Origin: Lactococcus garvieae
Lineage (GTDB): Bacteria > Bacillota > Bacilli > Lactobacillales > Streptococcaceae
Length of the DNA stretch: 64,000 bases
Direction: 5' to 3'
NCBI RefSeq assembly: GCF_016027715.1
Contig: NZ_CP065691.1
Location: 620,001-684,000 of the forward strand
The notes beneath the pieces are model-generated. The model was not told the DNA's origin. It saw only the letters and a program-made list of their open reading frames with translations, and did no database searches. Each line of letters opens with the position of its first letter. Within the stretch, counting starts at the first letter, position 1. The translations under genes were made by a program, and so were the position numbers. Shown in pieces: positions 1-64,000 of the stretch.

Positions 1-255
1 AAGTACTATAAGAAAATCAAATGGTTATTGAACGATATATATGGCGTAAAAATTCCACTGTCTAAGTTTCAAAAGAAAAATGATTCAGAATGGTTTGATT
101 TAAATATTGGTGACTGGGTACGCTTGATTCGAAGTAAAAATAAAAATATTGATATTACAGAAGTCGAAGATGTCGAAGGTCTAGATTTAGCAAACAAGCT
201 AAAAATAGACAACAGACAAGGCTATTTTATCGATAAACCACACTCTGAGAAGTAG
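1..255 (+). CDS. 3' end of an unrecognised gene (partial)
   Basis: The reading frame is open from base 1 to a TAG at 253-255, so this is the last 84 residues of a longer protein cut by the window edge. A TTG at 28 is in frame but has no Shine-Dalgarno (SD) sequence and is not a convincing start. The visible part is charged, with a short motif around NIGDWVRLIR and no membrane segment or cysteine. I do not recognise the family. An apparently independent promoter follows at 290-317, so it probably does not share a transcript with the next gene. Confidence 0.6.
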   Translation, partial: KYYKKIKWLLNDIYGVKIPLSKFQKKNDSEWFDLNIGDWVRLIRSKNKNIDITEVEDVEGLDLANKLKIDNRQGYFIDKPHSEK

Positions 256-289
256 TGCTTTATTTTTCACTCTCATAAGTACTTGAAAG

Positions 290-317
290 TTGCATTATTT
301 ACAAAAAAGAGTAGAAT
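290..317 (+). promoter_or_regulatory. Predicted sigma-70-type promoter for the 393-2921 gene pair
   Basis: TTGCAT at 290-295 and TAGAAT at 312-317 are separated by 16 bases. It lies about 75 bases before the coiled-coil gene. Confidence 0.5.
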
Positions 318-392
318 AGTTTTAGAAAAACGTTTTGACGTAAAATATCTATTATCTCAAGGATAATAAGTGAAAAAAGGAAGAGTACAAAA

Positions 393-839
393 ATGAATGA
401 ACTGACTTTTGAAGAGCGCTTAAAACAGCTTCGAAAGACTTATCTTGAAGGTGGTAATGAAGATAAGGAATCTCAAGAGATTAATGCTTTCATGAGTTTA
501 TCCAAAGAAGATAAAATTAAAAAAATTGAAGAACACCTGTCCGAAATTAATCGAAAAAAAGAAATTTTGGAAAGTACTCTCCAAGACGAAACCAGCAATA
601 TTTCCCGTGAAGATTTGGAACATAATCTCGAAGCCCTGGGTGCTAAAAAGCAGTTAATGCTTCAAAAATTAGAATATGTGAAAAAAGACGAGTTTAACGG
701 AGCAAAACGTGAAAAAATTAAACGTCAGTTAGCAGAGTTAGAGTTTAAGCGTTGCCGTCTACGCATGAATAATAAAGACTGTTCAAAACTGGACAAAAAA
801 ATTCAAGAAAAACAAAGACGTTTTAGAAACGATATTTAA
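393..839 (+). CDS. Hypothetical coiled-coil protein, 148 aa
   Basis: A highly charged protein rich in Lys, Glu and Leu, with long helical stretches from about residue 35 to the C-terminus that look like coiled coil. It has no signal peptide or membrane segment. The ATG at 393 follows a GGAAGAG-type SD. It ends nine bases before the antiporter gene, so the two are very likely co-transcribed and it may be a cytoplasmic partner of that transporter (inference from position only). No family was recognised. It contains one Cys near residue 120 and another near 130. Confidence 0.65.
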   Translation: MNELTFEERLKQLRKTYLEGGNEDKESQEINAFMSLSKEDKIKKIEEHLSEINRKKEILESTLQDETSNISREDLEHNLEALGAKKQLMLQKLEYVKKDEFNGAKREKIKRQLAELEFKRCRLRMNNKDCSKLDKKIQEKQRRFRNDI

Positions 840-848
840 AGGAATTTT

Positions 849-2921
849 ATGCTACAGTCTATTATCCACGTGATCATTTTCCTCCTCGCATTGGTCTTTT
901 CAAATGTTATCAATAAAATTTTCCCTAAGTTAGCCTTACCCTTGGTACAGGTTTTAATAGGGATTCTTTTTGGTTTTGGGGGTATTTCAGAATTTCTTCA
1001 TGTGGATCCAGAGTTTTTCCTAGGCTTTATTATTGCGCCTCTTTTATTTCGAGAAAGTGAAGAAGCAGAAGTCAAACGTATCGTTAAACATCGTCACTTG
1101 ATCTTAGTACTTATATTTCCTTTAGTTTTTGTAACGGCTCTTGGGTTGGGTGGGATTCTTCATTTGTTTTATATGGGCATACCTCTGGCTGCTTGTTTGG
1201 CTTTAGGAGCTGCTTTAGCACCAACAGATGCTATTGCAGTAGGTACACTTTCAACCCGTTTTATGTTTCCCCAACGCGTCATGAACATCCTCCAGGGAGA
1301 AGGTTTATTCAATGATGCTTCAGGTATTGTCTCCTTTCAGATAGCCGTTTTAGCCCTTGTGACAGGAAGTTTTTCATTGCCACAGGCGACGATGAACTTG
1401 TTGCTTTCGATTATAGGTGGCTTTGCTATTGGTATTGGACTTTCCATATTAAAAAATAAAATTTTACAAGCACTTGAAGATGTGGATGCACAGGATGTCA
1501 GCGGTTATTTAATGTTGGAATTTGTTGTGCCACTTGCTGCTTTTGCATTAGCAGAAGTACTGGACGTCTCGGGTATTATCGCCGTTGTAGTCGCAGGTAT
1601 TCTTCAGTCCAATGGTTTGAGACCAACGACTGTTTTTGATGCACAGGTCACACGTGTAAAAAACAGTGTCTGGGAAACAATCGTCTTTATGCTTAATTCG
1701 AGTGTCTTTATTTTTCTTGGCATTGAACTACATAGTCTGGTTTTTCCTTTTCTCTTTAATCGAACTTACTCTGTTTTCTGGTTGATTTTTGTTGTTTTAC
1801 TTTTAACGTTGGCTCTTTTTGCTCTTCGGTTCTTGATATTGTTTTTTTATTATCTTTTTGCAACCAAGAATAAAGCAGAAGTGTTTACTTCTTATTGGAG
1901 CGAACTTTTGCTTTTGACCTTTTCTGGGACAAAAGGGACAGTTTCTATTGCGACTATCTTACTTTTACCAGAACTTGCAGGAAATACAGCTAATTTGCTC
2001 ATCTTCTTTTGTACCTCAGTGACAGGTTTGAGCTTCTTGGTGAGTCTGATTGCATTGCCTTATTTTGCAGTTGAGAAGAAGACTTCTGTTAATAATCTCA
2101 CTGTCATTGCTATTTTAGGTGATGTGGTTCAAGAACTCCGAGAAAGAATAACGGAAAAAGCTCAAAACGGTTATCATCTTGTTATTGCCGACTATCAAAA
2201 CCGTATTCAAAAGCTTATTGTGGAGCAAGAAAGTGCGGGTATTTCAGCAAACTTTAATACTTTACAACTTTTGATTATCCGAGTGGAAATCGAAGGTTTG
2301 GAAGGCGCTTTAGAAAAGAATCACATCTCGATGCGTACCTACCGTGCTTATCATCGTTATATTCGGACTCTAGAGCAAAACTTGGCGCACGACCTTGTTT
2401 CTAGTTTACAATTTACCCAAGTCGTTTTGGTAAGAGCTTTGAGAGTTTTAAGAACCAGGTTTTTAAGACTGGACTTTAAAATAACACAGCAAAATGCTGA
2501 GGATATGGAAGAAACACGCCGGGAAATAACAAATCTCTACCTTGACAATACCGAGCTGGTTCTGGAAACATTAGAAAATCTAGGAAGTGTATATGATGCA
2601 CAACTCGTTGACTTCTTACAGTCAGAACGTCTACGCTTAGCAGAACATATCGCGCAAGGAAATTGGAACTATGTGAATGGTTTCCGCGTCGCAACTGAAT
2701 TGACTAATATCGAAGAGTTGATGGAAGCTTATTATCTCGAGCGCAAGGTCATTTTTGACTATGAACATACAGGACGGATTGAGTTGAGTGAGGCGAAAAA
2801 ACTAAGGCAAACCGTCAATCTATTAGAGGAATACGCATTAGCAAGTGATCACAGGTCCTTTATCTATGATTTAATGGAATTTCGGAGGAATAAAAGAAAG
2901 AAGCCGAGAAATAGAAATTGA
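849..2921 (+). CDS. Monovalent cation:proton antiporter, CPA1 (NhaP-like) family
   Basis: 690 aa. The first ~400 residues hold about 11-12 hydrophobic helices. The family signature is visible as APTDAIAVG and, further on, GLFNDASGI, where the FND acidic pair is the ion-binding region in CPA1/NhaP proteins. The last ~280 residues form a charged, helical cytoplasmic tail, as in long bacterial NhaP/NhaK types. It is expected to exchange Na+ or K+ for H+ across the membrane in pH and salt homeostasis. The start ATG has an AAAGGAA SD. It follows the coiled-coil gene by nine bases. A paralogue of similar length and design lies at 21732-23681. The transported ion cannot be told from sequence. Confidence 0.85.
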   Translation: MLQSIIHVIIFLLALVFSNVINKIFPKLALPLVQVLIGILFGFGGISEFLHVDPEFFLGFIIAPLLFRESEEAEVKRIVKHRHLILVLIFPLVFVTALGLGGILHLFYMGIPLAACLALGAALAPTDAIAVGTLSTRFMFPQRVMNILQGEGLFNDASGIVSFQIAVLALVTGSFSLPQATMNLLLSIIGGFAIGIGLSILKNKILQALEDVDAQDVSGYLMLEFVVPLAAFALAEVLDVSGIIAVVVAGILQSNGLRPTTVFDAQVTRVKNSVWETIVFMLNSSVFIFLGIELHSLVFPFLFNRTYSVFWLIFVVLLLTLALFALRFLILFFYYLFATKNKAEVFTSYWSELLLLTFSGTKGTVSIATILLLPELAGNTANLLIFFCTSVTGLSFLVSLIALPYFAVEKKTSVNNLTVIAILGDVVQELRERITEKAQNGYHLVIADYQNRIQKLIVEQESAGISANFNTLQLLIIRVEIEGLEGALEKNHISMRTYRAYHRYIRTLEQNLAHDLVSSLQFTQVVLVRALRVLRTRFLRLDFKITQQNAEDMEETRREITNLYLDNTELVLETLENLGSVYDAQLVDFLQSERLRLAEHIAQGNWNYVNGFRVATELTNIEELMEAYYLERKVIFDYEHTGRIELSEAKKLRQTVNLLEEYALASDHRSFIYDLMEFRRNKRKKPRNRN

Positions 2922-3001
2922 GTAGTGAAAAAATAACAAGAGTAATGAATCAAAATTACCTCACAAAAAACAGTTCAAAAATCACAAATTAATATTTTTT
3001 G

Positions 3002-3010
3002 TGATATAAT
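3002..3010 (+). promoter_or_regulatory. Extended -10 promoter of the ribU transcript
   Basis: TGATATAAT (TG-N-TATAAT) lies about 10 bases before the first conserved riboswitch bases. No good -35 is visible, as expected for extended -10 promoters. Confidence 0.6.
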
Positions 3011-3017
3011 ATACTTA

Positions 3018-3132
3018 TCTTCAGGGCACCGTGAAATTCGGGACCGGCGGTTAAAGTCCGCGAAGCTGAAAAGCTTGATGTGGTGAAATTCCACAACCGA
3101 CAGTAAAGTCTGGATGGGAGAAGAATAAGGAA
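3018..3132 (+). ncRNA. FMN riboswitch (RFN element)
   Basis: The conserved RFN core is readable: TCAGGGCACCGTGAAATTCG at the 5' side, GACCGGCGGT, AAAGTCCGCGA, GGTGAAATTCC, ACCGACAGTAAAGTCTGGATG and GGAGAAG at the 3' side. The aptamer precedes ribU, a riboflavin uptake gene and a classic FMN-riboswitch target. FMN binding is known to lower expression of such genes. Two candidate expression platforms follow at 3136-3166 and 3186-3223. Confidence 0.95.
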
Positions 3133-3135
3133 TAT

Positions 3136-3166
3136 GACCAGCTCTTTTTGGGTTGCGTCAGTTTTT
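3136..3166 (+). terminator. Candidate riboswitch-controlled terminator hairpin
   Basis: Bases 3136-3144 can pair with 3150-3159 (nine pairs, two of them G-U, one bulged C) around a five-T loop, followed by a T5 run at 3162-3166. It sits directly after the aptamer. Weak by composition, so a real role is uncertain. Confidence 0.4.
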
Positions 3167-3185
3167 CACAAATATTCAAATACTC

Positions 3186-3223
3186 CCTTCAAAATGAAGA
3201 AATACTATTTTCTATTTTGGAGG
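3186..3223 (+). promoter_or_regulatory. Candidate SD-sequestering hairpin of ribU
   Basis: CCTTCAAAAT (3186-3195) pairs over all ten bases, with one G-U, with ATTTTGGAGG (3214-3223), which contains the ribU Shine-Dalgarno GGAGG. The loop is 18 bases. It could block translation when not opened by an alternative fold. Confidence 0.45.
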
Positions 3224-3230
3224 TTTTTTC

Positions 3231-3815
3231 GTGTCAAATTCAAAAACACGTAGACTCACACTTGTCGCAATGCTCAGTGCTATTTCATTCGTACTGTCTT
3301 ATCCAATGTTCCAATTTCCTTTGGTTCCTAGTGCAAGCTTCTTAAAGATTGATTTTACAATCTTACCTATTTTAATTGGTCTATTTATGCTTGGTTTGAG
3401 TAGCGCTTTTGCAATCTTAGTGATCCGCTCGTTTCTTTGGCTCTTGCTAAACAGCGAAGGGGTAAATACTTATATCGGCTTACCAATGAACATTGTTGCT
3501 GTAACCGTATTTGTTCTCGTCCTCTGGTTCTTTTTACGTCATCAGTTTAGTCTGCGTAACTATATTATGGCCGCCATTTTTGGCACCCTTGCTTTGACCG
3601 CTGTAATGGTTGTGTTGAATTACGTATATGCTATCCCGCTTTACTCAGCATTTGCAAACTTTGACATCGCTACAATGTTCCCAGGAGGGATTTCAGCTTA
3701 TATCGTTGCTGTTATCATCTTTAACCTCTTAGAAGGTCTCATCTATGCTGCCAGCTTTGCAGCTTTATACTGGGCTTTGCGCGGTTCAAAAGCAATTAAA
3801 TTTCTTAATGCCTAA
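3231..3815 (+). CDS. ribU: Riboflavin transporter, ECF S component RibU
   Basis: 194 aa with about six hydrophobic helices, the size and pattern of RibU. As an ECF S component it binds riboflavin in the membrane and needs the shared EcfA1A2T energising module encoded elsewhere. The N-terminal region (LSAISFVLSYPMF, then FLKIDFTILPILIGLFMLG) matches the conserved start of this family. The start is GTG at 3231, seven bases after GGAGG. The preceding FMN riboswitch confirms flavin specificity. It appears monocistronic, ending in a strong terminator at 3818-3846. Confidence 0.93.
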   Translation: MSNSKTRRLTLVAMLSAISFVLSYPMFQFPLVPSASFLKIDFTILPILIGLFMLGLSSAFAILVIRSFLWLLLNSEGVNTYIGLPMNIVAVTVFVLVLWFFLRHQFSLRNYIMAAIFGTLALTAVMVVLNYVYAIPLYSAFANFDIATMFPGGISAYIVAVIIFNLLEGLIYAASFAALYWALRGSKAIKFLNA

Positions 3816-3817
3816 AT

Positions 3818-3846
3818 AAAAAAAGGAAGTCACTTCCTTTTTTTAT
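3818..3846 (+). terminator. Intrinsic terminator after ribU
   Basis: AAAAAGGAAGT pairs with the following ACTTCCTTTTT, ending in a T run. Confidence 0.8.
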
Positions 3847-3905
3847 TTTTGCTTAAGAAGATTTCTCTTTGAAATAAATATTTAAAAAAAATTTTTGTTT
3901 TACTC

Positions 3906-3934
3906 TTGCATTTTAAAAAAATATCTGATATACT
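3906..3934 (+). promoter_or_regulatory. Promoter of the rplJ-rplL operon
   Basis: TTGCAT (3906-3911), 17-base spacer, TATACT (3929-3934) with an extended -10 TG at 3926-3927. Confidence 0.75.
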
Positions 3935-3947
3935 AAGAGAAGTTCTG

Positions 3948-4080
3948 AAAAGGACTGACCGAAGACAGTTGGGGACATTAGTCATAAGCATCCAACCGAG
4001 GACAAACATTTTAAACAATGATTGAACTCTCTATGTCTTTTGGTCGTGGGGATTTTTATTTGTAAAAATTTCTACGAACA
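3948..4080 (+). ncRNA. Ribosomal protein L10 leader
   Basis: About 150 untranslated bases lie between the promoter and rplJ. They include the GAAGACAGTTGGGG-type segment, a TCCAACCGAGGACAAAC segment and a GTCTTTTGGTCGTGGGGAT segment. This is the usual arrangement of the firmicute L10 leader, to which the L10(L12)4 complex binds to repress its own operon. Boundaries are approximate. Confidence 0.75.
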
Positions 4081-4101
4081 AAATAAAATGGAGGTAAACA
4101 A

Positions 4102-4617
4102 ATGAGCGATTACAAAGTAAGCGAAGCAACTATTGCTAAGAAAGCTGAGTTGGTTGACGTATTTGCAGAAAAATTCGAAGCTGCGACATCTATCGTTGTT
4201 GCAAGCTCACGTGGTTTAACTGTAGAACAAGACACTCAACTTCGTAAAGAGTTGCGTGAAGCTGGTGTGGAATTCAAAGTTGTTAAAAACTCAATCTTGC
4301 GTCGTGCAGCTGAAAAAGCTGGACTCGGAGAATTGAACGACAGCTTCGTAGGCCCATCAGTAGTAGCTATCTCAAACGAAGATGCTATTGCACCTGCTAA
4401 AATCTTGAGCGAGTTTGCTAAAACAGCAGACAAACTTGAAATTAAAGCTGGTGTCATCGAAGGAAAAGTTTCAAGCAAAGAAGAAATTGCAGCTATTGCA
4501 TCTCTTCCAAACCGCGACGGTCTTCTTTCTATGCTTCTTTCAGTGCTTCAAGCACCTGTCCGCAACGTGGCTCTCGCAGTCAAAGCTGTTGCAGAAAAAG
4601 AAGAATCAGCTGCTTAA
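4102..4617 (+). CDS. rplJ: 50S ribosomal protein L10
   Basis: 171 aa with typical L10 features: N-terminal [12 protein letters not shown] helix, [18 protein letters not shown], and [11 protein letters not shown], the rRNA-contact region. The C-terminal helix that carries L12 dimers is present. L10 forms the base of the ribosomal stalk. The ATG follows a GGAGG SD. It is followed after 78 bases by rplL in the conserved rplJL order. Expression is probably autoregulated through the leader upstream. Confidence 0.97.
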
Positions 4618-4695
4618 TTCCATCAGGAATTACAGTAAGCAAATTTTATATCGGCGGATTTACGCAACAAACTAAAATTTACTAGGAGAATCAAA

Positions 4696-5061
4696 ATGGC
4701 ATTGAACATTGAAAACATCGTTGCTGAACTTGAAACAGCAACAATCCTCGAACTTTCTGAGCTCGTAAAAGCAATCGAAGAAAAATTTGACGTAACTGCA
4801 GCAGCACCTGTAGCAGTAGCAGCAGCTGGCGGTGAAGCAGCAGCAGCTAAAGATTCATTCGACGTTGAATTGACAGCAGCTGGCGACAAAAAAGTTGCTA
4901 CAATCAAAGCTGTTCGTGAAATCACTGGTCTTGGCTTGAAAGAAGCTAAAGAACTCGTTGATGGCGCACCAACAGTTATCAAAGAAGGCGTTGCAACTTC
5001 AGAAGCTGAAGAAATCAAAGCTAAATTGGAAGAAGCTGGTGCTTCAATCACACTTAAATAA
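4696..5061 (+). CDS. rplL: 50S ribosomal protein L7/L12
   Basis: 121 aa. It has an N-terminal dimerisation helix, an Ala-rich hinge around residues 35-55 and a C-terminal domain with the conserved [20 protein letters not shown] segment that recruits translation GTPases. It is highly acidic, with AGGAGA as SD. Second gene of the L10 operon, with a strong terminator about 100 bases downstream. Confidence 0.97.
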
Positions 5062-5161
5062 TCATTTGAGTGAAAAAGGTTGTAAAGCTTCCTAATTCCT
5101 TTATTTATTTGCCTTGTGCAGATTCAAAAATAATGCTTTCGGAAAAGATTGCAACCAGAAA

Positions 5162-5189
5162 ACAGCCAAACGATTTGGCTGTTTTTTTT
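5162..5189 (+). terminator. Intrinsic terminator of the L10 operon
   Basis: ACAGCCAAA and TTTGGCTGT form the stem, followed by T8. Confidence 0.85.
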
Positions 5190-5314
5190 GTGTTCTAGAC
5201 TCTTGTTAAAGTAGAATTTTTTTCGTGGAAAGTTTTGTTTAAGTAATAAAAGTTATAATAAGGTAAAGGTTGTAACATTTATGGAAATTTCAAAACAATA
5301 AAGGAGCACTCCCT

Positions 5315-5722
5315 ATGAACCCAGAAGCAATTAAAGAAGGCATTGTCACGAGTGACGATTTTCGCAACAACATGATGAATGGCCCAGTTACACGCTATCA
5401 TGAAGCGTTTGGTCTTGTGTCAGTCATTAAAGGTCTTATTTTACTTATTCTACTCGCACTCTTTTGCTATGCGATTTACAAGTTTTATAAAATCTACCAA
5501 GAAAAAAGTCAAGCTCAAATTATCGAAAATGCGGATTTGAAACATTTAAGTACAGACCAACTCTTAGAGCGTAAATCAAAACTAGATGAGGAACTCGCGT
5601 ATAGGAAGTCCAAGTCAGCTCTAGAAGAAGAACTGGCTCAATTAAAAAAGAGTTTGCCGAATATAAGAGGGCTACAGAAAGTTCTTCAAAAGAAAAAGAT
5701 TAAAAATATTGTCAAAACTTAA
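5315..5722 (+). CDS. Hypothetical single-pass membrane protein with coiled-coil tail
   Basis: 135 aa. A short polar N-terminus is followed by one hydrophobic helix at about residues 38-57 (VIKGLILLILLALFCYAIY). A long charged coiled-coil segment containing LSTDQLLERKSKLDEEL follows, with a basic end. There is no signal-peptide cleavage site. SD is AAGGAG. A TATAAT at 5254-5259 lies upstream, and a terminator with an AACAACA/TGTTGTT stem follows at 5739-5770, so it is transcribed alone. Family not recognised; it could be a small envelope or division-associated protein, but nothing shows that. Confidence 0.6.
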   Translation: MNPEAIKEGIVTSDDFRNNMMNGPVTRYHEAFGLVSVIKGLILLILLALFCYAIYKFYKIYQEKSQAQIIENADLKHLSTDQLLERKSKLDEELAYRKSKSALEEELAQLKKSLPNIRGLQKVLQKKKIKNIVKT

Positions 5723-5738
5723 AAATTAAATCCTCTTG

Positions 5739-5770
5739 AAACAACATTTACTGAGTAGGTGTTGTTTTTA
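5739..5770 (+). terminator. Intrinsic terminator
   Basis: AAACAACA pairs with TGTTGTTT across a 13-base loop, followed by T residues. Confidence 0.6.
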
Positions 5771-5787
5771 TATTTCAGTATATATTC

Positions 5788-5816
5788 TTGACATATGATC
5801 AAGATAGGTTTACAAT
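5788..5816 (+). promoter_or_regulatory. Strong promoter of the VOC/small-protein operon
   Basis: TTGACA (5788-5793), 17 bases, TACAAT (5811-5816). Confidence 0.8.
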
Positions 5817-5823
5817 TGTAAAC
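5808..5823 (+). promoter_or_regulatory. Palindromic operator with a cop-box core (CopR/CopY type)
   Basis: GTTTACAATTGTAAAC is a perfect 16-bp palindrome over the -10 box. Its core TACAATTGTA fits TACAnnTGTA, the box bound by CopY/CopR copper-responsive repressors in enterococci and lactococci. Regulator identity is inference; no copR gene is in the window. Confidence 0.6.
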
Positions 5824-5842
5824 ATAAAAGGAGGGTGGACAA

Positions 5843-6739
5843 ATGGAGCTACATCATTTATCTTTGTTGACAGCTGATTTTGAACAGAATTATCATTTTT
5901 ATGTCGATATTTTAGGTCTTAGATTAGTAAAAAATTCAATTAATCAGGGAAATATTTATATGCGTCATGTTTATTATGGAGATTTTATGGGAACTCCTGG
6001 AACAATTGTCACCTTTTTCCCCGATAAGCGTTTTGACGTGGTGCGACAGGATGGTTCAGATTATCTTACAGGTATTCAGTTTAAAATTCCGAGAGGTAGT
6101 ACAGAATATTGGGTACATCGTTTCCAAAAGTTTAATCTTGATTATCAGCAAATAGACGGTTTGCTTAAGGTTACAGATTTTGATAATATTTTGGTAGAAT
6201 TTATAGAAGTAGACGAGCAAAATTATGATGCTAGACGTAATCTTTTGTCAGATGTTCCTGCTGAATATCAGATTACAGGTCTTTGGGGAACTCGGCTCTA
6301 TAGCTCAAATTTATCAGCCACACAGAAATTTTTCCAGCAATTTATGGACCAAGACACAGAAATTCAGCTCTTGCCTTCGCAAACAAATCAGACTGAGCGT
6401 ATCTGGGGCAAGGGTTCCATTGATCATGTTGCTTTTGCTGTCGATTCCAGCAAAGAACTTGATGAAATTTGGGAGAAAGCCCACGCACTAGGCTATGAAA
6501 GAGAACTTTATGTGGATCGGGGCTACTTCCAGTCTGTGTATTTACGTGAACCTGGAGGTGTCCGCATCGAGTTTGCAACACGAACTCCTGGTTTTACATT
6601 GGACGAATCCATTCAAGATCTGGGCAGTGGCTTGGCCCTCCCTCCACGATATGAGAAGAAACGTCAAGAACTCTTGCGTTATTATCAAAAGCAAGGCGTC
6701 CATTTTGAAAAAGAGAAAGAAGAAAATTATGAAAATTAA
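5843..6739 (+). CDS. VOC-family ring-cleaving dioxygenase / glyoxalase-like protein
   Basis: 298 aa with two vicinal-oxygen-chelate modules. The first begins MELHHLSLLTADFEQNYHFY with the metal-ligand His at the start; the second has SIDHVAFAV and ends with REPGGVRIEFATRTPGF, the usual metal-ligand Glu context. Length and layout resemble the MhqA/MhqE/MhqO class, which detoxifies quinones or catechols. SD is AAGGAGG. A cop-type palindrome covers the promoter, and L. lactis has a copper-induced glyoxalase gene in its CopR regulon, so this may be that orthologue (inference). It overlaps the next gene by 11 bases. Substrate not determinable. Confidence 0.8.
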   Translation: MELHHLSLLTADFEQNYHFYVDILGLRLVKNSINQGNIYMRHVYYGDFMGTPGTIVTFFPDKRFDVVRQDGSDYLTGIQFKIPRGSTEYWVHRFQKFNLDYQQIDGLLKVTDFDNILVEFIEVDEQNYDARRNLLSDVPAEYQITGLWGTRLYSSNLSATQKFFQQFMDQDTEIQLLPSQTNQTERIWGKGSIDHVAFAVDSSKELDEIWEKAHALGYERELYVDRGYFQSVYLREPGGVRIEFATRTPGFTLDESIQDLGSGLALPPRYEKKRQELLRYYQKQGVHFEKEKEENYEN

Positions 6740-6926
6740 AGTACAACACCTTAACGGCCGTCAAGAAAGTAAAGAATTTGCAGATGTAGAAGAATTTGTT
6801 TTGCTCCAAAACCGTGAAATACCCGCTTTGGAAGATTCAGCAAAAGTTTTAGAACTAGAAATTAATGGAGCAGCTCGTGATTTCAAAGGAAATGTCGCTG
6901 CACTTTATTTTGAATTGAGCAAATAA
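6729..6926 (+). CDS. Small conserved protein, possibly DUF4649 family
   Basis: 65 aa, beginning MKIKVQHLNGRQESKEF and ending YFELSK. The ATG lies inside the end of the VOC gene (11-base overlap) and is preceded by GAAAGAAG, so translation is probably coupled. A longer in-frame extension back to 6495 overlaps the VOC gene and has no SD, so I reject that start. It is a compact alpha/beta protein with no membrane segment or cysteines. Function unknown; the operon suggests a role beside the VOC enzyme. The DUF4649 assignment comes from general resemblance only. Confidence 0.65.
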   Translation: MKIKVQHLNGRQESKEFADVEEFVLLQNREIPALEDSAKVLELEINGAARDFKGNVAALYFELSK

Positions 6927-6976
6927 AAAGTTGAAAACACCTCGCTAGGGTGAACATAAAATGAAGGAGCAAACAG

Positions 6977-7552
6977 ATGACAAGTGGGAGAATTTCAGCA
7001 TTTACCGATGGTATTGTTGCCATATTAATTACTGTTATGGTATTGAATCTGCGTATTCCTAAAGGTCCAAACTGGTCTGACTTGTTTGATATGAGCTTTA
7101 TCTTTTTGACCTATTTGGCGAGTTTTTATCTACTTGCTATTTACTGGAATAATCACCATCATCTTTTTCATTTAGCAGAAAAGGTATCGGGAAAAATTCT
7201 TTGGTGGAATATTATGCTCTTGTTTTTTATGAGCTTTATTCCTTTTACAACAAATTGGCTGTCAGAGTACTCAGGTTCAAAGACTCCAGAGATATTATAT
7301 GCCGTCAATAACTTAGCGATTGATATCATTTTTAACATTTTAAGTTATGAAATCTTCAAATCAAGAAACTATAAGTTAAAAGATATGCGTTGGGTTTGGA
7401 AAGGCGGTTTTTCAATTTTAATATTGGTAATAGGTATTATATTGACAATCTTACTTCCAGTTGCGCAGATTTCGCTTATTGCAACAATTTTGAGTATGAT
7501 TCCGTGGATTATCCCGGATAAACAAATTGAAAGCTATGTCAATAAGAATTAA
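6977..7552 (+). CDS. TMEM175-family (DUF1211) potassium channel protein
   Basis: 191 aa with six hydrophobic helices. The N-terminus reads TSGRISAFTDGIVAILITVMVL, carrying the R-xxx-F-(S/T)DGxxAI signature of TMEM175 channel repeats. Bacterial members are about 200 aa and form tetrameric K+ channels. NHHHLFH in helix 3 is also typical of the family. SD is AAGGAG. It ends in a strong hairpin shared with the convergent amidase gene. Confidence 0.85.
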   Translation: MTSGRISAFTDGIVAILITVMVLNLRIPKGPNWSDLFDMSFIFLTYLASFYLLAIYWNNHHHLFHLAEKVSGKILWWNIMLLFFMSFIPFTTNWLSEYSGSKTPEILYAVNNLAIDIIFNILSYEIFKSRNYKLKDMRWVWKGGFSILILVIGIILTILLPVAQISLIATILSMIPWIIPDKQIESYVNKN

Positions 7553-7582
7553 AAGCTTCCTCTTCAAGTGTAAAAACAAGAG

Positions 7583-7614
7583 AAAAACAGAGCGCTCAGG
7601 GCTCTGTTTTTATT
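7583..7614. terminator. Bidirectional terminator between TMEM175 and amidase genes
   Basis: AAAAACAGAGC pairs with GCTCTGTTTTT across a short loop. It overlaps the 3' end of the amidase gene by about two bases and serves both converging genes. Confidence 0.8.
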
Positions 7615-9088
7615 ATTCACGATAATAGTCAGGTAATACAAACTGTTCATGATTTTCAAATTGTAAAGCTAGACGAAGCATCATCACCTCAGAATTCTTT
7701 TTACCCCAAAGTTGCACGCCTTGTGGGAGGTTGCTTTCAGTTTCCTTATAAACGGGAAGTGAAAGTGCAGGTTGCCCAGTGAGATTACTGATGAAATTAT
7801 AGGGAGTGAAATGCAGAGATGCTTCAAAGGCATTTGCGATAATCTCCGTCTGTTCATTAAAAGCATAGTGCGCAATATCTTTCATCTTTTCTATTAAATC
7901 ACTACTTATTAATTCCTCATCGATCGCTGGAGCTGTTTTTGCTGTTGTAGGCGTTAAAAAGAAATCAAAGTCTGTAAAAATCTTCTCGTCAAAGGTTGCA
8001 CAAGCTTCATCCCATAAGTTTAGAGCGTGGATGTAAGAGGCAGCATCAGCTTTCCGCCCAGCTTCTAAAAGAGCATAGGTCAATGTTTCAACATCATGAG
8101 GATTAATTTTCCGCTTGTTTGCAGCTTCCCAAGGCTTGAGCATGGCATAAGTTTCAGCGGCATTCATTTGGTAGTATGTCTGAACCAAAATACGTGCATC
8201 CAGGGGAAAAGATACTTCCGAGAGCTGGTGTCCTTGGTTTTTTAAAAAGTCAACCGCTTTTTGGAGAGCAGCCTTTGATGTATCGGAAATTTCAACTCCT
8301 GATATAGGGGAATCGAAAGAGTAGGCTATCCGTAAAGCTTGATCGGGTTCCGTCAAGTGATGCAAAACTTCTTTATCTAACAACTGTGTTTGATAGGGGT
8401 CAGCTTCCTGTGAGCGTTGCATTTCGGCTACAAAAGAAGCCGTATCACGAACCGAAACGGTTAAAGCCCCAGTCGTAGCAGCGCCTTGCCAACCACGATA
8501 ATTTCCCGGTCCTTGGGGCATAAGCCCCCGTGTCATCTTTAAGCCAATAAGCCCAGAAAAAGAAGCAGGAATACGAATCGAGCCACCACCGTCTGAAGCC
8601 CCAGCCATCGGAAAAATTCCAGAGGCAACAGCAGATGCTGCACCGCCGGATGATCCGCCCGAGTAGCAAGCAGTATTCCAAACATTCCGGGTGTCTCCAT
8701 ACAGTGCTGAATCCGATATGTTTTTGAAGCCAAATTCTGGAGAATTTGTCTGACCGAAAGGTGTTAATCCTGAATCCAGCAAAGCTTTAACGTAATTATC
8801 ATCGGAGCGTGCAATACTATTTTGAAAAAGCTTAGAACTAGATGTTGAGGGAAGGCCTGCATGATCTTGCCCTAACATTTTTAAAGGAAAGGGAAGACCT
8901 GCAAAATATCCTGACTTTGTTTTTATAATATCTTCCTGAGCCTTCGCCATATCATAATCAACTAGAGCATTGTACTTGGGATTAATTTCATCAATTTTTT
9001 TTTGCGTAATTGCTAGTAATTCAGTAGGGGTAACTTCACCTTGCCGAATTTTTTCGACCCAATATGTAGCATCTTTAATCGTTACCAT
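7613..9088 (-). CDS. Amidase (amidase signature family)
   Basis: 491 aa. The Ser-cisSer-Lys triad region is visible: Lys in LPFPLKMLG near residue 70, cis-Ser in [11 protein letters not shown], and nucleophile Ser in [14 protein letters not shown]. The family hydrolyses amides; substrate unknown, and GatA is less likely because gatB/gatC are absent and the sequence resembles stand-alone amidases. The ATG lies inside the 3' end of the upstream solute-binding gene (14-base overlap), so the two are translationally coupled. That pairing hints that the binding protein may deliver an amide or peptide substrate (inference). Confidence 0.85.
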
Positions 9089-9923
9089 CTTTCATATCAT
9101 CCTCTCTGGGAGTGAAATCTCCCCCTAAGTATTTTTGAGAAAGTTTCTTCATTGTTCCATTTTTTTGCAATTTGACGAGTGCTTGGTCAACTTTTTCCTG
9201 TAAGTCTTTGTCCTCACTGTCTTTTCCAAAAAGGAAATAACTGAACCCCGTATGTTTGTCCGTTTCTCCAAGGTCAATAGGCGTTACCTTAAGTTTATAG
9301 TCATGTTGTTGTATAATCTGAGTTAATGAAATCTGGTCATAAATGACGAAATCACTCTTACCAGAATCTACGTCAGCGACATATGAAGGCAAAGGATAAC
9401 TTGCATCCATATATTTAAGCTTCATAGCTTTATCAGGATTTTCTTTGTTCCAATTTTCAAGCATGGTTGCAACTTGTACGCCTGATAGAACTTCGGTGGT
9501 TTTACCAGCCAGATCAGCTAGGGTTTTAACCTCTAAGTTAGGCTTGACAGCTACAGAAGTCGCTGACTTAGACAAGGGAAGAGAATAGTTATATTTCTCT
9601 GCACGCTCCGGCGTCCATGATAAAGCATTGGCGGCCATCTGAAAGCGACCATTATCGATGCCAGATAAAACTGAATTAAAATCTATAACCTGAAATTTCA
9701 ATTTATATTCAGGAAGCTCATCGAAGACAGCGCGTGCAAGTTCGACATCGTAACCCGTAAGCTCATCATTTTCCATATAAGTATTGGGCTTTGAATTGGC
9801 ATTGGTTGCCACGATGATTTCTTTCGGTTCAGACTTAACGTCTTCCTTTTTGCTACAAGCGGTCAATACCCCAAAAGAAGTGAGAGAAAATAAGGCTAGA
9901 CCTAAAACTAATTTTTTATTCAT
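9075..9923 (-). CDS. Amino-acid-type ABC transporter substrate-binding lipoprotein
   Basis: 282 aa with a lipoprotein signal peptide and lipobox LTAC (Cys at residue 23), followed by an SBP family-3 fold: ATNANSKPNTY, GYDVELARAVFDEL, FQMAANALSWTPERAEKY. This is the cystine/polar amino acid group. No permease or ATPase gene lies nearby, so it is an orphan. Its start is unusual: the only clear SD (AAGGAAGGG at 9948-9955) is about 25 bases before the ATG, with a GGGTT/AACCC hairpin in between, and a TAA directly precedes the ATG. Cotranscribed with the amidase. Confidence 0.85.
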   Translation of the reverse strand: MNKKLVLGLALFSLTSFGVLTACSKKEDVKSEPKEIIVATNANSKPNTYMENDELTGYDVELARAVFDELPEYKLKFQVIDFNSVLSGIDNGRFQMAANALSWTPERAEKYNYSLPLSKSATSVAVKPNLEVKTLADLAGKTTEVLSGVQVATMLENWNKENPDKAMKLKYMDASYPLPSYVADVDSGKSDFVIYDQISLTQIIQQHDYKLKVTPIDLGETDKHTGFSYFLFGKDSEDKDLQEKVDQALVKLQKNGTMKKLSQKYLGGDFTPREDDMKDGND

Positions 9924-10061
9924 TTATGTAAATGGGTTCTTGCAAACCCTTCCTTTCTGTATGTTTTTATTTTAGCAAAATTTAATAATCCAGTAGCTTT
10001 TTATGTTTACAAATTTTTGGTATCATCAGAACAGTACGATAGTGATAAGGAAGGGTATAAA

Positions 10062-10499
10062 ATGGTAAAACATATATTTAATTCAAAGATTACTTGGCCA
10101 GGAGGGCGTGATGCCGTAGGCGACATTCAGACAGGAGTTCTCCAAGAAAAAATTTCTATTCCCGCAAGTATGGATGGCCCAGGACTAGGGACAAATCCAG
10201 ATGAAATGCTTTTAGGTGCAGCCAGTACTTGCTATACGATTACTTTAGCCGCACTGCTAGAGCGTAATCAAATAGATGCAGTCACCTTCCACGTTGATTC
10301 AGAAGCTACAGTAAGTGTCGAAAAGGGAGTCTTTAAATATGAAAAGATTATACATAGTGTGTACTTGAAAGTAGCGAAGGGAACAGACTTGGAAAAAACA
10401 CGTCGACTTGCAGTGTATGCAGAAAATTCTTGTATGATTTCACGCGCTATACAAGGGAATGTAGTGATAGAAATGAAACTTAAGCTAGAAGTCGAATAA
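10062..10499 (+). CDS. OsmC/Ohr-family protein
   Basis: 145 aa from the ATG at 10062, which has GGAAGGG upstream; a longer frame from 10017 lacks an SD. The motifs NPDEMLLGAASTCYTITLAALLE (first redox Cys) and ENSCMISRAI (second Cys) match the OsmC/Ohr fold, whose two cysteines reduce organic hydroperoxides in Ohr/OsmC members. GTNPDE fits the conserved start of this region. Its divergent position to the amidase operon leaves a 138-base shared upstream region. Likely role: thiol-dependent peroxide defence, in keeping with the other redox genes. Exact subfamily uncertain. Confidence 0.82.
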   Translation: MVKHIFNSKITWPGGRDAVGDIQTGVLQEKISIPASMDGPGLGTNPDEMLLGAASTCYTITLAALLERNQIDAVTFHVDSEATVSVEKGVFKYEKIIHSVYLKVAKGTDLEKTRRLAVYAENSCMISRAIQGNVVIEMKLKLEVE

Positions 10500-10562
10500 T
10501 AGCTAACTTTTTTGGAAAAATAGCATCCGCATTTTTATTTTGATAAGTGGCAAGCTCCAACA

Positions 10563-10571
10563 TGATATAAT
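10563..10571 (+). promoter_or_regulatory. Extended -10 promoter of gshF
   Basis: TGATATAAT at 10563-10571. A TTGATA at 10540-10545 is a possible, slightly distant -35. Confidence 0.6.
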
Positions 10572-10628
10572 AACAGTGAAAGTTTTACATACTGTCTCAA
10601 ATAAAATATAGAAACTCTGGAAAGAAAA

Positions 10629-12887
10629 ATGACTATTTCTTATAGAAAAATATTATCTCATTCAAAAGTAAGACCCCACCTTTTTCAAGCACGTTTTGGC
10701 TTAGAAAGAGAAGGACATCGGATTGATGACTTCGGAAATTTGAGTTCACTGCCTCATCCTAAAGCTTTAGGATCACGTAGTTTTCATCCTTATATCCAAA
10801 CTGATTTTGCTGAAACTCAGCTTGAAGCCATCACTCCTGTATTTGAACGTTCTGATCAGCCTTTACAATTTATGGAGGCACTCCATGACGTGATGATACG
10901 CTCGTTAGAAAAAAAAGAACTTCTCTGGGTACAGTCTATGCCACCAGCTTTACCTGAAAAGGAAGAAGACATTCAGCTGGCACAGTTAGAGCAAGAAGAA
11001 GACGTTGCTTATCGTCAGGGTTTAGCTTCAAAATACGGCAAACGTAAGCAGATGGTATCAGGCATTCACTATAATTTTGAATTTTCTGAAGATCTGTTGA
11101 GAGTTATGTGGGAGCAGCAAACAGAAAAGGACTTTAAGAGTTTCAAAACGGAAGTATATATGAAACTTTCTCGACAATATTTACGTTACATGTGGATTAT
11201 TACTTATTGTTTAGGTGGTTCACCACGCGCGAATGCAGGCTTCTTTACTGACAAGTTCGCAAGCCCCAGACAACCTGCCCGCTCTCTCCGAAACTCAAAG
11301 TTTGGCTACCGCAATGCCGAAGATATCTTCGTAAGTTATGAAAATTTGGAAAAATACTATAGTAACTTAGAAGGCTACGTTAAAGCTGGTGAACTGTCTG
11401 AAATGAAAGAATTTTATTCGGCAGTACGCCTACGGGGTGGAAAACGGGTAGAAGAACTTCTAGAAAAGGGCATTCAATATGTTGAATTTCGTAATTTTGA
11501 CTTAAATCCCTTTGTGCGTGTAGCTATGGACAAGGATACAAGCCGTTTCGTTCATCTATTTGCCCTTTATTTGATAGCCAAAGAAGAAGAAGAAACACCG
11601 AATGTGAGTCAAAAGTATGGTGAAGCTATAAATGACGAAGTTGCACTTGAAAATCCATTAGAGAAGACGGCTTACTATGAGGAAGGTTCTCTCTTTTTCA
11701 CTGAGATGCGCCATTTCGCCCAAGAATTGAACTTTTCAGCCGAAGATCAAATGATTATTGCTCAATTTGCTCGCATGATTGAGCATCCAGAAGAAACTTT
11801 AGCTGGGCGCATGGAGCTTGCTTATCAAGAAAATAATAATTTTGCTTTAGAGTTAGCAGAAACTTATCGGGCACAGACCTTCGAGCGTCCTTTTCAACTG
11901 TCTGGCTTTACAGATTTGGAATTGTCTACTCAAAACCTACTCTTTGATGCCATCCAAAAAGGACTCAAGGTAGAGATATTAGATGCACACGATCAGATGA
12001 TTTCACTTAAGTATGAATCTCATGAAGAAATTATTGAGAAGGGAAACATGACTTCCAAAGATTCCATGGTGGCTTATGCTATCATGGAAAATAAAGTGGT
12101 GACCAAAAAGCTCTTAAAACGGAAGCAGCTAAATACTCCTAAAGGTCAAGAGTTCACAGATATAGCCGAAGCAACTCGTGCCTATACAGTATTTCAAGAC
12201 AAGGCTATTGTAGTAAAACCCAAGTCAACAAATTATGGTTTAGGTATTTCCATATTTAAAAAGCCAGCTACAGAAGAACAGTTCCAAAAAGCTTTGGCTA
12301 TTGCTTTTAAAGAAGATAAAGAAGTGATTGTGGAGGAATTTATCTCTGGTACCGAGTACCGCTTTTTCGTGCTAAATGGCAAAACAATTGCTGTCCTTCG
12401 CAGAGATGCAGCCCACGTCATCGGCGATGGTACATCCACTATCGCCGAACTGGTTACTCAAAAAAATGAAAATCCTCTACGGGGGCATGACCATCGTTTC
12501 CCCCTCGAAAAAATACAGCTTGGGGACACAGAGAAGCTAATGCTTGAAGTTCAAGGTTATACAGTAGAGAGTATTCCTCCAAAAGATGTAAAGATAAATC
12601 TTCGCGAGAATTCAAATGTTTCGACAGGAGGGGATTCCATTGATATGACAGATGAAATGCCCGAAGCATACAAGCTTATTGCAGAGAAAGCCGCCCAAGC
12701 ATTACAGGTCAATATAACTGGTGTGGATCTCCTCATTGATGATATAACAGATAAAACAGCAAGGAAATACAGCATTATAGAAGCAAATTTTAATCCAGCT
12801 ATGTTGTTTCATCTGTATCCACTTAAGGGCAAAGGAAGACGTGTAACCATGGAAGTTTTACGTTTCCTTTTTCCTGAAATATTTTAA
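10629..12887 (+). CDS. gshF: Bifunctional glutamate-cysteine ligase / glutathione synthetase GshF (GshAB)
   Basis: 752 aa, the usual length of GshF. The N-terminal ~450 residues are glutamate-cysteine ligase (FGLEREGHRI, then DFAETQLEAITP). The C-terminal ~270 residues are an ATP-grasp domain (VVKPKSTNYGLGISIF, VIVEEFISGTEYRFFVL, NVSTGGDSIDMTDEMP) that adds glycine. The protein thus makes glutathione from Glu, Cys and Gly in two ATP-dependent steps. GshF is known in streptococci, enterococci and Listeria; typical L. lactis is reported not to make glutathione. Transcribed alone from an extended -10 promoter. The frame is intact. Confidence 0.95.
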   Translation: MTISYRKILSHSKVRPHLFQARFGLEREGHRIDDFGNLSSLPHPKALGSRSFHPYIQTDFAETQLEAITPVFERSDQPLQFMEALHDVMIRSLEKKELLWVQSMPPALPEKEEDIQLAQLEQEEDVAYRQGLASKYGKRKQMVSGIHYNFEFSEDLLRVMWEQQTEKDFKSFKTEVYMKLSRQYLRYMWIITYCLGGSPRANAGFFTDKFASPRQPARSLRNSKFGYRNAEDIFVSYENLEKYYSNLEGYVKAGELSEMKEFYSAVRLRGGKRVEELLEKGIQYVEFRNFDLNPFVRVAMDKDTSRFVHLFALYLIAKEEEETPNVSQKYGEAINDEVALENPLEKTAYYEEGSLFFTEMRHFAQELNFSAEDQMIIAQFARMIEHPEETLAGRMELAYQENNNFALELAETYRAQTFERPFQLSGFTDLELSTQNLLFDAIQKGLKVEILDAHDQMISLKYESHEEIIEKGNMTSKDSMVAYAIMENKVVTKKLLKRKQLNTPKGQEFTDIAEATRAYTVFQDKAIVVKPKSTNYGLGISIFKKPATEEQFQKALAIAFKEDKEVIVEEFISGTEYRFFVLNGKTIAVLRRDAAHVIGDGTSTIAELVTQKNENPLRGHDHRFPLEKIQLGDTEKLMLEVQGYTVESIPPKDVKINLRENSNVSTGGDSIDMTDEMPEAYKLIAEKAAQALQVNITGVDLLIDDITDKTARKYSIIEANFNPAMLFHLYPLKGKGRRVTMEVLRFLFPEIF

Positions 12888-12965
12888 CTATTGTATGGTA
12901 TTTAGGAACATTAAGAAGAATAAAAGGTATAATAAATTTATACTTTTTAATTTTATGAAATAATA

Positions 12966-12974
12966 TGATAGAAT
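12966..12974 (+). promoter_or_regulatory. Predicted extended -10 promoter of the MFS gene
   Basis: TGATAGAAT at 12966-12974, about 85 bases before the ATG and upstream of the hairpin at 12998-13036. Confidence 0.45.
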
Positions 12975-12997
12975 AGTACTAATAAATTGAATACAAT

Positions 12998-13036
12998 AAA
13001 AAGGCGGTTTCAAATTTTTTGAATCTGTCTTTTTAT
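12998..13036 (+). terminator. Terminator-like hairpin in the leader of the MFS gene
   Basis: AAAAAGGCGGTTTCAAA can pair with TTTGAATCTGTCTTTTT (two G-U pairs, one mismatch) and ends in a T run. It either terminates gshF transcripts or attenuates the MFS gene, because the predicted -10 lies just upstream of it. Confidence 0.45.
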
Positions 13037-13058
13037 CGGATTATTGGGGTGTAGCATT

Positions 13059-14219
13059 ATGACAAATAAAAAGTGGATGATTAATCTAGCAATTTCAAAC
13101 TTATTGCTAGTCTTCTTAGGAGTAGGACTTGTTATTCCTGTTCTGCCACAACTTAAAGAACAGATGCACTTTTCTGGAACAACAATGGGAATGATGATAT
13201 CCATCTTTGCTATTGCTCAGTTGGTTGCATCACCTATTGCGGGGCATTTATCAGATAAAGTGGGTCGTAAAAAACTGATTGCTTTAGGTATGATTATTTT
13301 TGCTGTTTCTGAACTTTTATTTGGTTTGGCACAAGTCAAATCGTTATTTTACGTATCGCGCGCCTTAGGTGGTGTGGCCGCGGCCTTGCTTATGCCCTCC
13401 GTTACAGCCTATGTAGCAGATTTAACAACATTAGGTGAGCGTGCTAAAGCTATGGGAAAAGTTTCCGCAGCTATTAGTGGAGGTTTCATTATTGGGCCTG
13501 GTGTGGGTGGTTTCATAGCAACTTTTGGTATACGTGTGCCTTTCTATGTGGCAGCCTTTTTAGCATTTATTGGGTTTGTCATGAGTATGACTATACTAAA
13601 AGAGCCAGAAAAAACAATGGATATCAATCCTGATACCCCTAAAGCTTCCTTTTTGGATATCCTTAAAAATCCAATGTTCACCTCTCTTTTTGTCGTTATC
13701 TTGATTTCTTCATTTGGTCTGCAAGCTTTTGAGTCAATCTATAGCATTATGGCAACGATTAACTTTGGCTTCACCACAAGTGAAATTGCGTTGGTGATTA
13801 CTGTAGGGGGTGTCCTTGCTCTCTTCTTCCAACTTTTCCTCTTCGATTGGATTGTTGGAAAAATTGGGGAAATGCACTTGATTCATGTGACTTTCTTTGC
13901 CAGTGCGCTCTTTATTGCGGTGATTGCCTTTACGGGTAACCGCATCATTGTCGCTCTTTCTACTTTTGTCGTTTTCCTCGCTTTTGATTTGTTTAGACCT
14001 GCAGTTACAACTTATCTTTCAAAACATGCAGGCGATCAGCAAGGTGCTATCAATGGTTTAAACTCAACCTTTACAAGTTTTGGTAATATCTTAGGTCCCT
14101 TAGCTGCTGGGGTTATGTTTGATATTAATCACTTTTTCCCCTATTATATTTCAGCAATTATTTTGTTTGGAACAGGAATTTTATCAACACTCATGAATCG
14201 TAAGAGTAAAAAAAGTTAA
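13059..14219 (+). CDS. MFS drug efflux transporter, DHA1 (TetA/NorA-like)
   Basis: 386 aa from the ATG at 13059; a TTG 15 bases upstream is also possible. Twelve hydrophobic helices. Motif A is seen as GHLSDKVGRKKLI between helices 2 and 3, and motif C as GGFIIGPGVGGF in helix 5, marking a drug:H+ antiporter of the 12-helix group. Its likely job is export of drugs or other hydrophobic compounds; substrate unknown. A terminator-like hairpin lies in the leader, so attenuation is possible. A terminator shared with the converging HdeD-like gene follows. Confidence 0.85.
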   Translation: MTNKKWMINLAISNLLLVFLGVGLVIPVLPQLKEQMHFSGTTMGMMISIFAIAQLVASPIAGHLSDKVGRKKLIALGMIIFAVSELLFGLAQVKSLFYVSRALGGVAAALLMPSVTAYVADLTTLGERAKAMGKVSAAISGGFIIGPGVGGFIATFGIRVPFYVAAFLAFIGFVMSMTILKEPEKTMDINPDTPKASFLDILKNPMFTSLFVVILISSFGLQAFESIYSIMATINFGFTTSEIALVITVGGVLALFFQLFLFDWIVGKIGEMHLIHVTFFASALFIAVIAFTGNRIIVALSTFVVFLAFDLFRPAVTTYLSKHAGDQQGAINGLNSTFTSFGNILGPLAAGVMFDINHFFPYYISAIILFGTGILSTLMNRKSKKS

Positions 14220-14228
14220 ACTTTAAAG

Positions 14229-14262
14229 AAAAAAGAGTTCCCATGAGAACTCTTTTTTTTTA
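14229..14262. terminator. Bidirectional terminator
   Basis: AAAAAAGAGTTC pairs with GAACTCTTTTTT, with poly-A/poly-T on both sides, between convergent genes. Confidence 0.85.
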
Positions 14263-14265
14263 TAC

Positions 14266-14796
14266 TTACCAAGTAAAATAACGGATAAGTTTAAAGATAC
14301 CTAGAACAAGTACAACTACTCCTAAAAGTGTCCAAAGGGCCATTGCACCCCATAATGGTGTGAGCAGAAGCATGAATCCCGCTACTACACTGAGCAGTCC
14401 AGATAAAATTGTCCAGGGCTTTGATGGTGAGTAAGGCACGTAGCCGAAAGATACAAAGCCTTCTGTTATCCAAGTGAAACCAACTAAAATCCCAATAATA
14501 ATAAATAAGGTTGTTGTTGCCGCAGCCAAATTGATTAAGGAGAAAAGGCCAGCAATCAAATAGACAGTCCCTAAGAGAAGGTGTCCAAATCTTGACCATG
14601 GATTTTCATTCATCAAAGCAAAAATAGATACAAGATAAGAAATTCCAATTAAAATAAAGGAAATCCCAATTAGAACGGTACCTACCTGTGCAGTACGTCC
14701 AGGCCAGAAGAGGATAAGCAGTCCAATAAGTGTGGAAATAAGACCGTTAATTCCGACGTTTTTACGTAATTTTTTTGAAAAATCTTCAGAAAACAT
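14266..14796 (-). CDS. HdeD-family (DUF308) membrane protein
   Basis: 176 aa with six hydrophobic helices in three pairs, each of the NG-xxx-x-IGLLILFWPG type typical of DUF308/HdeD. In E. coli HdeD is linked to acid resistance; in firmicutes the function is open. SD is AAAGGGG, about eight bases before the ATG. Monocistronic, convergent with the MFS gene. A TATAAT on the minus strand at 14827-14832 is a plausible -10. Confidence 0.8.
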   Translation of the reverse strand: MFSEDFSKKLRKNVGINGLISTLIGLLILFWPGRTAQVGTVLIGISFILIGISYLVSIFALMNENPWSRFGHLLLGTVYLIAGLFSLINLAAATTTLFIIIGILVGFTWITEGFVSFGYVPYSPSKPWTILSGLLSVVAGFMLLLTPLWGAMALWTLLGVVVLVLGIFKLIRYFTW

Positions 14797-14881
14797 ATTA
14801 ATACCCCTTTCTTTTCTGATATCTTAATTATAACTTATTTTTGAATGGAAAGCGTACAATTCATTTCGTTAGTTATTATAA

Positions 14882-14910
14882 TTGACATTCGGAGAGCGGA
14901 CATTTATACT
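14882..14910 (+). promoter_or_regulatory. Promoter of the Rrf2 regulator gene
   Basis: Consensus TTGACA (14882-14887), 17 bases, TATACT (14905-14910). Confidence 0.8.
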
Positions 14911-14941
14911 TAAAGTAAATTGAGAGTTTAAGGAGAAAATA

Positions 14942-15382
14942 ATGCAAATATCGAGTCGGTTTACCATTGCGCTTCATATTTTCGCTTGTATCCACACGTT
15001 TGAAGGAAAACATAAGATTACCAGTGATTTTTTGGCGACGAGCATCAATGTTAATCCTGTTATCATCAGAAGAGTACTTCAGCAACTTAAAGCAAACGAG
15101 TTGGTTACTGTGACTAGAGGAAGTGGTGGCGCAGAGATTGCTAAACCCGTGGTTGAGATTTCTTTATTTGATGTTTACAATGCTGTAGAGGTAGTGAATA
15201 AAAAAGGACTGTTCCATTTTCATGAGCATCCAAGCCCTAACTGTTCTGTAGGGAAAAACATCCATCAGGTACTTGACGGTAAACTTGATTTAATCCAAAA
15301 AGCAATGGAAGACCAAATGAAAGCCATGTCCTTGCAAGAGGTTATGACAGATATTGATCATTATGTAGCTATTAATCCTTAA
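14942..15382 (+). CDS. Rrf2-family transcriptional regulator (YwnA-like)
   Basis: 146 aa. The Rrf2 winged-helix start is clear: MQISSRFTIALHIFACI, then TSDFLATSINVNPVIIRRVLQQL as the recognition helix and GGAEIAKP as the wing. It lacks the three-Cys cluster of IscR/NsrR; one Cys sits near residue 16 and another near residue 101, so a thiol switch rather than an Fe-S cluster is more likely. SD is AAGGAG. The next gene, 88 bases on, has its own promoter with an inverted repeat that is a good candidate operator for this protein. Confidence 0.85.
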   Translation: MQISSRFTIALHIFACIHTFEGKHKITSDFLATSINVNPVIIRRVLQQLKANELVTVTRGSGGAEIAKPVVEISLFDVYNAVEVVNKKGLFHFHEHPSPNCSVGKNIHQVLDGKLDLIQKAMEDQMKAMSLQEVMTDIDHYVAINP

Positions 15383-15393
15383 AAACAAAATCG

Positions 15394-15422
15394 TTGACTT
15401 TTACAGGCAGCTTATGTAGAAT
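15394..15422 (+). promoter_or_regulatory. Promoter of the NAD(P)-binding protein gene
   Basis: TTGACT (15394-15399), 17 bases, TAGAAT (15417-15422). Confidence 0.75.
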
Positions 15423-15424
15423 TA

Positions 15425-15447
15425 GTTGTAACAAAAAACATTACAAC
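15425..15447 (+). promoter_or_regulatory. Inverted-repeat operator, candidate Rrf2 site
   Basis: GTTGTAA and TTACAAC are perfect inverted repeats nine bases apart, directly downstream of the -10 box, a standard repressor position. Confidence 0.6.
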
Positions 15448-15470
15448 AAAGAATGACATGGAGGTCAAAT

Positions 15471-16100
15471 ATGAAATTAGCAGTAGTAGCAGCAAATGGT
15501 AAAGCCGGTCGTCACATTGTTCAAGAGGCAGTAGATAAAGGTCTGGATGTTACAGCCATTGTCCGTGGTGAAAATAAAACAGCAGCTCAGTCAACACTTC
15601 AGAAAGATTTGTTTGATTTGACCAAAGAAGACATCAAGGATTTTGATGTTATTATCGATGCGTTTGGCACTTGGGCGGAGGACAGTCTTGTACAACATAC
15701 AACATCTATTCAACATCTCGCTGATTTAGTTGAAGATACAGACAAACGCTTGTTAATCGTAGGTGGCGCTGGGAGTCTTTATCTCACTCCAGAACATGAT
15801 TTGGCGCTCTATCAGTCCGAAGGGTTCCCAGAAGCTTTCAAGCCATTAGCTACAGCTATGTCTGATTCTCTTGTAGAATTAAGAAAGCGTAATAACGTAA
15901 AATGGACGTACGTGAGCCCTGCTGCTGATTTCCAAGCGGATGGTGAACCAACAGGCGACTATGTGATTGCTGGTGAGGAATTTACTCTCAACGATAAAGG
16001 TGAAAGCATTATCAGTTATGCGGACTATGCTAAAGCGATGATTAACATTGCTCTTGAAGGTAATTACGTTGGTCAACGTATTAGTGTTTTTCAAAAATAA
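15471..16100 (+). CDS. NAD(P)H-binding SDR-type protein (NmrA/YwnB-like)
   Basis: 209 aa from the ATG at 15471 behind GGAGG. The N-terminus MKLAVVAANGKAGRHIVQEA is a dinucleotide-binding glycine motif (AANGKAG), and the rest matches the NAD(P)-binding domain-10 group. The classical YxxxK catalytic pair of SDRs is not obvious, so it may be a sensor or a quinone-type reductase. In many firmicutes this family lies beside an Rrf2 regulator (ywnA/ywnB), as here. Probably repressed through the inverted repeat at 15425-15447 and induced by an electrophile or oxidant (inference). Confidence 0.8.
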   Translation: MKLAVVAANGKAGRHIVQEAVDKGLDVTAIVRGENKTAAQSTLQKDLFDLTKEDIKDFDVIIDAFGTWAEDSLVQHTTSIQHLADLVEDTDKRLLIVGGAGSLYLTPEHDLALYQSEGFPEAFKPLATAMSDSLVELRKRNNVKWTYVSPAADFQADGEPTGDYVIAGEEFTLNDKGESIISYADYAKAMINIALEGNYVGQRISVFQK

Positions 16101-16144
16101 CAAAAATAAAGGGTTATCTTAAGTGATTTCCCTTTATTTTTGTT
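16099..16144 (+). terminator. Intrinsic terminator
   Basis: AACAAAAATAAAGGG pairs with CCCTTTATTTTTGTT. Confidence 0.75.
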
Positions 16145-16175
16145 ATAAAACAGATGTAAAAGAGTGAGCAAATTG

Positions 16176-16192
16176 TTTGACCTTTACTGACC
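16176..16192 (+). promoter_or_regulatory. CtsR operator of clpB
   Basis: Read on the minus strand, GGTCAGTAAAGGTCAAA matches the CtsR box RGTCAAANANRGTCAAA at all but two positions. It covers the -35 box. Confidence 0.75.
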
Positions 16193-16205
16193 AAAGAGAT
16201 ATAAT
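16177..16205 (+). promoter_or_regulatory. clpB promoter
   Basis: TTGACC (16177-16182), 17 bases, TATAAT (16200-16205), overlapped by the CtsR box. Confidence 0.8.
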
Positions 16206-16267
16206 AAAAAGGTAGTAAGAAAAATGAGAAAATTACTACATTAATATGAAATGAATCGAGGTGCATT

Positions 16268-18871
16268 ATGGACATCGAAAAAATGACAACGACTATGCAA
16301 CAAGCACTTTATGAAGCGCAACAAATTGCGCAGACTCGCCATCATCAAGTGATTGAAGTACCACATTTATGGCGGATTTTTGTACAACCAAATAGTTTTG
16401 CTTTTAATTTTTACAAAGATTTAGAAATTGATATTGAAGAATTTACTAACCTTATCGAAAAGGAAATTGATAAAATTTCTTCTATTGAGGGAAGTAACAT
16501 AACTTATGGACAAAACTTAAGTTCAGATCTATTTACAATTTTTACTGCAGCAGATAAGATAGCAAAAGAGATGGGCGATGGATATCTCTCAACGGAAGTT
16601 GTTCTCTTGGCTCTCTTTGAGTTAAAGAAAAATCCTTTAACTGAATATTTGGTGCACAATGGACTGAACAAAGAAAAAACAAAATTAGCAATTGAAAACT
16701 TACGAGGAGGTGATAAAGTGACAAGTCAAAATGCAGAAGAAACATACAAAGCACTTGAGAAATATGGGGTAGACCTTGTCGCTCAAGTCAAATCTGGAAA
16801 ACAAGACCCTGTGATCGGACGTGATGAAGAAATCCGTGATATTATTCGTGTGCTCTCACGTAAAACAAAAAACAACCCTGTTCTTATCGGTGAACCTGGT
16901 GTAGGTAAAACGGCAATTGTTGAAGGGTTGGCTCAACGTATCGTACGTAAAGACGTCCCTGAAAATCTAAAAGACAAGACTGTCTTCTCACTGGATATGG
17001 GTGCACTTATCGCTGGTGCAAAATACCGTGGGGAATTTGAAGAGCGGCTAAAAGCTGTACTGAATGAAGTGAAAAAAGCAGATGGTCAAATCATTCTTTT
17101 TATTGACGAACTCCATACGATTGTTGGTGCAGGTAAAACTGAGGGTTCAATGGATGCAGGTAACCTTTTGAAGCCGATGCTTGCGCGTGGGGAACTTCAT
17201 CTGATTGGGGCGACAACTCTTGATGAATACCGTAAATATATGGAAACAGATAAAGCCTTAGAGCGTCGTTTCCAAAAAGTTTTAGTCACAGAACCCACAG
17301 TTGAAGATACCATCTCCATCCTTCGTGGTTTGAAAGAGCGTTTTGAGATTCACCATGGAGTTACAATCCATGACAATGCTTTAGTTGCGGCAGCAACCCT
17401 TTCTGATCGCTATATCACTGACCGTTTCCTTCCCGATAAAGCGATTGATTTGGTCGATGAGGCCAGTGCGACTATTCGTGTCGAAATGAATTCTTTACCA
17501 ACAGAGCTCGACCAAGCAAACCGTCGCCTGATGCAGTTGGAAATCGAAGAAGCAGCGCTCAAAAAAGAACGAGATGATGCTTCTAAGAAACGTCTGGCTA
17601 TTATTCGTGAAGAAATTGCGGAGCTGCGTGAAGAAAATAATCAACTCAAAGCTCAATGGGAAGCTGAGAAAAAAGAAGTTGGTAACATTTCTGAAAAAAG
17701 AAATGAGCTTGAACGTGCTCGTCATGAACTAGAAGAAGCTCAAAATGAAGGCGACTTCGAAAAGGCTGCAGCTTTACGTTATGGTAAAATCCCAGAAATC
17801 GAAAAGGCCTTAAAAGAGTTAGAAAGTAAAGCAAAATCTGATGATCTTAGCTTAGTTCAAGAATCAGTTACGGAAGAACAGATTGCTGAAGTTGTCGGTC
17901 GTATGACAGGTATCCCTGTGACAAAATTAGTGGAAGGTGAGCGCGAAAAACTGCTCCATTTACCCGAAACTTTACATCAACGTGTTGTGGGGCAAGATGA
18001 AGCTGTGGAAGCTGTATCGGATGCTATTATCCGTGCACGTGCTGGTATTCAAGATCCAAATCGTCCACTCGGTTCTTTCCTCTTCTTGGGCCCAACAGGT
18101 GTAGGTAAAACCGAATTGGCTAAAGCTCTGGCAGAAAATCTGTTTGACTCCGAAGAGCATATGGTGCGTATCGACATGAGTGAATACATGGAAAAACATA
18201 GTGTGTCACGACTTGTCGGAGCGCCTCCAGGATATGTCGGTTATGATGAAGGTGGACAATTAACAGAAGCTGTCCGACGTAATCCATATACCATTATCTT
18301 GCTTGATGAGATTGAGAAAGCACATCCTGATGTCTTCAATATCCTCTTACAAGTCTTAGATGATGGTCGCTTGACAGATTCTAAAGGTGTCTTGGTGGAT
18401 TTCAAGAATACTGTCTTGATTATGACTTCAAATGTAGGCTCACAATATCTACTGGATAATGCAGATGATCGAGGAGAAATCTCTGAAGAAACTAGTGAAG
18501 AAGTGATGAAACAATTACGTCTGCACTTTAAACCTGAGTTCCTAAACCGTATCGATGATACAATCCTCTTCAAACCATTGTCACTTAATAACATCAAGAA
18601 TATTATTGTTAAGATGACTGGACAGTTGACTCAACGCTTAGAAGAAATGTCAGTAGAGCTTGAACTGAGTGAAGAAGTAAAGGTGTGGATTGCAGAAAAT
18701 GCTTATGATCCTGCGTATGGTGCACGTCCATTAAAACGCTATTTGACTAAAGCCATTGAAAATCCACTTGCTAAATTAATCATTTCAGGAAAAATTCCAC
18801 CTAAAACTAAAGTTTTAGTTAAATTAGTAGATAATAAAGTAGACTTTGATATTCAACCTATCGTTGATTAG
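16268..18871 (+). CDS. clpB: ATP-dependent disaggregase ClpB
   Basis: 867 aa, full length for ClpB. In order: N-terminal Clp repeat domain (1-145), first AAA+ domain with Walker A GEPGVGKT at 208-215 and FIDELHTI Walker B, the coiled-coil M domain at about 405-530, second AAA+ domain with GPTGVGKT near 608-615, and a C-terminal D2-small domain (RPLKRYL). ClpB threads aggregated proteins through its hexamer together with DnaK. The M domain separates it from ClpC/ClpE, and there is no ClpP-binding loop evident. A CtsR box over the promoter indicates class III heat-shock control. Confidence 0.97.
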
Positions 18872-18880
18872 GGAAGGCTA

Positions 18881-18912
18881 CAAAAAAGTCCGAGTTTTCC
18901 GGGCTTTTTTGT
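18881..18912 (+). terminator. clpB terminator
   Basis: AAAAAAGTCCG pairs with CGGGCTTTTTT across an AGTTTTC loop. Confidence 0.8.
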
Positions 18913-18950
18913 TTAGAATATAGTTTATTGCCTAAATTTACAGACAATTC

Positions 18951-18980
18951 TTGACAAATTATAGTTGTTAGATGTAAAAT
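18951..18980 (+). promoter_or_regulatory. ndk promoter
   Basis: TTGACA (18951-18956), 18 bases, TAAAAT (18975-18980). Confidence 0.65.
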
Positions 18981-19010
18981 ATAATCATTATACATACGAA
19001 GGAGTCAATC

Positions 19011-19427
19011 ATGGAAAAAACTTTCTTTATTATTAAACCAGACGGAGTAGAGCGAGGTTTAGTAGGCGAAATATTGAAACGAATCGAGCGACGTGGTTTT
19101 CAGCTGGAAAAATTAGAATTACGTTCAGCCCCTAATGGAGAATTGATTGACAAACATTACGATGCGCTAGTAGCTAAAGATTTTTATCCTAGCATTCGCG
19201 ATTACATGACTTCAGGTCCTGTTGTTGTAGGTGTAATATCAGGTGTAGAAGCCATATCTTGTTGGCGTACGATGATGGGAACTACAAATCCAGTTCAAGC
19301 TCAGCCAGGGACTATTCGTGGAGACTTTGCTCAGTCACCGGAAAAAGGTAAAGCCATTAAAAATATTGTCCATGGATCAGACTCAGTTGAATCGGCTGAA
19401 CGAGAGATTTCGCTCTGGTTTTCATAA
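19011..19427 (+). CDS. ndk: Nucleoside diphosphate kinase
   Basis: 138 aa. [16 protein letters not shown] at the start and NIVHGSDS near the end, with the phospho-acceptor His at about 121, are the NDK signatures. It transfers the gamma phosphate from ATP to NDPs. Length is at the short end for bacterial NDK. SD is AAGGAG. Own promoter and, apparently, its own transcript; no clear strong terminator follows before the structured region at 19440-19500. Confidence 0.95.
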
Positions 19428-19465
19428 CTTGAAATAATTTCTAAGGACAAAGGCTTTCCGTTTAG

Positions 19466-19505
19466 GTTTGAGCTGTTATGCTGCAAACATAAAAGGGGGT
19501 CTTTT
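19466..19505 (+). other. Structured leader before the MFS gene
   Basis: GTTTGAGC (19466-19473) pairs with GCTGCAAAC (19480-19488) around a TGTTAT loop with one bulged G. A G-rich stretch AAAAGGGGGTCTTTT follows. It may be a weak terminator of ndk or a regulatory leader of the downstream gene; it matches no riboswitch that I can name. Confidence 0.3.
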
Positions 19506-19540
19506 TGTGTTTGCTATTTAAAAAGGAGAAAAAGGAAAAG

Positions 19541-20758
19541 ATGAAAGAATTTTGGGGGCTTCATCCGACGATAAAAATTCGTCTGGTGATGAACTTTTTA
19601 GGAGCACTTTGTTTTAGCACGGTTGGTGGATCAATGACCATCTACTATAATAAATATATGGGAGCAGGAATAACAGGACTCTTGCTCATCGTAAGTTCAG
19701 TTATGGTTTTTTTGGTGGGGCTTTATGCTGGTCACTTAACGGATATTAAAGGCCGTCGCCCCGTGATGCTCTTTTCAACCGCTATTACAGCACTAGGGGC
19801 CGCGCTGGCGACCTTTGCTAACTCTAGCTTTTATTTTAATCCCTGGGTAACATTTTTGGGGTTTTTGATTGTGAATTTTGGCTTCGGTTTTTTTAATACT
19901 GCAAGTCAGGCAATGATTGTCGATCTGACAACAAGTGAAAATAGACGGACAGTTTACAGTATCCAATACTGGATTATCAACTTTGCTATCATGATTGGCT
20001 CAGGACTCTCTGGTTGGTTTTTCCGAGATTATCTGGTTTGGCTTTTGCTCGTGATTACTATTGAAGAAATCTTAAGTTTCATCGTGGTGCTCTTTTGGAT
20101 AGATGAGTCATTTGATCCTGAAAAGAAACAAGAGAAAAAAACACCGAATATTATCCAAGCTTATTTCTTCGTGGCTAAAGATACTGTCTTTATGTCTTAT
20201 CTTTTTGCATCGGTCTTTATTGCTATGATTTTTAATCAAATTGATTATTATTTGCCTGTTCACTTAAGTGATAGTTTCTCTACGACTAGAATTTTAGGAT
20301 TCGAACTCTATGGTCAAAGAATGCTGACTCTTTTTCTCCTCATCAACACCTTGATTATTGTGTTTTTTATGAGTAAAATGAATCACTTAACTAAGAATTG
20401 GTCGCGCCGTACCGGTATTGGTTTAGGTATCATTTTACAAGGTCTGGGTTTTATTATTGCCTTCTTAGGACATAACTTAACTTGGGAGGTGACTGCGGCA
20501 GTAGTCGCTACCCTAGGAGAAATGATTCTTGTACCATTTTCACAAGCGTTGAGAGCCGATCTCATGGAAGGCGAGCATGTTGGAACTTATACAGGAGCTT
20601 TTTCGGTCACCCAACCTGTAGCGGCAGTACTTTCAGGAGTACTGGTATCTTTATCAGCCATTTATGGTAATGTAGGTATGGCTCTAATCATGGTGGTTAT
20701 CATTCTTCTGGGCATAGTACCTTCATTACGAGCGATTCGGATGCATGAGGCGCTATAG
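19541..20758 (+). CDS. MFS transporter (MdtH/YkuC-like group)
   Basis: 405 aa from the ATG at 19541, which follows a strong AAAAGGAGAAAAAGG SD region; a TTG at 19505 is less likely. Twelve hydrophobic helices, with motif A as GHLTDIKGRRPVM. The sequence resembles the MFS group of multidrug transporters found in lactic acid bacteria, but the substrate cannot be named. It is the only gene between ndk and the methyltransferase and sits behind a structured leader, which would be consistent with inducible expression (inference). Confidence 0.8.
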   Translation: MKEFWGLHPTIKIRLVMNFLGALCFSTVGGSMTIYYNKYMGAGITGLLLIVSSVMVFLVGLYAGHLTDIKGRRPVMLFSTAITALGAALATFANSSFYFNPWVTFLGFLIVNFGFGFFNTASQAMIVDLTTSENRRTVYSIQYWIINFAIMIGSGLSGWFFRDYLVWLLLVITIEEILSFIVVLFWIDESFDPEKKQEKKTPNIIQAYFFVAKDTVFMSYLFASVFIAMIFNQIDYYLPVHLSDSFSTTRILGFELYGQRMLTLFLLINTLIIVFFMSKMNHLTKNWSRRTGIGLGIILQGLGFIIAFLGHNLTWEVTAAVVATLGEMILVPFSQALRADLMEGEHVGTYTGAFSVTQPVAAVLSGVLVSLSAIYGNVGMALIMVVIILLGIVPSLRAIRMHEAL

Positions 20759-20774
20759 TTTTTTAGAAAGAGAA

Positions 20775-20783
20775 TGTTATAAT
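20775..20783 (+). promoter_or_regulatory. Extended -10 promoter for leader peptide and methyltransferase
   Basis: TGTTATAAT at 20775-20783. Predicted transcription start about 20790, directly at the GGGAG SD of the leader ORF. Confidence 0.6.
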
Positions 20784-20803
20784 AAATATAGGGAGTATAA
20801 GCG

Positions 20804-20839
20804 ATGACTAAAGGAATAATTGCACAAAAAATTGATTAA
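20804..20839 (+). CDS. Putative 11-residue leader peptide
   Basis: ATG at 20804 to TAA at 20837-20839 encodes MTKGIIAQKID. GGGAG at 20791-20795 is a good SD eight bases upstream. The stop codon is two bases before a hairpin whose 3' arm contains the SD of the methyltransferase gene. The arrangement is that of a translational attenuator; expression is unproven. Confidence 0.5.
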   Translation: MTKGIIAQKID

Positions 20840-20840
20840 A

Positions 20841-20876
20841 CCCATGTAGATATAAAGGATGAAATTTACATGGGAG
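20841..20876 (+). promoter_or_regulatory. SD-sequestering hairpin before the methyltransferase
   Basis: CCCATGTAGAT (20841-20851) pairs with ATTTACATGGG (20864-20874), 11 pairs with one G-U. The methyltransferase SD GGGAG (20872-20876) begins in the 3' arm. There is no T run, so it is not a terminator. Confidence 0.55.
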
Positions 20877-20884
20877 AATTATAA

Positions 20885-21616
20885 ATGAAAGAAAATAAAT
20901 ACAATAATCAAGCCTTCTTTTTTAAATATGCACAAATGTCGCGTTCAAAAGAAGGTCTAAGCGGAGCAGGAGAATGGACAGAGTTACAAAAGATTCTACC
21001 AGATTTTCAAAATAAAAAGGTACTGGATCTTGGATGTGGCTATGGCTGGCATTGTAAGTATGCAACCGAACATGGCGCAAGCTATGTGTTAGGCACCGAC
21101 ATATCAAGTAAAATGTTGGAAATTGCTAAGAATAAAAATTTTGACTCTAAAATTAATTATCAATGTATTGCAATGGAAGATTTAAAACTTGCACCTGATT
21201 CTTTTGATGTGGTGCTAAGTTCCTTAGCTTTACATTATATTGAGGATATAACTACTCTTTTTTCTCATATCTACGAGTGGCTAGCCGTAGGAGGTGAGTT
21301 TGTCTTTTCTGTTGAACATCCAATTTTTACAGCCTCTGGACATCAGGATTGGATTTATAATGAAAAGGGTGAAATCTCACATTATCCTGTAGACAAGTAT
21401 TACTATGAAGGAAAACGTGAAGTTTTCTTCTTAGGTGAGGCTGTTACTAAATACCACCGTACTTTGACTACTTATATCAATACCTTACTTCAGTTGGGCT
21501 TTGAACTCCAATATGTGATTGAGCCTCGACCGCCTAAAAATATGCTTCATTTAGAAGGAATGCAGGATGAACTAAGACGTCCAATGATGCTGCTCCTCTC
21601 TGTCAAAAAGGTATAG
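20885..21616 (+). CDS. Class I SAM-dependent methyltransferase
   Basis: 243 aa. Motif I is KVLDLGCGYGWH (residues ~40-51), followed by GTDISSKMLEIAK and SFDVVLSSLALHYIED, the standard Rossmann methyltransferase order of the UbiE/type-11 group. It is not an Erm-type rRNA dimethylase (no such motif IV) and the substrate is unknown. The gene has an unusual 5' region: a leader ORF and a hairpin that covers its SD, so translation may depend on ribosome movement over the leader. It ends with a strong terminator. Confidence 0.85.
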   Translation: MKENKYNNQAFFFKYAQMSRSKEGLSGAGEWTELQKILPDFQNKKVLDLGCGYGWHCKYATEHGASYVLGTDISSKMLEIAKNKNFDSKINYQCIAMEDLKLAPDSFDVVLSSLALHYIEDITTLFSHIYEWLAVGGEFVFSVEHPIFTASGHQDWIYNEKGEISHYPVDKYYYEGKREVFFLGEAVTKYHRTLTTYINTLLQLGFELQYVIEPRPPKNMLHLEGMQDELRRPMMLLLSVKKV

Positions 21617-21621
21617 AAAAT

Positions 21622-21656
21622 ACTCTGGAAAGAAAACTTTCCAGAGTTTTCTTCTT
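21622..21656 (+). terminator. Intrinsic terminator
   Basis: ACTCTGGAAAG pairs with CTTTCCAGAGT, then TTTCTTCTT. Confidence 0.85.
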
Positions 21657-21669
21657 ATTGTATAGAATC

Positions 21670-21699
21670 TTGAAAGCTATTTAGGGGATGTGTTATACT
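21670..21699 (+). promoter_or_regulatory. Promoter of the second antiporter
   Basis: TTGAAA (21670-21675), 18 bases, TATACT (21694-21699) with extended TGT. Confidence 0.65.
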
Positions 21700-21731
21700 G
21701 AAAGAATAGAAAAATTAGAAAAAGGTGTTTT

Positions 21732-23681
21732 ATGTCAGCAGTAAGCTTTATAGCTGTGATGATGGTAGCGGTCATTGTCGCAAATATAATTAAAGAATTT
21801 TTCCCAAAAATATCCGAAACTTTTATCCTGATTGGAGTTGGTATCTTATTAAGTTTTCTGCCGGAATTTCGGCACTTTGAGTTAGAACCTGAATTCTTTA
21901 TGATGCTTATCATTGCTCCGCTCATGTTCTATGAGGGAAGCAAGACTTCATTAAAAGAGGTAAGGAAAAATTTTAGAGGCATTTTTTTCCTGTCGATAAC
22001 TTTAGCAGTAGTTACTGTACTTTTTGTTGCAGCCTTAATGAACAATATCATGGGAAGCTGGGTCTTTCCTCTGGCAATATGTTTTGCAGCGATTGTTACA
22101 CCTACCGATGCTGTTGCAGTTAAGTCCATTATAGCGGGCAAAAAAATGCCCGAAGGGGTTAATGAGGCTGTGGAGTTTGAATCTCTATTTAATGATGCGA
22201 CAGGTCTTGTTTTACTAAGTTTAGGTCTATCTGTTTTAGAAAGTGGGCATTTCAGTATCTGGGAGGGACTTGGGCAGTTTGCCTTTGTGTCTATTGGGGG
22301 AACCCTTATTGGTTTAGTAGTTGGTGCATTTTTAGTACGTATTAGAACTGCGATCAATCTCCGTGCGACACGTCCCGAAGCAACAATCATTCCTATCTCA
22401 ATTTTGACACCTTTCTTTCTATATCTGTTAGCTGAACATTTGGGCACTTCAGGAATCTTAGCAGTCGTTGCTGCTGGATTGATTCATAACTTTGAAGGTG
22501 ATATGCTTAAGCTTACTTCAACGAATGTTCAATTAACAAATAACACGATTTGGGATATACTAAGTGATATTCTCAATAACTTCGTGTTTATCCTTCTAGG
22601 GGTGAGTTTATTTGGAATCTGGGAAATCTTTAGAACCCTTGGCTGGCGTCAATCGATAGTGCTCTTCTTTATCAGTATTTTAGTCTATTTTCTTATGTTA
22701 TTTATTCGTAAATTTTGGACTAATCAAAGAGGAAATCGGTCAATACAACACTTTTTTTCTAATGATAAAGCAGAACGCAGCAAGGATTCCAGCATTTTTG
22801 CTCTCTCGGGAGCACATGGAACGATGACCCTAGCCATGGCTTTCTCTTTACCAATTAATGCTACTATTTTAAGTAGCGAAAACAGAGAAATTATAATTAC
22901 GATGGCGGCTATTGTTATCCTCCTTAGTCTTATTGTACCAACCTTTGTTCTTCCAAAATTTTTGCCAGAACTTACGGCATCAAGTTCAGATGATATTGAC
23001 CACATTCGAAATGATATGGTTGACTATGCCATTTTACATATGGCGCAAGTAGTTCAAGACAGCAAGATGCGTAGCAGTCTCACAAAGCAGTTGCAGTCTC
23101 AAAAAGGGTTACAAATTCCTGATCACAATAAGAGCAGACAGCTGATGGAAGATATAGTAGCTTGGCAAGAAACTTTACTTGATACCGAGATGGTTCAAGC
23201 ACAATTTTCTCCAACCGTTATTGATTACTTTAGGATCTATTTGGAAAATAGTAGCAAGCGTTCAACCAGTAAAAAAATAAGACGTCTTTTTACAAGACGA
23301 AAACGTGTAAGAAAATTCGATCCCGATAAAATGCAAGAACTTGCCCTGACAAGGAATGAGCTAGGGCACTTAGAAGATTTACTTTACCAACAAACTATGG
23401 AAAAACTGGATAGACTTGAAAAAGAACGTTTAGAGAATAAGGTAATTGATTTTAGCGATATTGAGGAAATTAAGCGCGTTTTTGAAAATAGACATTCTCG
23501 TATTCGTAATGAAATCCAAGAGGAAACAGTCATTCCTAATGAGTTACTCATAGAAGCCTTTCAACTTGAATATCAATTTATCTTGGATCAAGTCAAAGCA
23601 GGTATTATTTCTAAAGAAACAAGCAATAAACTTTTTAAAGAAATTAATAATGCCCAAGTTTTACAATTACAGAGTCAATAA
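21732..23681 (+). CDS. Monovalent cation:proton antiporter, CPA1 (second paralogue)
   Basis: 649 aa with 11-12 hydrophobic helices, then a ~240-residue cytoplasmic tail. Signatures are TPTDAVAVKSI and LFNDATGLVLLSLG, as in NhaP/CPA1. It is clearly related in layout to the protein at 849-2921 but much diverged, so the two copies probably differ in ion or pH range (inference). A transposed duplication is not supported by flanking repeats. SD is AAAGGTG. It ends before a terminator at 23714-23747. Confidence 0.85.
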   Translation: MSAVSFIAVMMVAVIVANIIKEFFPKISETFILIGVGILLSFLPEFRHFELEPEFFMMLIIAPLMFYEGSKTSLKEVRKNFRGIFFLSITLAVVTVLFVAALMNNIMGSWVFPLAICFAAIVTPTDAVAVKSIIAGKKMPEGVNEAVEFESLFNDATGLVLLSLGLSVLESGHFSIWEGLGQFAFVSIGGTLIGLVVGAFLVRIRTAINLRATRPEATIIPISILTPFFLYLLAEHLGTSGILAVVAAGLIHNFEGDMLKLTSTNVQLTNNTIWDILSDILNNFVFILLGVSLFGIWEIFRTLGWRQSIVLFFISILVYFLMLFIRKFWTNQRGNRSIQHFFSNDKAERSKDSSIFALSGAHGTMTLAMAFSLPINATILSSENREIIITMAAIVILLSLIVPTFVLPKFLPELTASSSDDIDHIRNDMVDYAILHMAQVVQDSKMRSSLTKQLQSQKGLQIPDHNKSRQLMEDIVAWQETLLDTEMVQAQFSPTVIDYFRIYLENSSKRSTSKKIRRLFTRRKRVRKFDPDKMQELALTRNELGHLEDLLYQQTMEKLDRLEKERLENKVIDFSDIEEIKRVFENRHSRIRNEIQEETVIPNELLIEAFQLEYQFILDQVKAGIISKETSNKLFKEINNAQVLQLQSQ

Positions 23682-23713
23682 GATTGAAGTAGTATATTAG
23701 AGTACTAATGTGT

Positions 23714-23747
23714 GAAGCAAGATAGTATAACTCTAGCTTCCTTTTTT
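23714..23747 (+). terminator. Intrinsic terminator
   Basis: GAAGCAAGA pairs with TCTAGCTTC (one A-A mismatch), followed by a CTTTTTT tail. Confidence 0.6.
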
Positions 23748-23753
23748 AAGAAG

Positions 23754-23762
23754 TGCTATAAT
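23754..23762 (+). promoter_or_regulatory. Extended -10 promoter
   Basis: TGCTATAAT at 23754-23762, 45 bases before the start of the next gene. Confidence 0.55.
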
Positions 23763-23806
23763 TACATGTAAAATAAAAGTAAACAAGGTTAGACGAAGGA
23801 GAAATC

Positions 23807-24322
23807 ATGGCTTCAAGAAAGTTAAGAAAAAGTAAAAAAGGAATAGGAGGGAGATTAATCGGTTTCTTTTTGGGACTTGCTATTATTATTGCCATTATCC
23901 TTTTTGGACTAGTAATGCTGGGACGCTATGTTATAGAAAGCAGCTCTAATAATATCATATCTAAAGTAATTCCTTATTCTCAATCCTTAACGGATGCTTC
24001 AGGAAAAATTGCTTCCGCTAGTCCTGAAGCAATAGTATCTACACTTAATGGGAATGCCAGCAGTATAGTGGATCGTTCACAAGGTTTTATTGATTCTGCT
24101 CAAGCGACCACAGATGGGCAAACAGTCGAATACAAAGTGAGCTCATCTAAACTCAACGGACTCTTGGCGAATGGCCTTTTAGCAACAAACGGTGACCAAA
24201 TTGAAGACATTGCAAATAAAGTCCTTGATTCCATGAAGTCTGCAGGAGTAGAACAACCACAACTTGTCCTAAAATTAACAGATAGCCAAGGTCAACTGAT
24301 AAAAACAGTGAATTATAAATAA
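23807..24322 (+). CDS. Hypothetical membrane-anchored protein, 171 aa
   Basis: A basic N-terminus (ASRKLRKSKKG) precedes one hydrophobic helix at about residues 20-44. A Ser/Ala-rich extracellular part of about 125 residues follows, so a type II anchor with the C-terminus outside is likely. The ending VLKLTDSQGQLIKTVNYK suggests a beta-strand finish. No cysteine, lipobox or sortase signal. SD is AAGGAG. Own promoter and terminator. Family not recognised. Confidence 0.6.
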   Translation: MASRKLRKSKKGIGGRLIGFFLGLAIIIAIILFGLVMLGRYVIESSSNNIISKVIPYSQSLTDASGKIASASPEAIVSTLNGNASSIVDRSQGFIDSAQATTDGQTVEYKVSSSKLNGLLANGLLATNGDQIEDIANKVLDSMKSAGVEQPQLVLKLTDSQGQLIKTVNYK

Positions 24323-24340
24323 CATATTTGTACAAATTTA

Positions 24341-24367
24341 AGCCCTTTGCACTGAGCAAGGGCTTTT
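24341..24367 (+). terminator. Intrinsic terminator
   Basis: AGCCCTTTGC pairs with GCAAGGGCT (one bulge), then TTT. Confidence 0.6.
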
Positions 24368-24384
24368 AGCTACTTGTTCGTTTA

Positions 24385-24393
24385 TGATATAAT
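24385..24393 (+). promoter_or_regulatory. Extended -10 promoter of the AIM24-like gene
   Basis: TGATATAAT at 24385-24393. Confidence 0.6.
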
Positions 24394-24423
24394 GAAAAAA
24401 ATAAGAAAGTAGGTATAAAAATT

Positions 24424-25122
24424 ATGGAATATCAATTGAGCTCAACTTCGGCATTTCCTTTAGTCCATGTTTCATTAAAAAATAATGAAGAAATCCAGAT
24501 TGAATCTGGGTCAATGGTTTATCATAATCCATCAATCACGTTAGAAGGAAAGATGAACAGCAATGGCAAAGGCGGCTTGGGTGGTGCCTTAAAAGCTCTT
24601 GGACGTTCTATGACAAGTGGGGAAAGTTTCTTTATCACAAAGGTTAAGTCAAGTAGTCCTAACGGTCAAATCACTTTGGCACCAGCAACTGCAGGAACTG
24701 TAAAAGAGCTGAACATCGGCCAAGAGCAGTGGCGTCTAAATACTGGTGCCTTTCTTGCAAGTGATGGTGACGTACATTATACAATGGAGCGCCAAAAATT
24801 AAGTGGAGCTATTCTCGGTGGTACTGGTGGCCTTTTTGTTATGGAAACGCAAGGAAACGGACGTATGCTCATCAATGGCTATGGCGATATTGTAGAAATT
24901 GTCTTAGATGGTTCAGAAGAATATATCGTTGATAACCATCATGTACTTGCATGGAGTAAAACCCTTGATTATTCGATTGAAGTAGCATCGGGAACTTTTG
25001 GATTTAAAACAGGTGAAGGATTAGTTAACAAGTTCAGAGGACGTGGTACGGTGTTAATTCAGAGTCGTAATATTGAAGCCTTGGCAAAATCAATTATTCC
25101 TTTTCTTCCAAGTAACGGTTAA
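24424..25122 (+). CDS. AIM24 / TIGR00266-family protein
   Basis: 232 aa of mostly beta structure with the family's glycine-rich repeats: EIQIESGSMVYH at the start, GGLGGALKALGRSMTSGESFF, and AILGGTGGLFVMETQGNGRMLINGYG. The family is widespread in bacteria and related to the yeast mitochondrial protein AIM24; the bacterial function is unknown. Typical size. No membrane segment. Ends in a strong terminator next to the convergent mntH gene. Confidence 0.85.
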   Translation: MEYQLSSTSAFPLVHVSLKNNEEIQIESGSMVYHNPSITLEGKMNSNGKGGLGGALKALGRSMTSGESFFITKVKSSSPNGQITLAPATAGTVKELNIGQEQWRLNTGAFLASDGDVHYTMERQKLSGAILGGTGGLFVMETQGNGRMLINGYGDIVEIVLDGSEEYIVDNHHVLAWSKTLDYSIEVASGTFGFKTGEGLVNKFRGRGTVLIQSRNIEALAKSIIPFLPSNG

Positions 25123-25125
25123 AAT

Positions 25126-25153
25126 AAAAAAGCTATGGAGACATAGCTTTTTT
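25126..25153. terminator. Bidirectional terminator
   Basis: AAAAAAGCTATG pairs with CATAGCTTTTTT around GAGA. Confidence 0.85.
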
Positions 25154-25161
25154 ATACTTGT

Positions 25162-26715
25162 TTAATCAGAGAGGTGCTGCTTGATAAGAGAAAGTTTTCT
25201 ATTCCCTCGGTAAAGCTCCACGACTGTCCAAATCAACAAAACAAATACTAAAATAATAAGGAAAGTCGCAATACCATCTGCGAGATAATTTAAATTTTTA
25301 GGGAAAAGACTTTCTATCTGAGCAGGAAGACTGATAAGATTGAGATAGGTCAAAGCAATGACGGAGAACCAGCCAAACAGTTGAACCAACCAATTGTTTT
25401 TAAATTTGCCCATCTCATTTTTGCTGTTTGTCAACATCAATAAAGGAATAATGGAGAAAGGAAGTGCAAAAGCCAGAAAGACTTGGGAATTGTTCATCAA
25501 GTTATTAATCGCTTCATGTTGAGCTTTAAGGCTGTAACCTCGTGTCATCAACACACAAATTAGTACAGGGACAACTGAAAGCAAGCGTGTAACCAGTCGA
25601 CGCGCCCACATCGGCATCCGCATATGAATAAAGCCTTCCATAATAATCTGTCCAGTTAATGTACCTGTTATTGTTGAATTTTGGCCTGAAGCTAAGAGAG
25701 CAACAGCAAACAAGGTAGACAAAGCACCAGTCTTGGCCACATCGGCAAGGATACCATTACTCAACAAAGAAGGGGTCGAAAGTGCATCATATAGACCAAA
25801 GAAAGAAGGGTCATCAATGACACCTGTTTTGAAGACCGCTACACCCATAATCAATAGGAGAGAATTAACCACAAAAGCCATCGTAAGCTGAATATTAGAA
25901 TCCCAAGTAGAAAAACGGACCGCTCTAGCAATGTCTTTTTCATCACTATGATCAATCTTTCGGCTTTGGGAAATTGAAGAATGAAGAAAGAGATTATGCG
26001 GCATCACTGTGGCACCAATAATACCTAAAGCACCAGTTAAGGGTGTCATCCCTGCAATTTCAGGAGAAGTTGAAAAAGTTCTTGTGTTTGGAATAAAACC
26101 TTCAACCAACCCTTTCCAATCAGGATTAGATAAAGCGACCTGATAAGTGAAAATAACTAAGATAACTAAAATCAGACAGACCACAAGTGCTTCTATTTTT
26201 CTAAAGCCAACCTTTGTTAAAAGTAACAAAATAAAGACATCAAATACTGTAATAAATACCGCCAAAATTAAAGGGATGTCAAAGAGCAAGTAGAGAGCGA
26301 TTGCTGCACCGATAACTTCGGCAATATCTGTTGCCATAATTGCAAGCTCTGTGAGTACCCATAAAACGACGCCAAGAGTTGCGCTGGTCCGAGCGCGAAT
26401 AGCTTGAGCAAGATCCATCTGACTTACAATACCTAGCTTAGCCGACATATATTGGAGGAGCATAGCGATTAAACTCGACATCAAAATAACCGAAATCAAT
26501 AAATATTGGAAGTTTTGTCCACCAGTAATTGATGTTGACCAGTTCCCCGGGTCCATGTAACCTACGGCTACCAAAGCTCCAGGCCCGGAATAAGCCAGAA
26601 GTGTTCTGAAAAATTTACCATCTTTTGGAACTTTTACAGTCCCATTAATCTCTTGAAGGGATTTCCCATTTGTATGGTAAATCAACTTGTGAGGTTGATT
26701 TTTAAGATCGTTCAT
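25162..26715 (-). CDS. mntH: Nramp-family Mn2+/Fe2+:H+ symporter MntH
   Basis: 517 aa from the ATG at 26715 (AAAAGG SD); an upstream ATG at 26745 lacks an SD. Eleven or so hydrophobic helices. Nramp motifs: YMDPGNWSTSI in helix 1 (the metal-binding D-P-G-N) and VGATVMPHNLFLHSS in helix 6 (MPH). It imports manganese, which lactic acid bacteria need for peroxide resistance. The upstream gene in the same direction encodes a DtxR/MntR-type regulator, 54 bases away, and they are probably co-transcribed. Confidence 0.93.
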   Translation of the reverse strand: MNDLKNQPHKLIYHTNGKSLQEINGTVKVPKDGKFFRTLLAYSGPGALVAVGYMDPGNWSTSITGGQNFQYLLISVILMSSLIAMLLQYMSAKLGIVSQMDLAQAIRARTSATLGVVLWVLTELAIMATDIAEVIGAAIALYLLFDIPLILAVFITVFDVFILLLLTKVGFRKIEALVVCLILVILVIFTYQVALSNPDWKGLVEGFIPNTRTFSTSPEIAGMTPLTGALGIIGATVMPHNLFLHSSISQSRKIDHSDEKDIARAVRFSTWDSNIQLTMAFVVNSLLLIMGVAVFKTGVIDDPSFFGLYDALSTPSLLSNGILADVAKTGALSTLFAVALLASGQNSTITGTLTGQIIMEGFIHMRMPMWARRLVTRLLSVVPVLICVLMTRGYSLKAQHEAINNLMNNSQVFLAFALPFSIIPLLMLTNSKNEMGKFKNNWLVQLFGWFSVIALTYLNLISLPAQIESLFPKNLNYLADGIATFLIILVFVLLIWTVVELYRGNRKLSLIKQHLSD

Positions 26716-26769
26716 TTTTACCTTTTCTAAGTTGAAAAAAATCAACAGTTGTTTTTAATAAGATATAGA

Positions 26770-27465
26770 TTAAATCTCCTCTGTCTTTAAAGAAGAAGTA
26801 ACACTGCCTGCTCTTTTCATTAGCAGTATACTTTCTTGTAAAAATTGAGGAATGACAGTTATCTGAGTATTGTCTTCCTTAATGATAATTGAGCCATCTT
26901 GTAGACGTTCAATTACTCGAATAAAATGTGGTTTTTTTATATTTAGTTTATTAAAAAAGTTTTTAGCCTCTGTGTTTAATGCTGTGATGTAGTAGCTCCC
27001 ATCCTCTTTAGCTTGTGATAGAGGAATTTCTACTTCATCTTTTTTCCAAAAAACTTCAGAAGGGATATTTGAACCATGAGGATCTGTTTCAGGATAATCG
27101 AGTAAAGCATACAGATATTCAACAAGTTTAGGAGAAGAAGCATGCTCTAAATTTTCCGCCTCATCATGAACTTCTTCAGCAGAGTAGCCAAGTTTATCCA
27201 CTAAGAAGGTTTCCCAAATTCGATGGCTCTTAATGATAAAGCGAGCCTGTGCAATGCCTTGGTCAGACAAGCTAACACCACGATAAGGAGCATAAAGTAC
27301 CAGCTCTTTTTTTGACAAGCGTTTAATCATCTCTGTCGCACTAGGTGCAGCGACAGATAATTTTTTAGCCACCAACTGGATGCTGACCGCTGATTCCTCT
27401 CCTAAATGTTCTAGTGTATAAATAGCCTTGAGATAATCCTGTTCATTCTTGGTTAGTTTTATCAA
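26770..27465 (-). CDS. mntR: DtxR/MntR-family metal-dependent regulator
   Basis: 231 aa: N-terminal winged helix (LTKNEQDYLKAIYTLE, SAPSATEMIKRLSKK-like), central dimerisation and metal domain (HRIWETFLVDKLGYS, DEAENLEHASSPKL) and a C-terminal FeoA/SH3-like domain (~155-220). This three-domain form is the ScaR/SloR/MtsR type. It probably represses mntH and itself when Mn2+ is plentiful. Its promoter region carries an imperfect inverted repeat at the -35. Confidence 0.88.
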   Translation of the reverse strand: MIKLTKNEQDYLKAIYTLEHLGEESAVSIQLVAKKLSVAAPSATEMIKRLSKKELVLYAPYRGVSLSDQGIAQARFIIKSHRIWETFLVDKLGYSAEEVHDEAENLEHASSPKLVEYLYALLDYPETDPHGSNIPSEVFWKKDEVEIPLSQAKEDGSYYITALNTEAKNFFNKLNIKKPHFIRVIERLQDGSIIIKEDNTQITVIPQFLQESILLMKRAGSVTSSLKTEEI

Positions 27466-27496
27466 TTCATTCTCTCCTTCATATCATAACAAGCAT

Positions 27497-27525
27497 ATTA
27501 TAGCACGACCTTAATTATTTTTCAA
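27497..27525 (-). promoter_or_regulatory. mntR-mntH promoter
   Basis: On the minus strand, TTGAAA (27525-27520), 17 bases, TATAAT (27502-27497). Confidence 0.7.
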
Positions 27526-27536
27526 TAAAATAAGGC
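27508..27536 (-). promoter_or_regulatory. Candidate MntR operator
   Basis: CCTTAATTATTTT on one side and AAAATAAGG on the other form an imperfect inverted repeat with DtxR-like character covering the -35 of mntR. Confidence 0.4.
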
Positions 27537-27575
27537 CACCCTAATAAAATGAAGCTAAGAACTCGTTCCTATAAA

Positions 27576-27639
27576 CTTTACATTTGATAAAACCATTATA
27601 TACCCCTCGGGGTATATAATGGTTTTATCAAATGTAAAG
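27576..27639 (+). repeat. Perfect 31+31-bp inverted repeat with CsoR/CstR-like core
   Basis: Bases 27576-27606 and 27609-27639 are exact reverse complements, separated by TC. I checked all 31 pairs. The centre TATACCCCTCGGGGTATA looks like a CsoR/CstR-family operator, and TATAAT occurs in both arms on opposite strands. The right arm runs into the SD of the rhodanese gene. Confidence 0.9.
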
Positions 27640-27648
27640 GAAAAAAGA

Positions 27649-27936
27649 ATGAAAACAATCAGCATGGCAAACCTCGTTGAGGTAATGAAAAATAGTGCAG
27701 ATATTATTGATGTACGGGAAACCTTTGAATATGAGGCAGGACATGTGCCTACAGCTCGCAATATTCCAATGAGCGAAATGAATGAACGTTACGGAGAAAT
27801 AAAGAATGGCAGTTATATTATCTGTCAAGCCGGTGCACGGTCTGCACAAGCTTGTCAATGGCTTACATCTAAGAAGATTGATGTGACAAATGTCATAGGT
27901 GGAACAAATGCTTGGGAAGGCTGTTTAGCAGTATAA
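27649..27936 (+). CDS. Single-domain rhodanese (sulfurtransferase)
   Basis: 95 aa from the ATG at 27649 behind AAAGGA; an upstream ATG at 27619 lies inside the inverted repeat and is rejected. DVRETFEYEAGHVPTARNIP and the active-site loop CQAGARSAQ with the persulfide Cys identify a PspE/GlpE-like rhodanese. It would move sulfane sulfur between thiols. It is the first gene of a two-rhodanese operon behind a CstR-like palindrome, comparable to persulfide-responsive cst-type operons (inference). Confidence 0.88.
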   Translation: MKTISMANLVEVMKNSADIIDVRETFEYEAGHVPTARNIPMSEMNERYGEIKNGSYIICQAGARSAQACQWLTSKKIDVTNVIGGTNAWEGCLAV

Positions 27937-27945
27937 GGAGAAACT

Positions 27946-28269
27946 ATGTTTGGTTTACTTTCAAAAATAAATAATATCACGACTGCAGATCTAGCGGCAC
28001 AGATAAGGACAAAGAAGAACTTTGGCGCATTAATTGATGTCAGAGAACCTTACGAATACAACAATGGGCATATCATGGGCGCAAGAAACATTCCATTAGC
28101 CCAAATTTCTTCTTGCACGTTATCAGTAGACAAGGAATATTTTATCATCTGTCAATCAGGTATGAGATCTAGAAAAGCTTACAAGGAATTAAGCAAAAAG
28201 GGGTATAGAGTAACGAACGTTATAGGTGGTATGGCGGCCTGGGAAGGAAAAGTAACAAGGAAAAAATAA
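27946..28269 (+). CDS. Single-domain rhodanese, second copy
   Basis: 107 aa. DVREPYEYNNGHIMGARNIP and active-site loop CQSGMRSRK. Related to the upstream rhodanese but clearly diverged (both end in a TNVIGG-xxAWEG segment). It starts nine bases after it with an AAGGAG SD, so they form one operon. A tandem duplication is the likely origin. Terminator at 28281-28304. Confidence 0.88.
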   Translation: MFGLLSKINNITTADLAAQIRTKKNFGALIDVREPYEYNNGHIMGARNIPLAQISSCTLSVDKEYFIICQSGMRSRKAYKELSKKGYRVTNVIGGMAAWEGKVTRKK

Positions 28270-28280
28270 AAAGTTAAGTC

Positions 28281-28304
28281 TGCCAGTTTAGAGACTGGCT
28301 TTTT
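28281..28304 (+). terminator. Terminator of the rhodanese operon
   Basis: GCCAGT and ACTGGC stem around TTAGAG, then TTTTT. Confidence 0.8.
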
Positions 28305-28356
28305 GCTAAAAGTAAAATAAAGGACCAGACAACCCACCAAGAAGTGCTATTTTTTG

Positions 28357-28362
28357 TATAAT
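28357..28362 (+). promoter_or_regulatory. -10 box immediately before a start codon
   Basis: TATAAT at 28357-28362 ends six bases before the ATG at 28369, so the transcript would start at or near the initiation codon. No SD is present. Confidence 0.5.
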
Positions 28363-28368
28363 AAGTTT

Positions 28369-29478
28369 ATGAAGAAATTAGCAATTATTGGCGGAGGAAT
28401 CATAGGTATGACTTTGGCCAATTATATAGATACAGAACAATTTGAAGTTATACTGTTTGATTCAGGAAAAAATCAAGCAACTGGTGCAAGTGCGGGCATT
28501 ATTTCTCCTTGGTTATCAAAACGGAGAAATAAAAAATGGTATGCTTTAGCACGCGATGGCGCAGCTTTTTTTGATAAGTTGGTAACAGACTTTGAGCTAG
28601 ACGCAAGTGTTTATGAAAAAAGTGGTACTTTATTTTTGAGAGATTCTGAGAGTCTAAAAGAGCTCGAACAACTGGCTATCGAGAGGAAATTGGATGCTCC
28701 AGAGATTGGGGAGATTCGTTTACTTCGCGCAGAGGAAACAACAGAGAAACTTCCTCTGTTAAAACCTGCGGAAAGTTTGTATATTTCTGGTGGCGCGCGG
28801 CTTGATGGTAAAGCTTATTTAAAGCATTTGCGTGCGCGTGCAGAGCAGCGAGGCGTTAAAATAATTACGGATGTAGCACACATCAAGAAGCAAGAGACAA
28901 GCTGGAGAGTCACAGCTGGTCAAGAGGCCTACCTGGTAGATGAATTAGTTTTAGCCCCTGGGCCTGCACTAAAAAATCTGTTAGAACAAATAGGATATAT
29001 CACAAACGTTTCCCCTCAAAAAGGACAGTTGCTATCTTTTGAAACCAAGCTAGAAACAGGAAAATGGCCTGTAGCTTTTTTAGAAGGTGAAGCCGATTTG
29101 ATTCCTTTTCAAGATGGACGGTTGCTTCTAGGAGCCACTCATGAAAACGATGGTGGATGGGACTTGGCCCCAACAAAGGAAGCATTTGAACAGCTCACAA
29201 AGGGAGTAAAACTATTTTTGAAAGATGAAACTTTCTTGAATTCTTCCTATGAGTACCGTGTCGGCACTCGTGCTTATACACCGGATTTCTCTCCGTTTTT
29301 TGGTCCAATAGATACAGAGAAAGGCTTGCTGGTAGCTAGTGGTTTAGGATCTTCAGGCTTAACCACGGGACCCTATATTGCCTATCTTTTGGCAGAGTAT
29401 CTTAATAACTCCAAAAGTAAATGGGAGATGGGAGATTATGAAAAAAAGATAGAAGAATATATCACACGAGAAAAGTGA
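28369..29478 (+). CDS. FAD-dependent oxidoreductase, D-amino-acid/glycine oxidase (DAO) family
   Basis: 369 aa. The N-terminal FAD-binding motif is LAIIGGGIIGMTLAN; ATGASAGIISPW is the family's second FAD contact and LVASGLGSSGLTTGP the C-terminal one. Length fits DAO-fold oxidases such as glycine oxidase or DadA. Substrate unknown. The ATG at 28369 has no SD and lies six bases after a TATAAT, so the mRNA may be leaderless; an ATG at 28354 overlaps the -10 box and is less likely. If an oxidase, it would produce H2O2. Confidence 0.8.
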   Translation: MKKLAIIGGGIIGMTLANYIDTEQFEVILFDSGKNQATGASAGIISPWLSKRRNKKWYALARDGAAFFDKLVTDFELDASVYEKSGTLFLRDSESLKELEQLAIERKLDAPEIGEIRLLRAEETTEKLPLLKPAESLYISGGARLDGKAYLKHLRARAEQRGVKIITDVAHIKKQETSWRVTAGQEAYLVDELVLAPGPALKNLLEQIGYITNVSPQKGQLLSFETKLETGKWPVAFLEGEADLIPFQDGRLLLGATHENDGGWDLAPTKEAFEQLTKGVKLFLKDETFLNSSYEYRVGTRAYTPDFSPFFGPIDTEKGLLVASGLGSSGLTTGPYIAYLLAEYLNNSKSKWEMGDYEKKIEEYITREK

Positions 29479-29553
29479 GTTTTCATTTTTTTAAGTAAAA
29501 TATGATTTTCGCTCTACTTGTTCAATAGTAAATCAGAGTCACTGGGTGACTTA

Positions 29554-29562
29554 TGTTATAAT
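29554..29562 (+). promoter_or_regulatory. Extended -10 directly before a start codon
   Basis: TGTTATAAT at 29554-29562 ends six bases before the ATG at 29569. Confidence 0.6.
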
Positions 29563-29568
29563 AGAAAT

Positions 29569-30198
29569 ATGACTTACCAAGTAAAAATAATCTACCCCAA
29601 AGAAGAAGCTCTTGAGAGCAATAAACTAACTGAACGTACCTTTAATGAGTATATGGATGAACTAGAAGCAGCCGAAGTAATCACTCAATATGAACAACTC
29701 CTGACAGAGGGTTATTCAATCTCAGTGAATTTTACACCCCCACAAATTGATAAAGAAGGGGGCGAGCAAGATCCCTTTAAAATAGCAGAGAGCTTTGAAC
29801 TTGCCGGTATAACCTATAAGGCGACTTTAAAACTCAAAGCTTCTGGAAGCTATGAAGATATGGTTAAAATTGCTAAAATGATTGAGCAGCAAGGCTATGA
29901 TTACAGTATTTCAGTAAAGCTCCAAATCAATGAGAATTCACCTGTGGATTTTGAAAAGGAAAGCTCTTGGTTTGATGCTGAATATGCTAAATATACTGTT
30001 TTACCTAAAGCAAGCAGTCAAGATATCGCTGATCTCCGCTCCCTCTATGATTTATTGTCCGAAGAACATTACAAGGTGAGTATCAACCTTAAAGCGAAAG
30101 TTAAAAAAGACGACGATGATAGCTTTGCTAGTCAGTTAGCAGCCTATCCTTCAGAAACTTTGGTAACTTTTAGACTGTCAGACGCAGTAGTTTTATAA
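29569..30198 (+). CDS. Hypothetical protein with three internal repeats
   Basis: 209 aa from the ATG at 29569, six bases after an extended -10 (candidate leaderless mRNA). A start at 29518 would lie upstream of that promoter and is rejected. Three similar units are visible: YEQLLTEGYSISVNF (~residues 38-52), IEQQGYDYSISVKLQI (~105-120) and LLSEEHYKVSINLKA (~160-175). Each is a helix followed by a Y-S-I-x-(V/L) strand. No membrane segment or cysteine. Family not recognised. It ends in a long terminator shared with the convergent MFS gene. Confidence 0.65.
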   Translation: MTYQVKIIYPKEEALESNKLTERTFNEYMDELEAAEVITQYEQLLTEGYSISVNFTPPQIDKEGGEQDPFKIAESFELAGITYKATLKLKASGSYEDMVKIAKMIEQQGYDYSISVKLQINENSPVDFEKESSWFDAEYAKYTVLPKASSQDIADLRSLYDLLSEEHYKVSINLKAKVKKDDDDSFASQLAAYPSETLVTFRLSDAVVL

Positions 30199-30202
30199 GC
30201 AT

Positions 30203-30245
30203 AAAAAATCTCAAGAACTATTATAACTGGTTCTTGAGATTTTTA
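30203..30245. terminator. Bidirectional terminator
   Basis: AAAAATCTCAAGAAC pairs with GTTCTTGAGATTTTT. Confidence 0.85.
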
Positions 30246-30282
30246 CATAATTAAATATATGTTAAAAAGGGCTATATCCTTT

Positions 30283-31641
30283 TTAAATTTTTTTCTTTTT
30301 AAGTGCAGTATTGCTTACGAACAAGCCCGCTATTACTAATAAAAAGAAGATAATTAAGATAACAGATGTACCCAAGCTTGTGCCTTCTTTAAACCCTTGA
30401 TTGTGCTGGAAGAGTGAAAGAATATTTGCTACTATCGCAGTTGCAACAGCACCGATAAATTGTTGTGAAGTATTGACTAAGGCATTCCCATCTGAGAGCT
30501 CTTTTGTTGAAAGAAGGCTAAGGCTACTTGTCATCAAGTTACTATAAGACATCCCTAAGCCTAGCATCATTACCACATGGGCAGCGAGAAGGAGGTATAA
30601 AGATTGCGTTGGAATAAAGGCGAAAAGCAGAACGAGACCTAGACTCGTTGTCAGTAGACCAAATGTAATCGGCTTTTTCGCTCCGACTCTGTCTAAAATT
30701 TTACCTGAAATCGGAGCTAAAACAGCGCCAAGGAGTGCACCAGGAAACATAAAGATACCAGCAATCGCAGAGCTATATCCAGCTGAAACTTGGATAAAGT
30801 TAGGCAAAATGAATGAAAGTCCTAAAAGTAAACCTTGATAAACAAGAAGACTAAAAAGGAGAGCCACAAACTTGCGATTACCTAATATGCCTAGGTTAAT
30901 CAGTGTCTCTTTACGATTGAAGCGGACAAATAATGCAGCGCACACTGTACCAATAATAAAGAGTAGGATAAAGGTAAGGAGACGCTCCGCACTCAGGGCA
31001 GAGATGAAGACGAAAAACATTATAGAAAGAGCCAAGACTGGACGAAGTGCCAGTTTTTTTGGAAGGCTCTTTTTTTCTTCTGGAAGTGAAGAAAGTCCCA
31101 GAATAAGTGATACCACAATTAATGGAAGAAGGAATATATAAATATAACGCCAATCAAGAGCATTGGAAATGATGCCGCCATAAGTAGGACCAATCGCAGG
31201 GGCAATGGAAGTCGTTACTGTTCCCAACCCCATCATCATTCCTCTTTTTTCTAGGGGCGCTTTTGTTAAGATCAGGTGGAACATCAAGGGCAAGGCAATA
31301 CCTGTACCTACACCTTGTAAAAGTCGTCCCACTAATAAAAGGAAAAAGTTAGGTGAGAAGCAATTTATTAATACCCCTAAGAAGAAGAAAATATTACCAG
31401 CTAAAAATAGCTTTCGAGAGGAGAAGCGTTGGTTAAAATAAGACGACAAAGGGATAATGATAGCAATAGCTAATAAGTATATCGTTGTTACCCACTGTAT
31501 CTTTGATGTACTTAGTCCGAACTCATTGAGGAGCTGAGGAAAGGTCACATTCATGGCTGTTTCGATAAGCACGCCTGAAAATGACAGTAATCCTGCTGCA
31601 ATCACAGCTCCTATAAGATTAAATTCTTTAGTTTTCTTCAT
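30283..31641 (-). CDS. MFS drug efflux transporter, DHA2 (EmrB/LmrB-like, 14 helices)
   Basis: 452 aa. About 14 hydrophobic helices; IQWVTTIYLLAIAIIIPLSSYF and LLVGRLLQGVGTGIALPLMFHLIL are characteristic of DHA2 proteins, as is the GGIISNALDWRYIYIFLLPL segment. It probably exports drugs or lipophilic compounds by H+ antiport. SD is AGGAGG. Its upstream region has a TTGAAA/TGTAAT promoter, a 17-bp palindrome over the -10 and a long terminator-like hairpin before the SD, so both a repressor and attenuation could act. No TetR gene is adjacent. Confidence 0.88.
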   Translation of the reverse strand: MKKTKEFNLIGAVIAAGLLSFSGVLIETAMNVTFPQLLNEFGLSTSKIQWVTTIYLLAIAIIIPLSSYFNQRFSSRKLFLAGNIFFFLGVLINCFSPNFFLLLVGRLLQGVGTGIALPLMFHLILTKAPLEKRGMMMGLGTVTTSIAPAIGPTYGGIISNALDWRYIYIFLLPLIVVSLILGLSSLPEEKKSLPKKLALRPVLALSIMFFVFISALSAERLLTFILLFIIGTVCAALFVRFNRKETLINLGILGNRKFVALLFSLLVYQGLLLGLSFILPNFIQVSAGYSSAIAGIFMFPGALLGAVLAPISGKILDRVGAKKPITFGLLTTSLGLVLLFAFIPTQSLYLLLAAHVVMMLGLGMSYSNLMTSSLSLLSTKELSDGNALVNTSQQFIGAVATAIVANILSLFQHNQGFKEGTSLGTSVILIIFFLLVIAGLFVSNTALKKKKI

Positions 31642-31664
31642 GTAAGTATGTCCTCCTAATTTTA

Positions 31665-31711
31665 AACAAAAAGAGACGAAAATTATTATCCTAGAATAAT
31701 AATTTCGCCTC
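31665..31711 (-). terminator. Terminator-like hairpin in the leader of the EmrB-like gene
   Basis: On the minus strand, bases 31711-31694 pair with 31690-31673 (about 17 pairs with one bulge and one G-U), followed by CTTTTTGTTT before the SD. It starts within about 12 bases of the predicted transcription start. Confidence 0.65.
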
Positions 31712-31722
31712 TGTATAATATC

Positions 31723-31739
31723 AACATGTATTACATGTT
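31723..31739 (-). promoter_or_regulatory. 17-bp palindromic operator
   Basis: AACATGTA-T-TACATGTT is a perfect inverted repeat about a single central base. It overlaps the -10 of the minus-strand promoter and looks like a TetR- or MarR-type site. Confidence 0.6.
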
Positions 31740-31758
31740 ATCTGTACGAAAATTTCAA
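31730..31758 (-). promoter_or_regulatory. Promoter of the EmrB-like gene
   Basis: On the minus strand, TTGAAA (31758-31753), 17 bases, TGTAAT (31735-31730). Confidence 0.6.
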
Positions 31759-31933
31759 CTTTTATATTATAACGAGAAAGTATCAAAAAAGCAAATATAA
31801 AATTTCAAGAGAAATAATAAAATCAAAAAAGCACGTTTATGACTTCCTTTTGTTATTTAGATATTGATAATTTAAAGTTAGATTATTACTTTATTATTGA
31901 TATTTTTAGGAAAAGGAGTTATTATATAGTTGT

Positions 31934-31949
31934 GTTTACAAACGTAAAC
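31934..31949 (+). promoter_or_regulatory. Palindromic site upstream of the Spx-lctO operon
   Basis: GTTTACAAACGTAAAC: six-base arms GTTTAC and GTAAAC around AAAC. The core TACAAACGTA is one base from the cop box TACAnnTGTA, and the stretch also fits a cre site at 11 of 14 positions. The rest of the 31742-32024 gap is AT-rich promoter DNA; a TAGAAT at 31999-32004 is the nearest -10. Confidence 0.45.
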
Positions 31950-32024
31950 AATAATTAACTTTTCTTTTTTGTTATTTATAAAAAAGAGAACTGTTCAATA
32001 GAATATAAAATGGAGAACTTAAAA

Positions 32025-32420
32025 ATGATTAAATTTTACTATACTCCCTCATGTAACAGTTGCCGAAAAGCAAAAGCTTGGCTTGAAAAACACAATCTCG
32101 AATACACCGAACACAATTTATTTGCTCAACCTTTATCAGATGAAGAAATTAGTGAATTGTTAGCTAAAACTGAAAACGGTACAGAAGATCTTATTTCCAC
32201 ACGTTCTCAAGCTTTTAAAAATTTGAACGTGAATGTAGAAGACATGACTGTAAAAGAATGGACAAAATTCATCTCAGCACATTCAGAGCTGCTTCGTCGC
32301 CCACTTCTTGTCAAAGATCAACAACTCCAAGCGGGCTTCAACGAAGATCAGTTGCGTAGTTTCTTTTCGAGAGAATACCGTCAGATTGAATTGCAAGAAA
32401 CAAAGACTGCGGTGGCTTAG
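32025..32420 (+). CDS. spx: Spx/ArsC-family regulator
   Basis: 131 aa, the standard Spx length, from the ATG at 32025; an ATG at 32010 overlaps the GGAG SD itself. The redox switch CNSC is at residues 10-13, and SELLRRPLLVKDQQLQAGF is the conserved Spx RRP region. Spx proteins bind the RNA polymerase alpha subunit and redirect transcription under thiol stress; lactococci carry several Spx paralogues. It is the first gene of an operon with L-lactate oxidase (36-base gap), an H2O2 producer, which suits a redox sensor. Confidence 0.88.
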   Translation: MIKFYYTPSCNSCRKAKAWLEKHNLEYTEHNLFAQPLSDEEISELLAKTENGTEDLISTRSQAFKNLNVNVEDMTVKEWTKFISAHSELLRRPLLVKDQQLQAGFNEDQLRSFFSREYRQIELQETKTAVA

Positions 32421-32456
32421 TAAGCAACCCATATAAAAATGAAAGAGGAAATAACC

Positions 32457-33554
32457 ATGACATACGTTACAAGTAAAGATGAACAAAAAGTAGAAATAGT
32501 TAATATTGCATCATTAGAAGCTCGTGTCAAAAACCGAATGGAGGAGCAAGGAAACAAGGGCGCCTTTGGTTATATGCGTGGTGGTTCTGAAGATGAATGG
32601 ACAATGCGTGAAAACACAGCCTCTTTTAATACTAAAACGATTGTGCCTCGTATTTTACAAGGAATTGATTCTGCAGACTTGAGTACCTGTATTTTTGGAA
32701 TAAATCTTAAAACTCCTATCATCCAAGCACCTGTAGCAGCTCAAGGTTTGGCACATGTGGCAGGAGAAGTTGATACTGCAAAAGCTATGGAAGAAGTAGG
32801 CTCTCTTTTTTCAATTTCTACATACGGCTCTACATCTGTAGAAGACGCAGCTAAGGCTGTAAATGGCGCTCCGCAATTCTTCCAACTCTATATGAGTAAA
32901 GATGATCAGTTTAATCAGTTCCTGCTTGAAAAAGCTGTTCAAGCAGGGGTGAAAGCTATAATTTTAACAGCAGATTCAACGCTGGGTGGTTATCGCGAAG
33001 AAGATGTTATCAATCATTTTCAGTTTCCACTACCTATGCCTAATTTAGCTGCCTTTTCTGAAACTGACGGAGTGGGCAAAGGTATTTTTGAAATATATGC
33101 GGCAGCAAAACAAGGTCTTGTCCTTTCAGATATCCAAAAGATTAAGAAGTGGACAAATCTTCCAGTCATCGTTAAAGGCATTCAAGACCCTACAGACGCG
33201 ATGGAAGCAATTGCGGCGGGTGCCGATGGTATTTGGGTATCAAATCATGGTGGGCGTCAATTAGATGGAGGACCAGCGTCATTCACTGTGCTTCCCAATA
33301 TTGCGAAAGTTGTCAATAAACGCGTACCTATTATCTTTGATAGCGGGGTCCGTCGTGGTGCTCACGTCTTCAAAGCTCTTGCCAGCGGTGCGGACTTAGT
33401 CGCAGTTGGGCGCCCTGTTCTTTATGGTTTGAATCTCGGTGGAAAAGAAGGCGTAAAATCTGTATTTGAACATCTAAATAAAGAGCTTTCTATTACAATG
33501 CAGTTAGCTGGAGCCAAAGACATTGAAGCTGTCAAAAAGACAGAGTTACTTTAA
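32457..33554 (+). CDS. lctO: L-lactate oxidase (FMN-dependent)
   Basis: 365 aa from the ATG at 32457 behind AAAGAGG. FMN alpha-hydroxy-acid dehydrogenase family: TPIIQAPVAAQGLAH, FQLYMSKD, TLGGYREEDV and the catalytic SNHGGRQLDGGPAS with the base His are present. It oxidises L-lactate with O2 to pyruvate and H2O2. Lactate oxidase belongs to the copper-responsive CopR regulon in L. lactis, consistent with the cop-like palindrome upstream. Its product feeds the pyruvate oxidase encoded next. Confidence 0.93.
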   Translation: MTYVTSKDEQKVEIVNIASLEARVKNRMEEQGNKGAFGYMRGGSEDEWTMRENTASFNTKTIVPRILQGIDSADLSTCIFGINLKTPIIQAPVAAQGLAHVAGEVDTAKAMEEVGSLFSISTYGSTSVEDAAKAVNGAPQFFQLYMSKDDQFNQFLLEKAVQAGVKAIILTADSTLGGYREEDVINHFQFPLPMPNLAAFSETDGVGKGIFEIYAAAKQGLVLSDIQKIKKWTNLPVIVKGIQDPTDAMEAIAAGADGIWVSNHGGRQLDGGPASFTVLPNIAKVVNKRVPIIFDSGVRRGAHVFKALASGADLVAVGRPVLYGLNLGGKEGVKSVFEHLNKELSITMQLAGAKDIEAVKKTELL

Positions 33555-33610
33555 TTAAAGAAATAAAAATAAGATAAAATGTTTGTTCGAAATTTCTCTT
33601 TCTCGACAAA

Positions 33611-33625
33611 ATACCGACAGGGTAT
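33611..33625 (+). promoter_or_regulatory. Short inverted repeat upstream of pyruvate oxidase
   Basis: ATACC-GACAG-GGTAT, just upstream of a TATAAT at 33652-33657. Possible operator; weak. Confidence 0.3.
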
Positions 33626-33750
33626 CTTTACCTTTTCCTGATTTTTAATAGTATAATAGGTATATACAAAAAGAAAAGGCTTTCTTAGGAGAGTTGTTCT
33701 CAAAGTCTAAACTTCGAGCGGATATATTTTAGAAATGAGAGGAATGAGTT

Positions 33751-35544
33751 ATGGTAGAAACAGTTAAGGCCGCTGTAGCAGCAGTTAAAGTCCTAGAAAA
33801 CTGGGGCGTGAAAGACATCTATGGACTTCCTGGTGGATCAATAAATTCTTTGATGGATGCCCTTTTGGAAGAAAAAGACCGCATACGCTTTGTCCAAGTC
33901 CGTCATGAAGAAGTCGGTGCAATGGCAGCCAGCATGCATGCTAAATTTACAGGACATATTGGTGTAGCTTTTGGCTCTGCAGGACCTGGTGGTACACACT
34001 TGATGAATGGATTGTATGATGCAAAAGAAGATCACGTTCCCTTGCTGGCAATTATTGGGCAATTTGGCACAACAGGTATGAATATGGATACTTTCCAAGA
34101 AATGAACGAAGATCCTATTTATGCTGATGTTTCTGTTTATCATCGGGTCGTTATGACAGCACAATCTTTGCCTCATATTATTGATGAAGCTATTCGTCAA
34201 GCCTATAGTAAAAAAGGTGTAGCTGTTGTACAGCTTCCCGTTGATTTAGGTTGGCAAGATATTGCAGTTGGTTCATGGTTTGACGCCAGTCAAGCATATA
34301 TACAACCAGAATTTGCTGATCCCCAACAACCTGTTCTTGACAAAGCGGCAGAGCTTTTGCAAAATGCTGAACGTCCTGTTATTTTTGCAGGTATTGGTAT
34401 GAGAGGTGCCAACTCTGAGTTGGTAGAATTTTCAAGAAAAATTAAAGCGCCGATTATGGTATCAGCCCTTGCTATTGACATGGTCGATGATGATTACGAA
34501 GCTTTTCTTGGCTCTCCTACCCGTGTTTCAAGAAAGCCTGCTAATGATGCAATCGCCAATGCAGATACAGTCTTGATGCTGGGAACAAATCAACCTTTTA
34601 TTGATGTGACTAATATGTTTGAACATGTAAAGCATGTAATACAAGTGGATATTGATCCAGCTAAACTTGGCAAACGCCAACGCACCGAGCTTAGTATTTT
34701 AGCGGATGCTAAGAAAGTAGTTCTTGCCTTAACTCAACAAATGAATGAACGCGAAGCAACACCTTGGTGGCGCGCAAATATAAAAAATGTTCGTAACTGG
34801 AAAGACTATACAACTTCTCTAGAAACGGATAAACAAGAACCATTAAATCTTTACCAAGTTTATCATGCTATCAATAACGTAGCTAAAAATGATGCTCTCT
34901 TTTCAACTGATGTCGGTGATGTAACGATGACTTCCGTACGTCATTTACATTTAGGTAAGGGTCAGTTATGGCGTACCTCTGGCTTATTTGCCACTATGGG
35001 TGTCGGTCTTCCGGGAGCTATCTCAGCAAAACTGGACTTTCCAAATCGTCAAGTATGGTCACTCTCAGGGGATGGCGCGTTTTCTATGGTTATGCAAGAC
35101 TTGGCAACTCAGGCTCAAGAAAAGTTAGCCATCATCAATGTTGTTTTTTCTAATGAGCAGTTTGGCTTTATTAAAGATGAGCAAGAAACAACTAATAAAG
35201 GCTATCTTGGAGTAGAATTTACTGGCATTGATTTTGCCAAGGTAGCAGAAGCAATGGGCGTTCGTGGATTTACGGTCAGAAAAGTGGAGGAGTTATACAC
35301 TGTTTTTGCTGAAGCTACACAACTGGCTGAATCCGGCCTTCCTGTTTTGATTGATGCAAAAATAACTGGGGAGAGCCCTATCCCAGTCGAACGATTGCAA
35401 CTTGACCCTAAAAAATATTCGCAAGAAACAATTGACTCTTTCAAAAAACGTTTTCACGCAGAAATATTACAACCTTTCGCTGTATTTATGGAAGAAGAAG
35501 GTTTGATTGAAGCTGGAAAAGCAACCGATTTAGGTGGATTTTAG
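33751..35544 (+). CDS. spxB: Pyruvate oxidase (phosphate-dependent, acetyl-phosphate and H2O2 forming)
   Basis: 597 aa, typical of SpxB/Pox. The N-terminal Pyr domain holds the catalytic Glu in VRHEEVGAMAA; the central FAD/NAD-type domain spans ~190-330; the C-terminal thiamine-diphosphate motif is GDGAFSMVMQDL...NEQFGFI. It converts pyruvate, phosphate and O2 to acetyl phosphate, CO2 and H2O2. With lctO it forms the lactate-to-acetyl-phosphate route known in aerobic lactic acid bacteria. SD is GAGGAA. The next two small genes follow closely, so a three-gene operon is likely. The name spxB here is the oxidase and is unrelated to the Spx regulator. Confidence 0.92.
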   Translation: MVETVKAAVAAVKVLENWGVKDIYGLPGGSINSLMDALLEEKDRIRFVQVRHEEVGAMAASMHAKFTGHIGVAFGSAGPGGTHLMNGLYDAKEDHVPLLAIIGQFGTTGMNMDTFQEMNEDPIYADVSVYHRVVMTAQSLPHIIDEAIRQAYSKKGVAVVQLPVDLGWQDIAVGSWFDASQAYIQPEFADPQQPVLDKAAELLQNAERPVIFAGIGMRGANSELVEFSRKIKAPIMVSALAIDMVDDDYEAFLGSPTRVSRKPANDAIANADTVLMLGTNQPFIDVTNMFEHVKHVIQVDIDPAKLGKRQRTELSILADAKKVVLALTQQMNEREATPWWRANIKNVRNWKDYTTSLETDKQEPLNLYQVYHAINNVAKNDALFSTDVGDVTMTSVRHLHLGKGQLWRTSGLFATMGVGLPGAISAKLDFPNRQVWSLSGDGAFSMVMQDLATQAQEKLAIINVVFSNEQFGFIKDEQETTNKGYLGVEFTGIDFAKVAEAMGVRGFTVRKVEELYTVFAEATQLAESGLPVLIDAKITGESPIPVERLQLDPKKYSQETIDSFKKRFHAEILQPFAVFMEEEGLIEAGKATDLGGF

Positions 35545-35561
35545 AAAGCCTAGGAGAAAAT

Positions 35562-35822
35562 ATGGATAACTCAAAAATAAATAATCACGAAGCGACTGTT
35601 GAAAATCTAGAAGAAGCAGGGTATCGTCGCTACCAAGGCGATGAGATGGATATCTATTACAATGTCAATATCTGTGAACATGTGGGAGAGTGTGTACGTG
35701 GTAATGCTGCAGTATGGGAGGTAGGGCGTAAACCTTGGATATTACCAAATAATGGTGAAAAGTTAGATAACCAACGTATAATTAATCGTTGCCCATCTGG
35801 TGCTTTAAAATATATCAAATAG
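35562..35822 (+). CDS. yjdI: YjdI-family (4Fe-4S) mono-cluster protein
   Basis: 86 aa. Cysteines in CEHVGECVRGN and RCPSGALKYI fit the Fer4_19 domain of E. coli YjdI. It is followed 15 bases later by a YjdJ-type acetyltransferase gene, the same pair as in E. coli, which strengthens both calls. SD is AGGAGA. Function unknown; the position behind pyruvate oxidase suggests an oxygen- or redox-related role (inference). Confidence 0.85.
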   Translation: MDNSKINNHEATVENLEEAGYRRYQGDEMDIYYNVNICEHVGECVRGNAAVWEVGRKPWILPNNGEKLDNQRIINRCPSGALKYIK

Positions 35823-35837
35823 AAAACGGAGGAGTGT

Positions 35838-36110
35838 ATGAAAACTGTTGAAGAGGAAAACAATATCGTCTTATATAATGATGAAAATGAGCGTATTGGA
35901 GAAATGACATTAATGAAGATGGGGAACAATATTGTTGTTACTCATACAGGTGTAGCTATTGAATACCGTGGTCAAGGTTTAGCGAAACTACTTATAAAAG
36001 CGGGAATAGAAAAAGCGCGTAAAGAGAATTTGAAGTTACAAGCAACCTGTCCTTATGCAGCTAACTATTTTAGAGCGCATAAAGAAGAACTACAAGATGT
36101 TTTAAAGTAA
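35838..36110 (+). CDS. yjdJ: YjdJ-type GNAT-family small acetyltransferase
   Basis: 90 aa, a minimal GNAT fold with the acetyl-CoA motif YRGQGLAKLLIKAGIEKAR and LQATCPYAANYFRAH, typical of the single-domain NAT_SF_1 group. SD is GGAGGA. It ends the pyruvate oxidase operon; terminator at 36118-36150. Substrate unknown. Confidence 0.85.
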   Translation: MKTVEEENNIVLYNDENERIGEMTLMKMGNNIVVTHTGVAIEYRGQGLAKLLIKAGIEKARKENLKLQATCPYAANYFRAHKEELQDVLK

Positions 36111-36117
36111 AAAGAAA

Positions 36118-36150
36118 TAAGTCAAAACATTAGCGTTTTGGCTTTTTTCC
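36118..36150 (+). terminator. Intrinsic terminator
   Basis: GTCAAAAC pairs with GTTTTGGC, then T6. Confidence 0.7.
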
Positions 36151-36196
36151 TATTAATATAGAATTATGACACTAAAAGAGTAAAAAGGAGGTAGCA

Positions 36197-37519
36197 ATGA
36201 AGAAATATGATTATATCGTGATTGGTTCTGGACCAGGTGGTAATGCCTTAGCCTATGCTTTAAAAGCACAGGGACATTCTGTGCTTATCGTAGAGAAAGA
36301 CAAATGGGGAGGCACTTGCCCAAATTATGGCTGTGACCCAACAAAAATAATGATGGCTCTTGTGGAAACCAAGCAAAGAGCAGAAAACCTTGCTGTTGCA
36401 GGTCTACATGGTAGTTTACATATTGACTGGAAGGAAATGCTCGCGCGTAAAAATGCTTACAGTGATACGATCCCGTCCGGAACCAAGGAAGGGCTAAAAG
36501 CTGCTGAGATTGATCTCGCGTATGGAGCTGCTCGGTTTACTGAATCGGGAAAACTGATGGTTTCTGATGAAGAGTACACAGCGGATACGTATATCATAGC
36601 TACTGGTGCGCGTCCACGTGTCTTAGATATTGAGGGCCATGAACTTTTGCTGAACTCCAATCAGTTTTTAGAGTTAGAAGAATTACCAAAACATCTGATT
36701 TTTTTAGGTTCTGGTTATGTCTCTCTCGAACTCGCTCAAATTGCTAATGCTGCAGGTTCAAAGGTTACAGTCATCACACACGGAAGCTTATCCATCAAAG
36801 GCTTTGATGAGGAATTTGCAACTTCTTATATACAGCAATTGCAAAAAGAGGGAATTACTTTTATCGAGAAATTTTCTACGAAAAAAGTTGAGCAGACTAC
36901 CTCTGGACTACAAATTAGTGCTGAAGACGGCCGTGAATTTACAGCAGACGCCGTGGTATCAGCGGTGGGCCGTGTGGCCAATATTGAAGACCTTAATCTT
37001 AAAGCAGTGGGCATAAAGGGTGATGAAAAAGGTATTCGTGTCAACGAATTTTTACAAACAGCAAATCCGAATATCTATGCTTTAGGTGATGTTTTATACA
37101 AAAAAACACCAAAATTAACACCAGTTTCGGGATATGAAGCTCGATATTTAGCAGATTATTTCTCTGAGAAATCTGAAACAAAATCTGCCATTAATTATCC
37201 AGCCTTAGCTACTGTTATTTTTGGTTCAAGTAAATTAGCTACGATTGGACAAACCGAAATACTTGATGCAAAAAATGAACGAAGTTTAGATATGACGGAT
37301 TGGTATACTTATAAGCGTATAGCTGACCCGCTTTCAAAAATAAAAATTATTGTAAATCAAAAGGATGAGATACTGGGCGCTACCATCTTGTCAACTGTTG
37401 CGGAAGAGCTCGTAAATATCTTGAATTTTTGTATAAATCAAAAAATAAATTTAGACAAATTTCAAAATATGATCATGGCTTATCCTACGATCGCCAGTGA
37501 TTTGTTCTATTTATATTGA
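36197..37519 (+). CDS. FAD/NAD(P) pyridine-nucleotide disulfide oxidoreductase, atypical
   Basis: 440 aa, glutathione-reductase superfamily. FAD motif VIGSGPGGNALA at residues 8-19, redox pair C41-PNYG-C46 in GGTCPNYGC, NAD(P) motif LGSGYVSLELAQIA, and YALGDV before the C-terminal dimerisation domain. In glutathione, lipoamide and mercuric reductases the dimerisation domain ends in a catalytic HP-T-x-E; here the matching place reads AYPTIASD, so the His and Glu are missing. The substrate is therefore uncertain. SD is AAGGAGG. A glutathione synthase (gshF) is in the window but about 23 kb away. Terminator at 37532-37560. Confidence 0.85.
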   Translation: MKKYDYIVIGSGPGGNALAYALKAQGHSVLIVEKDKWGGTCPNYGCDPTKIMMALVETKQRAENLAVAGLHGSLHIDWKEMLARKNAYSDTIPSGTKEGLKAAEIDLAYGAARFTESGKLMVSDEEYTADTYIIATGARPRVLDIEGHELLLNSNQFLELEELPKHLIFLGSGYVSLELAQIANAAGSKVTVITHGSLSIKGFDEEFATSYIQQLQKEGITFIEKFSTKKVEQTTSGLQISAEDGREFTADAVVSAVGRVANIEDLNLKAVGIKGDEKGIRVNEFLQTANPNIYALGDVLYKKTPKLTPVSGYEARYLADYFSEKSETKSAINYPALATVIFGSSKLATIGQTEILDAKNERSLDMTDWYTYKRIADPLSKIKIIVNQKDEILGATILSTVAEELVNILNFCINQKINLDKFQNMIMAYPTIASDLFYLY

Positions 37520-37531
37520 TTAAAACGGGAG

Positions 37532-37560
37532 AAGGGCCTATTTTAGGCTCTTTTTTTATT
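37532..37560 (+). terminator. Intrinsic terminator
   Basis: GGGCCT pairs with AGGCTC (one G-U), followed by T7. Confidence 0.7.
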
Positions 37561-37593
37561 TTCTTAATTAATCTAACCATTTTTAGTTTCTAC

Positions 37594-37622
37594 TTGACAT
37601 ATCCTTAGAGAGCGATTACAAT
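37594..37622 (+). promoter_or_regulatory. Promoter of the rbs operon
   Basis: TTGACA (37594-37599), 17 bases, TACAAT (37617-37622). Confidence 0.8.
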
Positions 37623-37633
37623 AGTTATATGAA

Positions 37634-37653
37634 ATGTGAGAACGTTTCCACAT
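37634..37653 (+). promoter_or_regulatory. LacI-type operator (RbsR and/or CcpA cre)
   Basis: ATGTGAGAACGTTTCCACAT, a 20-bp imperfect palindrome with central CG, 11 bases after the -10. The inner 14 bases match the cre consensus TGWNANCGNTNWCA at 13 positions. Confidence 0.75.
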
Positions 37654-37673
37654 TCTAACATAAGGGGGAAATA

Positions 37674-38645
37674 TTGGTTACAATCAAACAGGTTGCTTTA
37701 GAAGCTGGTGTATCCGTATCGACTGTTTCACGATATATCACTCAAAAAGGCTATGTAAGTTCGGAAGCAGAAGCAAAAATAAAAAAAGCCATTGATATTT
37801 TGAATTATTCGCCCAATATCTCAGCACAGTCGCTTAAAAATAAGAAAAGTAAACTGGTTGGTCTTTTATTACCAGATATATCAAATCCTTTCTTCCCTAT
37901 GTTAGCTAAAGGAGTTGAGGAATTTCTCCGTGAAAAAGGCTATCAAGTAATTTTAGGCAATGTTAATGATGACAGCAAAATTACAAAATCCTACTTGCAA
38001 TTTCTTGTTCAAAGTAATGCGGCCGGGGTTATTACTACTGTGGATTTTAAGGATGAATTTCCTGAATTTGACCTTCCAGCTGTAACAGTAGATCGTGTAA
38101 GTAAAAAAAGTGAATTTGGTGTCTTTTCGGACAACAGTCAAGGCGGTCTTTTAGCAGCCAAGGCAGTGGTTGATGCTGGAGCAGAAAAAATTGCGATAAT
38201 TCGTGGTCCACTTACAACTGATAATACCAATGAGCGGTTTAATTCGAGTGTTAAATATTTGGATAAAGTATCAGTCACTTATCAAATCTTTCAAAGCAGG
38301 AGCTATGATTTTTCTGAGATTCAAGCAGAAGCTGAACAGCTTTTGAAAGAGCATAATACATTTGATACTATTATTTTACCCTCAGATATTCATGCTGTAG
38401 CTTATATTCAAGAAATTCATCGTTTGAATAAGCAGATTCCTGAAGATATTCAAGTGATTGGTTATGATGATATTTTGATGAGCCAATACATTTATCCCGC
38501 CTTATCTACCATTCATCAACCTGCTTATGAGATGGGGTATGAAGCCGCACAGTTAATCTATAAACTGGCGAATGATGAACCCATAGAGCAAAAGCAAATT
38601 AAGCTGAAAGTTTCTTATGTTGAACGTGACAGCACAAAAAAATAA
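37674..38645 (+). CDS. rbsR: Ribose operon repressor RbsR (LacI family)
   Basis: 323 aa with a TTG start at 37674 behind AAGGGGG. LacI DNA-binding start VTIKQVALEAGVSVSTVSRY, hinge YSPNISAQSLKNKKS, then the periplasmic-binding-like sensor domain (VGLLLPDISNPFFP). It is the first gene of rbsRKDU and probably binds the palindrome overlapping its own leader, releasing it with ribose or a ribose phosphate. Confidence 0.9.
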   Translation: MVTIKQVALEAGVSVSTVSRYITQKGYVSSEAEAKIKKAIDILNYSPNISAQSLKNKKSKLVGLLLPDISNPFFPMLAKGVEEFLREKGYQVILGNVNDDSKITKSYLQFLVQSNAAGVITTVDFKDEFPEFDLPAVTVDRVSKKSEFGVFSDNSQGGLLAAKAVVDAGAEKIAIIRGPLTTDNTNERFNSSVKYLDKVSVTYQIFQSRSYDFSEIQAEAEQLLKEHNTFDTIILPSDIHAVAYIQEIHRLNKQIPEDIQVIGYDDILMSQYIYPALSTIHQPAYEMGYEAAQLIYKLANDEPIEQKQIKLKVSYVERDSTKK

Positions 38646-38657
38646 AGGAGAAGGAAA

Positions 38658-39566
38658 ATGAATAAGATTACAATTATTGGAAGTATTAATCTAGATACCA
38701 CCTTGAGAGTAAGTAATATGCCTAAGCCTGGTGAAACTTTACACGCTAAAGAACATTTTACTGCTGGTGGTGGTAAAGGCGCAAACCAAGCGGTTGCTGC
38801 TAAACGTTCGGGTGCAGACACTTACTTTATTGGTGCTATTGGGAAAGATGGAGCGGGTCAAATGATGAGTGAGCTTCTCGAGTACGAAGAAATTGATACA
38901 TCAGCCGTTGAAGTCTTAGAGAGCCAATCTACTGGTCAAGCCTTCATTACAGTTGATGATTCTGGTGAAAACAGTATTATGATTTTTTCAGGAGCAAATA
39001 ATGCTTTTACACCAGAACATGTAGAAAAATCCCAAGATATTATCAAAAAAAGTGATTTCTTGATTGCACAATTTGAAAGTTCATTGGATAGTACTGTCGC
39101 TGCATTCAAAGTTGCCAAGAAAAACCAAGTAAGAACGATTCTGAATCCAGCACCCGCTCGAACAGATATTCCCCAAGATTTATTGGCAACTACCGACATC
39201 ATCGTGCCTAACGAGACAGAAGCAGAGCTTATTACAGGTATTAAAGTGACGGATAATGAGAGTCTTAAAGCAGCAGCCGATTATTTCCATAATATTGGTA
39301 TCAAAGCCGTAATTATTACTCTTGGCAGTAAGGGCGCTTATTATGATATCGATGGTGGAAAATCTGGCATTGTTCCCGCATTTAAGGTCAATGCAGTGGA
39401 TACAACTGCTGCGGGTGATACTTTCATTGGTGCTATGAGTACAGTTTTAAAAGCGGACTTCAGCAATATCATAGAAGCAATTACTTATGGTAGTAGAGCC
39501 TCCTCTATAACTGTACAAAGATATGGTGCTCAACCATCAATTCCCTATAAAAACGAATTAGTTTAG
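38658..39566 (+). CDS. rbsK: Ribokinase
   Basis: 302 aa, PfkB family. [20 protein letters not shown] at the start, [14 protein letters not shown] substrate motif, and [12 protein letters not shown] with the catalytic Asp and anion hole near the C-terminus. It phosphorylates ribose to ribose-5-phosphate. SD is AAAGGAG. Operon gaps on both sides are about 12 bases. Confidence 0.95.
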
Positions 39567-39577
39567 GAGTCATCTCA

Positions 39578-39973
39578 ATGAAAAAAACAAAAGTTATAAA
39601 TTCTGATATTTCACGTGTGATTGCCCAAATGGGTCATTTTGATAAACTGAGTATCGGTGATGCAGGTATGCCTGTACCTAAGGGAACAGAAAAAATAGAT
39701 TTAGCTGTTGACAATGGGATTCCGAGCTTTATGGATGTTTTGAATAATGTTCTTGAAGAATTAGAAGTTCAAAAAGTTTATCTTGCTGAAGAAATCAAAG
39801 AGAATAATCCAGTTATTTTGGATCAAATCAAAGATCGTTTACCTGACACGCCTATTGAATTTATCCCTCATGCTGAGATGAAATCAGAGTTGAATAATTG
39901 CCATGCTTTTATTCGTACAGGTGAAATGACACCCTATGCAAATATTTTATTAGAAAGTAATGTTGTATTTTAA
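39578..39973 (+). CDS. rbsD: D-ribose pyranase
   Basis: 131 aa, the family's usual length. [28 protein letters not shown] carries the catalytic His and the GDAG motif, and the C-terminal [15 protein letters not shown] is typical. It converts beta-pyranose to beta-furanose ribose for the kinase. Third gene in the rbs operon. Confidence 0.95.
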
Positions 39974-39998
39974 AGACAACTAGGAGAAAATAAAAAAT

Positions 39999-40886
39999 AT
40001 GAACACAACCGCACTATTAATCGGCCTTGGCCCACTTCTTGGTTGGGGACTTTACCCCACTATCGTTTCTAAAATTGGTGGGAAACCTGTCAATCAAATC
40101 TTAGGTTCAACTTTAGGTACCTTAATTTTTGCAATTGTATTTTCAATGTCTCAAGGCATTCATTTTGCTTCAGGTATGAACTTATTTCTCGGTATTTTAT
40201 CAGGTATCGGTTGGGCTGCTGGACAAATCGTTACTTTTTACTGTTTCAGCCTCATCGGTTCTTCAAAAGTAATGCCAATTACGACAGCATTTCAACTGTT
40301 GGCTGCTTCATTATGGGGCGTTATTGCACTTGGCAACTGGCCGGGCGTAAGCGCTAAAATTTTAGGTGGCTTTTCTCTCATCCTTATTATTTTTGGGGCC
40401 AGCTTGACAGTTTGGTCTGAGAAAAAAACACCAGCCAGCACGGATCTCTTAAGAAAAGTTGTTATTTTCTTAGCAATCGGTACAATTGGTTACTGGGGTT
40501 ACTCTGCAGCACCACAAGCAAGTAGTCTTTCAGGGCAAGAAGCTTTTCTGCCTCAAGCTATCGGTATGCTTTTGACAGCTCTTATCTATAGCATAGTCGT
40601 TTCTTTCAAAGAGAAGTCTAAAATGGCCATCTTCGAAAGTGTTTCATACAAGCACATTCTCTCCGGTTTCTTCTTTGCTTTTGCAGCGTTGACTTATCTT
40701 ATCTCAGCGCAACCGGATATGAATGGTTTAGCTACTGGTTTCATTCTTTCACAAACGTCAGTTGTCTTGGCTACATTGACAGGTATTTGGTTCTTGAATC
40801 AAAGAAAAACTAAAAAAGAAATGCTTTTAACACTCCTGGGTCTGCTTTTAATCATTATTGCAGCGACGATTACTGTTACTATTTAA
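39999..40886 (+). CDS. rbsU: Ribose/glucose uptake permease RbsU (GRP family)
   Basis: 295 aa with ten hydrophobic helices in two related halves, the glucose/ribose porter (GRP, DMT superfamily) pattern. GLGPLLGWGLYPTIVSKIGGKP at the start is typical of RbsU/GlcU. The operon carries this secondary transporter instead of the RbsACB ABC importer. SD is AGGAGA. Terminator at 40892-40925 closes the operon. Confidence 0.9.
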   Translation: MNTTALLIGLGPLLGWGLYPTIVSKIGGKPVNQILGSTLGTLIFAIVFSMSQGIHFASGMNLFLGILSGIGWAAGQIVTFYCFSLIGSSKVMPITTAFQLLAASLWGVIALGNWPGVSAKILGGFSLILIIFGASLTVWSEKKTPASTDLLRKVVIFLAIGTIGYWGYSAAPQASSLSGQEAFLPQAIGMLLTALIYSIVVSFKEKSKMAIFESVSYKHILSGFFFAFAALTYLISAQPDMNGLATGFILSQTSVVLATLTGIWFLNQRKTKKEMLLTLLGLLLIIIAATITVTI

Positions 40887-40891
40887 TATAA

Positions 40892-40925
40892 AAATGCAGC
40901 TGAAAAAACAGTTGCCTTTTTATTA
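40892..40925 (+). terminator. Terminator of the rbs operon
   Basis: GCAGCTG pairs with CAGTTGC (one G-U), then CTTTTTATT. Confidence 0.7.
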
Positions 40926-40964
40926 TTTTAAACCCTAAAACGCTTAAATAACCTTTTCTAAATA

Positions 40965-40973
40965 TGATATACT
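40965..40973 (+). promoter_or_regulatory. Extended -10 promoter of the leader peptide/rsgA transcript
   Basis: TGATATACT at 40965-40973; predicted start of transcription near 40980. Confidence 0.65.
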
Positions 40974-40997
40974 TAATATAAAAGAAAGGAGCATAGT

Positions 40998-41051
40998 ATG
41001 CGAAAAAATAAGGATATTGTAGTATATGGGGAGGCACTAGTTTTAGTCTGA
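40998..41051 (+). CDS. Putative 17-residue leader peptide
   Basis: ATG at 40998 to TGA at 41049-41051 encodes MRKNKDIVVYGEALVLV. It has a strong AAAGGAG SD (40985-40991) six bases upstream. Codons 11-13 (GGG-GAG-GCA) form the 5' arm of a hairpin with 41060-41066. It looks like a regulatory uORF rather than a functional protein. Confidence 0.6.
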   Translation: MRKNKDIVVYGEALVLV

Positions 41052-41091
41052 ACCATGTAGCCTCCCAATAAGTTTAAACTACTTTTGGAGG
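41029..41091 (+). promoter_or_regulatory. Mutually exclusive hairpins controlling the rsgA-paralogue SD
   Basis: Hairpin 1: GGGAGGC (41029-41035) with GCCTCCC (41060-41066). Hairpin 2: 41061-41073 with 41081-41091, about 11 pairs and two bulges, burying the SD GGAGG (41087-41091). Both use CCTCC at 41061-41065, so only one can form. Confidence 0.6.
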
Positions 41092-41100
41092 AACAAAAAA

Positions 41101-42186
41101 TTGAACACAACTTACAACTTAAAAGAACTCGGTTTTAAAGAAAAATTTAAAACACAAGCTGAAGAATATCCTACTTTGTATCCTGGACGAATTACTGAGC
41201 AAACAAGAGAATTATACAAGGTGGCGACAGATTATGGTGAAATAACTGCGGAAGTATCAGGAAAATTTCGCTATGAAGCTTTAGATTTGGCAGGATTTCC
41301 TACCGTGGGCGACTTTGTCATGCTCGACAGAGTGACAAATGATATAGGAATAGCACAAATTCAGTATTGTTTAAATCGTCAATCTAAGCTTATCCGAAAA
41401 GCCGCAGGTACGGCTCATGAGCGACAAATTATCGCTTCCAACATTGATAAAGTGCTTATTTGTATGTCACTCAATGAAGATTTTAACTTACGTAGAGCAG
41501 AGCGTTATCTCTCATTAGTCTGGGAATCTGGAGCGATTCCGGTTTTTGTATTAACCAAGACAGATATTGCCCAAGATTTAGATAAAAAACTCAAAGACTT
41601 ACAAGAAATAAGTTTTGGAGTTGATATTTTCTTGACAAGTTCGCTTAATGAAGCAGACTATCGTTTCCTTTTAGATTATATTAAAGAAGGAGAAACGATT
41701 GTTCTTATTGGGTCATCTGGTGTAGGCAAGTCAACATTGGTCAATTGTTTGCTGGGAGAAAACGTACTCCAAACCAATGGCTTACGTAATGATGGTAAAG
41801 GTAAGCATACGACGACTCAGCGCAAACTATTTAAAATTCCTTCTGGAGGAATGATTATTGATACACCAGGTATCAGAGAAGTGGGCCTTGATACAGCAAA
41901 CTTTACGGAAACTTTTTCTGATATTGAGCGCTTAGCAACTTTTTGTAAATTTTCAGATTGTGCTCATGAAAAAGAACCTGGTTGTGCAGTTCGTGAAGCA
42001 ATAGAAGAAGGAAGGCTTTCCGAAAATCGCTTTTTAAATTATCAAAAATTAATGAAAGAAGTCGGTTATGAAGGTATGAATAGCAAAGAGATTGAGCGCA
42101 GTAAACTGGATGCCATGTTTAAGGAAATTGGCGGGATGAAACATGCTCGTAAAGCTTTAAAACAAAAAAACAAGCATATATACTAA
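41101..42186 (+). CDS. rsgA: RsgA-type ribosome-associated GTPase (paralogue)
   Basis: 361 aa with a TTG start at 41101 behind GGAGG. OB-fold region, then a circularly permuted GTPase (TKTD as G4, GSSGVGKS Walker A at about 203-210, DTPGIRE as G3) and the zinc site CKFSDCAHEKEPGC. RsgA matures the 30S subunit. At ~360 aa with an N-terminal extension it is longer than the usual ~290-aa housekeeping RsgA, so it is probably a second copy. Its leader peptide and competing hairpins suggest control by ribosome state. Terminator at 42199-42225. Confidence 0.88.
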   Translation: MNTTYNLKELGFKEKFKTQAEEYPTLYPGRITEQTRELYKVATDYGEITAEVSGKFRYEALDLAGFPTVGDFVMLDRVTNDIGIAQIQYCLNRQSKLIRKAAGTAHERQIIASNIDKVLICMSLNEDFNLRRAERYLSLVWESGAIPVFVLTKTDIAQDLDKKLKDLQEISFGVDIFLTSSLNEADYRFLLDYIKEGETIVLIGSSGVGKSTLVNCLLGENVLQTNGLRNDGKGKHTTTQRKLFKIPSGGMIIDTPGIREVGLDTANFTETFSDIERLATFCKFSDCAHEKEPGCAVREAIEEGRLSENRFLNYQKLMKEVGYEGMNSKEIERSKLDAMFKEIGGMKHARKALKQKNKHIY

Positions 42187-42198
42187 GTTTAATAGATG

Positions 42199-42225
42199 CA
42201 GGTCGTAAAGACTTGTGTCTTTTTT
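42199..42225 (+). terminator. Intrinsic terminator
   Basis: CAGGTC pairs with GACTTG (one G-U), then TGTCTTTTTT. Confidence 0.55.
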
Positions 42226-42246
42226 AAAACGATAAACTTAATAATT

Positions 42247-42266
42247 ATAGTTGCAAATGCAACTAT
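42247..42266 (+). promoter_or_regulatory. Perfect 20-bp palindromic operator of the first MarR operon
   Basis: ATAGTTGCA-AA-TGCAACTAT, with nine-base perfect arms. It overlaps the -35 TTGCAA and is a typical MarR-family site. Confidence 0.75.
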
Positions 42267-42279
42267 TTTTGTTTATACT
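42251..42279 (+). promoter_or_regulatory. Promoter of the MarR-GNAT-B3/4 operon
   Basis: TTGCAA (42251-42256), 17 bases, TATACT (42274-42279). Confidence 0.7.
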
Positions 42280-42296
42280 TGATTATGTAGACATTA

Positions 42297-42776
42297 ATGA
42301 TGAATAGAAAGGAGACAATAATCCAAAATAATATTTTAAGAGATATAGGAACCATTGCTCGCGCATTGGATTCTATCAGTAATATTGAGTTTAAAGATAT
42401 TGAACTGGCTAAAGGACAATATCTTTATTTAAGTCGTATTTTTGAAAATCCAGGCATCAATCAAAAACAAATATCGGAACTATTGTGTGTTGACAAAAGT
42501 ACAGCAAGCCGAGCAATCAATCAACTCGTTGAAAAAAAATTAATTCAAAAAGTTGAGGATGTAAATAATAAAAAAAATAAATTACTTTACGTCACCCCTT
42601 ATGGTGAAGAGGTCTATCCCGTAATTTTTAGAGAACTCCAATATTCTACTCAAATAGCCTTACAAGGACTAGATGAATTAGAAATTGCTCAGATAAATAT
42701 TTTGCTTTCTAAAGTAAGTCAGAATATCAAAGAGAATTGGATTGAAGTGAAGAAAGGAGAGAAACGTATATATTAA
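42297..42776 (+). CDS. MarR-family regulator (first of two paralogues)
   Basis: 159 aa as drawn. Winged-helix core INQKQISELLCVDKSTASRAINQLVEKKLIQKV followed by the wing (NNKKNKLLYVTPYG). It is strikingly like the MarR protein at 44175-44633: both have an ISNIEFK segment, a Q/S-YLYL-x-RI-x-ENPGI stretch and a V-K-x-G ending. The start is uncertain: ATG 42297 has only ~11 bases of predicted leader, and the one SD (AAAGGAG, 42308-42314) lies downstream of it, followed only by non-standard codons. It probably binds the palindrome at 42247-42266. Confidence 0.85.
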   Translation: MMNRKETIIQNNILRDIGTIARALDSISNIEFKDIELAKGQYLYLSRIFENPGINQKQISELLCVDKSTASRAINQLVEKKLIQKVEDVNNKKNKLLYVTPYGEEVYPVIFRELQYSTQIALQGLDELEIAQINILLSKVSQNIKENWIEVKKGEKRIY

Positions 42777-42784
42777 GGAAAGAA

Positions 42785-43315
42785 ATAAATAATAATAAAC
42801 TCAAGATCATCCCAATCACTCGCAAAGAAGTGACGGCTTTACAAGGACTTAGTATCGAAACTTTTACAGAGACTTTTGGCGAACAAAATCCTAAAGCTGA
42901 TCTAAACTTATATTTGAAAACAGCATTCAGCATACACAAGTTAAGACAGGAATTAGATAACCCTAATAACAAATTTTATTTTGTTTTTTATGAAGAATTT
43001 CTTGTGGGCTATATAAAGTTGAAGGAAACAAAAATACATAGGAATTTAGTGCATTATAATACGCTTGAAGTAGAACGCATCTATGTAAAAAAAGAATTCC
43101 AAGGGTGTGGTATAGGCAAATATTTATTAGAATATGCCTGTAATAAAGGGCGACAACTTCACAAAGATTATGTTTATCTCAGTGTCTGGGAAAAAAACGA
43201 AAAGGCATTGGGATTTTACAAGAGACAAGAATTTATTGAATCAGGTAAACGTGTTTTTAATTTAGGAACTTTACCGCAAAATGATTTAATAATGATGAAA
43301 AAAATAGGAAAATAA
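42785..43315 (+). CDS. GNAT acetyltransferase (PaiA-like), start codon non-canonical
   Basis: About 176 aa if it begins at ATA 42785; the first canonical start is GTG 42830. The codons before that GTG read LKIIPITRKEVTALQ, the expected first strand of a GNAT domain, so translation should start upstream. Yet there is no ATG, GTG or TTG between the in-frame TGA at 42743-42745 and 42830. AAGGAAAG precedes the ATA. GNAT motifs: VERIYVKKEFQGCGIGKYLLEYA, and EKNEKALGFYKRQEF. Resembles PaiA-type spermidine/spermine acetyltransferases. Middle gene of the operon. Confidence 0.75.
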   Translation: MNNNKLKIIPITRKEVTALQGLSIETFTETFGEQNPKADLNLYLKTAFSIHKLRQELDNPNNKFYFVFYEEFLVGYIKLKETKIHRNLVHYNTLEVERIYVKKEFQGCGIGKYLLEYACNKGRQLHKDYVYLSVWEKNEKALGFYKRQEFIESGKRVFNLGTLPQNDLIMMKKIGK

Positions 43316-43318
43316 ATT

Positions 43319-44005
43319 ATGGAAACCGTAACTGTAGATAAAAATTTGGGGGAACTTTTCCCAGATACTAAAATATATACTTTGACATTAAATAATATTG
43401 ATAATCATTCAAACAATAAAGCTATCTATCAGGAAATGCTTGATTCTGCAATAAAATCTTCAGAAAAATTTTTGACAGAGGAAGACTTCAAAGATAATTT
43501 TATAATATCGGAATGGCGAGAGATATTTACTCAGTTTAAAAAGAAAAAAGGAGCCCGTTCTTCGATTGAAGCCCTTTTAAAAAGAGTTGCACAAGGGAAA
43601 AAGCTGGAGCCTATTAATCCATTAGTTGACATTTATAATAGCATCTCATTAGAATATGGAGTGCCTTGTGGAGGGGAAGATTTAGACAAAATTGTTGGTG
43701 ATCTCCACTTAGGTTTTGCTCAGGGTGGAGAAGAATTCTATCCTTTAGGTGCAAACGATAATGAACCTGCTCTTCCTCAAGAACTTATATATTATGATAA
43801 AGACGGGGCCATTTGTCGCTCATTAAATTGGCGTGAAGCGCAGCGAACAATGCTCACCGAAGATACTAAGAACGCCATCTTAGTCATAGAAGCGATCACT
43901 CCTGAACAACAAGAGCGTTCACTTTTAGCAATTAAAGCTTTACAAAAAAAGGTAAAGGATATTATGAATATTGAAGGTACGATGAGTACAGTAAGTCCGG
44001 CATAA
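43319..44005 (+). CDS. B3/4 (tRNA-editing-type) domain protein
   Basis: 228 aa. The central part (ARSSIEALLKRVAQGKKL, NPLVDIYNSISLEYGVPCGGEDLDKI, LHLGFAQGGEEFYPLG, LNWREAQRTMLTEDTKNAILVIEAI) matches the stand-alone B3/B4 domain related to the editing module of PheRS beta. Stand-alone copies are thought to hydrolyse mischarged tRNA, but the substrate is unproven. ATG at 43319 follows AGGAAAA and starts three bases after the GNAT stop. Terminator at 44055-44098. Confidence 0.82.
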   Translation: METVTVDKNLGELFPDTKIYTLTLNNIDNHSNNKAIYQEMLDSAIKSSEKFLTEEDFKDNFIISEWREIFTQFKKKKGARSSIEALLKRVAQGKKLEPINPLVDIYNSISLEYGVPCGGEDLDKIVGDLHLGFAQGGEEFYPLGANDNEPALPQELIYYDKDGAICRSLNWREAQRTMLTEDTKNAILVIEAITPEQQERSLLAIKALQKKVKDIMNIEGTMSTVSPA

Positions 44006-44054
44006 GTGTTCTTATGTCGAGTAGCTATGCGATGCCTCTGGTAATAAAATTTAT

Positions 44055-44098
44055 TAAAAAGACATGACTCCCATTGAATAGTGGAGTCATGTCTTTTG
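44055..44098. terminator. Strong terminator between convergent operons
   Basis: AAAAGACATGACTCC pairs with GGAGTCATGTCTTTT (15 bp). Confidence 0.85.
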
Positions 44099-44174
44099 AT
44101 TTGTGTCCTGAATCCTTTTTAGTGGAACTTCTTATCAGAGATTCTTTGCAGCAAGTTGCATTTGATTTTGATTA

Positions 44175-44633
44175 CTATATACCATATTTTCTGGATTTTC
44201 CATTTTTTACATAAAGCAAATCTTTTGCTACATTTTTTTCCACGATACGCAAGAGACGAAGAAGTTCTGCTTGTTCTGCGTAACTTAAGCCTGAAAGAGC
44301 TTGAATTTCTGAATAATTTTCTTCCTTGATAAGCTGCTGATATAAGCTTTTTCCTTCTTCAGTCGTAAAAAGTCTTCTAACTTTTTTATTAGATGGATCA
44401 AGGGCTTTATGTACTAAACCAACATCAATAAGTCTTTTAACAGTTTTGGCCGTTGTGGTACGGTCAGTGCGCGTGATTTCTGCTAACTCATCATTGATAA
44501 TGCCAGGATTTTCTGCAATGCGATTAAGATAAAGATAACTGCCATTATGTAAGCCAAGTGGTTTAAACTCTATGTTACTTATAGTAGCAAGCCCTCTAAA
44601 TATATTTCCTATCTTTCTTAAAACTTTAGTCAA
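44175..44633 (-). CDS. MarR-family regulator (second paralogue)
   Basis: 152 aa if it starts at the TTG at 44633, which lies about five bases after a very strong GAGGAGGAGG SD; an ATG at 44654 lies upstream of that SD and is less likely. Winged helix IINDELAEITRTDRTTTAKTVKRLIDVGLVHK and wing NKKVRRLFTTEEG. Clear paralogue of the MarR at 42297. It overlaps the end of the YbaK gene by eight bases, so here the regulator follows its partner gene. Confidence 0.87.
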   Translation of the reverse strand: MTKVLRKIGNIFRGLATISNIEFKPLGLHNGSYLYLNRIAENPGIINDELAEITRTDRTTTAKTVKRLIDVGLVHKALDPSNKKVRRLFTTEEGKSLYQQLIKEENYSEIQALSGLSYAEQAELLRLLRIVEKNVAKDLLYVKNGKSRKYGI

Positions 44634-45111
44634 CTGCCTCCTCCTCTGAGTCAAAGATATAATATTCTATTTTGAGTAGATGCAATATATCAAAGAGTTG
44701 GCTGCTTTTTATTACCATCGTCTGATCGGGGCGTCCTGGTGCAAAGACAAGTTTTTCTTGGAGAAGAAGTTCTTTGTCAATAATCACAGGTACCACCTCT
44801 TCATAGCCAAAAGGAGAAACTGCGCCAGCTTTTTGTCCTGTGAGACTTTCCATTTCTTCAGCAACGACTACGGATAACTTTTTTCCTACAAGTTTTTTTA
44901 GGGCTTTGAAGTCTGTTCGTTTTGTTGTAAAAGTGAAATAAATAAGATGCTTTCCTTGCTTGTCTTTCAAAAAAAGGCTCTTTGTTTCAGTACCTTGAAA
45001 GCCGTATTCCTCTTTCATTAAAACGGCATCTTCATTTGTATATATAGCATGATGATGATAAAGTTCAAAATAGATATTATTTTCTTCTAAAATCTTTTTT
45101 AAGTCAAGCAT
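44626..45111 (-). CDS. YbaK/EbsC/ProX-type aminoacyl-tRNA deacylase
   Basis: 161 aa. LKKILEENNIYFELYHHHAIYTNEDA at the start, KSLFLKD, KKLVGKKLSVVVAEEMESLTGQKAGAVSPFGY with the catalytic Lys and the GxVSPFG motif, typical of ProXp/PrdX editing domains that clear mischarged tRNA-Pro. No synthetase domain. It is the first gene of a two-gene operon with a MarR regulator. SD is AAGGAGA. Confidence 0.85.
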   Translation of the reverse strand: MLDLKKILEENNIYFELYHHHAIYTNEDAVLMKEEYGFQGTETKSLFLKDKQGKHLIYFTFTTKRTDFKALKKLVGKKLSVVVAEEMESLTGQKAGAVSPFGYEEVVPVIIDKELLLQEKLVFAPGRPDQTMVIKSSQLFDILHLLKIEYYIFDSEEEAVD

Positions 45112-45359
45112 GTCTCTCTCCTTTTATTGAATTTTCTTTATTTTAACGCCATTTTATTGAAAAGTCAACATTACTAAAAGAGTGAAGTCTTAAATATAGA
45201 ATAGTTTGAAATCTTTTTCACACAGTTATAGAGCTAAAATGTACAAGTAAGGGAGATAGAAGTAATAGATTAAATATTCAGTCATTTTATTAGCCTTTAT
45301 TCTGTGAATTCTATACAATATAAATATAAAGCGCTATCATCAAAAGATTGGAGAATGAT
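45112..45359. promoter_or_regulatory. Divergent upstream region of the YbaK and pilus operons
   Basis: On the minus strand a TTGACT box at about 45167-45162 followed after ~18 bases by TAAAAT can serve ybaK. On the plus strand TACAAT (45314-45319) is a candidate -10 for the pilus operon, followed by a cre-like ATAAAGCGCTATCA at 45326-45339 (12 of 14 positions). No palindrome like the one before the other MarR operon was seen. Confidence 0.4.
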
Positions 45360-47081
45360 ATGAAAGTGAACCCAATGAACAAAAAGTTTACCTTAGCTTC
45401 AGTAGTGTTACTTGCTGCGGTATCAAACATAATTATCCCTAGCTCATCTGTATGGGCTGTTACTACCACCATAAAAAACCAAGTCTCAAATGGAGAAGTT
45501 GTGATTTATGCGCAACAAGCTGGTCCCTCAAGTTCAACTGCTACAGGAAATGCGATTGGTAACAATGACGGTACACAGCAAAGTGCGGGAGAGTCCTCAA
45601 CATCAACAGCCACAAATAATTTAACCATGTCTAACGTTGAATTCTCTGCAACAAAGATTACCCCAACAGGTGCTGCATCAGCAATGGTCAATAGCACAGG
45701 TGATGTCGTTCCATCAGCTTTTACATCTGATGCTGCTTCCAGAAAAATACAAAAAACTAATGTCAATGGTATGACTGATTTCACAGGCTTAACAGATGGT
45801 TATTGGCTTTTTCATCAGATTACTTTAGTTGGTGGTGTCCAAACCGTCAAAGACTTTATCGTCACGGTTAATACTTCTGATACTGCCAATAAAGGTCCTC
45901 TGAATGTCTATCCTAAGCAAGATATGTCAAAAGTTAAAAATCTTTTTGATATCGTTGCTACAAATGCCGATGATAACTATAACGGTAAAACGCCTAATGA
46001 ACTTGTTTCTCCAAACGCAGATAATACGACTCTGATTGACACAAATGCAGCTGATGGCTCGAACACAACAACAGCAAGTGCTGGAAGCAGAGTAGGCTGG
46101 AACGTCAATACAACGTTTGATAAGTCTCAATGGACAAACACCTCAGACGTTGTTACTGCGCCTGACATTCCAGATAATGTGAAAGCTAAATTCACAATTG
46201 AGGATACTATTCCTACAGGATTTACTATTGGAACTCCATCCCTTAGAGCAGGGACAACTGCCTTAGTGCCCGAAACTGACTATACAATGACAGTAACAAA
46301 CCAAGTTGTGTCAGTTTCTTTAACAACAGCTGGAATTAAAAAAGTTGCGGCTTTACTGGATTCGAGTACTCCTACAATTAATATGAACCTCTATATTCCT
46401 ACAACAGTTTCAGGCACAGTTACTGCAGGTACCTATCGTGACAGTGCCAAAACAGTTATCACAAATGCCTATGGTGTAGATCTGAGCTCTACACCGAAGA
46501 ATTCTTCTGTTAATATTGGTGGTGTTCAAATCACAAAGACGAATGGGACTGCAGCAATTACTGCTTCCCCATCGACTTTTGTATTGGTTAGAGCAAAAAA
46601 TGAAGCGGCCGCTGATGCACTAGTGAAAAAATATGCTTCAGCATTCAATGGCTCAACATCAGAACTTTCGACTTTACCTGTAGCATATTCGGCAACAGAG
46701 AACGCATCATTTGTAGCCAAAGCAGATGGCTCAATAGCAGTAGAAGGTACAGGTACTTCAGGAGTTGCTACCTTCTCTGGTTTAAACCTTGTTGATACCA
46801 ATACTGATACAGAAAATACAACGAACTATTATGCAGTCGAAGTAATTGCCCCAGATGGTTATCAATTGCCAACAGCTACAACTGCGGCCAATGTAACCAA
46901 AGTGAATGCTTCAACTACACCTTCAGCTCATAATAATGACATTGTAAATAACAGACCCTTCCCTCTACCCTTTACTGGTGGTGCTGGGATTGTAGCTATT
47001 GTCCTTGTAGCGGGTGTAACTGGCTTTGCTGCACTGGTTATACGTAAAAAGAAAGAGGAAGCAGAAGAAGACGCAAAATAA
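45360..47081 (+). CDS. Major pilin, sortase-polymerised (LPxTG)
   Basis: 573 aa from the ATG at 45360 behind GGAG; the TTG at 45348 overlaps the SD. N-terminal signal peptide ending near SSVWA. Pilin motif LNVYPKQD, whose Lys links subunits, lies near residue 185. D2-type isopeptide domains follow, with the E-box-like YYAVEVIAPDGYQLP near the end. The wall signal is LPFTGG, a hydrophobic helix and RKKKEE. Layout and length fit the SpaA/EbpC class backbone. First gene of a four-gene pilus cluster, immediately followed by its sortase. Confidence 0.88.
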   Translation: MKVNPMNKKFTLASVVLLAAVSNIIIPSSSVWAVTTTIKNQVSNGEVVIYAQQAGPSSSTATGNAIGNNDGTQQSAGESSTSTATNNLTMSNVEFSATKITPTGAASAMVNSTGDVVPSAFTSDAASRKIQKTNVNGMTDFTGLTDGYWLFHQITLVGGVQTVKDFIVTVNTSDTANKGPLNVYPKQDMSKVKNLFDIVATNADDNYNGKTPNELVSPNADNTTLIDTNAADGSNTTTASAGSRVGWNVNTTFDKSQWTNTSDVVTAPDIPDNVKAKFTIEDTIPTGFTIGTPSLRAGTTALVPETDYTMTVTNQVVSVSLTTAGIKKVAALLDSSTPTINMNLYIPTTVSGTVTAGTYRDSAKTVITNAYGVDLSSTPKNSSVNIGGVQITKTNGTAAITASPSTFVLVRAKNEAAADALVKKYASAFNGSTSELSTLPVAYSATENASFVAKADGSIAVEGTGTSGVATFSGLNLVDTNTDTENTTNYYAVEVIAPDGYQLPTATTAANVTKVNASTTPSAHNNDIVNNRPFPLPFTGGAGIVAIVLVAGVTGFAALVIRKKKEEAEEDAK

Positions 47082-47102
47082 TAGGGAACTAAGGGGGACG
47101 GA

Positions 47103-48386
47103 ATGACGTACAAATCCAGCAAACCGACCAAAATAACGAAAAGAAATTTTTCGGTAAGGAATATTATTTCGACGGTTCTTTTGGTGTTTGCTTTAGGAAT
47201 CCTGTTTTATCCAATAATCGTTAATTATATGGTTAGTCAGCAAAATAAAACTACGATTCAAAATTATAATCAATCAGTGGATAAAATGAATCCCCAAAAA
47301 GTCCAACAGTTGTTACAATCGGCTCATCTTTACAATCAATATATCTATACAAAAAGTCAATATAAGACTTGGGACAAACCTATCCCCGATTACGATGAGC
47401 AACTTATTACTGATAAAACTAAAGTTATTGCCTATTTAACGATCCCGCAGATTAAAGTTGAAAATGTTCCTGTATATAGTGGTGACAGTGCGGAAACTTT
47501 AGCAGCTGGTATAGGTCATATTCCACAAACAAGCTTACCCGTGGGAGGCCATAATACCCACTCAGTCCTCTCTGCTCATTCAGGTCATGTTAATAATACA
47601 TTGTTTTCTGATTTAGAAGATTTGAAACTGAAAGATGTTTTCTACATTCATGTTTTAGATAAAACATTGAAGTATAAAATCATTGACCGTAAAATTGTTA
47701 ATCCTGATGAGACGGATGCAATAAATATTGTCAATGGAAAAGATTTAGTGACTCTCGTGACATGTTGGCCAACAGGTATAAATAATAAACGTCTTCTTGT
47801 GACAGGCACACGACTACCAAACGATAGTAGACAACCTCAGGAACATATTCAACGTAACAAGTACGGCTATAACTTTTGGGTAATGTTACTTGCGAGCGCA
47901 CTCGCTCTTGTGGCCCTTTACTTGATTATCCGAAATATATTTGGAAAGCATACTCATAATATGCGAATCGATAGAATTCAATTTGATGCTATCTACCAAG
48001 GAAATCAAACCATTGTCATCGCGTCTGCACGTCCAGCTCGTAATCCCTCTAGTAAATATAAGTTAAAGGATAAAATTGTTTTGACTGCCGCAGAAGTAAT
48101 TCATTCACGAGATGTTCAAGGAAATCTTCAAGAAACACGACAGTATTTTACCAAAAAAGATAAGTTTACTTGGGAAAAAATAGAAAAAAGAAAATATGCT
48201 GAACAACAAAAAGGTGAGATAACTCGCGTTATTAGCGCTCAAGAGTTTAATAACTTGAAAGAAAACTCCGATAGTCTTCTTCCAACTTCCTTTATTGAAG
48301 CAGCAGAAAAATTAGCAAAGCAACGTCTAGGCACAAGTTTGCTTCCCGAAAATTATGTTTTCCTTGAAATTAAAGTAAAAAGGTAA
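47103..48386 (+). CDS. srtC: Class C sortase with unusual C-terminal extension
   Basis: 427 aa. N-terminal membrane helix (~25-43), lid region with D-K-P-I-P-D-Y, catalytic His in SAHSGH, Cys in TLVTCWPTG and Arg in RLLVTGTR, then a second membrane helix (~260-277), all as in pilus sortases. Class C enzymes normally end soon after that helix (about 250-300 aa). Here roughly 150 extra residues follow on the cytoplasmic side, basic and of no recognised family. It polymerises the adjacent pilins through LPxTG threonine and pilin-motif lysine. SD is GGGGGA. Confidence 0.88.
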   Translation: MTYKSSKPTKITKRNFSVRNIISTVLLVFALGILFYPIIVNYMVSQQNKTTIQNYNQSVDKMNPQKVQQLLQSAHLYNQYIYTKSQYKTWDKPIPDYDEQLITDKTKVIAYLTIPQIKVENVPVYSGDSAETLAAGIGHIPQTSLPVGGHNTHSVLSAHSGHVNNTLFSDLEDLKLKDVFYIHVLDKTLKYKIIDRKIVNPDETDAINIVNGKDLVTLVTCWPTGINNKRLLVTGTRLPNDSRQPQEHIQRNKYGYNFWVMLLASALALVALYLIIRNIFGKHTHNMRIDRIQFDAIYQGNQTIVIASARPARNPSSKYKLKDKIVLTAAEVIHSRDVQGNLQETRQYFTKKDKFTWEKIEKRKYAEQQKGEITRVISAQEFNNLKENSDSLLPTSFIEAAEKLAKQRLGTSLLPENYVFLEIKVKR

Positions 48387-48405
48387 ACTTCTAGAAAGGA
48401 TTTTG

Positions 48406-49098
48406 ATGAAAAAAAGACTAAAATTAGCCCTGACATTCTTTTTTTCAATAACTATGTTAGGCTTTGGCATACACGCAGTCGGGGCTGATGAAGGACACAC
48501 TCAAAAGTTAATCGTTGTAAAATATGGACTCAGCCAAAATTCAAACGGATTTTCTCAAAAACAAACAGATAATAGTGGTTTAAAAATTAATAATATAATA
48601 GTTGATGATTTGGGGAATCAACTAAAAACTGTACCTAATATTACGTATACAGTACAGAAGATTATCCCCCCAGGAGTGAATCCCATCCTTATCTCTGATT
48701 ATTCAACATATACTGAAGTTGGTGCCCCCCTAAAGATTGTTACTGATCAAAAGGGAGTGGCGAGTGTCATCCTCGAGGATGGAAATTACATTTTGGAGGA
48801 ACAGCCAAATAAAAATCAAGGCTTGACTCAGCCAGCAGATCCTCTGCTACTTGCTTTTCCAACTGTAGATGAGCTGGATGAAGTCTATATTTATCCTAAG
48901 TCAAGTGTTATTAAAACAACAACTGTTCCTCCAAAAAAGGAGTTGACCTATCGCCCACCACAGCATGTCCAAAATCTCCCGTCTACAGGGGAAATTGTTT
49001 CTTGGATTTTGATGATTCTTGGTGCAGTGTTATTAATGATTTTAGCAGTTACTCTTAACCATAGGGAAAAAGTAGACGAGACAACGATTCGTAAGTAA
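48406..49098 (+). CDS. Minor (basal) pilin, LPxTG
   Basis: 230 aa from the ATG at 48406 (AAAGGA SD). Signal peptide ends near HAVGADE. One SpaA/CnaB-like domain with GNYILEEQPNKNQGL as an E-box-like segment, a pilin-like EVYIYPKSSV, a Pro-rich linker (VPPKKELTYRPPQ), then LPSTGE, a membrane helix and a basic tail. A Pro-rich tail before the wall signal is typical of basal pilins that anchor the fibre. Third in the cluster. Confidence 0.82.
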   Translation: MKKRLKLALTFFFSITMLGFGIHAVGADEGHTQKLIVVKYGLSQNSNGFSQKQTDNSGLKINNIIVDDLGNQLKTVPNITYTVQKIIPPGVNPILISDYSTYTEVGAPLKIVTDQKGVASVILEDGNYILEEQPNKNQGLTQPADPLLLAFPTVDELDEVYIYPKSSVIKTTTVPPKKELTYRPPQHVQNLPSTGEIVSWILMILGAVLLMILAVTLNHREKVDETTIRK

Positions 49099-49126
49099 TT
49101 TAAAGAAAGGATGAAGGTGAAGATTT

Positions 49127-52069
49127 TTGAGAATAAAGAAACAAGAAGCAGTAAATCGCACTATTGAAAAATTCACCGTGAACATCAGAAAGGTAAAGCA
49201 AGGAAGTTCATTAAAAAGAATTTTAAGACAAGAAATTTTTAAAATCCCACTCTATATAATGACTTTCCTTTTTCTTACTCTGAGTTCTCATTCACCCCTA
49301 AACTCTTTATTTCCTGAACCAACCCCCATCTCTGCTAAAGCGGCTATTACTCAGCAAACAGATGGGGCAGGCGTCACTTGGAATGTTATTACTACAGGTA
49401 ATGATATCAACACCTTAATTACAACAGCTCTACCTGGCTCCACACTGAATATCAAGGCTGCCAACGATCTAACATTGGGACTTACAGCAGTAATACCTAT
49501 AAATGTTACTTTAGTATTTGATATGGGTGGTCACGCATTATACAACTCTGGCACTGCAGTCATTACCCCTAGTGTGGGAAATAATATCACTTTTCAAAAC
49601 GAGAATGTGGTTTCCACAGGCACTACCAATTCTAGAACAGTACCAAGTCCTCTTGGGATAGGAACTATAACAGGTGTCTATAACTATTACTATGGTCTCT
49701 TTAGTTCCAGTAATATATCTAATGTCACTTTGACTTATAAAAATGTAGTGCAAGACCTGCGAACAATAACAAACTGGGGGACAGGCGGACAACCTTTTTA
49801 TAATATTGGTAGTTCAGTGAATTTTTCTGGAACAAATTATTTTAACTATAATTCAGGACAAGAATTTATGGAAGGGACAGGGATAAATGTGCTGGATGGT
49901 ACCACAACGATTGTGCATGGGTCTGGAGGAAATGCTCCACTGTGGGCGCAATCTGCAGTTTCTATCAGTATCGCCTCAGGTGCGACTTTAGACTTCACAG
50001 GGAGCTCCACAGGCCGTGGGTTTATATATTTAGATAATAATCCTACTTTTACTATAAATAATAATGGTACTTTAAGATTAAGCATGGCTGGCCCAACCAG
50101 TAATAATTTTTATAGTAATACGGCGATGTCTGCCATTACGATGAATTATGGAACAAACTCCAGCAGCACGATTACCGCGCCTGGATTCTTTGACTACAAT
50201 GCAACAAGTGGTGCTTTTAAAACAACAATTGGTCAAGGGGCAACTTTTGACTACAGCACAGGAAATACTACCAATACCTTTACTGGTAGTCCAGCAGCAA
50301 CAGATAGCTTTACTTTGAATTCCTCTAAGCACGTAAGATTTAATACCAGCAAAACTTCTGGTGGAAGTATATTAGGAACAGATGCAAGCGCCATGCCCTT
50401 TCTCTTAAATGCAAGTGCACCAGCGGCTTATGCTATTAATGGCTACAATAGTTCAGCAGTTTCAACAATAACTGCAAGTTCCACAGTTGGTGCTTACGGA
50501 GTAACAGGCACATTTCACAGTAATCTGGCTGATTTGAACAAACTTGTAGGACAAAAGATTCCAACAGCTTCAGAAATCACTACTTACCAAAATGCAGCAC
50601 AACTTGAGTTTAATTTGGTCTCACCCGCTCAAGCTAATTTTACTTATGCTTGGGCTGCAAATGTCCCTGGACAAAATAGTGTAGCCGGTACGTTGCTCGG
50701 TCAACTCCCCGCGCGTGTAACACAGCAAGGAAATGTAGGATCTGCTTTGCCAGCCCCCAGTCTACCAGCAGCACCTACTGGTTATTATATCTCTGGCTAT
50801 AAAGCCCCTAATGGCACGATTTATAGTACTCTTTCTGCAGCCTTAGCTTCTGTAAACAATGTATTTGGGTCAAGTTCAAACACTGCCTCACCAGATATTT
50901 ATACCCCCTCTACGAATGACTTTCAGGTTATTCTTAGTGCCCAGACACAAACCTTTTATATGAATTTTGGTTATCTGTTCATGAATTTTGGGAATGTTCC
51001 GAGCTTTCCTGCTAGTCCCTATGCTCAGTCGGGTCTGACAGGAGCGCCACTGGTTACCACTGGTTTAGCTACGGTAACTAATGGTTATCATTATTCAGCA
51101 GCAGTGAGCAGCAAAGGAACTTCTTGGGTGGATACCGCCAATCCCGAAACAGGAGCAGCGAATACACCGACACCTTATTATGCTAATATTAATGCAGCAC
51201 TAGTTGCTGCAATTACTCAACAAAACGGGGGGATGTATTTTGGGACAACATCTTTAGCGAGTCCACCAACGATAAATATTCAAGGTGCCTACGATAATAA
51301 CGTGATGGTGATGCTCACTGCAAATGCAGAAACTGCAAATTATACCTATGCTTGGGCAAATAACACGCCTGGTTATAATGGCAATCCAGGAAAAACCTTT
51401 GGAAATCTTCCCCTAGCAGCCACTTCAAAAGGCGGTTTCGGTGATACAATCTCTAGAAATACAGCCGGAGTAAACAGTCCAGGAAATACCTATTCAACTT
51501 TTGTAGCTCCGCCCTCAGATATGAGTTTAGCAGGTTACACGGTGACCATACAGGCTCCTAATGGTATCACCTATACGTCAGATCCAAATGCGGTTTCTAG
51601 TACAAACTTGGTCAAGTCTGCCACGCCAATCGCTGCGGCTACTCAAGCCAATGTCTTCAAGGATGGGGCAGCGGCGAACAACTTTATAATCACTTATATA
51701 CCAGTTGCTAATAAAGTAACTTGGCACTATACTTTTGATTCCAGTGTTTCAAATCCCCCAAGTACTCCAGCTGATATTGTTCAGCCAGGGATTCTGACAG
51801 GCGCACCACTTATAAACCCAAATGCGTCTTCGCCTAATGGCTATTTTATAGAAGGATATCAATATCCCGGCGATACTAAAATATATCGTACGCTTACAGA
51901 ACTACAAACCGTGCATAGCTCTGGGACAAGCGATATTACCATTAGTATTGTTTTAGCTAAAAATTTTGTTTTACCTTATACAGGAGGTAATGGGCTTCTC
52001 GGGATAATTCTTTCCTCAAGTATTTTGGCTATCCTTGCTTTAGTCGTTTATTTTTACAAAAGAAATTAA
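49127..52069 (+). CDS. Large LPxTG surface adhesin, likely pilus tip
   Basis: 980 aa, TTG start at 49127 after GAAGGTGA; an ATG at 49111 is in another frame and stops early. A long basic N-terminus (~40 residues) precedes a signal helix (~43-60), as in YSIRK-like long signals. Residues ~80-420 resemble the pectate-lyase-like beta-helix adhesive domain of lactic acid bacteria (VTWNVITTGNDINTLI, LVFDMGGHALYN). Then four degenerate ~120-residue repeats, two with TYAWA-x-N-x-PG, and a final LPYTGG wall signal with helix and KRN. Rich in Asn, Thr, Ser and Ala. Terminator at 52090-52122. Confidence 0.82.
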   Translation: MRIKKQEAVNRTIEKFTVNIRKVKQGSSLKRILRQEIFKIPLYIMTFLFLTLSSHSPLNSLFPEPTPISAKAAITQQTDGAGVTWNVITTGNDINTLITTALPGSTLNIKAANDLTLGLTAVIPINVTLVFDMGGHALYNSGTAVITPSVGNNITFQNENVVSTGTTNSRTVPSPLGIGTITGVYNYYYGLFSSSNISNVTLTYKNVVQDLRTITNWGTGGQPFYNIGSSVNFSGTNYFNYNSGQEFMEGTGINVLDGTTTIVHGSGGNAPLWAQSAVSISIASGATLDFTGSSTGRGFIYLDNNPTFTINNNGTLRLSMAGPTSNNFYSNTAMSAITMNYGTNSSSTITAPGFFDYNATSGAFKTTIGQGATFDYSTGNTTNTFTGSPAATDSFTLNSSKHVRFNTSKTSGGSILGTDASAMPFLLNASAPAAYAINGYNSSAVSTITASSTVGAYGVTGTFHSNLADLNKLVGQKIPTASEITTYQNAAQLEFNLVSPAQANFTYAWAANVPGQNSVAGTLLGQLPARVTQQGNVGSALPAPSLPAAPTGYYISGYKAPNGTIYSTLSAALASVNNVFGSSSNTASPDIYTPSTNDFQVILSAQTQTFYMNFGYLFMNFGNVPSFPASPYAQSGLTGAPLVTTGLATVTNGYHYSAAVSSKGTSWVDTANPETGAANTPTPYYANINAALVAAITQQNGGMYFGTTSLASPPTINIQGAYDNNVMVMLTANAETANYTYAWANNTPGYNGNPGKTFGNLPLAATSKGGFGDTISRNTAGVNSPGNTYSTFVAPPSDMSLAGYTVTIQAPNGITYTSDPNAVSSTNLVKSATPIAAATQANVFKDGAAANNFIITYIPVANKVTWHYTFDSSVSNPPSTPADIVQPGILTGAPLINPNASSPNGYFIEGYQYPGDTKIYRTLTELQTVHSSGTSDITISIVLAKNFVLPYTGGNGLLGIILSSSILAILALVVYFYKRN

Positions 52070-52089
52070 ACGAAAAAGATGAATATTTC

Positions 52090-52122
52090 AAAAATCCGCA
52101 CAATCTATAGGTGTGGATTTTA
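52090..52122 (+). terminator. Terminator of the pilus operon
   Basis: AAAATCCGCAC pairs with GTGTGGATTTT (one G-U). Confidence 0.7.
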
Positions 52123-52162
52123 TATTGCAAAGAAGTAGATAAGTGTATTTGTGAACAGATAT

Positions 52163-52171
52163 TGGTATAAT
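52163..52171 (+). promoter_or_regulatory. Extended -10 promoter directly before proB
   Basis: TGGTATAAT at 52163-52171 ends eight bases before the ATG at 52180. Confidence 0.6.
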
Positions 52172-52179
52172 TAAAAATT

Positions 52180-52986
52180 ATGACAAGAAAAAATATTTTG
52201 AAAGCTCATCGAATCGTGGTTAAAATTGGAACGAGTTCGTTGATTCTGCCGAATGGAAAAATAAATTTATCGAATATTGATGAACTGGCCTTTGTGTTAT
52301 CTGATATTAATAACAGGGGTTACGAAGTAATTTTAGTGACTTCTGGTGCAGTCGGAGTAGGTCTAAATGTCCTTGGCATGGAAGAACGTCCGAAAGATAT
52401 CGCTCAGCAACAAGCACTTGCTAGTATTGGCCAAGTTGAACTAATGAGTCTTTATACACAGATGTTCCGTCGCTACTCACAGAAAGTTTCTCAGTTGCTT
52501 TTAACACGGGATGTTACTGATTTTCCTATAAGTTCTGAGAATGCCGAGAACGCACTGAACGCTCTACTCTCTCTAGATATTATTCCTATTATTAATGAAA
52601 ATGATGCTATCGCTGTAGAAGAAATGGATCATCAAACAAAGTTTGGAGATAATGACAAGCTTGGAGCGATTGTTTCTAAACTCATAGATGCGGACTTACT
52701 AATCATGTTGTCTGATATTGATGGTCTTTTTGATAAAAACCCCAATATTTATGATGATGCAGAAATTTTTAAAGAAGTACACGAGATTACGGATGAGTTG
52801 CGACAAATGGCAGGAGGCGCAGGAAGTCGTTTTGGTACGGGTGGGATGACTTCAAAGCTTGATGCAGCGCAGATTTTATTCGAAAATAGTCAAGAAATGG
52901 TTCTAACGAATGGTAAAAGAATTCGAGACATTCACGACATTATTAAAGGGCAGGAAATCGGTACTTATTTTTACCAAAAACTATGA
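52180..52986 (+). CDS. proB: Glutamate 5-kinase
   Basis: 268 aa. KIGTSSLIL at the N-terminus, LVTSGAVGVGLNVLG, INENDAIAVEE, FGDNDKLGAIVSKLIDADLLIMLSDIDGLF and GTGGMTSKLDAAQI are the amino-acid-kinase signatures of ProB. It lacks the C-terminal PUA domain, as in streptococci and lactococci. Phosphorylates glutamate in the first step to proline. No SD; the promoter lies so close that the transcript probably starts at or near the ATG. proA follows after 18 bases; proC is not in the window. Confidence 0.95.
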   Translation: MTRKNILKAHRIVVKIGTSSLILPNGKINLSNIDELAFVLSDINNRGYEVILVTSGAVGVGLNVLGMEERPKDIAQQQALASIGQVELMSLYTQMFRRYSQKVSQLLLTRDVTDFPISSENAENALNALLSLDIIPIINENDAIAVEEMDHQTKFGDNDKLGAIVSKLIDADLLIMLSDIDGLFDKNPNIYDDAEIFKEVHEITDELRQMAGGAGSRFGTGGMTSKLDAAQILFENSQEMVLTNGKRIRDIHDIIKGQEIGTYFYQKL

Positions 52987-53004
52987 GAAAGAAGTGGAAA
53001 TATT

Positions 53005-54261
53005 ATGATTGAAGAATTAGGAATAAAGATTAAATCAGCAAGTAAAGAAATTTCAAAATTATCATCGACAACTAAAAATACTTTTTTACTAAAATTAGCA
53101 GATTCTCTTGAGCAAAATACCGACAGAGTTATCTCTGAAAATAATCGAGATCTAGCTAAAGCTAAAGAACATGGTATTTCTGAGATTATGGTAGACCGTC
53201 TACGTCTATCAGCAAACAGAATTTCCGATATGGCATTAGGACTACGACAAATTGCTGAATTACCTGATCCAGTTGGACAAGTGCTGCAAGGCTTCACTAA
53301 TCTTGATGGACTTAAGATTTTGCAAAAAAGAGTACCAATAGGTACCGTTGGGATGATTTTTGAAAGCCGCCCGAATGTAACGGTTGATGCTTTTTCGCTG
53401 TGCTTTAAAACGGGAAATACTGTTTTATTAAGAGGAGGTTCAGATGCACTTTTCTCTAATATGATTTTGGTTGAGATCATTAAGGAATGCTTGTTGGAAC
53501 AAGGTATTAATGAAAGTGCCGTTGAGCTTTTGTCTGATACGAGCCATGCGGAAGCAGAAAAAATGATGCAAGCAGACGAGTACTTAGATGTGCTCATTCC
53601 TCGTGGTTCAGCTCGACTGATTAATAGGGTCAAGGAAAAAGCAACTGTTCCTGTGATTGAAACTGGTGTAGGAAATTGTACAATTTTTGTCGATGAAACT
53701 GCAGACTTAGATATGGCAGTTAAAATAGTAGTCAATGCCAAAACCCAGCGACCAAGTGTCTGTAACGCAGCAGAAAGCTTAGTCGTACATACTAAGATTG
53801 CTGCTGAATTTTTACCACAGTTAGATAAAGAGTTGAGAAAAGTACATGAAGTTGAATTTAGAGCAGACAAAACTGCTTTAAAAATCTTCCAAGATCATGC
53901 TGTACATTCAGCCGTTGCAGCAGGTATTGAAGATTTTGGAACAGAGTATCTTGATTACATTATGTCTGTGAAGACTGTGAACGACATAGATGAAGCTATT
54001 GAACATATCAACCGTTATTCAAGCCGTCATTCTGAAAGTATTGTAACTCACGATTATTTTAACGCTCAAAAATTTCAAGATGAGATTGATGCCGCAGCAG
54101 TATATGTGAATGCCTCTACACGTTTTACAGATGGTTTTGTTTTTGGCTTAGGTGCGGAAATTGGGATTTCAACTCAAAAACTTCATGCTAGAGGTCCTAT
54201 GGGACTAGAAGCGCTCACTTCAACAAAATATTTAATTGATGGCAATGGACAAATCCGTTAA
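53005..54261 (+). CDS. proA: Gamma-glutamyl phosphate reductase
   Basis: 418 aa, full length. [44 protein letters not shown] and the catalytic Cys in [10 protein letters not shown] (~residue 253), aldehyde-dehydrogenase fold. Reduces glutamyl-5-phosphate with NADPH. Second gene of proBA. SD is AAGTGGA-like and weak. Ends in a terminator at 54277-54304. Confidence 0.96.
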
Positions 54262-54276
54262 TTTTCTTAATCAAAA

Positions 54277-54304
54277 GACAATCCTATGAGATTGTTTTTT
54301 TTTT
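54277..54304 (+). terminator. Terminator of proBA
   Basis: ACAATC and GATTGT stem around CTATGA, followed by a T10 run. Confidence 0.75.
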
Positions 54305-54414
54305 ATTACAAAAATGTAAGGGTAGTGAAAGGGAGAAGGTATAGAATATAAATAACTTATAAGTGAAAGAGAAAAGTGTTATTTTGTCGAAGTACTAAGA
54401 AAGCCTTGTGGATC

Positions 54415-55344
54415 ATGAAAAAATACAAACATCAAAGAAGAAAAATACTCAATATACCCTTAATTATTTTACTGAGTACTTTGATTGGAGCAATTATGTT
54501 TATATTGGTTTATCAAAGAATGAAAGTCAGTCCGGGAACCCCCGAAATGCGCGTTATTGTGAAGAGTCCCGAAAAGTTAAAAGCAGAGTTAAAGATATTT
54601 CCCACGCTTTTTATTACTGGATCCAGTGGCACTCCTAAAAATAACATACAGCATTTGGTTAAATCGATTACAGCTGATAGGAATAACCCAGCAAAAACAG
54701 GTTTGACGATTATAGTAAACACCAGAGACAAATATAAAGTGAGTGTCTCTGGAAAAGTTGAAAAAGAGAATAAATTTCCGACGATTATCGTTGGCATGGA
54801 TAAAGGTACAAATGACCACGAGATTTACCAGTACACTATAAAAGCTGTAATGGAGTATTTAGTCTCTCATTATAATATCCCTTGGTACAATATTTTAGGT
54901 TACTCTTCCGCTGGAGGTGGCGCAATGCGATATCTCATTAATTATTCTCAAGATAAAAATTTACCTCCTGTAAAAAAATTTATCGCTCTAGATGGCGAAT
55001 TCAATAGAAAGGGGAAATTAAAAGCAAATGAGACTATGGAAAATGTCTACCAAGATGGCCCCATAAATAAAAGTGTCGACTATCGCTATTTTCAAGATAA
55101 TTATAAAAAAATAGATAAGAATATAGAAGTTGCATTAATGGGCTTAGATGTTCCTAGTGGAGCACAATTTGACGGCGTTCTTCCTTGGTCAGATTTGTTT
55201 TCTGTTTATAACTTATTCAACAAAAATGGTAATAAGACAGAACGTTTTACTTTGAGCAATGCTAGAGGAGAAAATTATTCTCATGGTACTGTTTGGAAGA
55301 TGCCCAAAGTACAACATTTTATTGAAAAATACTTTTACCAATAA
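54415..55344 (+). CDS. Alpha/beta hydrolase, DUF915 type, membrane-anchored
   Basis: 309 aa from the ATG at 54415; a GTG at 54376 extends it by 13 residues and neither has a strong SD. One N-terminal helix (residues ~14-33), then an extracellular hydrolase domain: PTLFITGSSGTPKNNIQHLVKS with the oxyanion region, nucleophile Ser in LGYSSAGGGAMRYL, and a late His in YSHGTVWK. The elements match the DUF915 family of lactic acid bacteria. Substrate unknown. It lies just before the dlt operon but is not evidently part of it. Confidence 0.8.
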   Translation: MKKYKHQRRKILNIPLIILLSTLIGAIMFILVYQRMKVSPGTPEMRVIVKSPEKLKAELKIFPTLFITGSSGTPKNNIQHLVKSITADRNNPAKTGLTIIVNTRDKYKVSVSGKVEKENKFPTIIVGMDKGTNDHEIYQYTIKAVMEYLVSHYNIPWYNILGYSSAGGGAMRYLINYSQDKNLPPVKKFIALDGEFNRKGKLKANETMENVYQDGPINKSVDYRYFQDNYKKIDKNIEVALMGLDVPSGAQFDGVLPWSDLFSVYNLFNKNGNKTERFTLSNARGENYSHGTVWKMPKVQHFIEKYFYQ

Positions 55345-55397
55345 GCTTACCAAAGTGTAAGATTATTGATTGATTATTTATAGTAAAATTTAAAATT

Positions 55398-55532
55398 ATG
55401 AATGTTAAATATAAAGAACTATTAATTTTTTTAGGAAAAACATTTTTTTATCTTGTAGTCATTTTAGTTCTCCTTTATCTTTACTCTTACAGTAAGACCG
55501 GTGGAGCACACTTTATCTATAATGAATTTTAG
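55398..55532 (+). CDS. dltX: DltX, teichoic acid D-alanylation small protein
   Basis: 44 aa, ATG 55398 to TAG 55530-55532: one hydrophobic helix (about residues 12-31) and the C-terminal FIYNEF, the hallmark of DltX. It sits 12 bases before dltA, its usual position. DltX is required with DltABCD for D-alanine transfer to teichoic acid. No SD is visible and the upstream DNA is AT-rich, with TAAAAT at 55384-55389 only eight bases before the ATG. Confidence 0.9.
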   Translation: MNVKYKELLIFLGKTFFYLVVILVLLYLYSYSKTGGAHFIYNEF

Positions 55533-55544
55533 AAGGGAGAGTCT

Positions 55545-57047
55545 ATGAATATTCTTCAAAATATTTTATCAGTGGCAAAGAAACAGCCAGAACACTTTGC
55601 TATTTTGGAGTGTGAAGCTAACTATACTTATCATCAGCTACTTGATGCAGCATTCCAAGTTGCTACAAAAATAAATAAGCTCCCCGTATCACAACGGCCT
55701 ATTCTTATTTTTGGAAAAAATGGTTTCTTGTCATTAGCTGCTATGCTTGGCGTTTCTCTTACAGGCCATGCTTACATACCAGTTGATGCACATACACCGT
55801 ATGCACGCACTCTGCTTATTAATCAAGCTTCACAGCCTTCTATAGTGATTACGACAGTAAGTCTTGATGAATCTTTTTCAAAACTTTTTGATAATACGAT
55901 AGATTTTACAGACTATGAGGAGAACAAAGATTTTAAACTCTCACAAATAGACTGTAAACAAGCTGTATCTGGTGATGATATAAATTATATTATCTACACT
56001 TCAGGTACGACTGGAATTCCTAAAGGTGTTTCAGTCACACATGATAATTTACTTACATTTACGCAGTGGATGAATACTGACTTTAGTTCGATTACTCATA
56101 ATCATATTTTGTCTCAAGCTTTATATAGTTTTGACTTATCTATTTTTAGTTTATATCCTAGTTTGACAAGTGGAGGGACATTAGTTTCTCTAAGCCGTGA
56201 AGAGACAAGCAACTTTAAGCTACTTTTTGAACGACTTAATTCAAGTGAAATCAATACATGGGTTTCCACTCCTTCCTTTGTTGAAATTTGTTTGCTTGAT
56301 CCATCATTTACAGCTGAAAATCATCAAACACTGCAGCAATTTATTTTCTGCGGTGAAGAATTGCCGCACAAAGTGGCAAAAAAACTTTTGGAAAGATTCC
56401 CTCAAGCTATCGTTTGGAATACTTATGGGCCAACTGAAACCACCGGCGCTGTTACAAGTATCCAAGTGACTCCCCAGCTCCTAAGCCATTATAATCGTGT
56501 CCCTATCGGGCTAGCAAAACCTGGAGTTGAAATTAAAATCATTGAAGATGAAATTATCATAACAGGAGATTCTGTTGCTAAAGGATATTTTGAAAACCCT
56601 GATAAAACAGCAGAATCTTTCTTCGAACTTCAGGGGAAATCAGCCTATCGTACAGGCGATTCAGGTTTCTTTGATGCGCATTCAGTTCTTAATTATAATG
56701 GACGTATCGATTTTCAAGTAAAATTTAATGGTTTTCGCATTGAACTTCAAGATATTGAAGCCCATTTACTGGAAATCGCTGAAATCGAAAAAGCATTGGT
56801 CATTCCCCAAAAAAATCAACAGGATAAGATTACAGGATTAGTTGCGGTTATTCACTCATCAGTGTGTTTTAGCAGCAAAGCAGAAGAACGTCATTTTAGT
56901 AAAACAATAAAAGCAAAACTCTCCAAGATGATTATGGATTATATGATACCCACAAAGTTTGTTTATCTTGACGAGTTTCCTCTTAATTCCAATGGTAAAA
57001 TTGATCGTAAACGGGTAACTGAGCAAATATTTGGAGGTGACGGCTAG
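55545..57047 (+). CDS. dltA: D-alanine--D-alanyl carrier protein ligase
   Basis: 500 aa, adenylate-forming family. Motif A3 YTSGTTGIPKGVSVTH near residue 150, NTYGPTETTGAV, YRTGDSGFF, GRIDFQVKFNGFRIEL and NGKIDRK with the catalytic Lys. Activates D-alanine with ATP and loads it on DltC. SD is AAGGGAG. Its TAG stop shares one base with the GTG of dltB. Confidence 0.96.
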   Translation: MNILQNILSVAKKQPEHFAILECEANYTYHQLLDAAFQVATKINKLPVSQRPILIFGKNGFLSLAAMLGVSLTGHAYIPVDAHTPYARTLLINQASQPSIVITTVSLDESFSKLFDNTIDFTDYEENKDFKLSQIDCKQAVSGDDINYIIYTSGTTGIPKGVSVTHDNLLTFTQWMNTDFSSITHNHILSQALYSFDLSIFSLYPSLTSGGTLVSLSREETSNFKLLFERLNSSEINTWVSTPSFVEICLLDPSFTAENHQTLQQFIFCGEELPHKVAKKLLERFPQAIVWNTYGPTETTGAVTSIQVTPQLLSHYNRVPIGLAKPGVEIKIIEDEIIITGDSVAKGYFENPDKTAESFFELQGKSAYRTGDSGFFDAHSVLNYNGRIDFQVKFNGFRIELQDIEAHLLEIAEIEKALVIPQKNQQDKITGLVAVIHSSVCFSSKAEERHFSKTIKAKLSKMIMDYMIPTKFVYLDEFPLNSNGKIDRKRVTEQIFGGDG

Positions 57048-58261
57048 TGGAACCTTATGGCACGCCTTTTTACTTCGTCATCTTAGGTTTAGCACTCATC
57101 CCACTCGTTATAGCGCATTCCTATGGAAAAAAATGGATGGGCTACCAAGTTTTTTTGACGGTTGCGTTTCTTTGGCTAACTTTTGGAGGTAAGCTTAGTC
57201 TTTGGACCCTCCTTGGATTTGGGATATTTGAAACAGTTTTAATTAAGCTCTATGAGAGTTATCGACGAAATTCTAATCAGACTTGGGTATTTGTTCTTGC
57301 CGTTTTGGCATCACTTTTCCCTTTGATTATTGTTAAAATAACCTCCCTTTTAGACCCGTTGCACCCTCAATCTGTATTAGGATTCTTAGGCATATCCTAT
57401 GTGACTTTTAAAACTGTAAGTCTGATATTGGAGTTGCGAGATGGTTTGATTAAAAAAGTTCCTCTAAAAGACTATTTTTACTTTTTATATTTTTTCCCAA
57501 CAATATCTTCTGGACCCATTGATCGCTTCAGACGTTTTCAAAAAGAATTGAGCGCACCTTTAACTGATCAGTATTCGGAGTATTTAGGAAAAGGAATTTT
57601 CTATATTTTCCAAGGCTTTCTCTATAATTTCATCATCTCTTATTTAATTTCTCACTATTTACTGCATGGTCTTGCTATTAAAGCGACTGTACATCCCAAT
57701 TTTTGGAATATGATGGGGAGTATGTATGCTTATGGATTTTATCTCTTTTTCAACTTTGCAGGTTACTCTCTCTTTGCTATGGGAGTTTCACTTATCATGG
57801 GTTATAAAATCCCCATCAACTTTAATAAACCCTTTCTTGCTAGAAATATCAATGATTTCTGGCAACGCTGGCACATTTCTCTGTCCTTTTGGTTTCGTGA
57901 CTTTGTGTTTATGCGCTTGGTGAAATGGATTATGGTAAAGAAATGGTCAAAAAATATGGTGAGCATATCGAATGTCGGCTATCTTGTAAATATGTTTATT
58001 ATGGGTTGCTGGCATGGTTTAACCTGGTATTATATTCTCTATGGAATTTACCATGCCTGCCTGATGATTATTTATGATGCTTGGAATAGAGCGAAAAAGA
58101 AACACAAATGGAACATTCCTGATAATAACGGGACACGAGCTTTAGCAGTATTCATAACCTTTAATGCTGTAATGTTTAGCTTTCTTATTTTTTCAGGAAT
58201 ACCAAACTATGCTATTATGTACGGACTAGAGGGTCCAGGAACCCCTTTACCTAACTTTTAA
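57047..58261 (+). CDS. dltB: DltB, MBOAT-family D-alanyl transferase
   Basis: 404 aa with about 11 hydrophobic helices. The MBOAT motif FWQRWHISLSFWFRDFVF and the catalytic His in GCWHGLTWYYILYG are present. DltB passes D-alanine from DltC across the membrane. GTG start at 57047 overlaps the dltA stop by one base, with GGAGG 12 bases upstream, so translation is coupled. Confidence 0.95.
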   Translation: MEPYGTPFYFVILGLALIPLVIAHSYGKKWMGYQVFLTVAFLWLTFGGKLSLWTLLGFGIFETVLIKLYESYRRNSNQTWVFVLAVLASLFPLIIVKITSLLDPLHPQSVLGFLGISYVTFKTVSLILELRDGLIKKVPLKDYFYFLYFFPTISSGPIDRFRRFQKELSAPLTDQYSEYLGKGIFYIFQGFLYNFIISYLISHYLLHGLAIKATVHPNFWNMMGSMYAYGFYLFFNFAGYSLFAMGVSLIMGYKIPINFNKPFLARNINDFWQRWHISLSFWFRDFVFMRLVKWIMVKKWSKNMVSISNVGYLVNMFIMGCWHGLTWYYILYGIYHACLMIIYDAWNRAKKKHKWNIPDNNGTRALAVFITFNAVMFSFLIFSGIPNYAIMYGLEGPGTPLPNF

Positions 58262-58285
58262 ATAATAAAATGAAAGAAGAAAACA

Positions 58286-58528
58286 ATGAAAAATGAAGTT
58301 TTAAATATAATAGAAGAAGTAACTGGAACAGACGAATTTCATGAAAATTTGGATATGGATCTATTTGAAGAGGGTATCTTAGATTCAATGAAGGCAATCA
58401 TGCTTATTGTTGAGTTGGAAAATGCGTTCAGTTTAAGTCTGCCACCATCAGAAATGGATCGTGAATTATGGAATACAGCAAATAAAATTGCAGAGCGTAT
58501 CAAGGAAAAAATGGATGAAGAAGGATAA
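58286..58528 (+). CDS. dltC: D-alanyl carrier protein
   Basis: 80 aa, acyl-carrier fold. The phosphopantetheine Ser is Ser34 in EEGILDSMKAI. Strongly acidic. Carries D-alanine as a thioester from DltA to DltB. SD is AAAGAAG. Overlaps dltD by 14 bases. Confidence 0.95.
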   Translation: MKNEVLNIIEEVTGTDEFHENLDMDLFEEGILDSMKAIMLIVELENAFSLSLPPSEMDRELWNTANKIAERIKEKMDEEG

Positions 58529-59783
58529 AGTACTTCGCGAATTAGGACCGCTAATCACAGCACTGATTTTACTTGCTATACTCTTTTTTTCGCCCATATC
58601 TGTTTTTACAAAATTTAAAAAACAAGATCTCAGAGAATTGGCCGTAAATCCGAAAAATAGAACAACATTTGTAAGCGAGGCTATAAAATCACAGGCTTTT
58701 TCTGATACAAGTTATCTGCCCATTTTAGGCTCATCAGAACTGGAACACATTGATCCTTTTCATCCAAGTAGTTTTTTCATGAAAAATTACAAAGGATTCA
58801 CACCCTTTCTAGCTGGACAGCCAGGCACACAATCCTTGACACATTTTTTCTATATGAATTCAGTTGAAAAGCAGTTACATGGCCGTAAAATTATTTTTAT
58901 CATTAGTCCTCAGTGGTTTACACCAAAAGGAATCGGAAGTTCCGAGTTTAGTCAATTTGTTACTAAAGGCGAAATATACGCTTGGCTAAAGTCGGCAAAA
59001 CCATCAGATAAAGCAACGCAAAAATTGGCACAACGCTTACTAAAATTTGAAAACTTCCCGGAAGATATTCTTATTTCTAATGCTTTGACATCTTTAGCAA
59101 AAGGGCAAAGACTCGATGCAATAACCTTAACAGCTATTAAAATTGCTAACCAGTTTTGGACGAAGCAAGATGCGATTTTTACAAGCTTATCTAAATTTGA
59201 AGGACAGCAAAAAGAGGCTTTTAAAAAAGTTAAATATGTAAGTGAGCAACTTCCGAAAACACAGGACTTCAATCAATTAGACCAAGCCGCGTATAGAAGA
59301 GGCAAGGAAAATTCATCAACTAATCAATTTCAAATTGCCGATCAGGTTTGGACGAAGAACTTATCCAAAGTTTTTGAAGAACGTAAAGAAGTTATGAAGG
59401 ATGTAAGTTATCTTCAAAGCCCAGAATTCCTAGATTTTCAACAGCTTTTAAATCAATTTGCTCAAAACAGTAATGATGTACAATTTATTATTCCTCCTGT
59501 TAATGGAGCATGGTATAAGTACTCAGGCCTATCCTATGAAATGCTACAGCAATTTAGTAAGAAGATAAAATATCAATTAAACGCCCAAGGCTTTCATAAT
59601 ATATACGATATGACGGATAAATTCAGTGATAAATATTATATTGGAGATACCATTCATTTAAATGATCGGGGATGGGTAGCAGTGAACCATAAAATCGAAG
59701 AATTTATGAAACAAGCACCTGTAAGGAACTATAAAATAGATAATACTAAATTTCTGTCGAAAAATTGGCAGATAAACTCCTAA
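58515..59783 (+). CDS. dltD: DltD, D-alanine transfer protein
   Basis: 422 aa from the ATG at 58515 inside the end of dltC; an in-frame ATG at 58461 lies deep inside dltC and is rejected. One N-terminal helix (~12-30), then an extracellular SGNH-like domain with LPILGSSELEHIDPFHP (nucleophile Ser), PQWFTPKG, and DTIHLNDRGW at the end carrying Asp and His. DltD acts with DltB in the final transfer to lipoteichoic acid. Last gene of dltXABCD. Confidence 0.95.
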   Translation: MKKDKVLRELGPLITALILLAILFFSPISVFTKFKKQDLRELAVNPKNRTTFVSEAIKSQAFSDTSYLPILGSSELEHIDPFHPSSFFMKNYKGFTPFLAGQPGTQSLTHFFYMNSVEKQLHGRKIIFIISPQWFTPKGIGSSEFSQFVTKGEIYAWLKSAKPSDKATQKLAQRLLKFENFPEDILISNALTSLAKGQRLDAITLTAIKIANQFWTKQDAIFTSLSKFEGQQKEAFKKVKYVSEQLPKTQDFNQLDQAAYRRGKENSSTNQFQIADQVWTKNLSKVFEERKEVMKDVSYLQSPEFLDFQQLLNQFAQNSNDVQFIIPPVNGAWYKYSGLSYEMLQQFSKKIKYQLNAQGFHNIYDMTDKFSDKYYIGDTIHLNDRGWVAVNHKIEEFMKQAPVRNYKIDNTKFLSKNWQINS

Positions 59784-59802
59784 ATACTTTAATAAAATTT
59801 TT

Positions 59803-59810
59803 GGTATAAT
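59803..59810 (+). promoter_or_regulatory. Extended -10 promoter
   Basis: GGTATAAT with TG at 59802-59803 (TGGTATAAT), 18 bases before the next ATG; an AAGAGG SD lies between. Confidence 0.5.
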
Positions 59811-59828
59811 TAGAATAAGAGGTATAAT

Positions 59829-60656
59829 ATGAAAAGACAAAATTTTTATTTTATTTTAGGAGTGATGGCAACGGGTTTGTTTACATTGAGTGCATGTGGT
59901 GCAAAAGAGCCTACCTCCATATCGAGTAGCAGCTCGAATGTTTCAAGGAGCAGTACCTCTCAGATCCCGAATGATTCTACAAAGTCAGAAAGCAATATTG
60001 AAAATGCGGAAGGGCTTTCTGATGAGTCTGCTGAAAAAATTAATGACGAACTCGCTCAATGGTTTGCTCAAAGCACTTATGGTGAAAAGAAGGCAATAGC
60101 TAAAAAAGGGCTGAGTTGGTATCATGGAGCAGGTTCTCCAACTATAGTAGACCTAGACACAGAGGATGGCAAACTCTTGCAAGGCATTTGGTGGATTGGT
60201 GGAACAAAAATGTCCGATATCACAGACCAAATAGCTTCCCTCGCTTATCCACCAAAAACACGGCAACAATTTCTTAATCAAATAAGTGAATATAAGTTTT
60301 CTCTCCTCGGAGTATCTAGAGAAATAAAAGATGAAAGTTCAATTGCGACTACGAATGGTTTCTCCATATACACTCTAGCTAATGGGGAAACTGGTATCAT
60401 CGAGGATGAACAGGACTATATTTGGAAACACGTTCCAGCCAATGCTCAAAATGAAGCAAGTGCTACAGCCTATTTCTATCAAAACAACATTGTTAAATCA
60501 TCTGATACAATAGCTGTTTATCCTGCTACGAATGGTATCGTTTATTTTAGTGATAAAAATAATTACACTGAAAAAGAGGGCTCTGTCGCTACACGTGCAC
60601 CCAAAGATGTCCAAGAGGAATATCAGAACCTTATTAAGAAGTACAAGAAGCTGTAA
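59829..60656 (+). CDS. Hypothetical lipoprotein
   Basis: 275 aa. Signal peptide with lipobox LSAC (Cys at residue 23), then a Ser-rich linker (~30-55) and a soluble domain beginning LSDESAEKINDELAQWFAQSTYGEKKA, with a Trp-rich middle (LSWYHGAGSP, GIWWIGG). The domain pattern suggests a LAB surface lipoprotein of the DUF4767-like kind, but I cannot assign it firmly. Own promoter, and a strong terminator follows, so it is separate from dlt. Confidence 0.7.
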   Translation: MKRQNFYFILGVMATGLFTLSACGAKEPTSISSSSSNVSRSSTSQIPNDSTKSESNIENAEGLSDESAEKINDELAQWFAQSTYGEKKAIAKKGLSWYHGAGSPTIVDLDTEDGKLLQGIWWIGGTKMSDITDQIASLAYPPKTRQQFLNQISEYKFSLLGVSREIKDESSIATTNGFSIYTLANGETGIIEDEQDYIWKHVPANAQNEASATAYFYQNNIVKSSDTIAVYPATNGIVYFSDKNNYTEKEGSVATRAPKDVQEEYQNLIKKYKKL

Positions 60657-60676
60657 AAGCTTTATATTGCAACAAG

Positions 60677-60717
60677 AAAGAGCCCGCTATATTCAATATA
60701 GCGGGCTCTTTTTTATT
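60677..60717. terminator. Strong terminator
   Basis: AAAGAGCCCGCTATA pairs with TATAGCGGGCTCTTT, then TTTT. Confidence 0.9.
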
Positions 60718-60744
60718 ATATTCATTATTATAAAGCTTATGATA

Positions 60745-61296
60745 TTAATCTACTCGACTATTTTCTGAAGTACCCTCATCCACTTTATCTTTTACTTTAT
60801 CCACTTGTTTCGAAGTGAATTTACCTGTACTTTGAGCCGCATCCACAACGCGATCTTGAACGGTAACTTCGTCCTCTCTTTGTTGCTCTTTGGTCTTGAT
60901 ATCTGTAACTGTAACATTCACTTCAACGACATCTAAGTCGGTCATATTTGCGACTTCTTTACGGATAACATCTTTGATTTGATCATAAATCTCAGGAACA
61001 TTTTTACGGTATTCTGTAATGACTTTCAAATCTACCGCAACTTGAGTTTTTCCAACTTCTACATCCACTCCTGAAGTCACATTATCAGTGTTCACAAGTT
61101 TGCCTGTTAAGTTAGAGAAGAAGCCACCTTCGATAGAGAGAAGACCATCCACGGTTTCTAGGGCCAAGCCTACAATTTTTTGAACGACTTTATCTTCATA
61201 AGTCAATTCACCTTTGATGTCATGCTCATGAGTTTGAGTATCCACTTTATCATTTTCGGCCATTGTTCCAAACGATTTCATGTTTTCTTGTACCAT
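60745..61296 (-). CDS. gls24: Asp23/Gls24-family envelope stress protein
   Basis: 183 aa. Asp23 domain: GELTYEDKVVQKIVGLALETVDGLLSIEGGFF, VDVEVGKTQVAVDLKVITEYRKNVPEIYDQIKD, VEVNVTVTDI. Acidic, with charged ends. Asp23 is peripheral and held at the membrane by AmaP, whose gene is in the same operon. AAAGGAG SD fixes the start at 61296. Last gene of glsB-amaP-DUF2273-gls24. Confidence 0.9.
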   Translation of the reverse strand: MVQENMKSFGTMAENDKVDTQTHEHDIKGELTYEDKVVQKIVGLALETVDGLLSIEGGFFSNLTGKLVNTDNVTSGVDVEVGKTQVAVDLKVITEYRKNVPEIYDQIKDVIRKEVANMTDLDVVEVNVTVTDIKTKEQQREDEVTVQDRVVDAAQSTGKFTSKQVDKVKDKVDEGTSENSRVD

Positions 61297-61318
61297 TAAA
61301 TTCTCCTTTATTTATAAG

Positions 61319-61507
61319 TTATTTACGATTTTTAAGTTGTTCAATGATGCCTGTCTTTTGTAAAAATAAACCCGCCATTATGCCTAAGCTTATTAAAATC
61401 AAGAGAAGAATCATTTTCCAGAATCCAATTGTGAAGATGGCAATGGCTGCTATACCGCCGATAATGCCTCCAATAATTGGATATCGATATCTTTCTAGAT
61501 AATCCAT
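61319..61507 (-). CDS. DUF2273 small membrane protein
   Basis: 62 aa from the ATG at 61507 behind AGGAGG; GTG 61513 is an alternative. Two hydrophobic helices (IIGGIIGGIAAIAIFTIGF and ILLLILISLGIMAGL). DUF2273 genes lie with amaP and asp23 in many firmicutes, as here. Function unknown. Confidence 0.88.
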   Translation of the reverse strand: MDYLERYRYPIIGGIIGGIAAIAIFTIGFWKMILLLILISLGIMAGLFLQKTGIIEQLKNRK

Positions 61508-61516
61508 TGACACCTC

Positions 61517-62077
61517 CTATATTACACGAGAGCGGTTTGAACTCGCTTCTTTATTTATAGCATTCACTTCAACTTTTATTTTTACGGGTTGATCTACCCC
61601 AAAGAAAAGTTTTAAGCTATCAACTATTTCCTGTTCCAATAATTGAGCCTTCTCTGCGATATCTACCCGAGGGATGATCTCCCCTTTCACATCAATATCT
61701 ATTTTATTTCGATGTAAAATAACATCAATGTTTGGCGATTTGAGGTAGTCGTTCTCAATAACTTTTTCACGAACAAGTCCCTCAATAGCAGAACGTTTTA
61801 AAGTAAGCTTTCCTCCCCGGTTGGAGAGTGTAATGTCTATATAGGTGCGAGGATAGAATGCAATGATGATCAAAGCTAAAATTAAGATACCCGCTAAGAT
61901 AGCATTTCCCCAGAATAAGTACATAGGCATGTATTCCCCAACATAGAGAAGTTGGCTTGAAGTGCTCATCATGTCATTATACTCCACGACATTGTAGTAA
62001 TCCCAAGCAACAGGCACCACAATGGAAAGTAAAAGGATGTCAAACACTATAAGTATAAATTTCTTTCCAGATGACAC
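61517..62077 (-). CDS. amaP: AmaP, alkaline-shock membrane anchor protein
   Basis: 186 aa with two hydrophobic helices (~7-25 and ~55-75), then the conserved AmaP cytoplasmic part (DITLSNRGGKLTLKRSAIEGLVREKV, INPRVDI-like, VDQPVKIKVEVNAI). It anchors Asp23/Gls24 to the membrane. Operon gaps on each side are short. SD is AAAGGAG. Confidence 0.9.
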   Translation of the reverse strand: MSSGKKFILIVFDILLLSIVVPVAWDYYNVVEYNDMMSTSSQLLYVGEYMPMYLFWGNAILAGILILALIIIAFYPRTYIDITLSNRGGKLTLKRSAIEGLVREKVIENDYLKSPNIDVILHRNKIDIDVKGEIIPRVDIAEKAQLLEQEIVDSLKLFFGVDQPVKIKVEVNAINKEASSNRSRVI

Positions 62078-62103
62078 AGGGCCTCCTTTCTAGATTCTTT
62101 AAC

Positions 62104-62346
62104 TCAATGATTCATTTTTGCAAGCACGAAGGAAACTACAGCAACGACGATTACTGCCCCAATGATTGAGGGGATAAGTGCCATTCCGGCTAAAGAAGGG
62201 CCCCAGCTTCCTAAGAGTGCTTGACCAACTGCAGAACCGACAAGCCCTGCTAAGATGTTCGCGATCCAACCCATTGAACCGCCTTTGTGAGTAATTGCTC
62301 CCGCAATCACACCAATAATAGCTCCGACAATTAACGACCAAATCAT
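62104..62346 (-). CDS. glsB: GlsB/YeaQ/YmgE-family membrane protein, copy 1
   Basis: 80 aa, three hydrophobic helices with GAITHKGGSMGWIANILAGLVGSAVGQALLG, the family's glycine-rich core. SD is AGAGGTGG. First gene of the stress operon; promoter on the minus strand with TTGAAT (62420-62415), 17 bases, TAGATT (62397-62392). A near-identical copy lies in opposite orientation at 63709-63951. Confidence 0.9.
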   Translation of the reverse strand: MIWSLIVGAIIGVIAGAITHKGGSMGWIANILAGLVGSAVGQALLGSWGPSLAGMALIPSIIGAVIVVAVVSFVLAKMNH

Positions 62347-62391
62347 AAACCACCTCTTTTCTAGTATGCTCTTACATACGCTTCTAATAAT

Positions 62392-62420
62392 AATCTAACA
62401 CATCTCGAAAACGCATTCAA
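62392..62420 (-). promoter_or_regulatory. Promoter of the glsB operon
   Basis: On the minus strand, TTGAAT, 17 bases, TAGATT. Confidence 0.6.
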
Positions 62421-62533
62421 ATAATTTGTCTTGTTATTTTAGAATAATCAAGGATAAAGCTTATGTTAAAACTATAAGATGGAATGTTCCGAAGATTCGC
62501 AAAATAAATTATTAGGATTAAAAAAATAAAAGT

Positions 62534-62542
62534 GATAGAATA
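62534..62542 (+). promoter_or_regulatory. Extended -10 promoter of ceo
   Basis: TGATAGAAT at 62534-62542, 60 bases before the ATG. Confidence 0.55.
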
Positions 62543-62602
62543 ATGTAAGGGTATTCATTTTTTAACAAAAGTCACTCAAGTATTAGAAAGAAGGAGAAAA
62601 AT

Positions 62603-63532
62603 ATGATACTAGGTTTTATTAAAGCAAACTTTCCAGGAGAACGACGTGTTCCATTACTACCAAAAGACATTGTTGATTTTGATAATCAATTGCTAGTTGA
62701 AACAGGCTTTGGGAGCTTATTAGACATTGATGATGCTGAATATGAGAAAGCTGGGTGTAAAATTTTATCCCGAGAAGAAGTATTTAAGCAATCAGATGCT
62801 ATTTTTTCTTTGAAACTTATCCAGCCAAGCGACTATGATTACATCAAGAAAGGTCAATTAATTATCGGCTGGACGCATCCTTATGGCTCTGGTAAATCAT
62901 TTATGAAAGATCAAGCTTACCCTAAAGAGCTTATTGTTGTGGATTTAGATAATCGTTACCCAGCGATTTATTATAAAGATGAGGTTATTAGAACGAATCT
63001 GCCTTCAGGAATACTCGAACGTAATAGTTTTTATGCAGGATATGCGGGCGTTCTCGATGCCTTGCTTAAATTTGGGATTTTGCCTGATGAAAGTACTAAA
63101 ATTGCCGTACTTGGTTCCGGCAATGTTTCGCAAGGTGCGTTTCATGGTATTTCAAAATTTTCTTCAAATGTAAAAATGTACTATAGACGGACATTGCCAG
63201 TATTTAAGGAAAGTTTTTCTTCTTATGACATAATCGTAAACGGGATAGAAATAAGTGCTGGAAGCGAACCAATCTTGTCTTTAGATGATCAAAAGCATCT
63301 CAAAAAAGGTACTTTTATCATAGATACAGCAGCCGATGCAGGGAATACAATCGAAGCCAATCACTTTACCTCAATGGGGGATTCAATATACGAAAAAGAT
63401 GGCATTTATTATTACTGTGTACCAAATACACCCTCAATTGCATACAGAAACGTAAGTGCATTAATAAGCAAACAGCTCAGTAAATATGTTTTTAAAGACA
63501 ATGTGGATGTTTTTAAAAAGGCAATAAAATAA
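62603..63532 (+). CDS. ceo: N5-(carboxyethyl)ornithine synthase
   Basis: 309 aa, close to the 313 aa of the L. lactis enzyme. LGFIKANFPGERRVPLLPKDI, DNRYPAIYYKDEVI, GYAGVLDALLKFGI and NAD(P) motif VLGSGNVSQGAFHGI match the family, which is related to alanine dehydrogenase. It condenses pyruvate with ornithine (or lysine) and reduces the imine with NADPH. SD is AAGGAG. It lies alone between two inverted glsB copies; neither flank carries transposase or integrase sequence. Confidence 0.9.
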   Translation: MILGFIKANFPGERRVPLLPKDIVDFDNQLLVETGFGSLLDIDDAEYEKAGCKILSREEVFKQSDAIFSLKLIQPSDYDYIKKGQLIIGWTHPYGSGKSFMKDQAYPKELIVVDLDNRYPAIYYKDEVIRTNLPSGILERNSFYAGYAGVLDALLKFGILPDESTKIAVLGSGNVSQGAFHGISKFSSNVKMYYRRTLPVFKESFSSYDIIVNGIEISAGSEPILSLDDQKHLKKGTFIIDTAADAGNTIEANHFTSMGDSIYEKDGIYYYCVPNTPSIAYRNVSALISKQLSKYVFKDNVDVFKKAIK

Positions 63533-63708
63533 CTCTGTAAACTAAGCAAAACATAATCCAATAGTACAGGTTATCGTACAGAAATATACGCATGAAAATA
63601 TAATTTATTATTTGCTCATAAAATAATAAACAACTTATTTGTAGGAAGATTATGTATTTGTTAAAATGAATATGTTATTAAATTATAATAAAAGAAAGAG
63701 GTATTTTT

Positions 63709-63951
63709 ATGATTTGGTCATTAATTGTCGGAGCTATTATTGGTGTGATTGCAGGAGCTCTCACTCACAAAGGCGGATCTATGGGATGGATCGCAAACAT
63801 CTTGGCAGGGCTTGTTGGTTCTGCGGTTGGTCAAGCACTCTTAGGTAGCTGGGGCCCTTCTTTAGCCGGAATGGCGCTTATCCCCTCAATCATTGGGGCA
63901 GTAATCGTCGTAGTGGTTGTATCTTTCTTCTTAGGAAAAATGAAAGACTAA
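63709..63951 (+). CDS. GlsB/YeaQ/YmgE-family membrane protein, copy 2
   Basis: 80 aa, differing from copy 1 at only about nine residues, mostly at the C-terminus (VVVVVSFFLGKMKD against VVAVVSFVLAKMNH) plus GAL for GAI. DNA identity is also very high, with long identical blocks around GGGGCCCTTCTTTAGCCGGA. SD is AAAGAGG; a TATAAT at 63684-63689 precedes it. It has no amaP or gls24 next to it within the window. Recent inverted duplication is likely. Confidence 0.9.
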   Translation: MIWSLIVGAIIGVIAGALTHKGGSMGWIANILAGLVGSAVGQALLGSWGPSLAGMALIPSIIGAVIVVVVVSFFLGKMKD

Positions 63952-64000
63952 AGTTTACTATGTGTCTAGGAACGAAGTTTCTATAGATGATAAGCAGCAA

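Follow-up and report, generated by a model that had tools for sequence, protein, structure and literature searches.

Several bacterial genes are known to be controlled by ribosomes that translate a short reading frame upstream, and four of these systems, as described in the available portions of the reports cited here, come close to the locus presented below. In ermC and ermB, a ribosome stalled on a leader peptide is thought to remodel the mRNA and to expose a downstream Shine-Dalgarno (SD) sequence (PMC5118997, PMC13410324). The upstream open reading frames (uORFs) of cplR from Clostridioides difficile and of other ABC-F leaders have consensuses of 3-4 codons, such as MR[I/M], MIN and MAGN (PMC10201436). 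In Listeria monocytogenes, a small ORF whose RNA can fold in alternative ways controls hflXr (lmo0762), an antibiotic-induced gene that encodes a homologue of a ribosome-splitting GTPase and gives drug resistance (PMC6310831), and in the toiL-topAI system of Escherichia coli, stalling on the uORF under translation stress frees an occluded ribosome-binding site (PMC12121999). Here we report a candidate leader of this kind upstream of an RsgA-family gene, rsgA2, in a stretch of 64,000 nucleotides of Lactococcus garvieae DNA (contig NZ_CP065691.1, positions 620,001 to 684,000), referred to as the window. No description of an RsgA leader was found in openly licensed PubMed Central full texts; in the available part of one RsgA paper (PMC6912228), the term leader peptide occurs once, in a reference on ErmBL.

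The RsgA2 protein scores 173.3 bits against TIGR00157 (cut-off 100) and 165.4 bits against PF03193, above the curated cut-off. The closest other protein in the same genome shares 35% identity with it, and its nearest relatives, at 69-72% identity, are found in Lactococcus formosensis, L. petauri, L. garvieae and L. ileimucosae. The name rsgA2 is already in print for lp_1687 of Lactobacillus plantarum, in a paper whose available part makes no mention of a leader (PMC7278804). The elements identified upstream of the gene are listed in Table 1.

Table 1. Elements of the rsgA2 leader in the window (coordinates refer to the window).
Feature	Position	Strand	Evidence or remark
Extended -10 TGaTATACT	40965-40973	+	TG[A/C]TATACT in 6/6 Lactococcus; putative function
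uORF Shine-Dalgarno AAGGAG	40986-40991	+	6-nt match to anti-SD
uORF, 17 sense codons + TGA, peptide MRKNKDIVVYGEALVLV	40998-41051	+	starts ATG
Conserved tripeptide D-I-V, uORF codons 6-8	41013-41021	+	presumed stall site
Helix A 5' strand TATATGG, Lactococcus-specific, competitor of arm 1	41023-41029	+	7/7 pairs kept in 6/6 sequences
Arm 1 GGGAGGC, within uORF codons 11-13 (GGG GAG GCA)	41029-41035	+	sequence, covariation
Helix A 3' strand CCATGTA	41053-41059	+	pairing kept in 6/6 Lactococcus
Arm 2 GCCTCCC, partner of arm 1 or of the rsgA2 SD	41060-41066	+	sequence, covariation, folding
SD-sequestering hairpin, 5' strand CCTCCcAAtAAGT	41061-41073	+	AAGT:ACTT kept in 6/6 Lactococcus
SD-sequestering hairpin, 3' strand, includes rsgA2 SD GGAGG (41087-41091)	41081-41091	+	sequence
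rsgA2, RsgA-family GTPase, 361 aa, TTG start	41101-42186	+	TIGR00157 and PF03193 profile matches

The first-pass annotation of this DNA had described a 17-codon uORF with a strong SD, the pairing of its codons 11-13 with a GCCTCCC word downstream and an 11-bp alternative hairpin on the SD of the GTPase gene. The uORF is correct at the level of single bases, and the pairing is confirmed as a 7-bp helix of arm 1 with arm 2 (GGGAGGC with GCCTCCC), the latter beginning eight bases past the uORF stop codon. The hairpin stands as well: CCTCC (41061-41065) is complementary to the GGAGG of the rsgA2 SD, and the helix is extended by AA plus AAGT (41067-41073) against ACTTTT (41081-41086), giving 5+2+4 base pairs with C 41066 and T 41069 bulged. 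Since both draw on arm 2, the arm1:arm2 and arm2:SD helices are mutually exclusive. Terminator-like sites were found by a scan after the upstream gene (40896-40915) and after rsgA2 (42194-42220), so the leader probably begins its own transcript, for which we infer a start near 40980. The extended -10 takes the form TGcTATACT in three relatives of the window leader; a consensus promoter scan listed nothing at the window leader, and no -35 lies beside this element. Folded as a single sequence, the window leader is not striking (z -1.94, with 5 of 200 shuffles equally good), and at gathering score it matches no cis-regulatory family of Rfam 15. Elsewhere in the window, Rfam matches mark an FMN riboswitch (3013-3129) and a ribosomal protein L10 leader (3941-4067).

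Within Lactococcus, rsgA2 is present in 5 of 18 genomes (E<=1e-60), the window genome included. Six leaders, from the window, four named species and one further genome, align at 87% mean column identity, with very high nucleotide conservation around the uORF stop codon. Their uORFs encode MRKNKDIVVYGEALVLV (window), MRVNKEIVRHGEALALV, MHVNKEIVRHGEALAHV (twice) and MRVNKEIVKHGEALDLV (twice), and the tripeptide that reads D-I-V in the window is E-I-V in the others. The first-pass annotation had looked to an alignment across Lactococcus for conservation of the arms, and both exclusive helices are indeed kept in all six leaders: arm1:arm2 with a G-T pair in two of them, and the AAGT:ACTT part of the SD hairpin around a variable loop. 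A third helix, helix A, pairs TATATGG with CCATGTA at all seven positions in 6/6 sequences through T-A / G-T / A-T and T-G / C-G changes. Helix A and the SD hairpin together are incompatible with arm1:arm2, an arrangement similar to the scheme of ermC.

To look beyond this genus, genome samples that overlap one another were searched with the RsgA2 protein, and relatives were found in 49/299 phylum genomes (E<=1e-70), 56/295 order genomes (E<=1e-60) and, in further samples, 51/398 and 24/395 genomes (both E<=1e-85). Of 125 RsgA-type loci, 31 were recognised by eye as having a leader of this class; the 125 include three duplicates outside the 31 (L048-L050, identical to L008, L007 and L006), and L072 was left out for want of upstream DNA. 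Many relatives among the 125 loci are without this leader. Examples of the uORF peptides are MLNNSTVEIVINGEVDTK, MFKTYKAESVSCGEVAAE, MMQIVIFREEYSN and MFKMTATQKDIVMRREALAK. Seven named records of a plasmid collection were also inspected. The leader is present in Peptoclostridium acidaminophilum (uORF MLNISLNLQSVLKREMCVQ) and on a Fusobacteriota plasmid of Cetobacterium somerae (uORF VRKNKSVLESVMKKEGLNK), so that uORFs with an SD are known from two phyla. In Brevibacillus marinus, a uORF contains E-I-V, and two Listeria monocytogenes records carry a variant, MAIVKMENLIINTGVFYL, in which arm 2 is GCTCCC and the SD is GGAGC, a compensated change. The Lysinibacillus and Vibrio records show no such leader upstream of the RsgA-type gene.

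RsgA-type proteins (E<=1e-40) occur on 126 records of the plasmid collection, 67 of them from Rhizobium; some of the 126 are chromosome-sized. On plasmid pMGMM7 of Lysinibacillus fusiformis (L197), rsgA2 adjoins a fosfomycin resistance gene of the FosM family, with no leader there. A plasmid search with the leader itself returned one 28-nt match (E 0.1) that was taken as spurious. In viral contigs, a 30-letter leader pattern had no matches, while a looser pattern gave at least 120 unspecific ones; the covariance model R1 described below, applied to 80 of these, found nothing below E 0.35.

The association of the leader with RsgA genes was measured with a detector that is blind to the gene product and looks for a uORF with an SD, an arm1:arm2 helix and an arm2:SD helix sharing arm 2; its input was a mechanical list of ORFs with a minimum length of 120 aa, not all of them real genes. 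In the window, it matched one of 61 ORFs, namely rsgA2. Over 673 distinct ORFs from the window and the fetched loci, matches were obtained for 35 of the 124 that are RsgA-like and for 3 of the remaining 549. These three belong to a single GNAT family that carries this leader too, and their loci had entered the set through an RNA-model search; outside the RsgA and GNAT sets the count is 0 of 546. By identity class, the RsgA-like matches number 5/6 at >=60%, 19/65 at 45-60%, 11/48 at 35-45% and 0/5 at 20-35%. The detector left 89 of the 124 RsgA-like ORFs unmatched, and it misses the leader present at L008 through the weak SD of that uORF.

Covariation points in the same direction. In the 31 curated leaders, the pair beside the arm1:arm2 core is T-A in 11, C-G in 7, G-C in 4, A-T in 2 and unpaired in 7; the core GAGG:CCTC was required for locating arm 2, so its presence in 31/31 holds by construction. 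In alignment A3, made of the 14 of 31 leaders that MAFFT aligned in register, the covariation score is 0.194 vs 0.132 after shuffling (reached by 5/500 shuffles), and 74.2% of cells are paired vs 68.7% shuffled (1/500), slid registers giving 37-53%. Alignment A4, whose 32 model matches from 67 sources were fitted to the model and are hence biased towards it, gives 0.261 vs 0.123 (0/500) and 77.4% vs 65.8% paired cells (0/500). Slid registers score lower on both alignments, and pairs changed on both sides are not above shuffles in A3 (76/500) or A4 (267/500). A further alignment, A2 (28/31 leaders), has the Lactococcus arm 2 one column out of register and was excluded from the counts. The comparative evidence is decisive and confirms, at the level of sequence, that the observation is real and well beyond chance.

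Conserved within the uORF peptide is a tripeptide that in most leaders reads (E/D/A/Q)-(I/S/N/L)-V. Its strict form, [EDAQ][ISNL]V, occurs in 33 of 38 detector matches and in 28 of 33 distinct peptides; after shuffling of residues the count averaged 3.7 and reached at most 11 over 2000 rounds, although peptides related by homology do not count as independent. Among the 31 leaders curated by eye, the first residue is E (19), D (4), P (4), Q (2), A (1) or K (1), the second I (24), L (4), S (2) or N (1), and the third V (25), A (4), G (1) or T (1). Its codons vary: valine is written GTA in 30, GTG in 4 and GTC in 3 (37 of 38 detector matches), glutamate GAG or GAA, and serine TCG (L062) or AGT (L193, L194). 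V precedes arm 1 by 8-11 nt in 27/38, by 29 nt in 10 and by 1 nt in one, figures favoured by the choice, where several candidates fitted, of the one nearest 10 nt. The spacing of 29 nt belongs to ten Listeria-type leaders, whose uORFs start M-A/E-I/N-V. Moreover, E-I/S-V is kept in leaders with other RNA arms, namely MFNKEIVGNLLI (GTG start), MLNKESVIVLGSMQ..., MFVQAESVVIHLSA and MRKTEIVLIHPP..., and the tripeptide is kept even where arm 1 falls past the stop codon. Because synonymous codons vary while the tripeptide is kept, selection seems to act on its amino acids, which would point to sensing by the ribosome. Pairing of the E-I-V codons with TACAATTT, a word located between arm 2 and the SD, was considered as a further helix and rejected as a general feature, being confined to a subset (own pairing 4.98 vs 4.63, sd 0.17, with swapped partners).

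A covariance model, R1, was built from 14 leaders, none from Lactococcus, and recovers the window leader at E 2.6e-5. In the 299 phylum genomes, R1 gave 16 matches at E<=0.01. Ten precede RsgA2 genes (eight training sequences, and the window and G203 as new ones), three precede a GNAT acetyltransferase gene (G116, G279, G058) and one a gene for an RNHCP-domain protein (G237); the remaining two are an apparent remnant (G097:C83) and a match within coding sequence (G180). Many RsgA2 genes of these genomes have no R1 match. Among the 18 Lactococcus genomes, R1 hits at E<=0.01 exactly the five with rsgA2, the next best match having E 0.12, and in 133 order genomes all three matches at E<=0.003 precede rsgA2 (the window, G349 and the training member G390). 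R1 searches around G116 and G097 returned only matches already known.

The uORFs of the GNAT and RNHCP leaders, MKKNYKMEIVY, MKKNYKSEIVR, LKKYNTPEIVG and MTKYFQEEIVR, stop before arm 1, and in the three GNAT leaders E-I-V lies 10-11 nt upstream of it. The GNAT acetyltransferases behind the E-I-V leader (L172, L173, L178) are about 205 aa long, and L175 is the RNHCP zinc-ribbon gene behind the same leader. At L013, a coding sequence that by eye resembles RNHCP directly precedes rsgA2; a literature search on RNHCP found only unrelated chemistry papers. Also by eye, L179 (G097:C83:2193-2270) appears to be an orphan leader copy fused to what a deletion has left of rsgA2, its 3' end and terminator. 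L177 was rejected as the leader of an intact gene, since it sits within coding sequence.

A second leader type stands upstream of other RsgA2 genes (L009, L010, L011, L089, L090, L092, L093, L094, L122 and L124). Its uORF has five codons (four in L092), reads MSxxx or MAVID and lies about 105-212 nt before the gene, and a terminator-like hairpin precedes the gene in 10/10. In 7/10, a segment of the uORF is complementary to a downstream site at similar distance, L094 alone being clearly beyond shuffles (4/200). From its sequence, this type looks like transcription attenuation. Eight of these loci, as well as L098 and L150, have no match at gathering score in Rfam 15.

We lean slightly towards a ribosome-controlled translational attenuator in which a stall at the tripeptide turns rsgA2 on. 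Ribosomes running straight through the uORF would unfold arm 1, arm 2 would take the rsgA2 SD and the gene would be off. A ribosome halted at D/E-I-V, with the codon of the first or second residue in the P site, would cover the upstream competitor (helix A in Lactococcus) and leave arm 1 just free; arm 1 could then capture arm 2, releasing the rsgA2 SD and switching the gene on. The stall would presumably be caused by a ribosome-targeting drug or another translation stress, and RsgA2, together with the GNAT and RNHCP proteins that have the same leader, may help cells to cope with its cause. The sequences establish the parts on which this proposal draws, namely the uORF, a pair of exclusive helices that are conserved and covary, and the tripeptide with its usual spacing. 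The logic of translational attenuation put forward in the first-pass annotation is thereby supported, as the exclusive helices are conserved, arm1:arm2 covaries and the tripeptide is conserved at the amino-acid level; the ribosome-sensing feedback loop suggested there would be a possibility, so that the earlier interpretation is supported in part. One caveat is that, if valine is still in the A site during the stall, its conservation needs a separate reason.

The direction of control, which the first-pass annotation had left open, was addressed by folding the leaders with a ribosome footprint at each position (3' edge at +12 unless stated otherwise), with energy models that are rough. In the free RNA, arm1:arm2 exceeds 0.5 in 20/31 leaders, the window included, and all ten Listeria-type leaders tested likewise form it without a ribosome; this weighs against the stall model, since repression would need continuous translation of the uORF. 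When the P site holds the first motif residue, arm1:arm2 exceeds 0.5 in 26/31, with the second in 25/31, in 1/31 with the third and in 0/31 four codons on, where arm2:SD exceeds 0.5 in 25/31. For the window, the successive values of arm1:arm2 are 0.79 (free), 0.98, 1.00, 0.02 and 0.00, and for the L. garvieae leader 0.01, 0.80, 0.99, 0.02 and 0.00. Of eight leaders that pair arm 2 with the SD when free, five switch at the second residue, and at this residue arm1:arm2 exceeds 0.5 in 3/3 GNAT leaders; the six of 31 without arm1:arm2 there are L005 (L. formosensis), L006 (L. petauri), L062, L069, L071 and L075. The tripeptide thus stands at about the last position at which a ribosome leaves arm 1 free. 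The exact codon depends on the footprint: an edge of +15 moves the switch one codon upstream (25/31 at the first residue, 1/31 at the second), and an edge of +11 makes it less sharp (26/31 at the second residue, 13/31 still at the third). Other weak pairing keeps the predicted accessibility of the SD low, with a median of 0.02 in the free RNA and of 0.07 when the first motif residue occupies the P site. In these models, the likely direction is that a stall at the tripeptide means on and run-through means off, with exceptions.

A ribosome-supply sensor without any programmed stall is a rather doubtful alternative. As long as the uORF is translated normally, arm 1 would stay open and rsgA2 would be off; a failure of initiation, for lack of mature 30S subunits or under initiation inhibitors, would leave the uORF empty, so that arm1:arm2 could form and rsgA2 come on. 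A factor of 30S assembly would in this way be under direct feedback. Several results suit it: the free RNA favours arm1:arm2 in 21/31 leaders (p12>p23) and brings it above 0.5 in 20/31, a ribosome on arm 1 gives arm2:SD above 0.5 in 25/31, the SD of the uORF is strong, and the 4-5-codon uORFs of the second RsgA2 leader type leave scant room for nascent-peptide sensing. A supply sensor nevertheless leaves unexplained both the conservation of the tripeptide at the amino-acid level and the helix A competitor of Lactococcus.

The sign could also be inverse, with a ribosome at the tripeptide covering arm 1, arm 2 taking the SD and the effector repressing rsgA2. When the third residue occupies the P site, arm2:SD does exceed 0.5 in 23, 25 and 26 of the 31 class-I leaders (edges +12, +13 and +15). 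In the ten Listeria-type leaders, however, 29 nt separate the Val codon from arm 1, too far for a ribosome stalled there to cover this arm, and arm1:arm2 is kept in 10/10 at the second and third residue and in 0/10 with the ribosome on arm 1; a single sign for all leader classes therefore needs a stall to mean on, and we regard the inverse as quite unlikely. An opposite sign for late stalls, considered from the +15 footprint, was dropped after the footprint was varied and the leader classes compared.

Very unlikely, in our view, is a riboswitch-like or protein-bound element in which the short ORF is incidental: the strong conservation of the Lactococcus nucleotides next to the stop codon would suit it, but synonymous variation inside the conserved tripeptide, SD-led uORFs in two phyla and the missing Rfam match of the window leader speak against it. 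Coincidence of SD-like and anti-SD-like words deserves next to no credence, for although the arms are short and purine/pyrimidine-rich and the single-sequence z is modest, the comparative data refute it (0/546 other ORFs vs 35/124 RsgA-like ones, and covariation).

Returning to the stall-dependent attenuator, we advance tentatively, as a possibility, that it represents a widespread, undescribed leader family whose stall code (E/D/A/Q)-(I/S/N/L)-V senses a particular class of ribosome inhibitor or a 30S defect and drives a small translation-stress regulon of RsgA2, GNAT and RNHCP proteins. Were this so, RsgA2 would be a ribosome-protection or rescue factor like HflXr and not a spare assembly factor, and the leader, as a reporter of ribosome stalling, would give a functional handle on a widespread RsgA paralogue. 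There would be a new stall motif, and inducers could be screened with a simple reporter. Attenuation, familiar from resistance enzymes, would also reach a family of ribosome-assembly GTPases, which occurs here on a Fusobacteriota plasmid and in Lactococcus, Listeria, Peptoclostridium and many more genomes of their phylum. The system may reveal a tolerance against ribosome-targeting drugs that is absent from present catalogues.

Set against the known systems, as far as the available parts of the cited papers describe them, the rsgA2 leader has, like erm/cat-type genes, an SD-led leader ORF upstream and exclusive hairpins, one of which sequesters the SD of the gene. The likeness to ermC and ermB lies in the leader peptide upstream, the putative off state in Lactococcus being helix A plus arm2:SD and the on state arm1:arm2; the peptide motif is another one, the target is an RsgA paralogue (or a GNAT or RNHCP protein) and not an rRNA methylase, and here arm 1 is itself an SD-like word within the uORF. 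With cplR and the ABC-F leaders it shares a conserved uORF, an anti-SD element and a putative stall-dependent exposure of the SD. However, cplR also has an intrinsic terminator, and the terminator between uORF and gene that would mark an ABC-F or hflXr-type transcription attenuator is absent at this locus, where a scan of 40998-41101 found no terminator-like site. As in hflXr, a paralogue of a GTPase that acts on the ribosome stands behind a small ORF with alternative folds; hflXr uses transcription attenuation, an RLR motif and a member of the HflX family, whereas the present leader has translation-level arms, an E-I-V-like motif and a member of the RsgA family. The toiL-topAI system differs in its toxin-antitoxin gene, its Rho-dependent termination and its response to at least five drug classes. 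The class of mechanism is known from ermC, cplR and toiL, and it is the sensor motif and the targets that are the surprising part.
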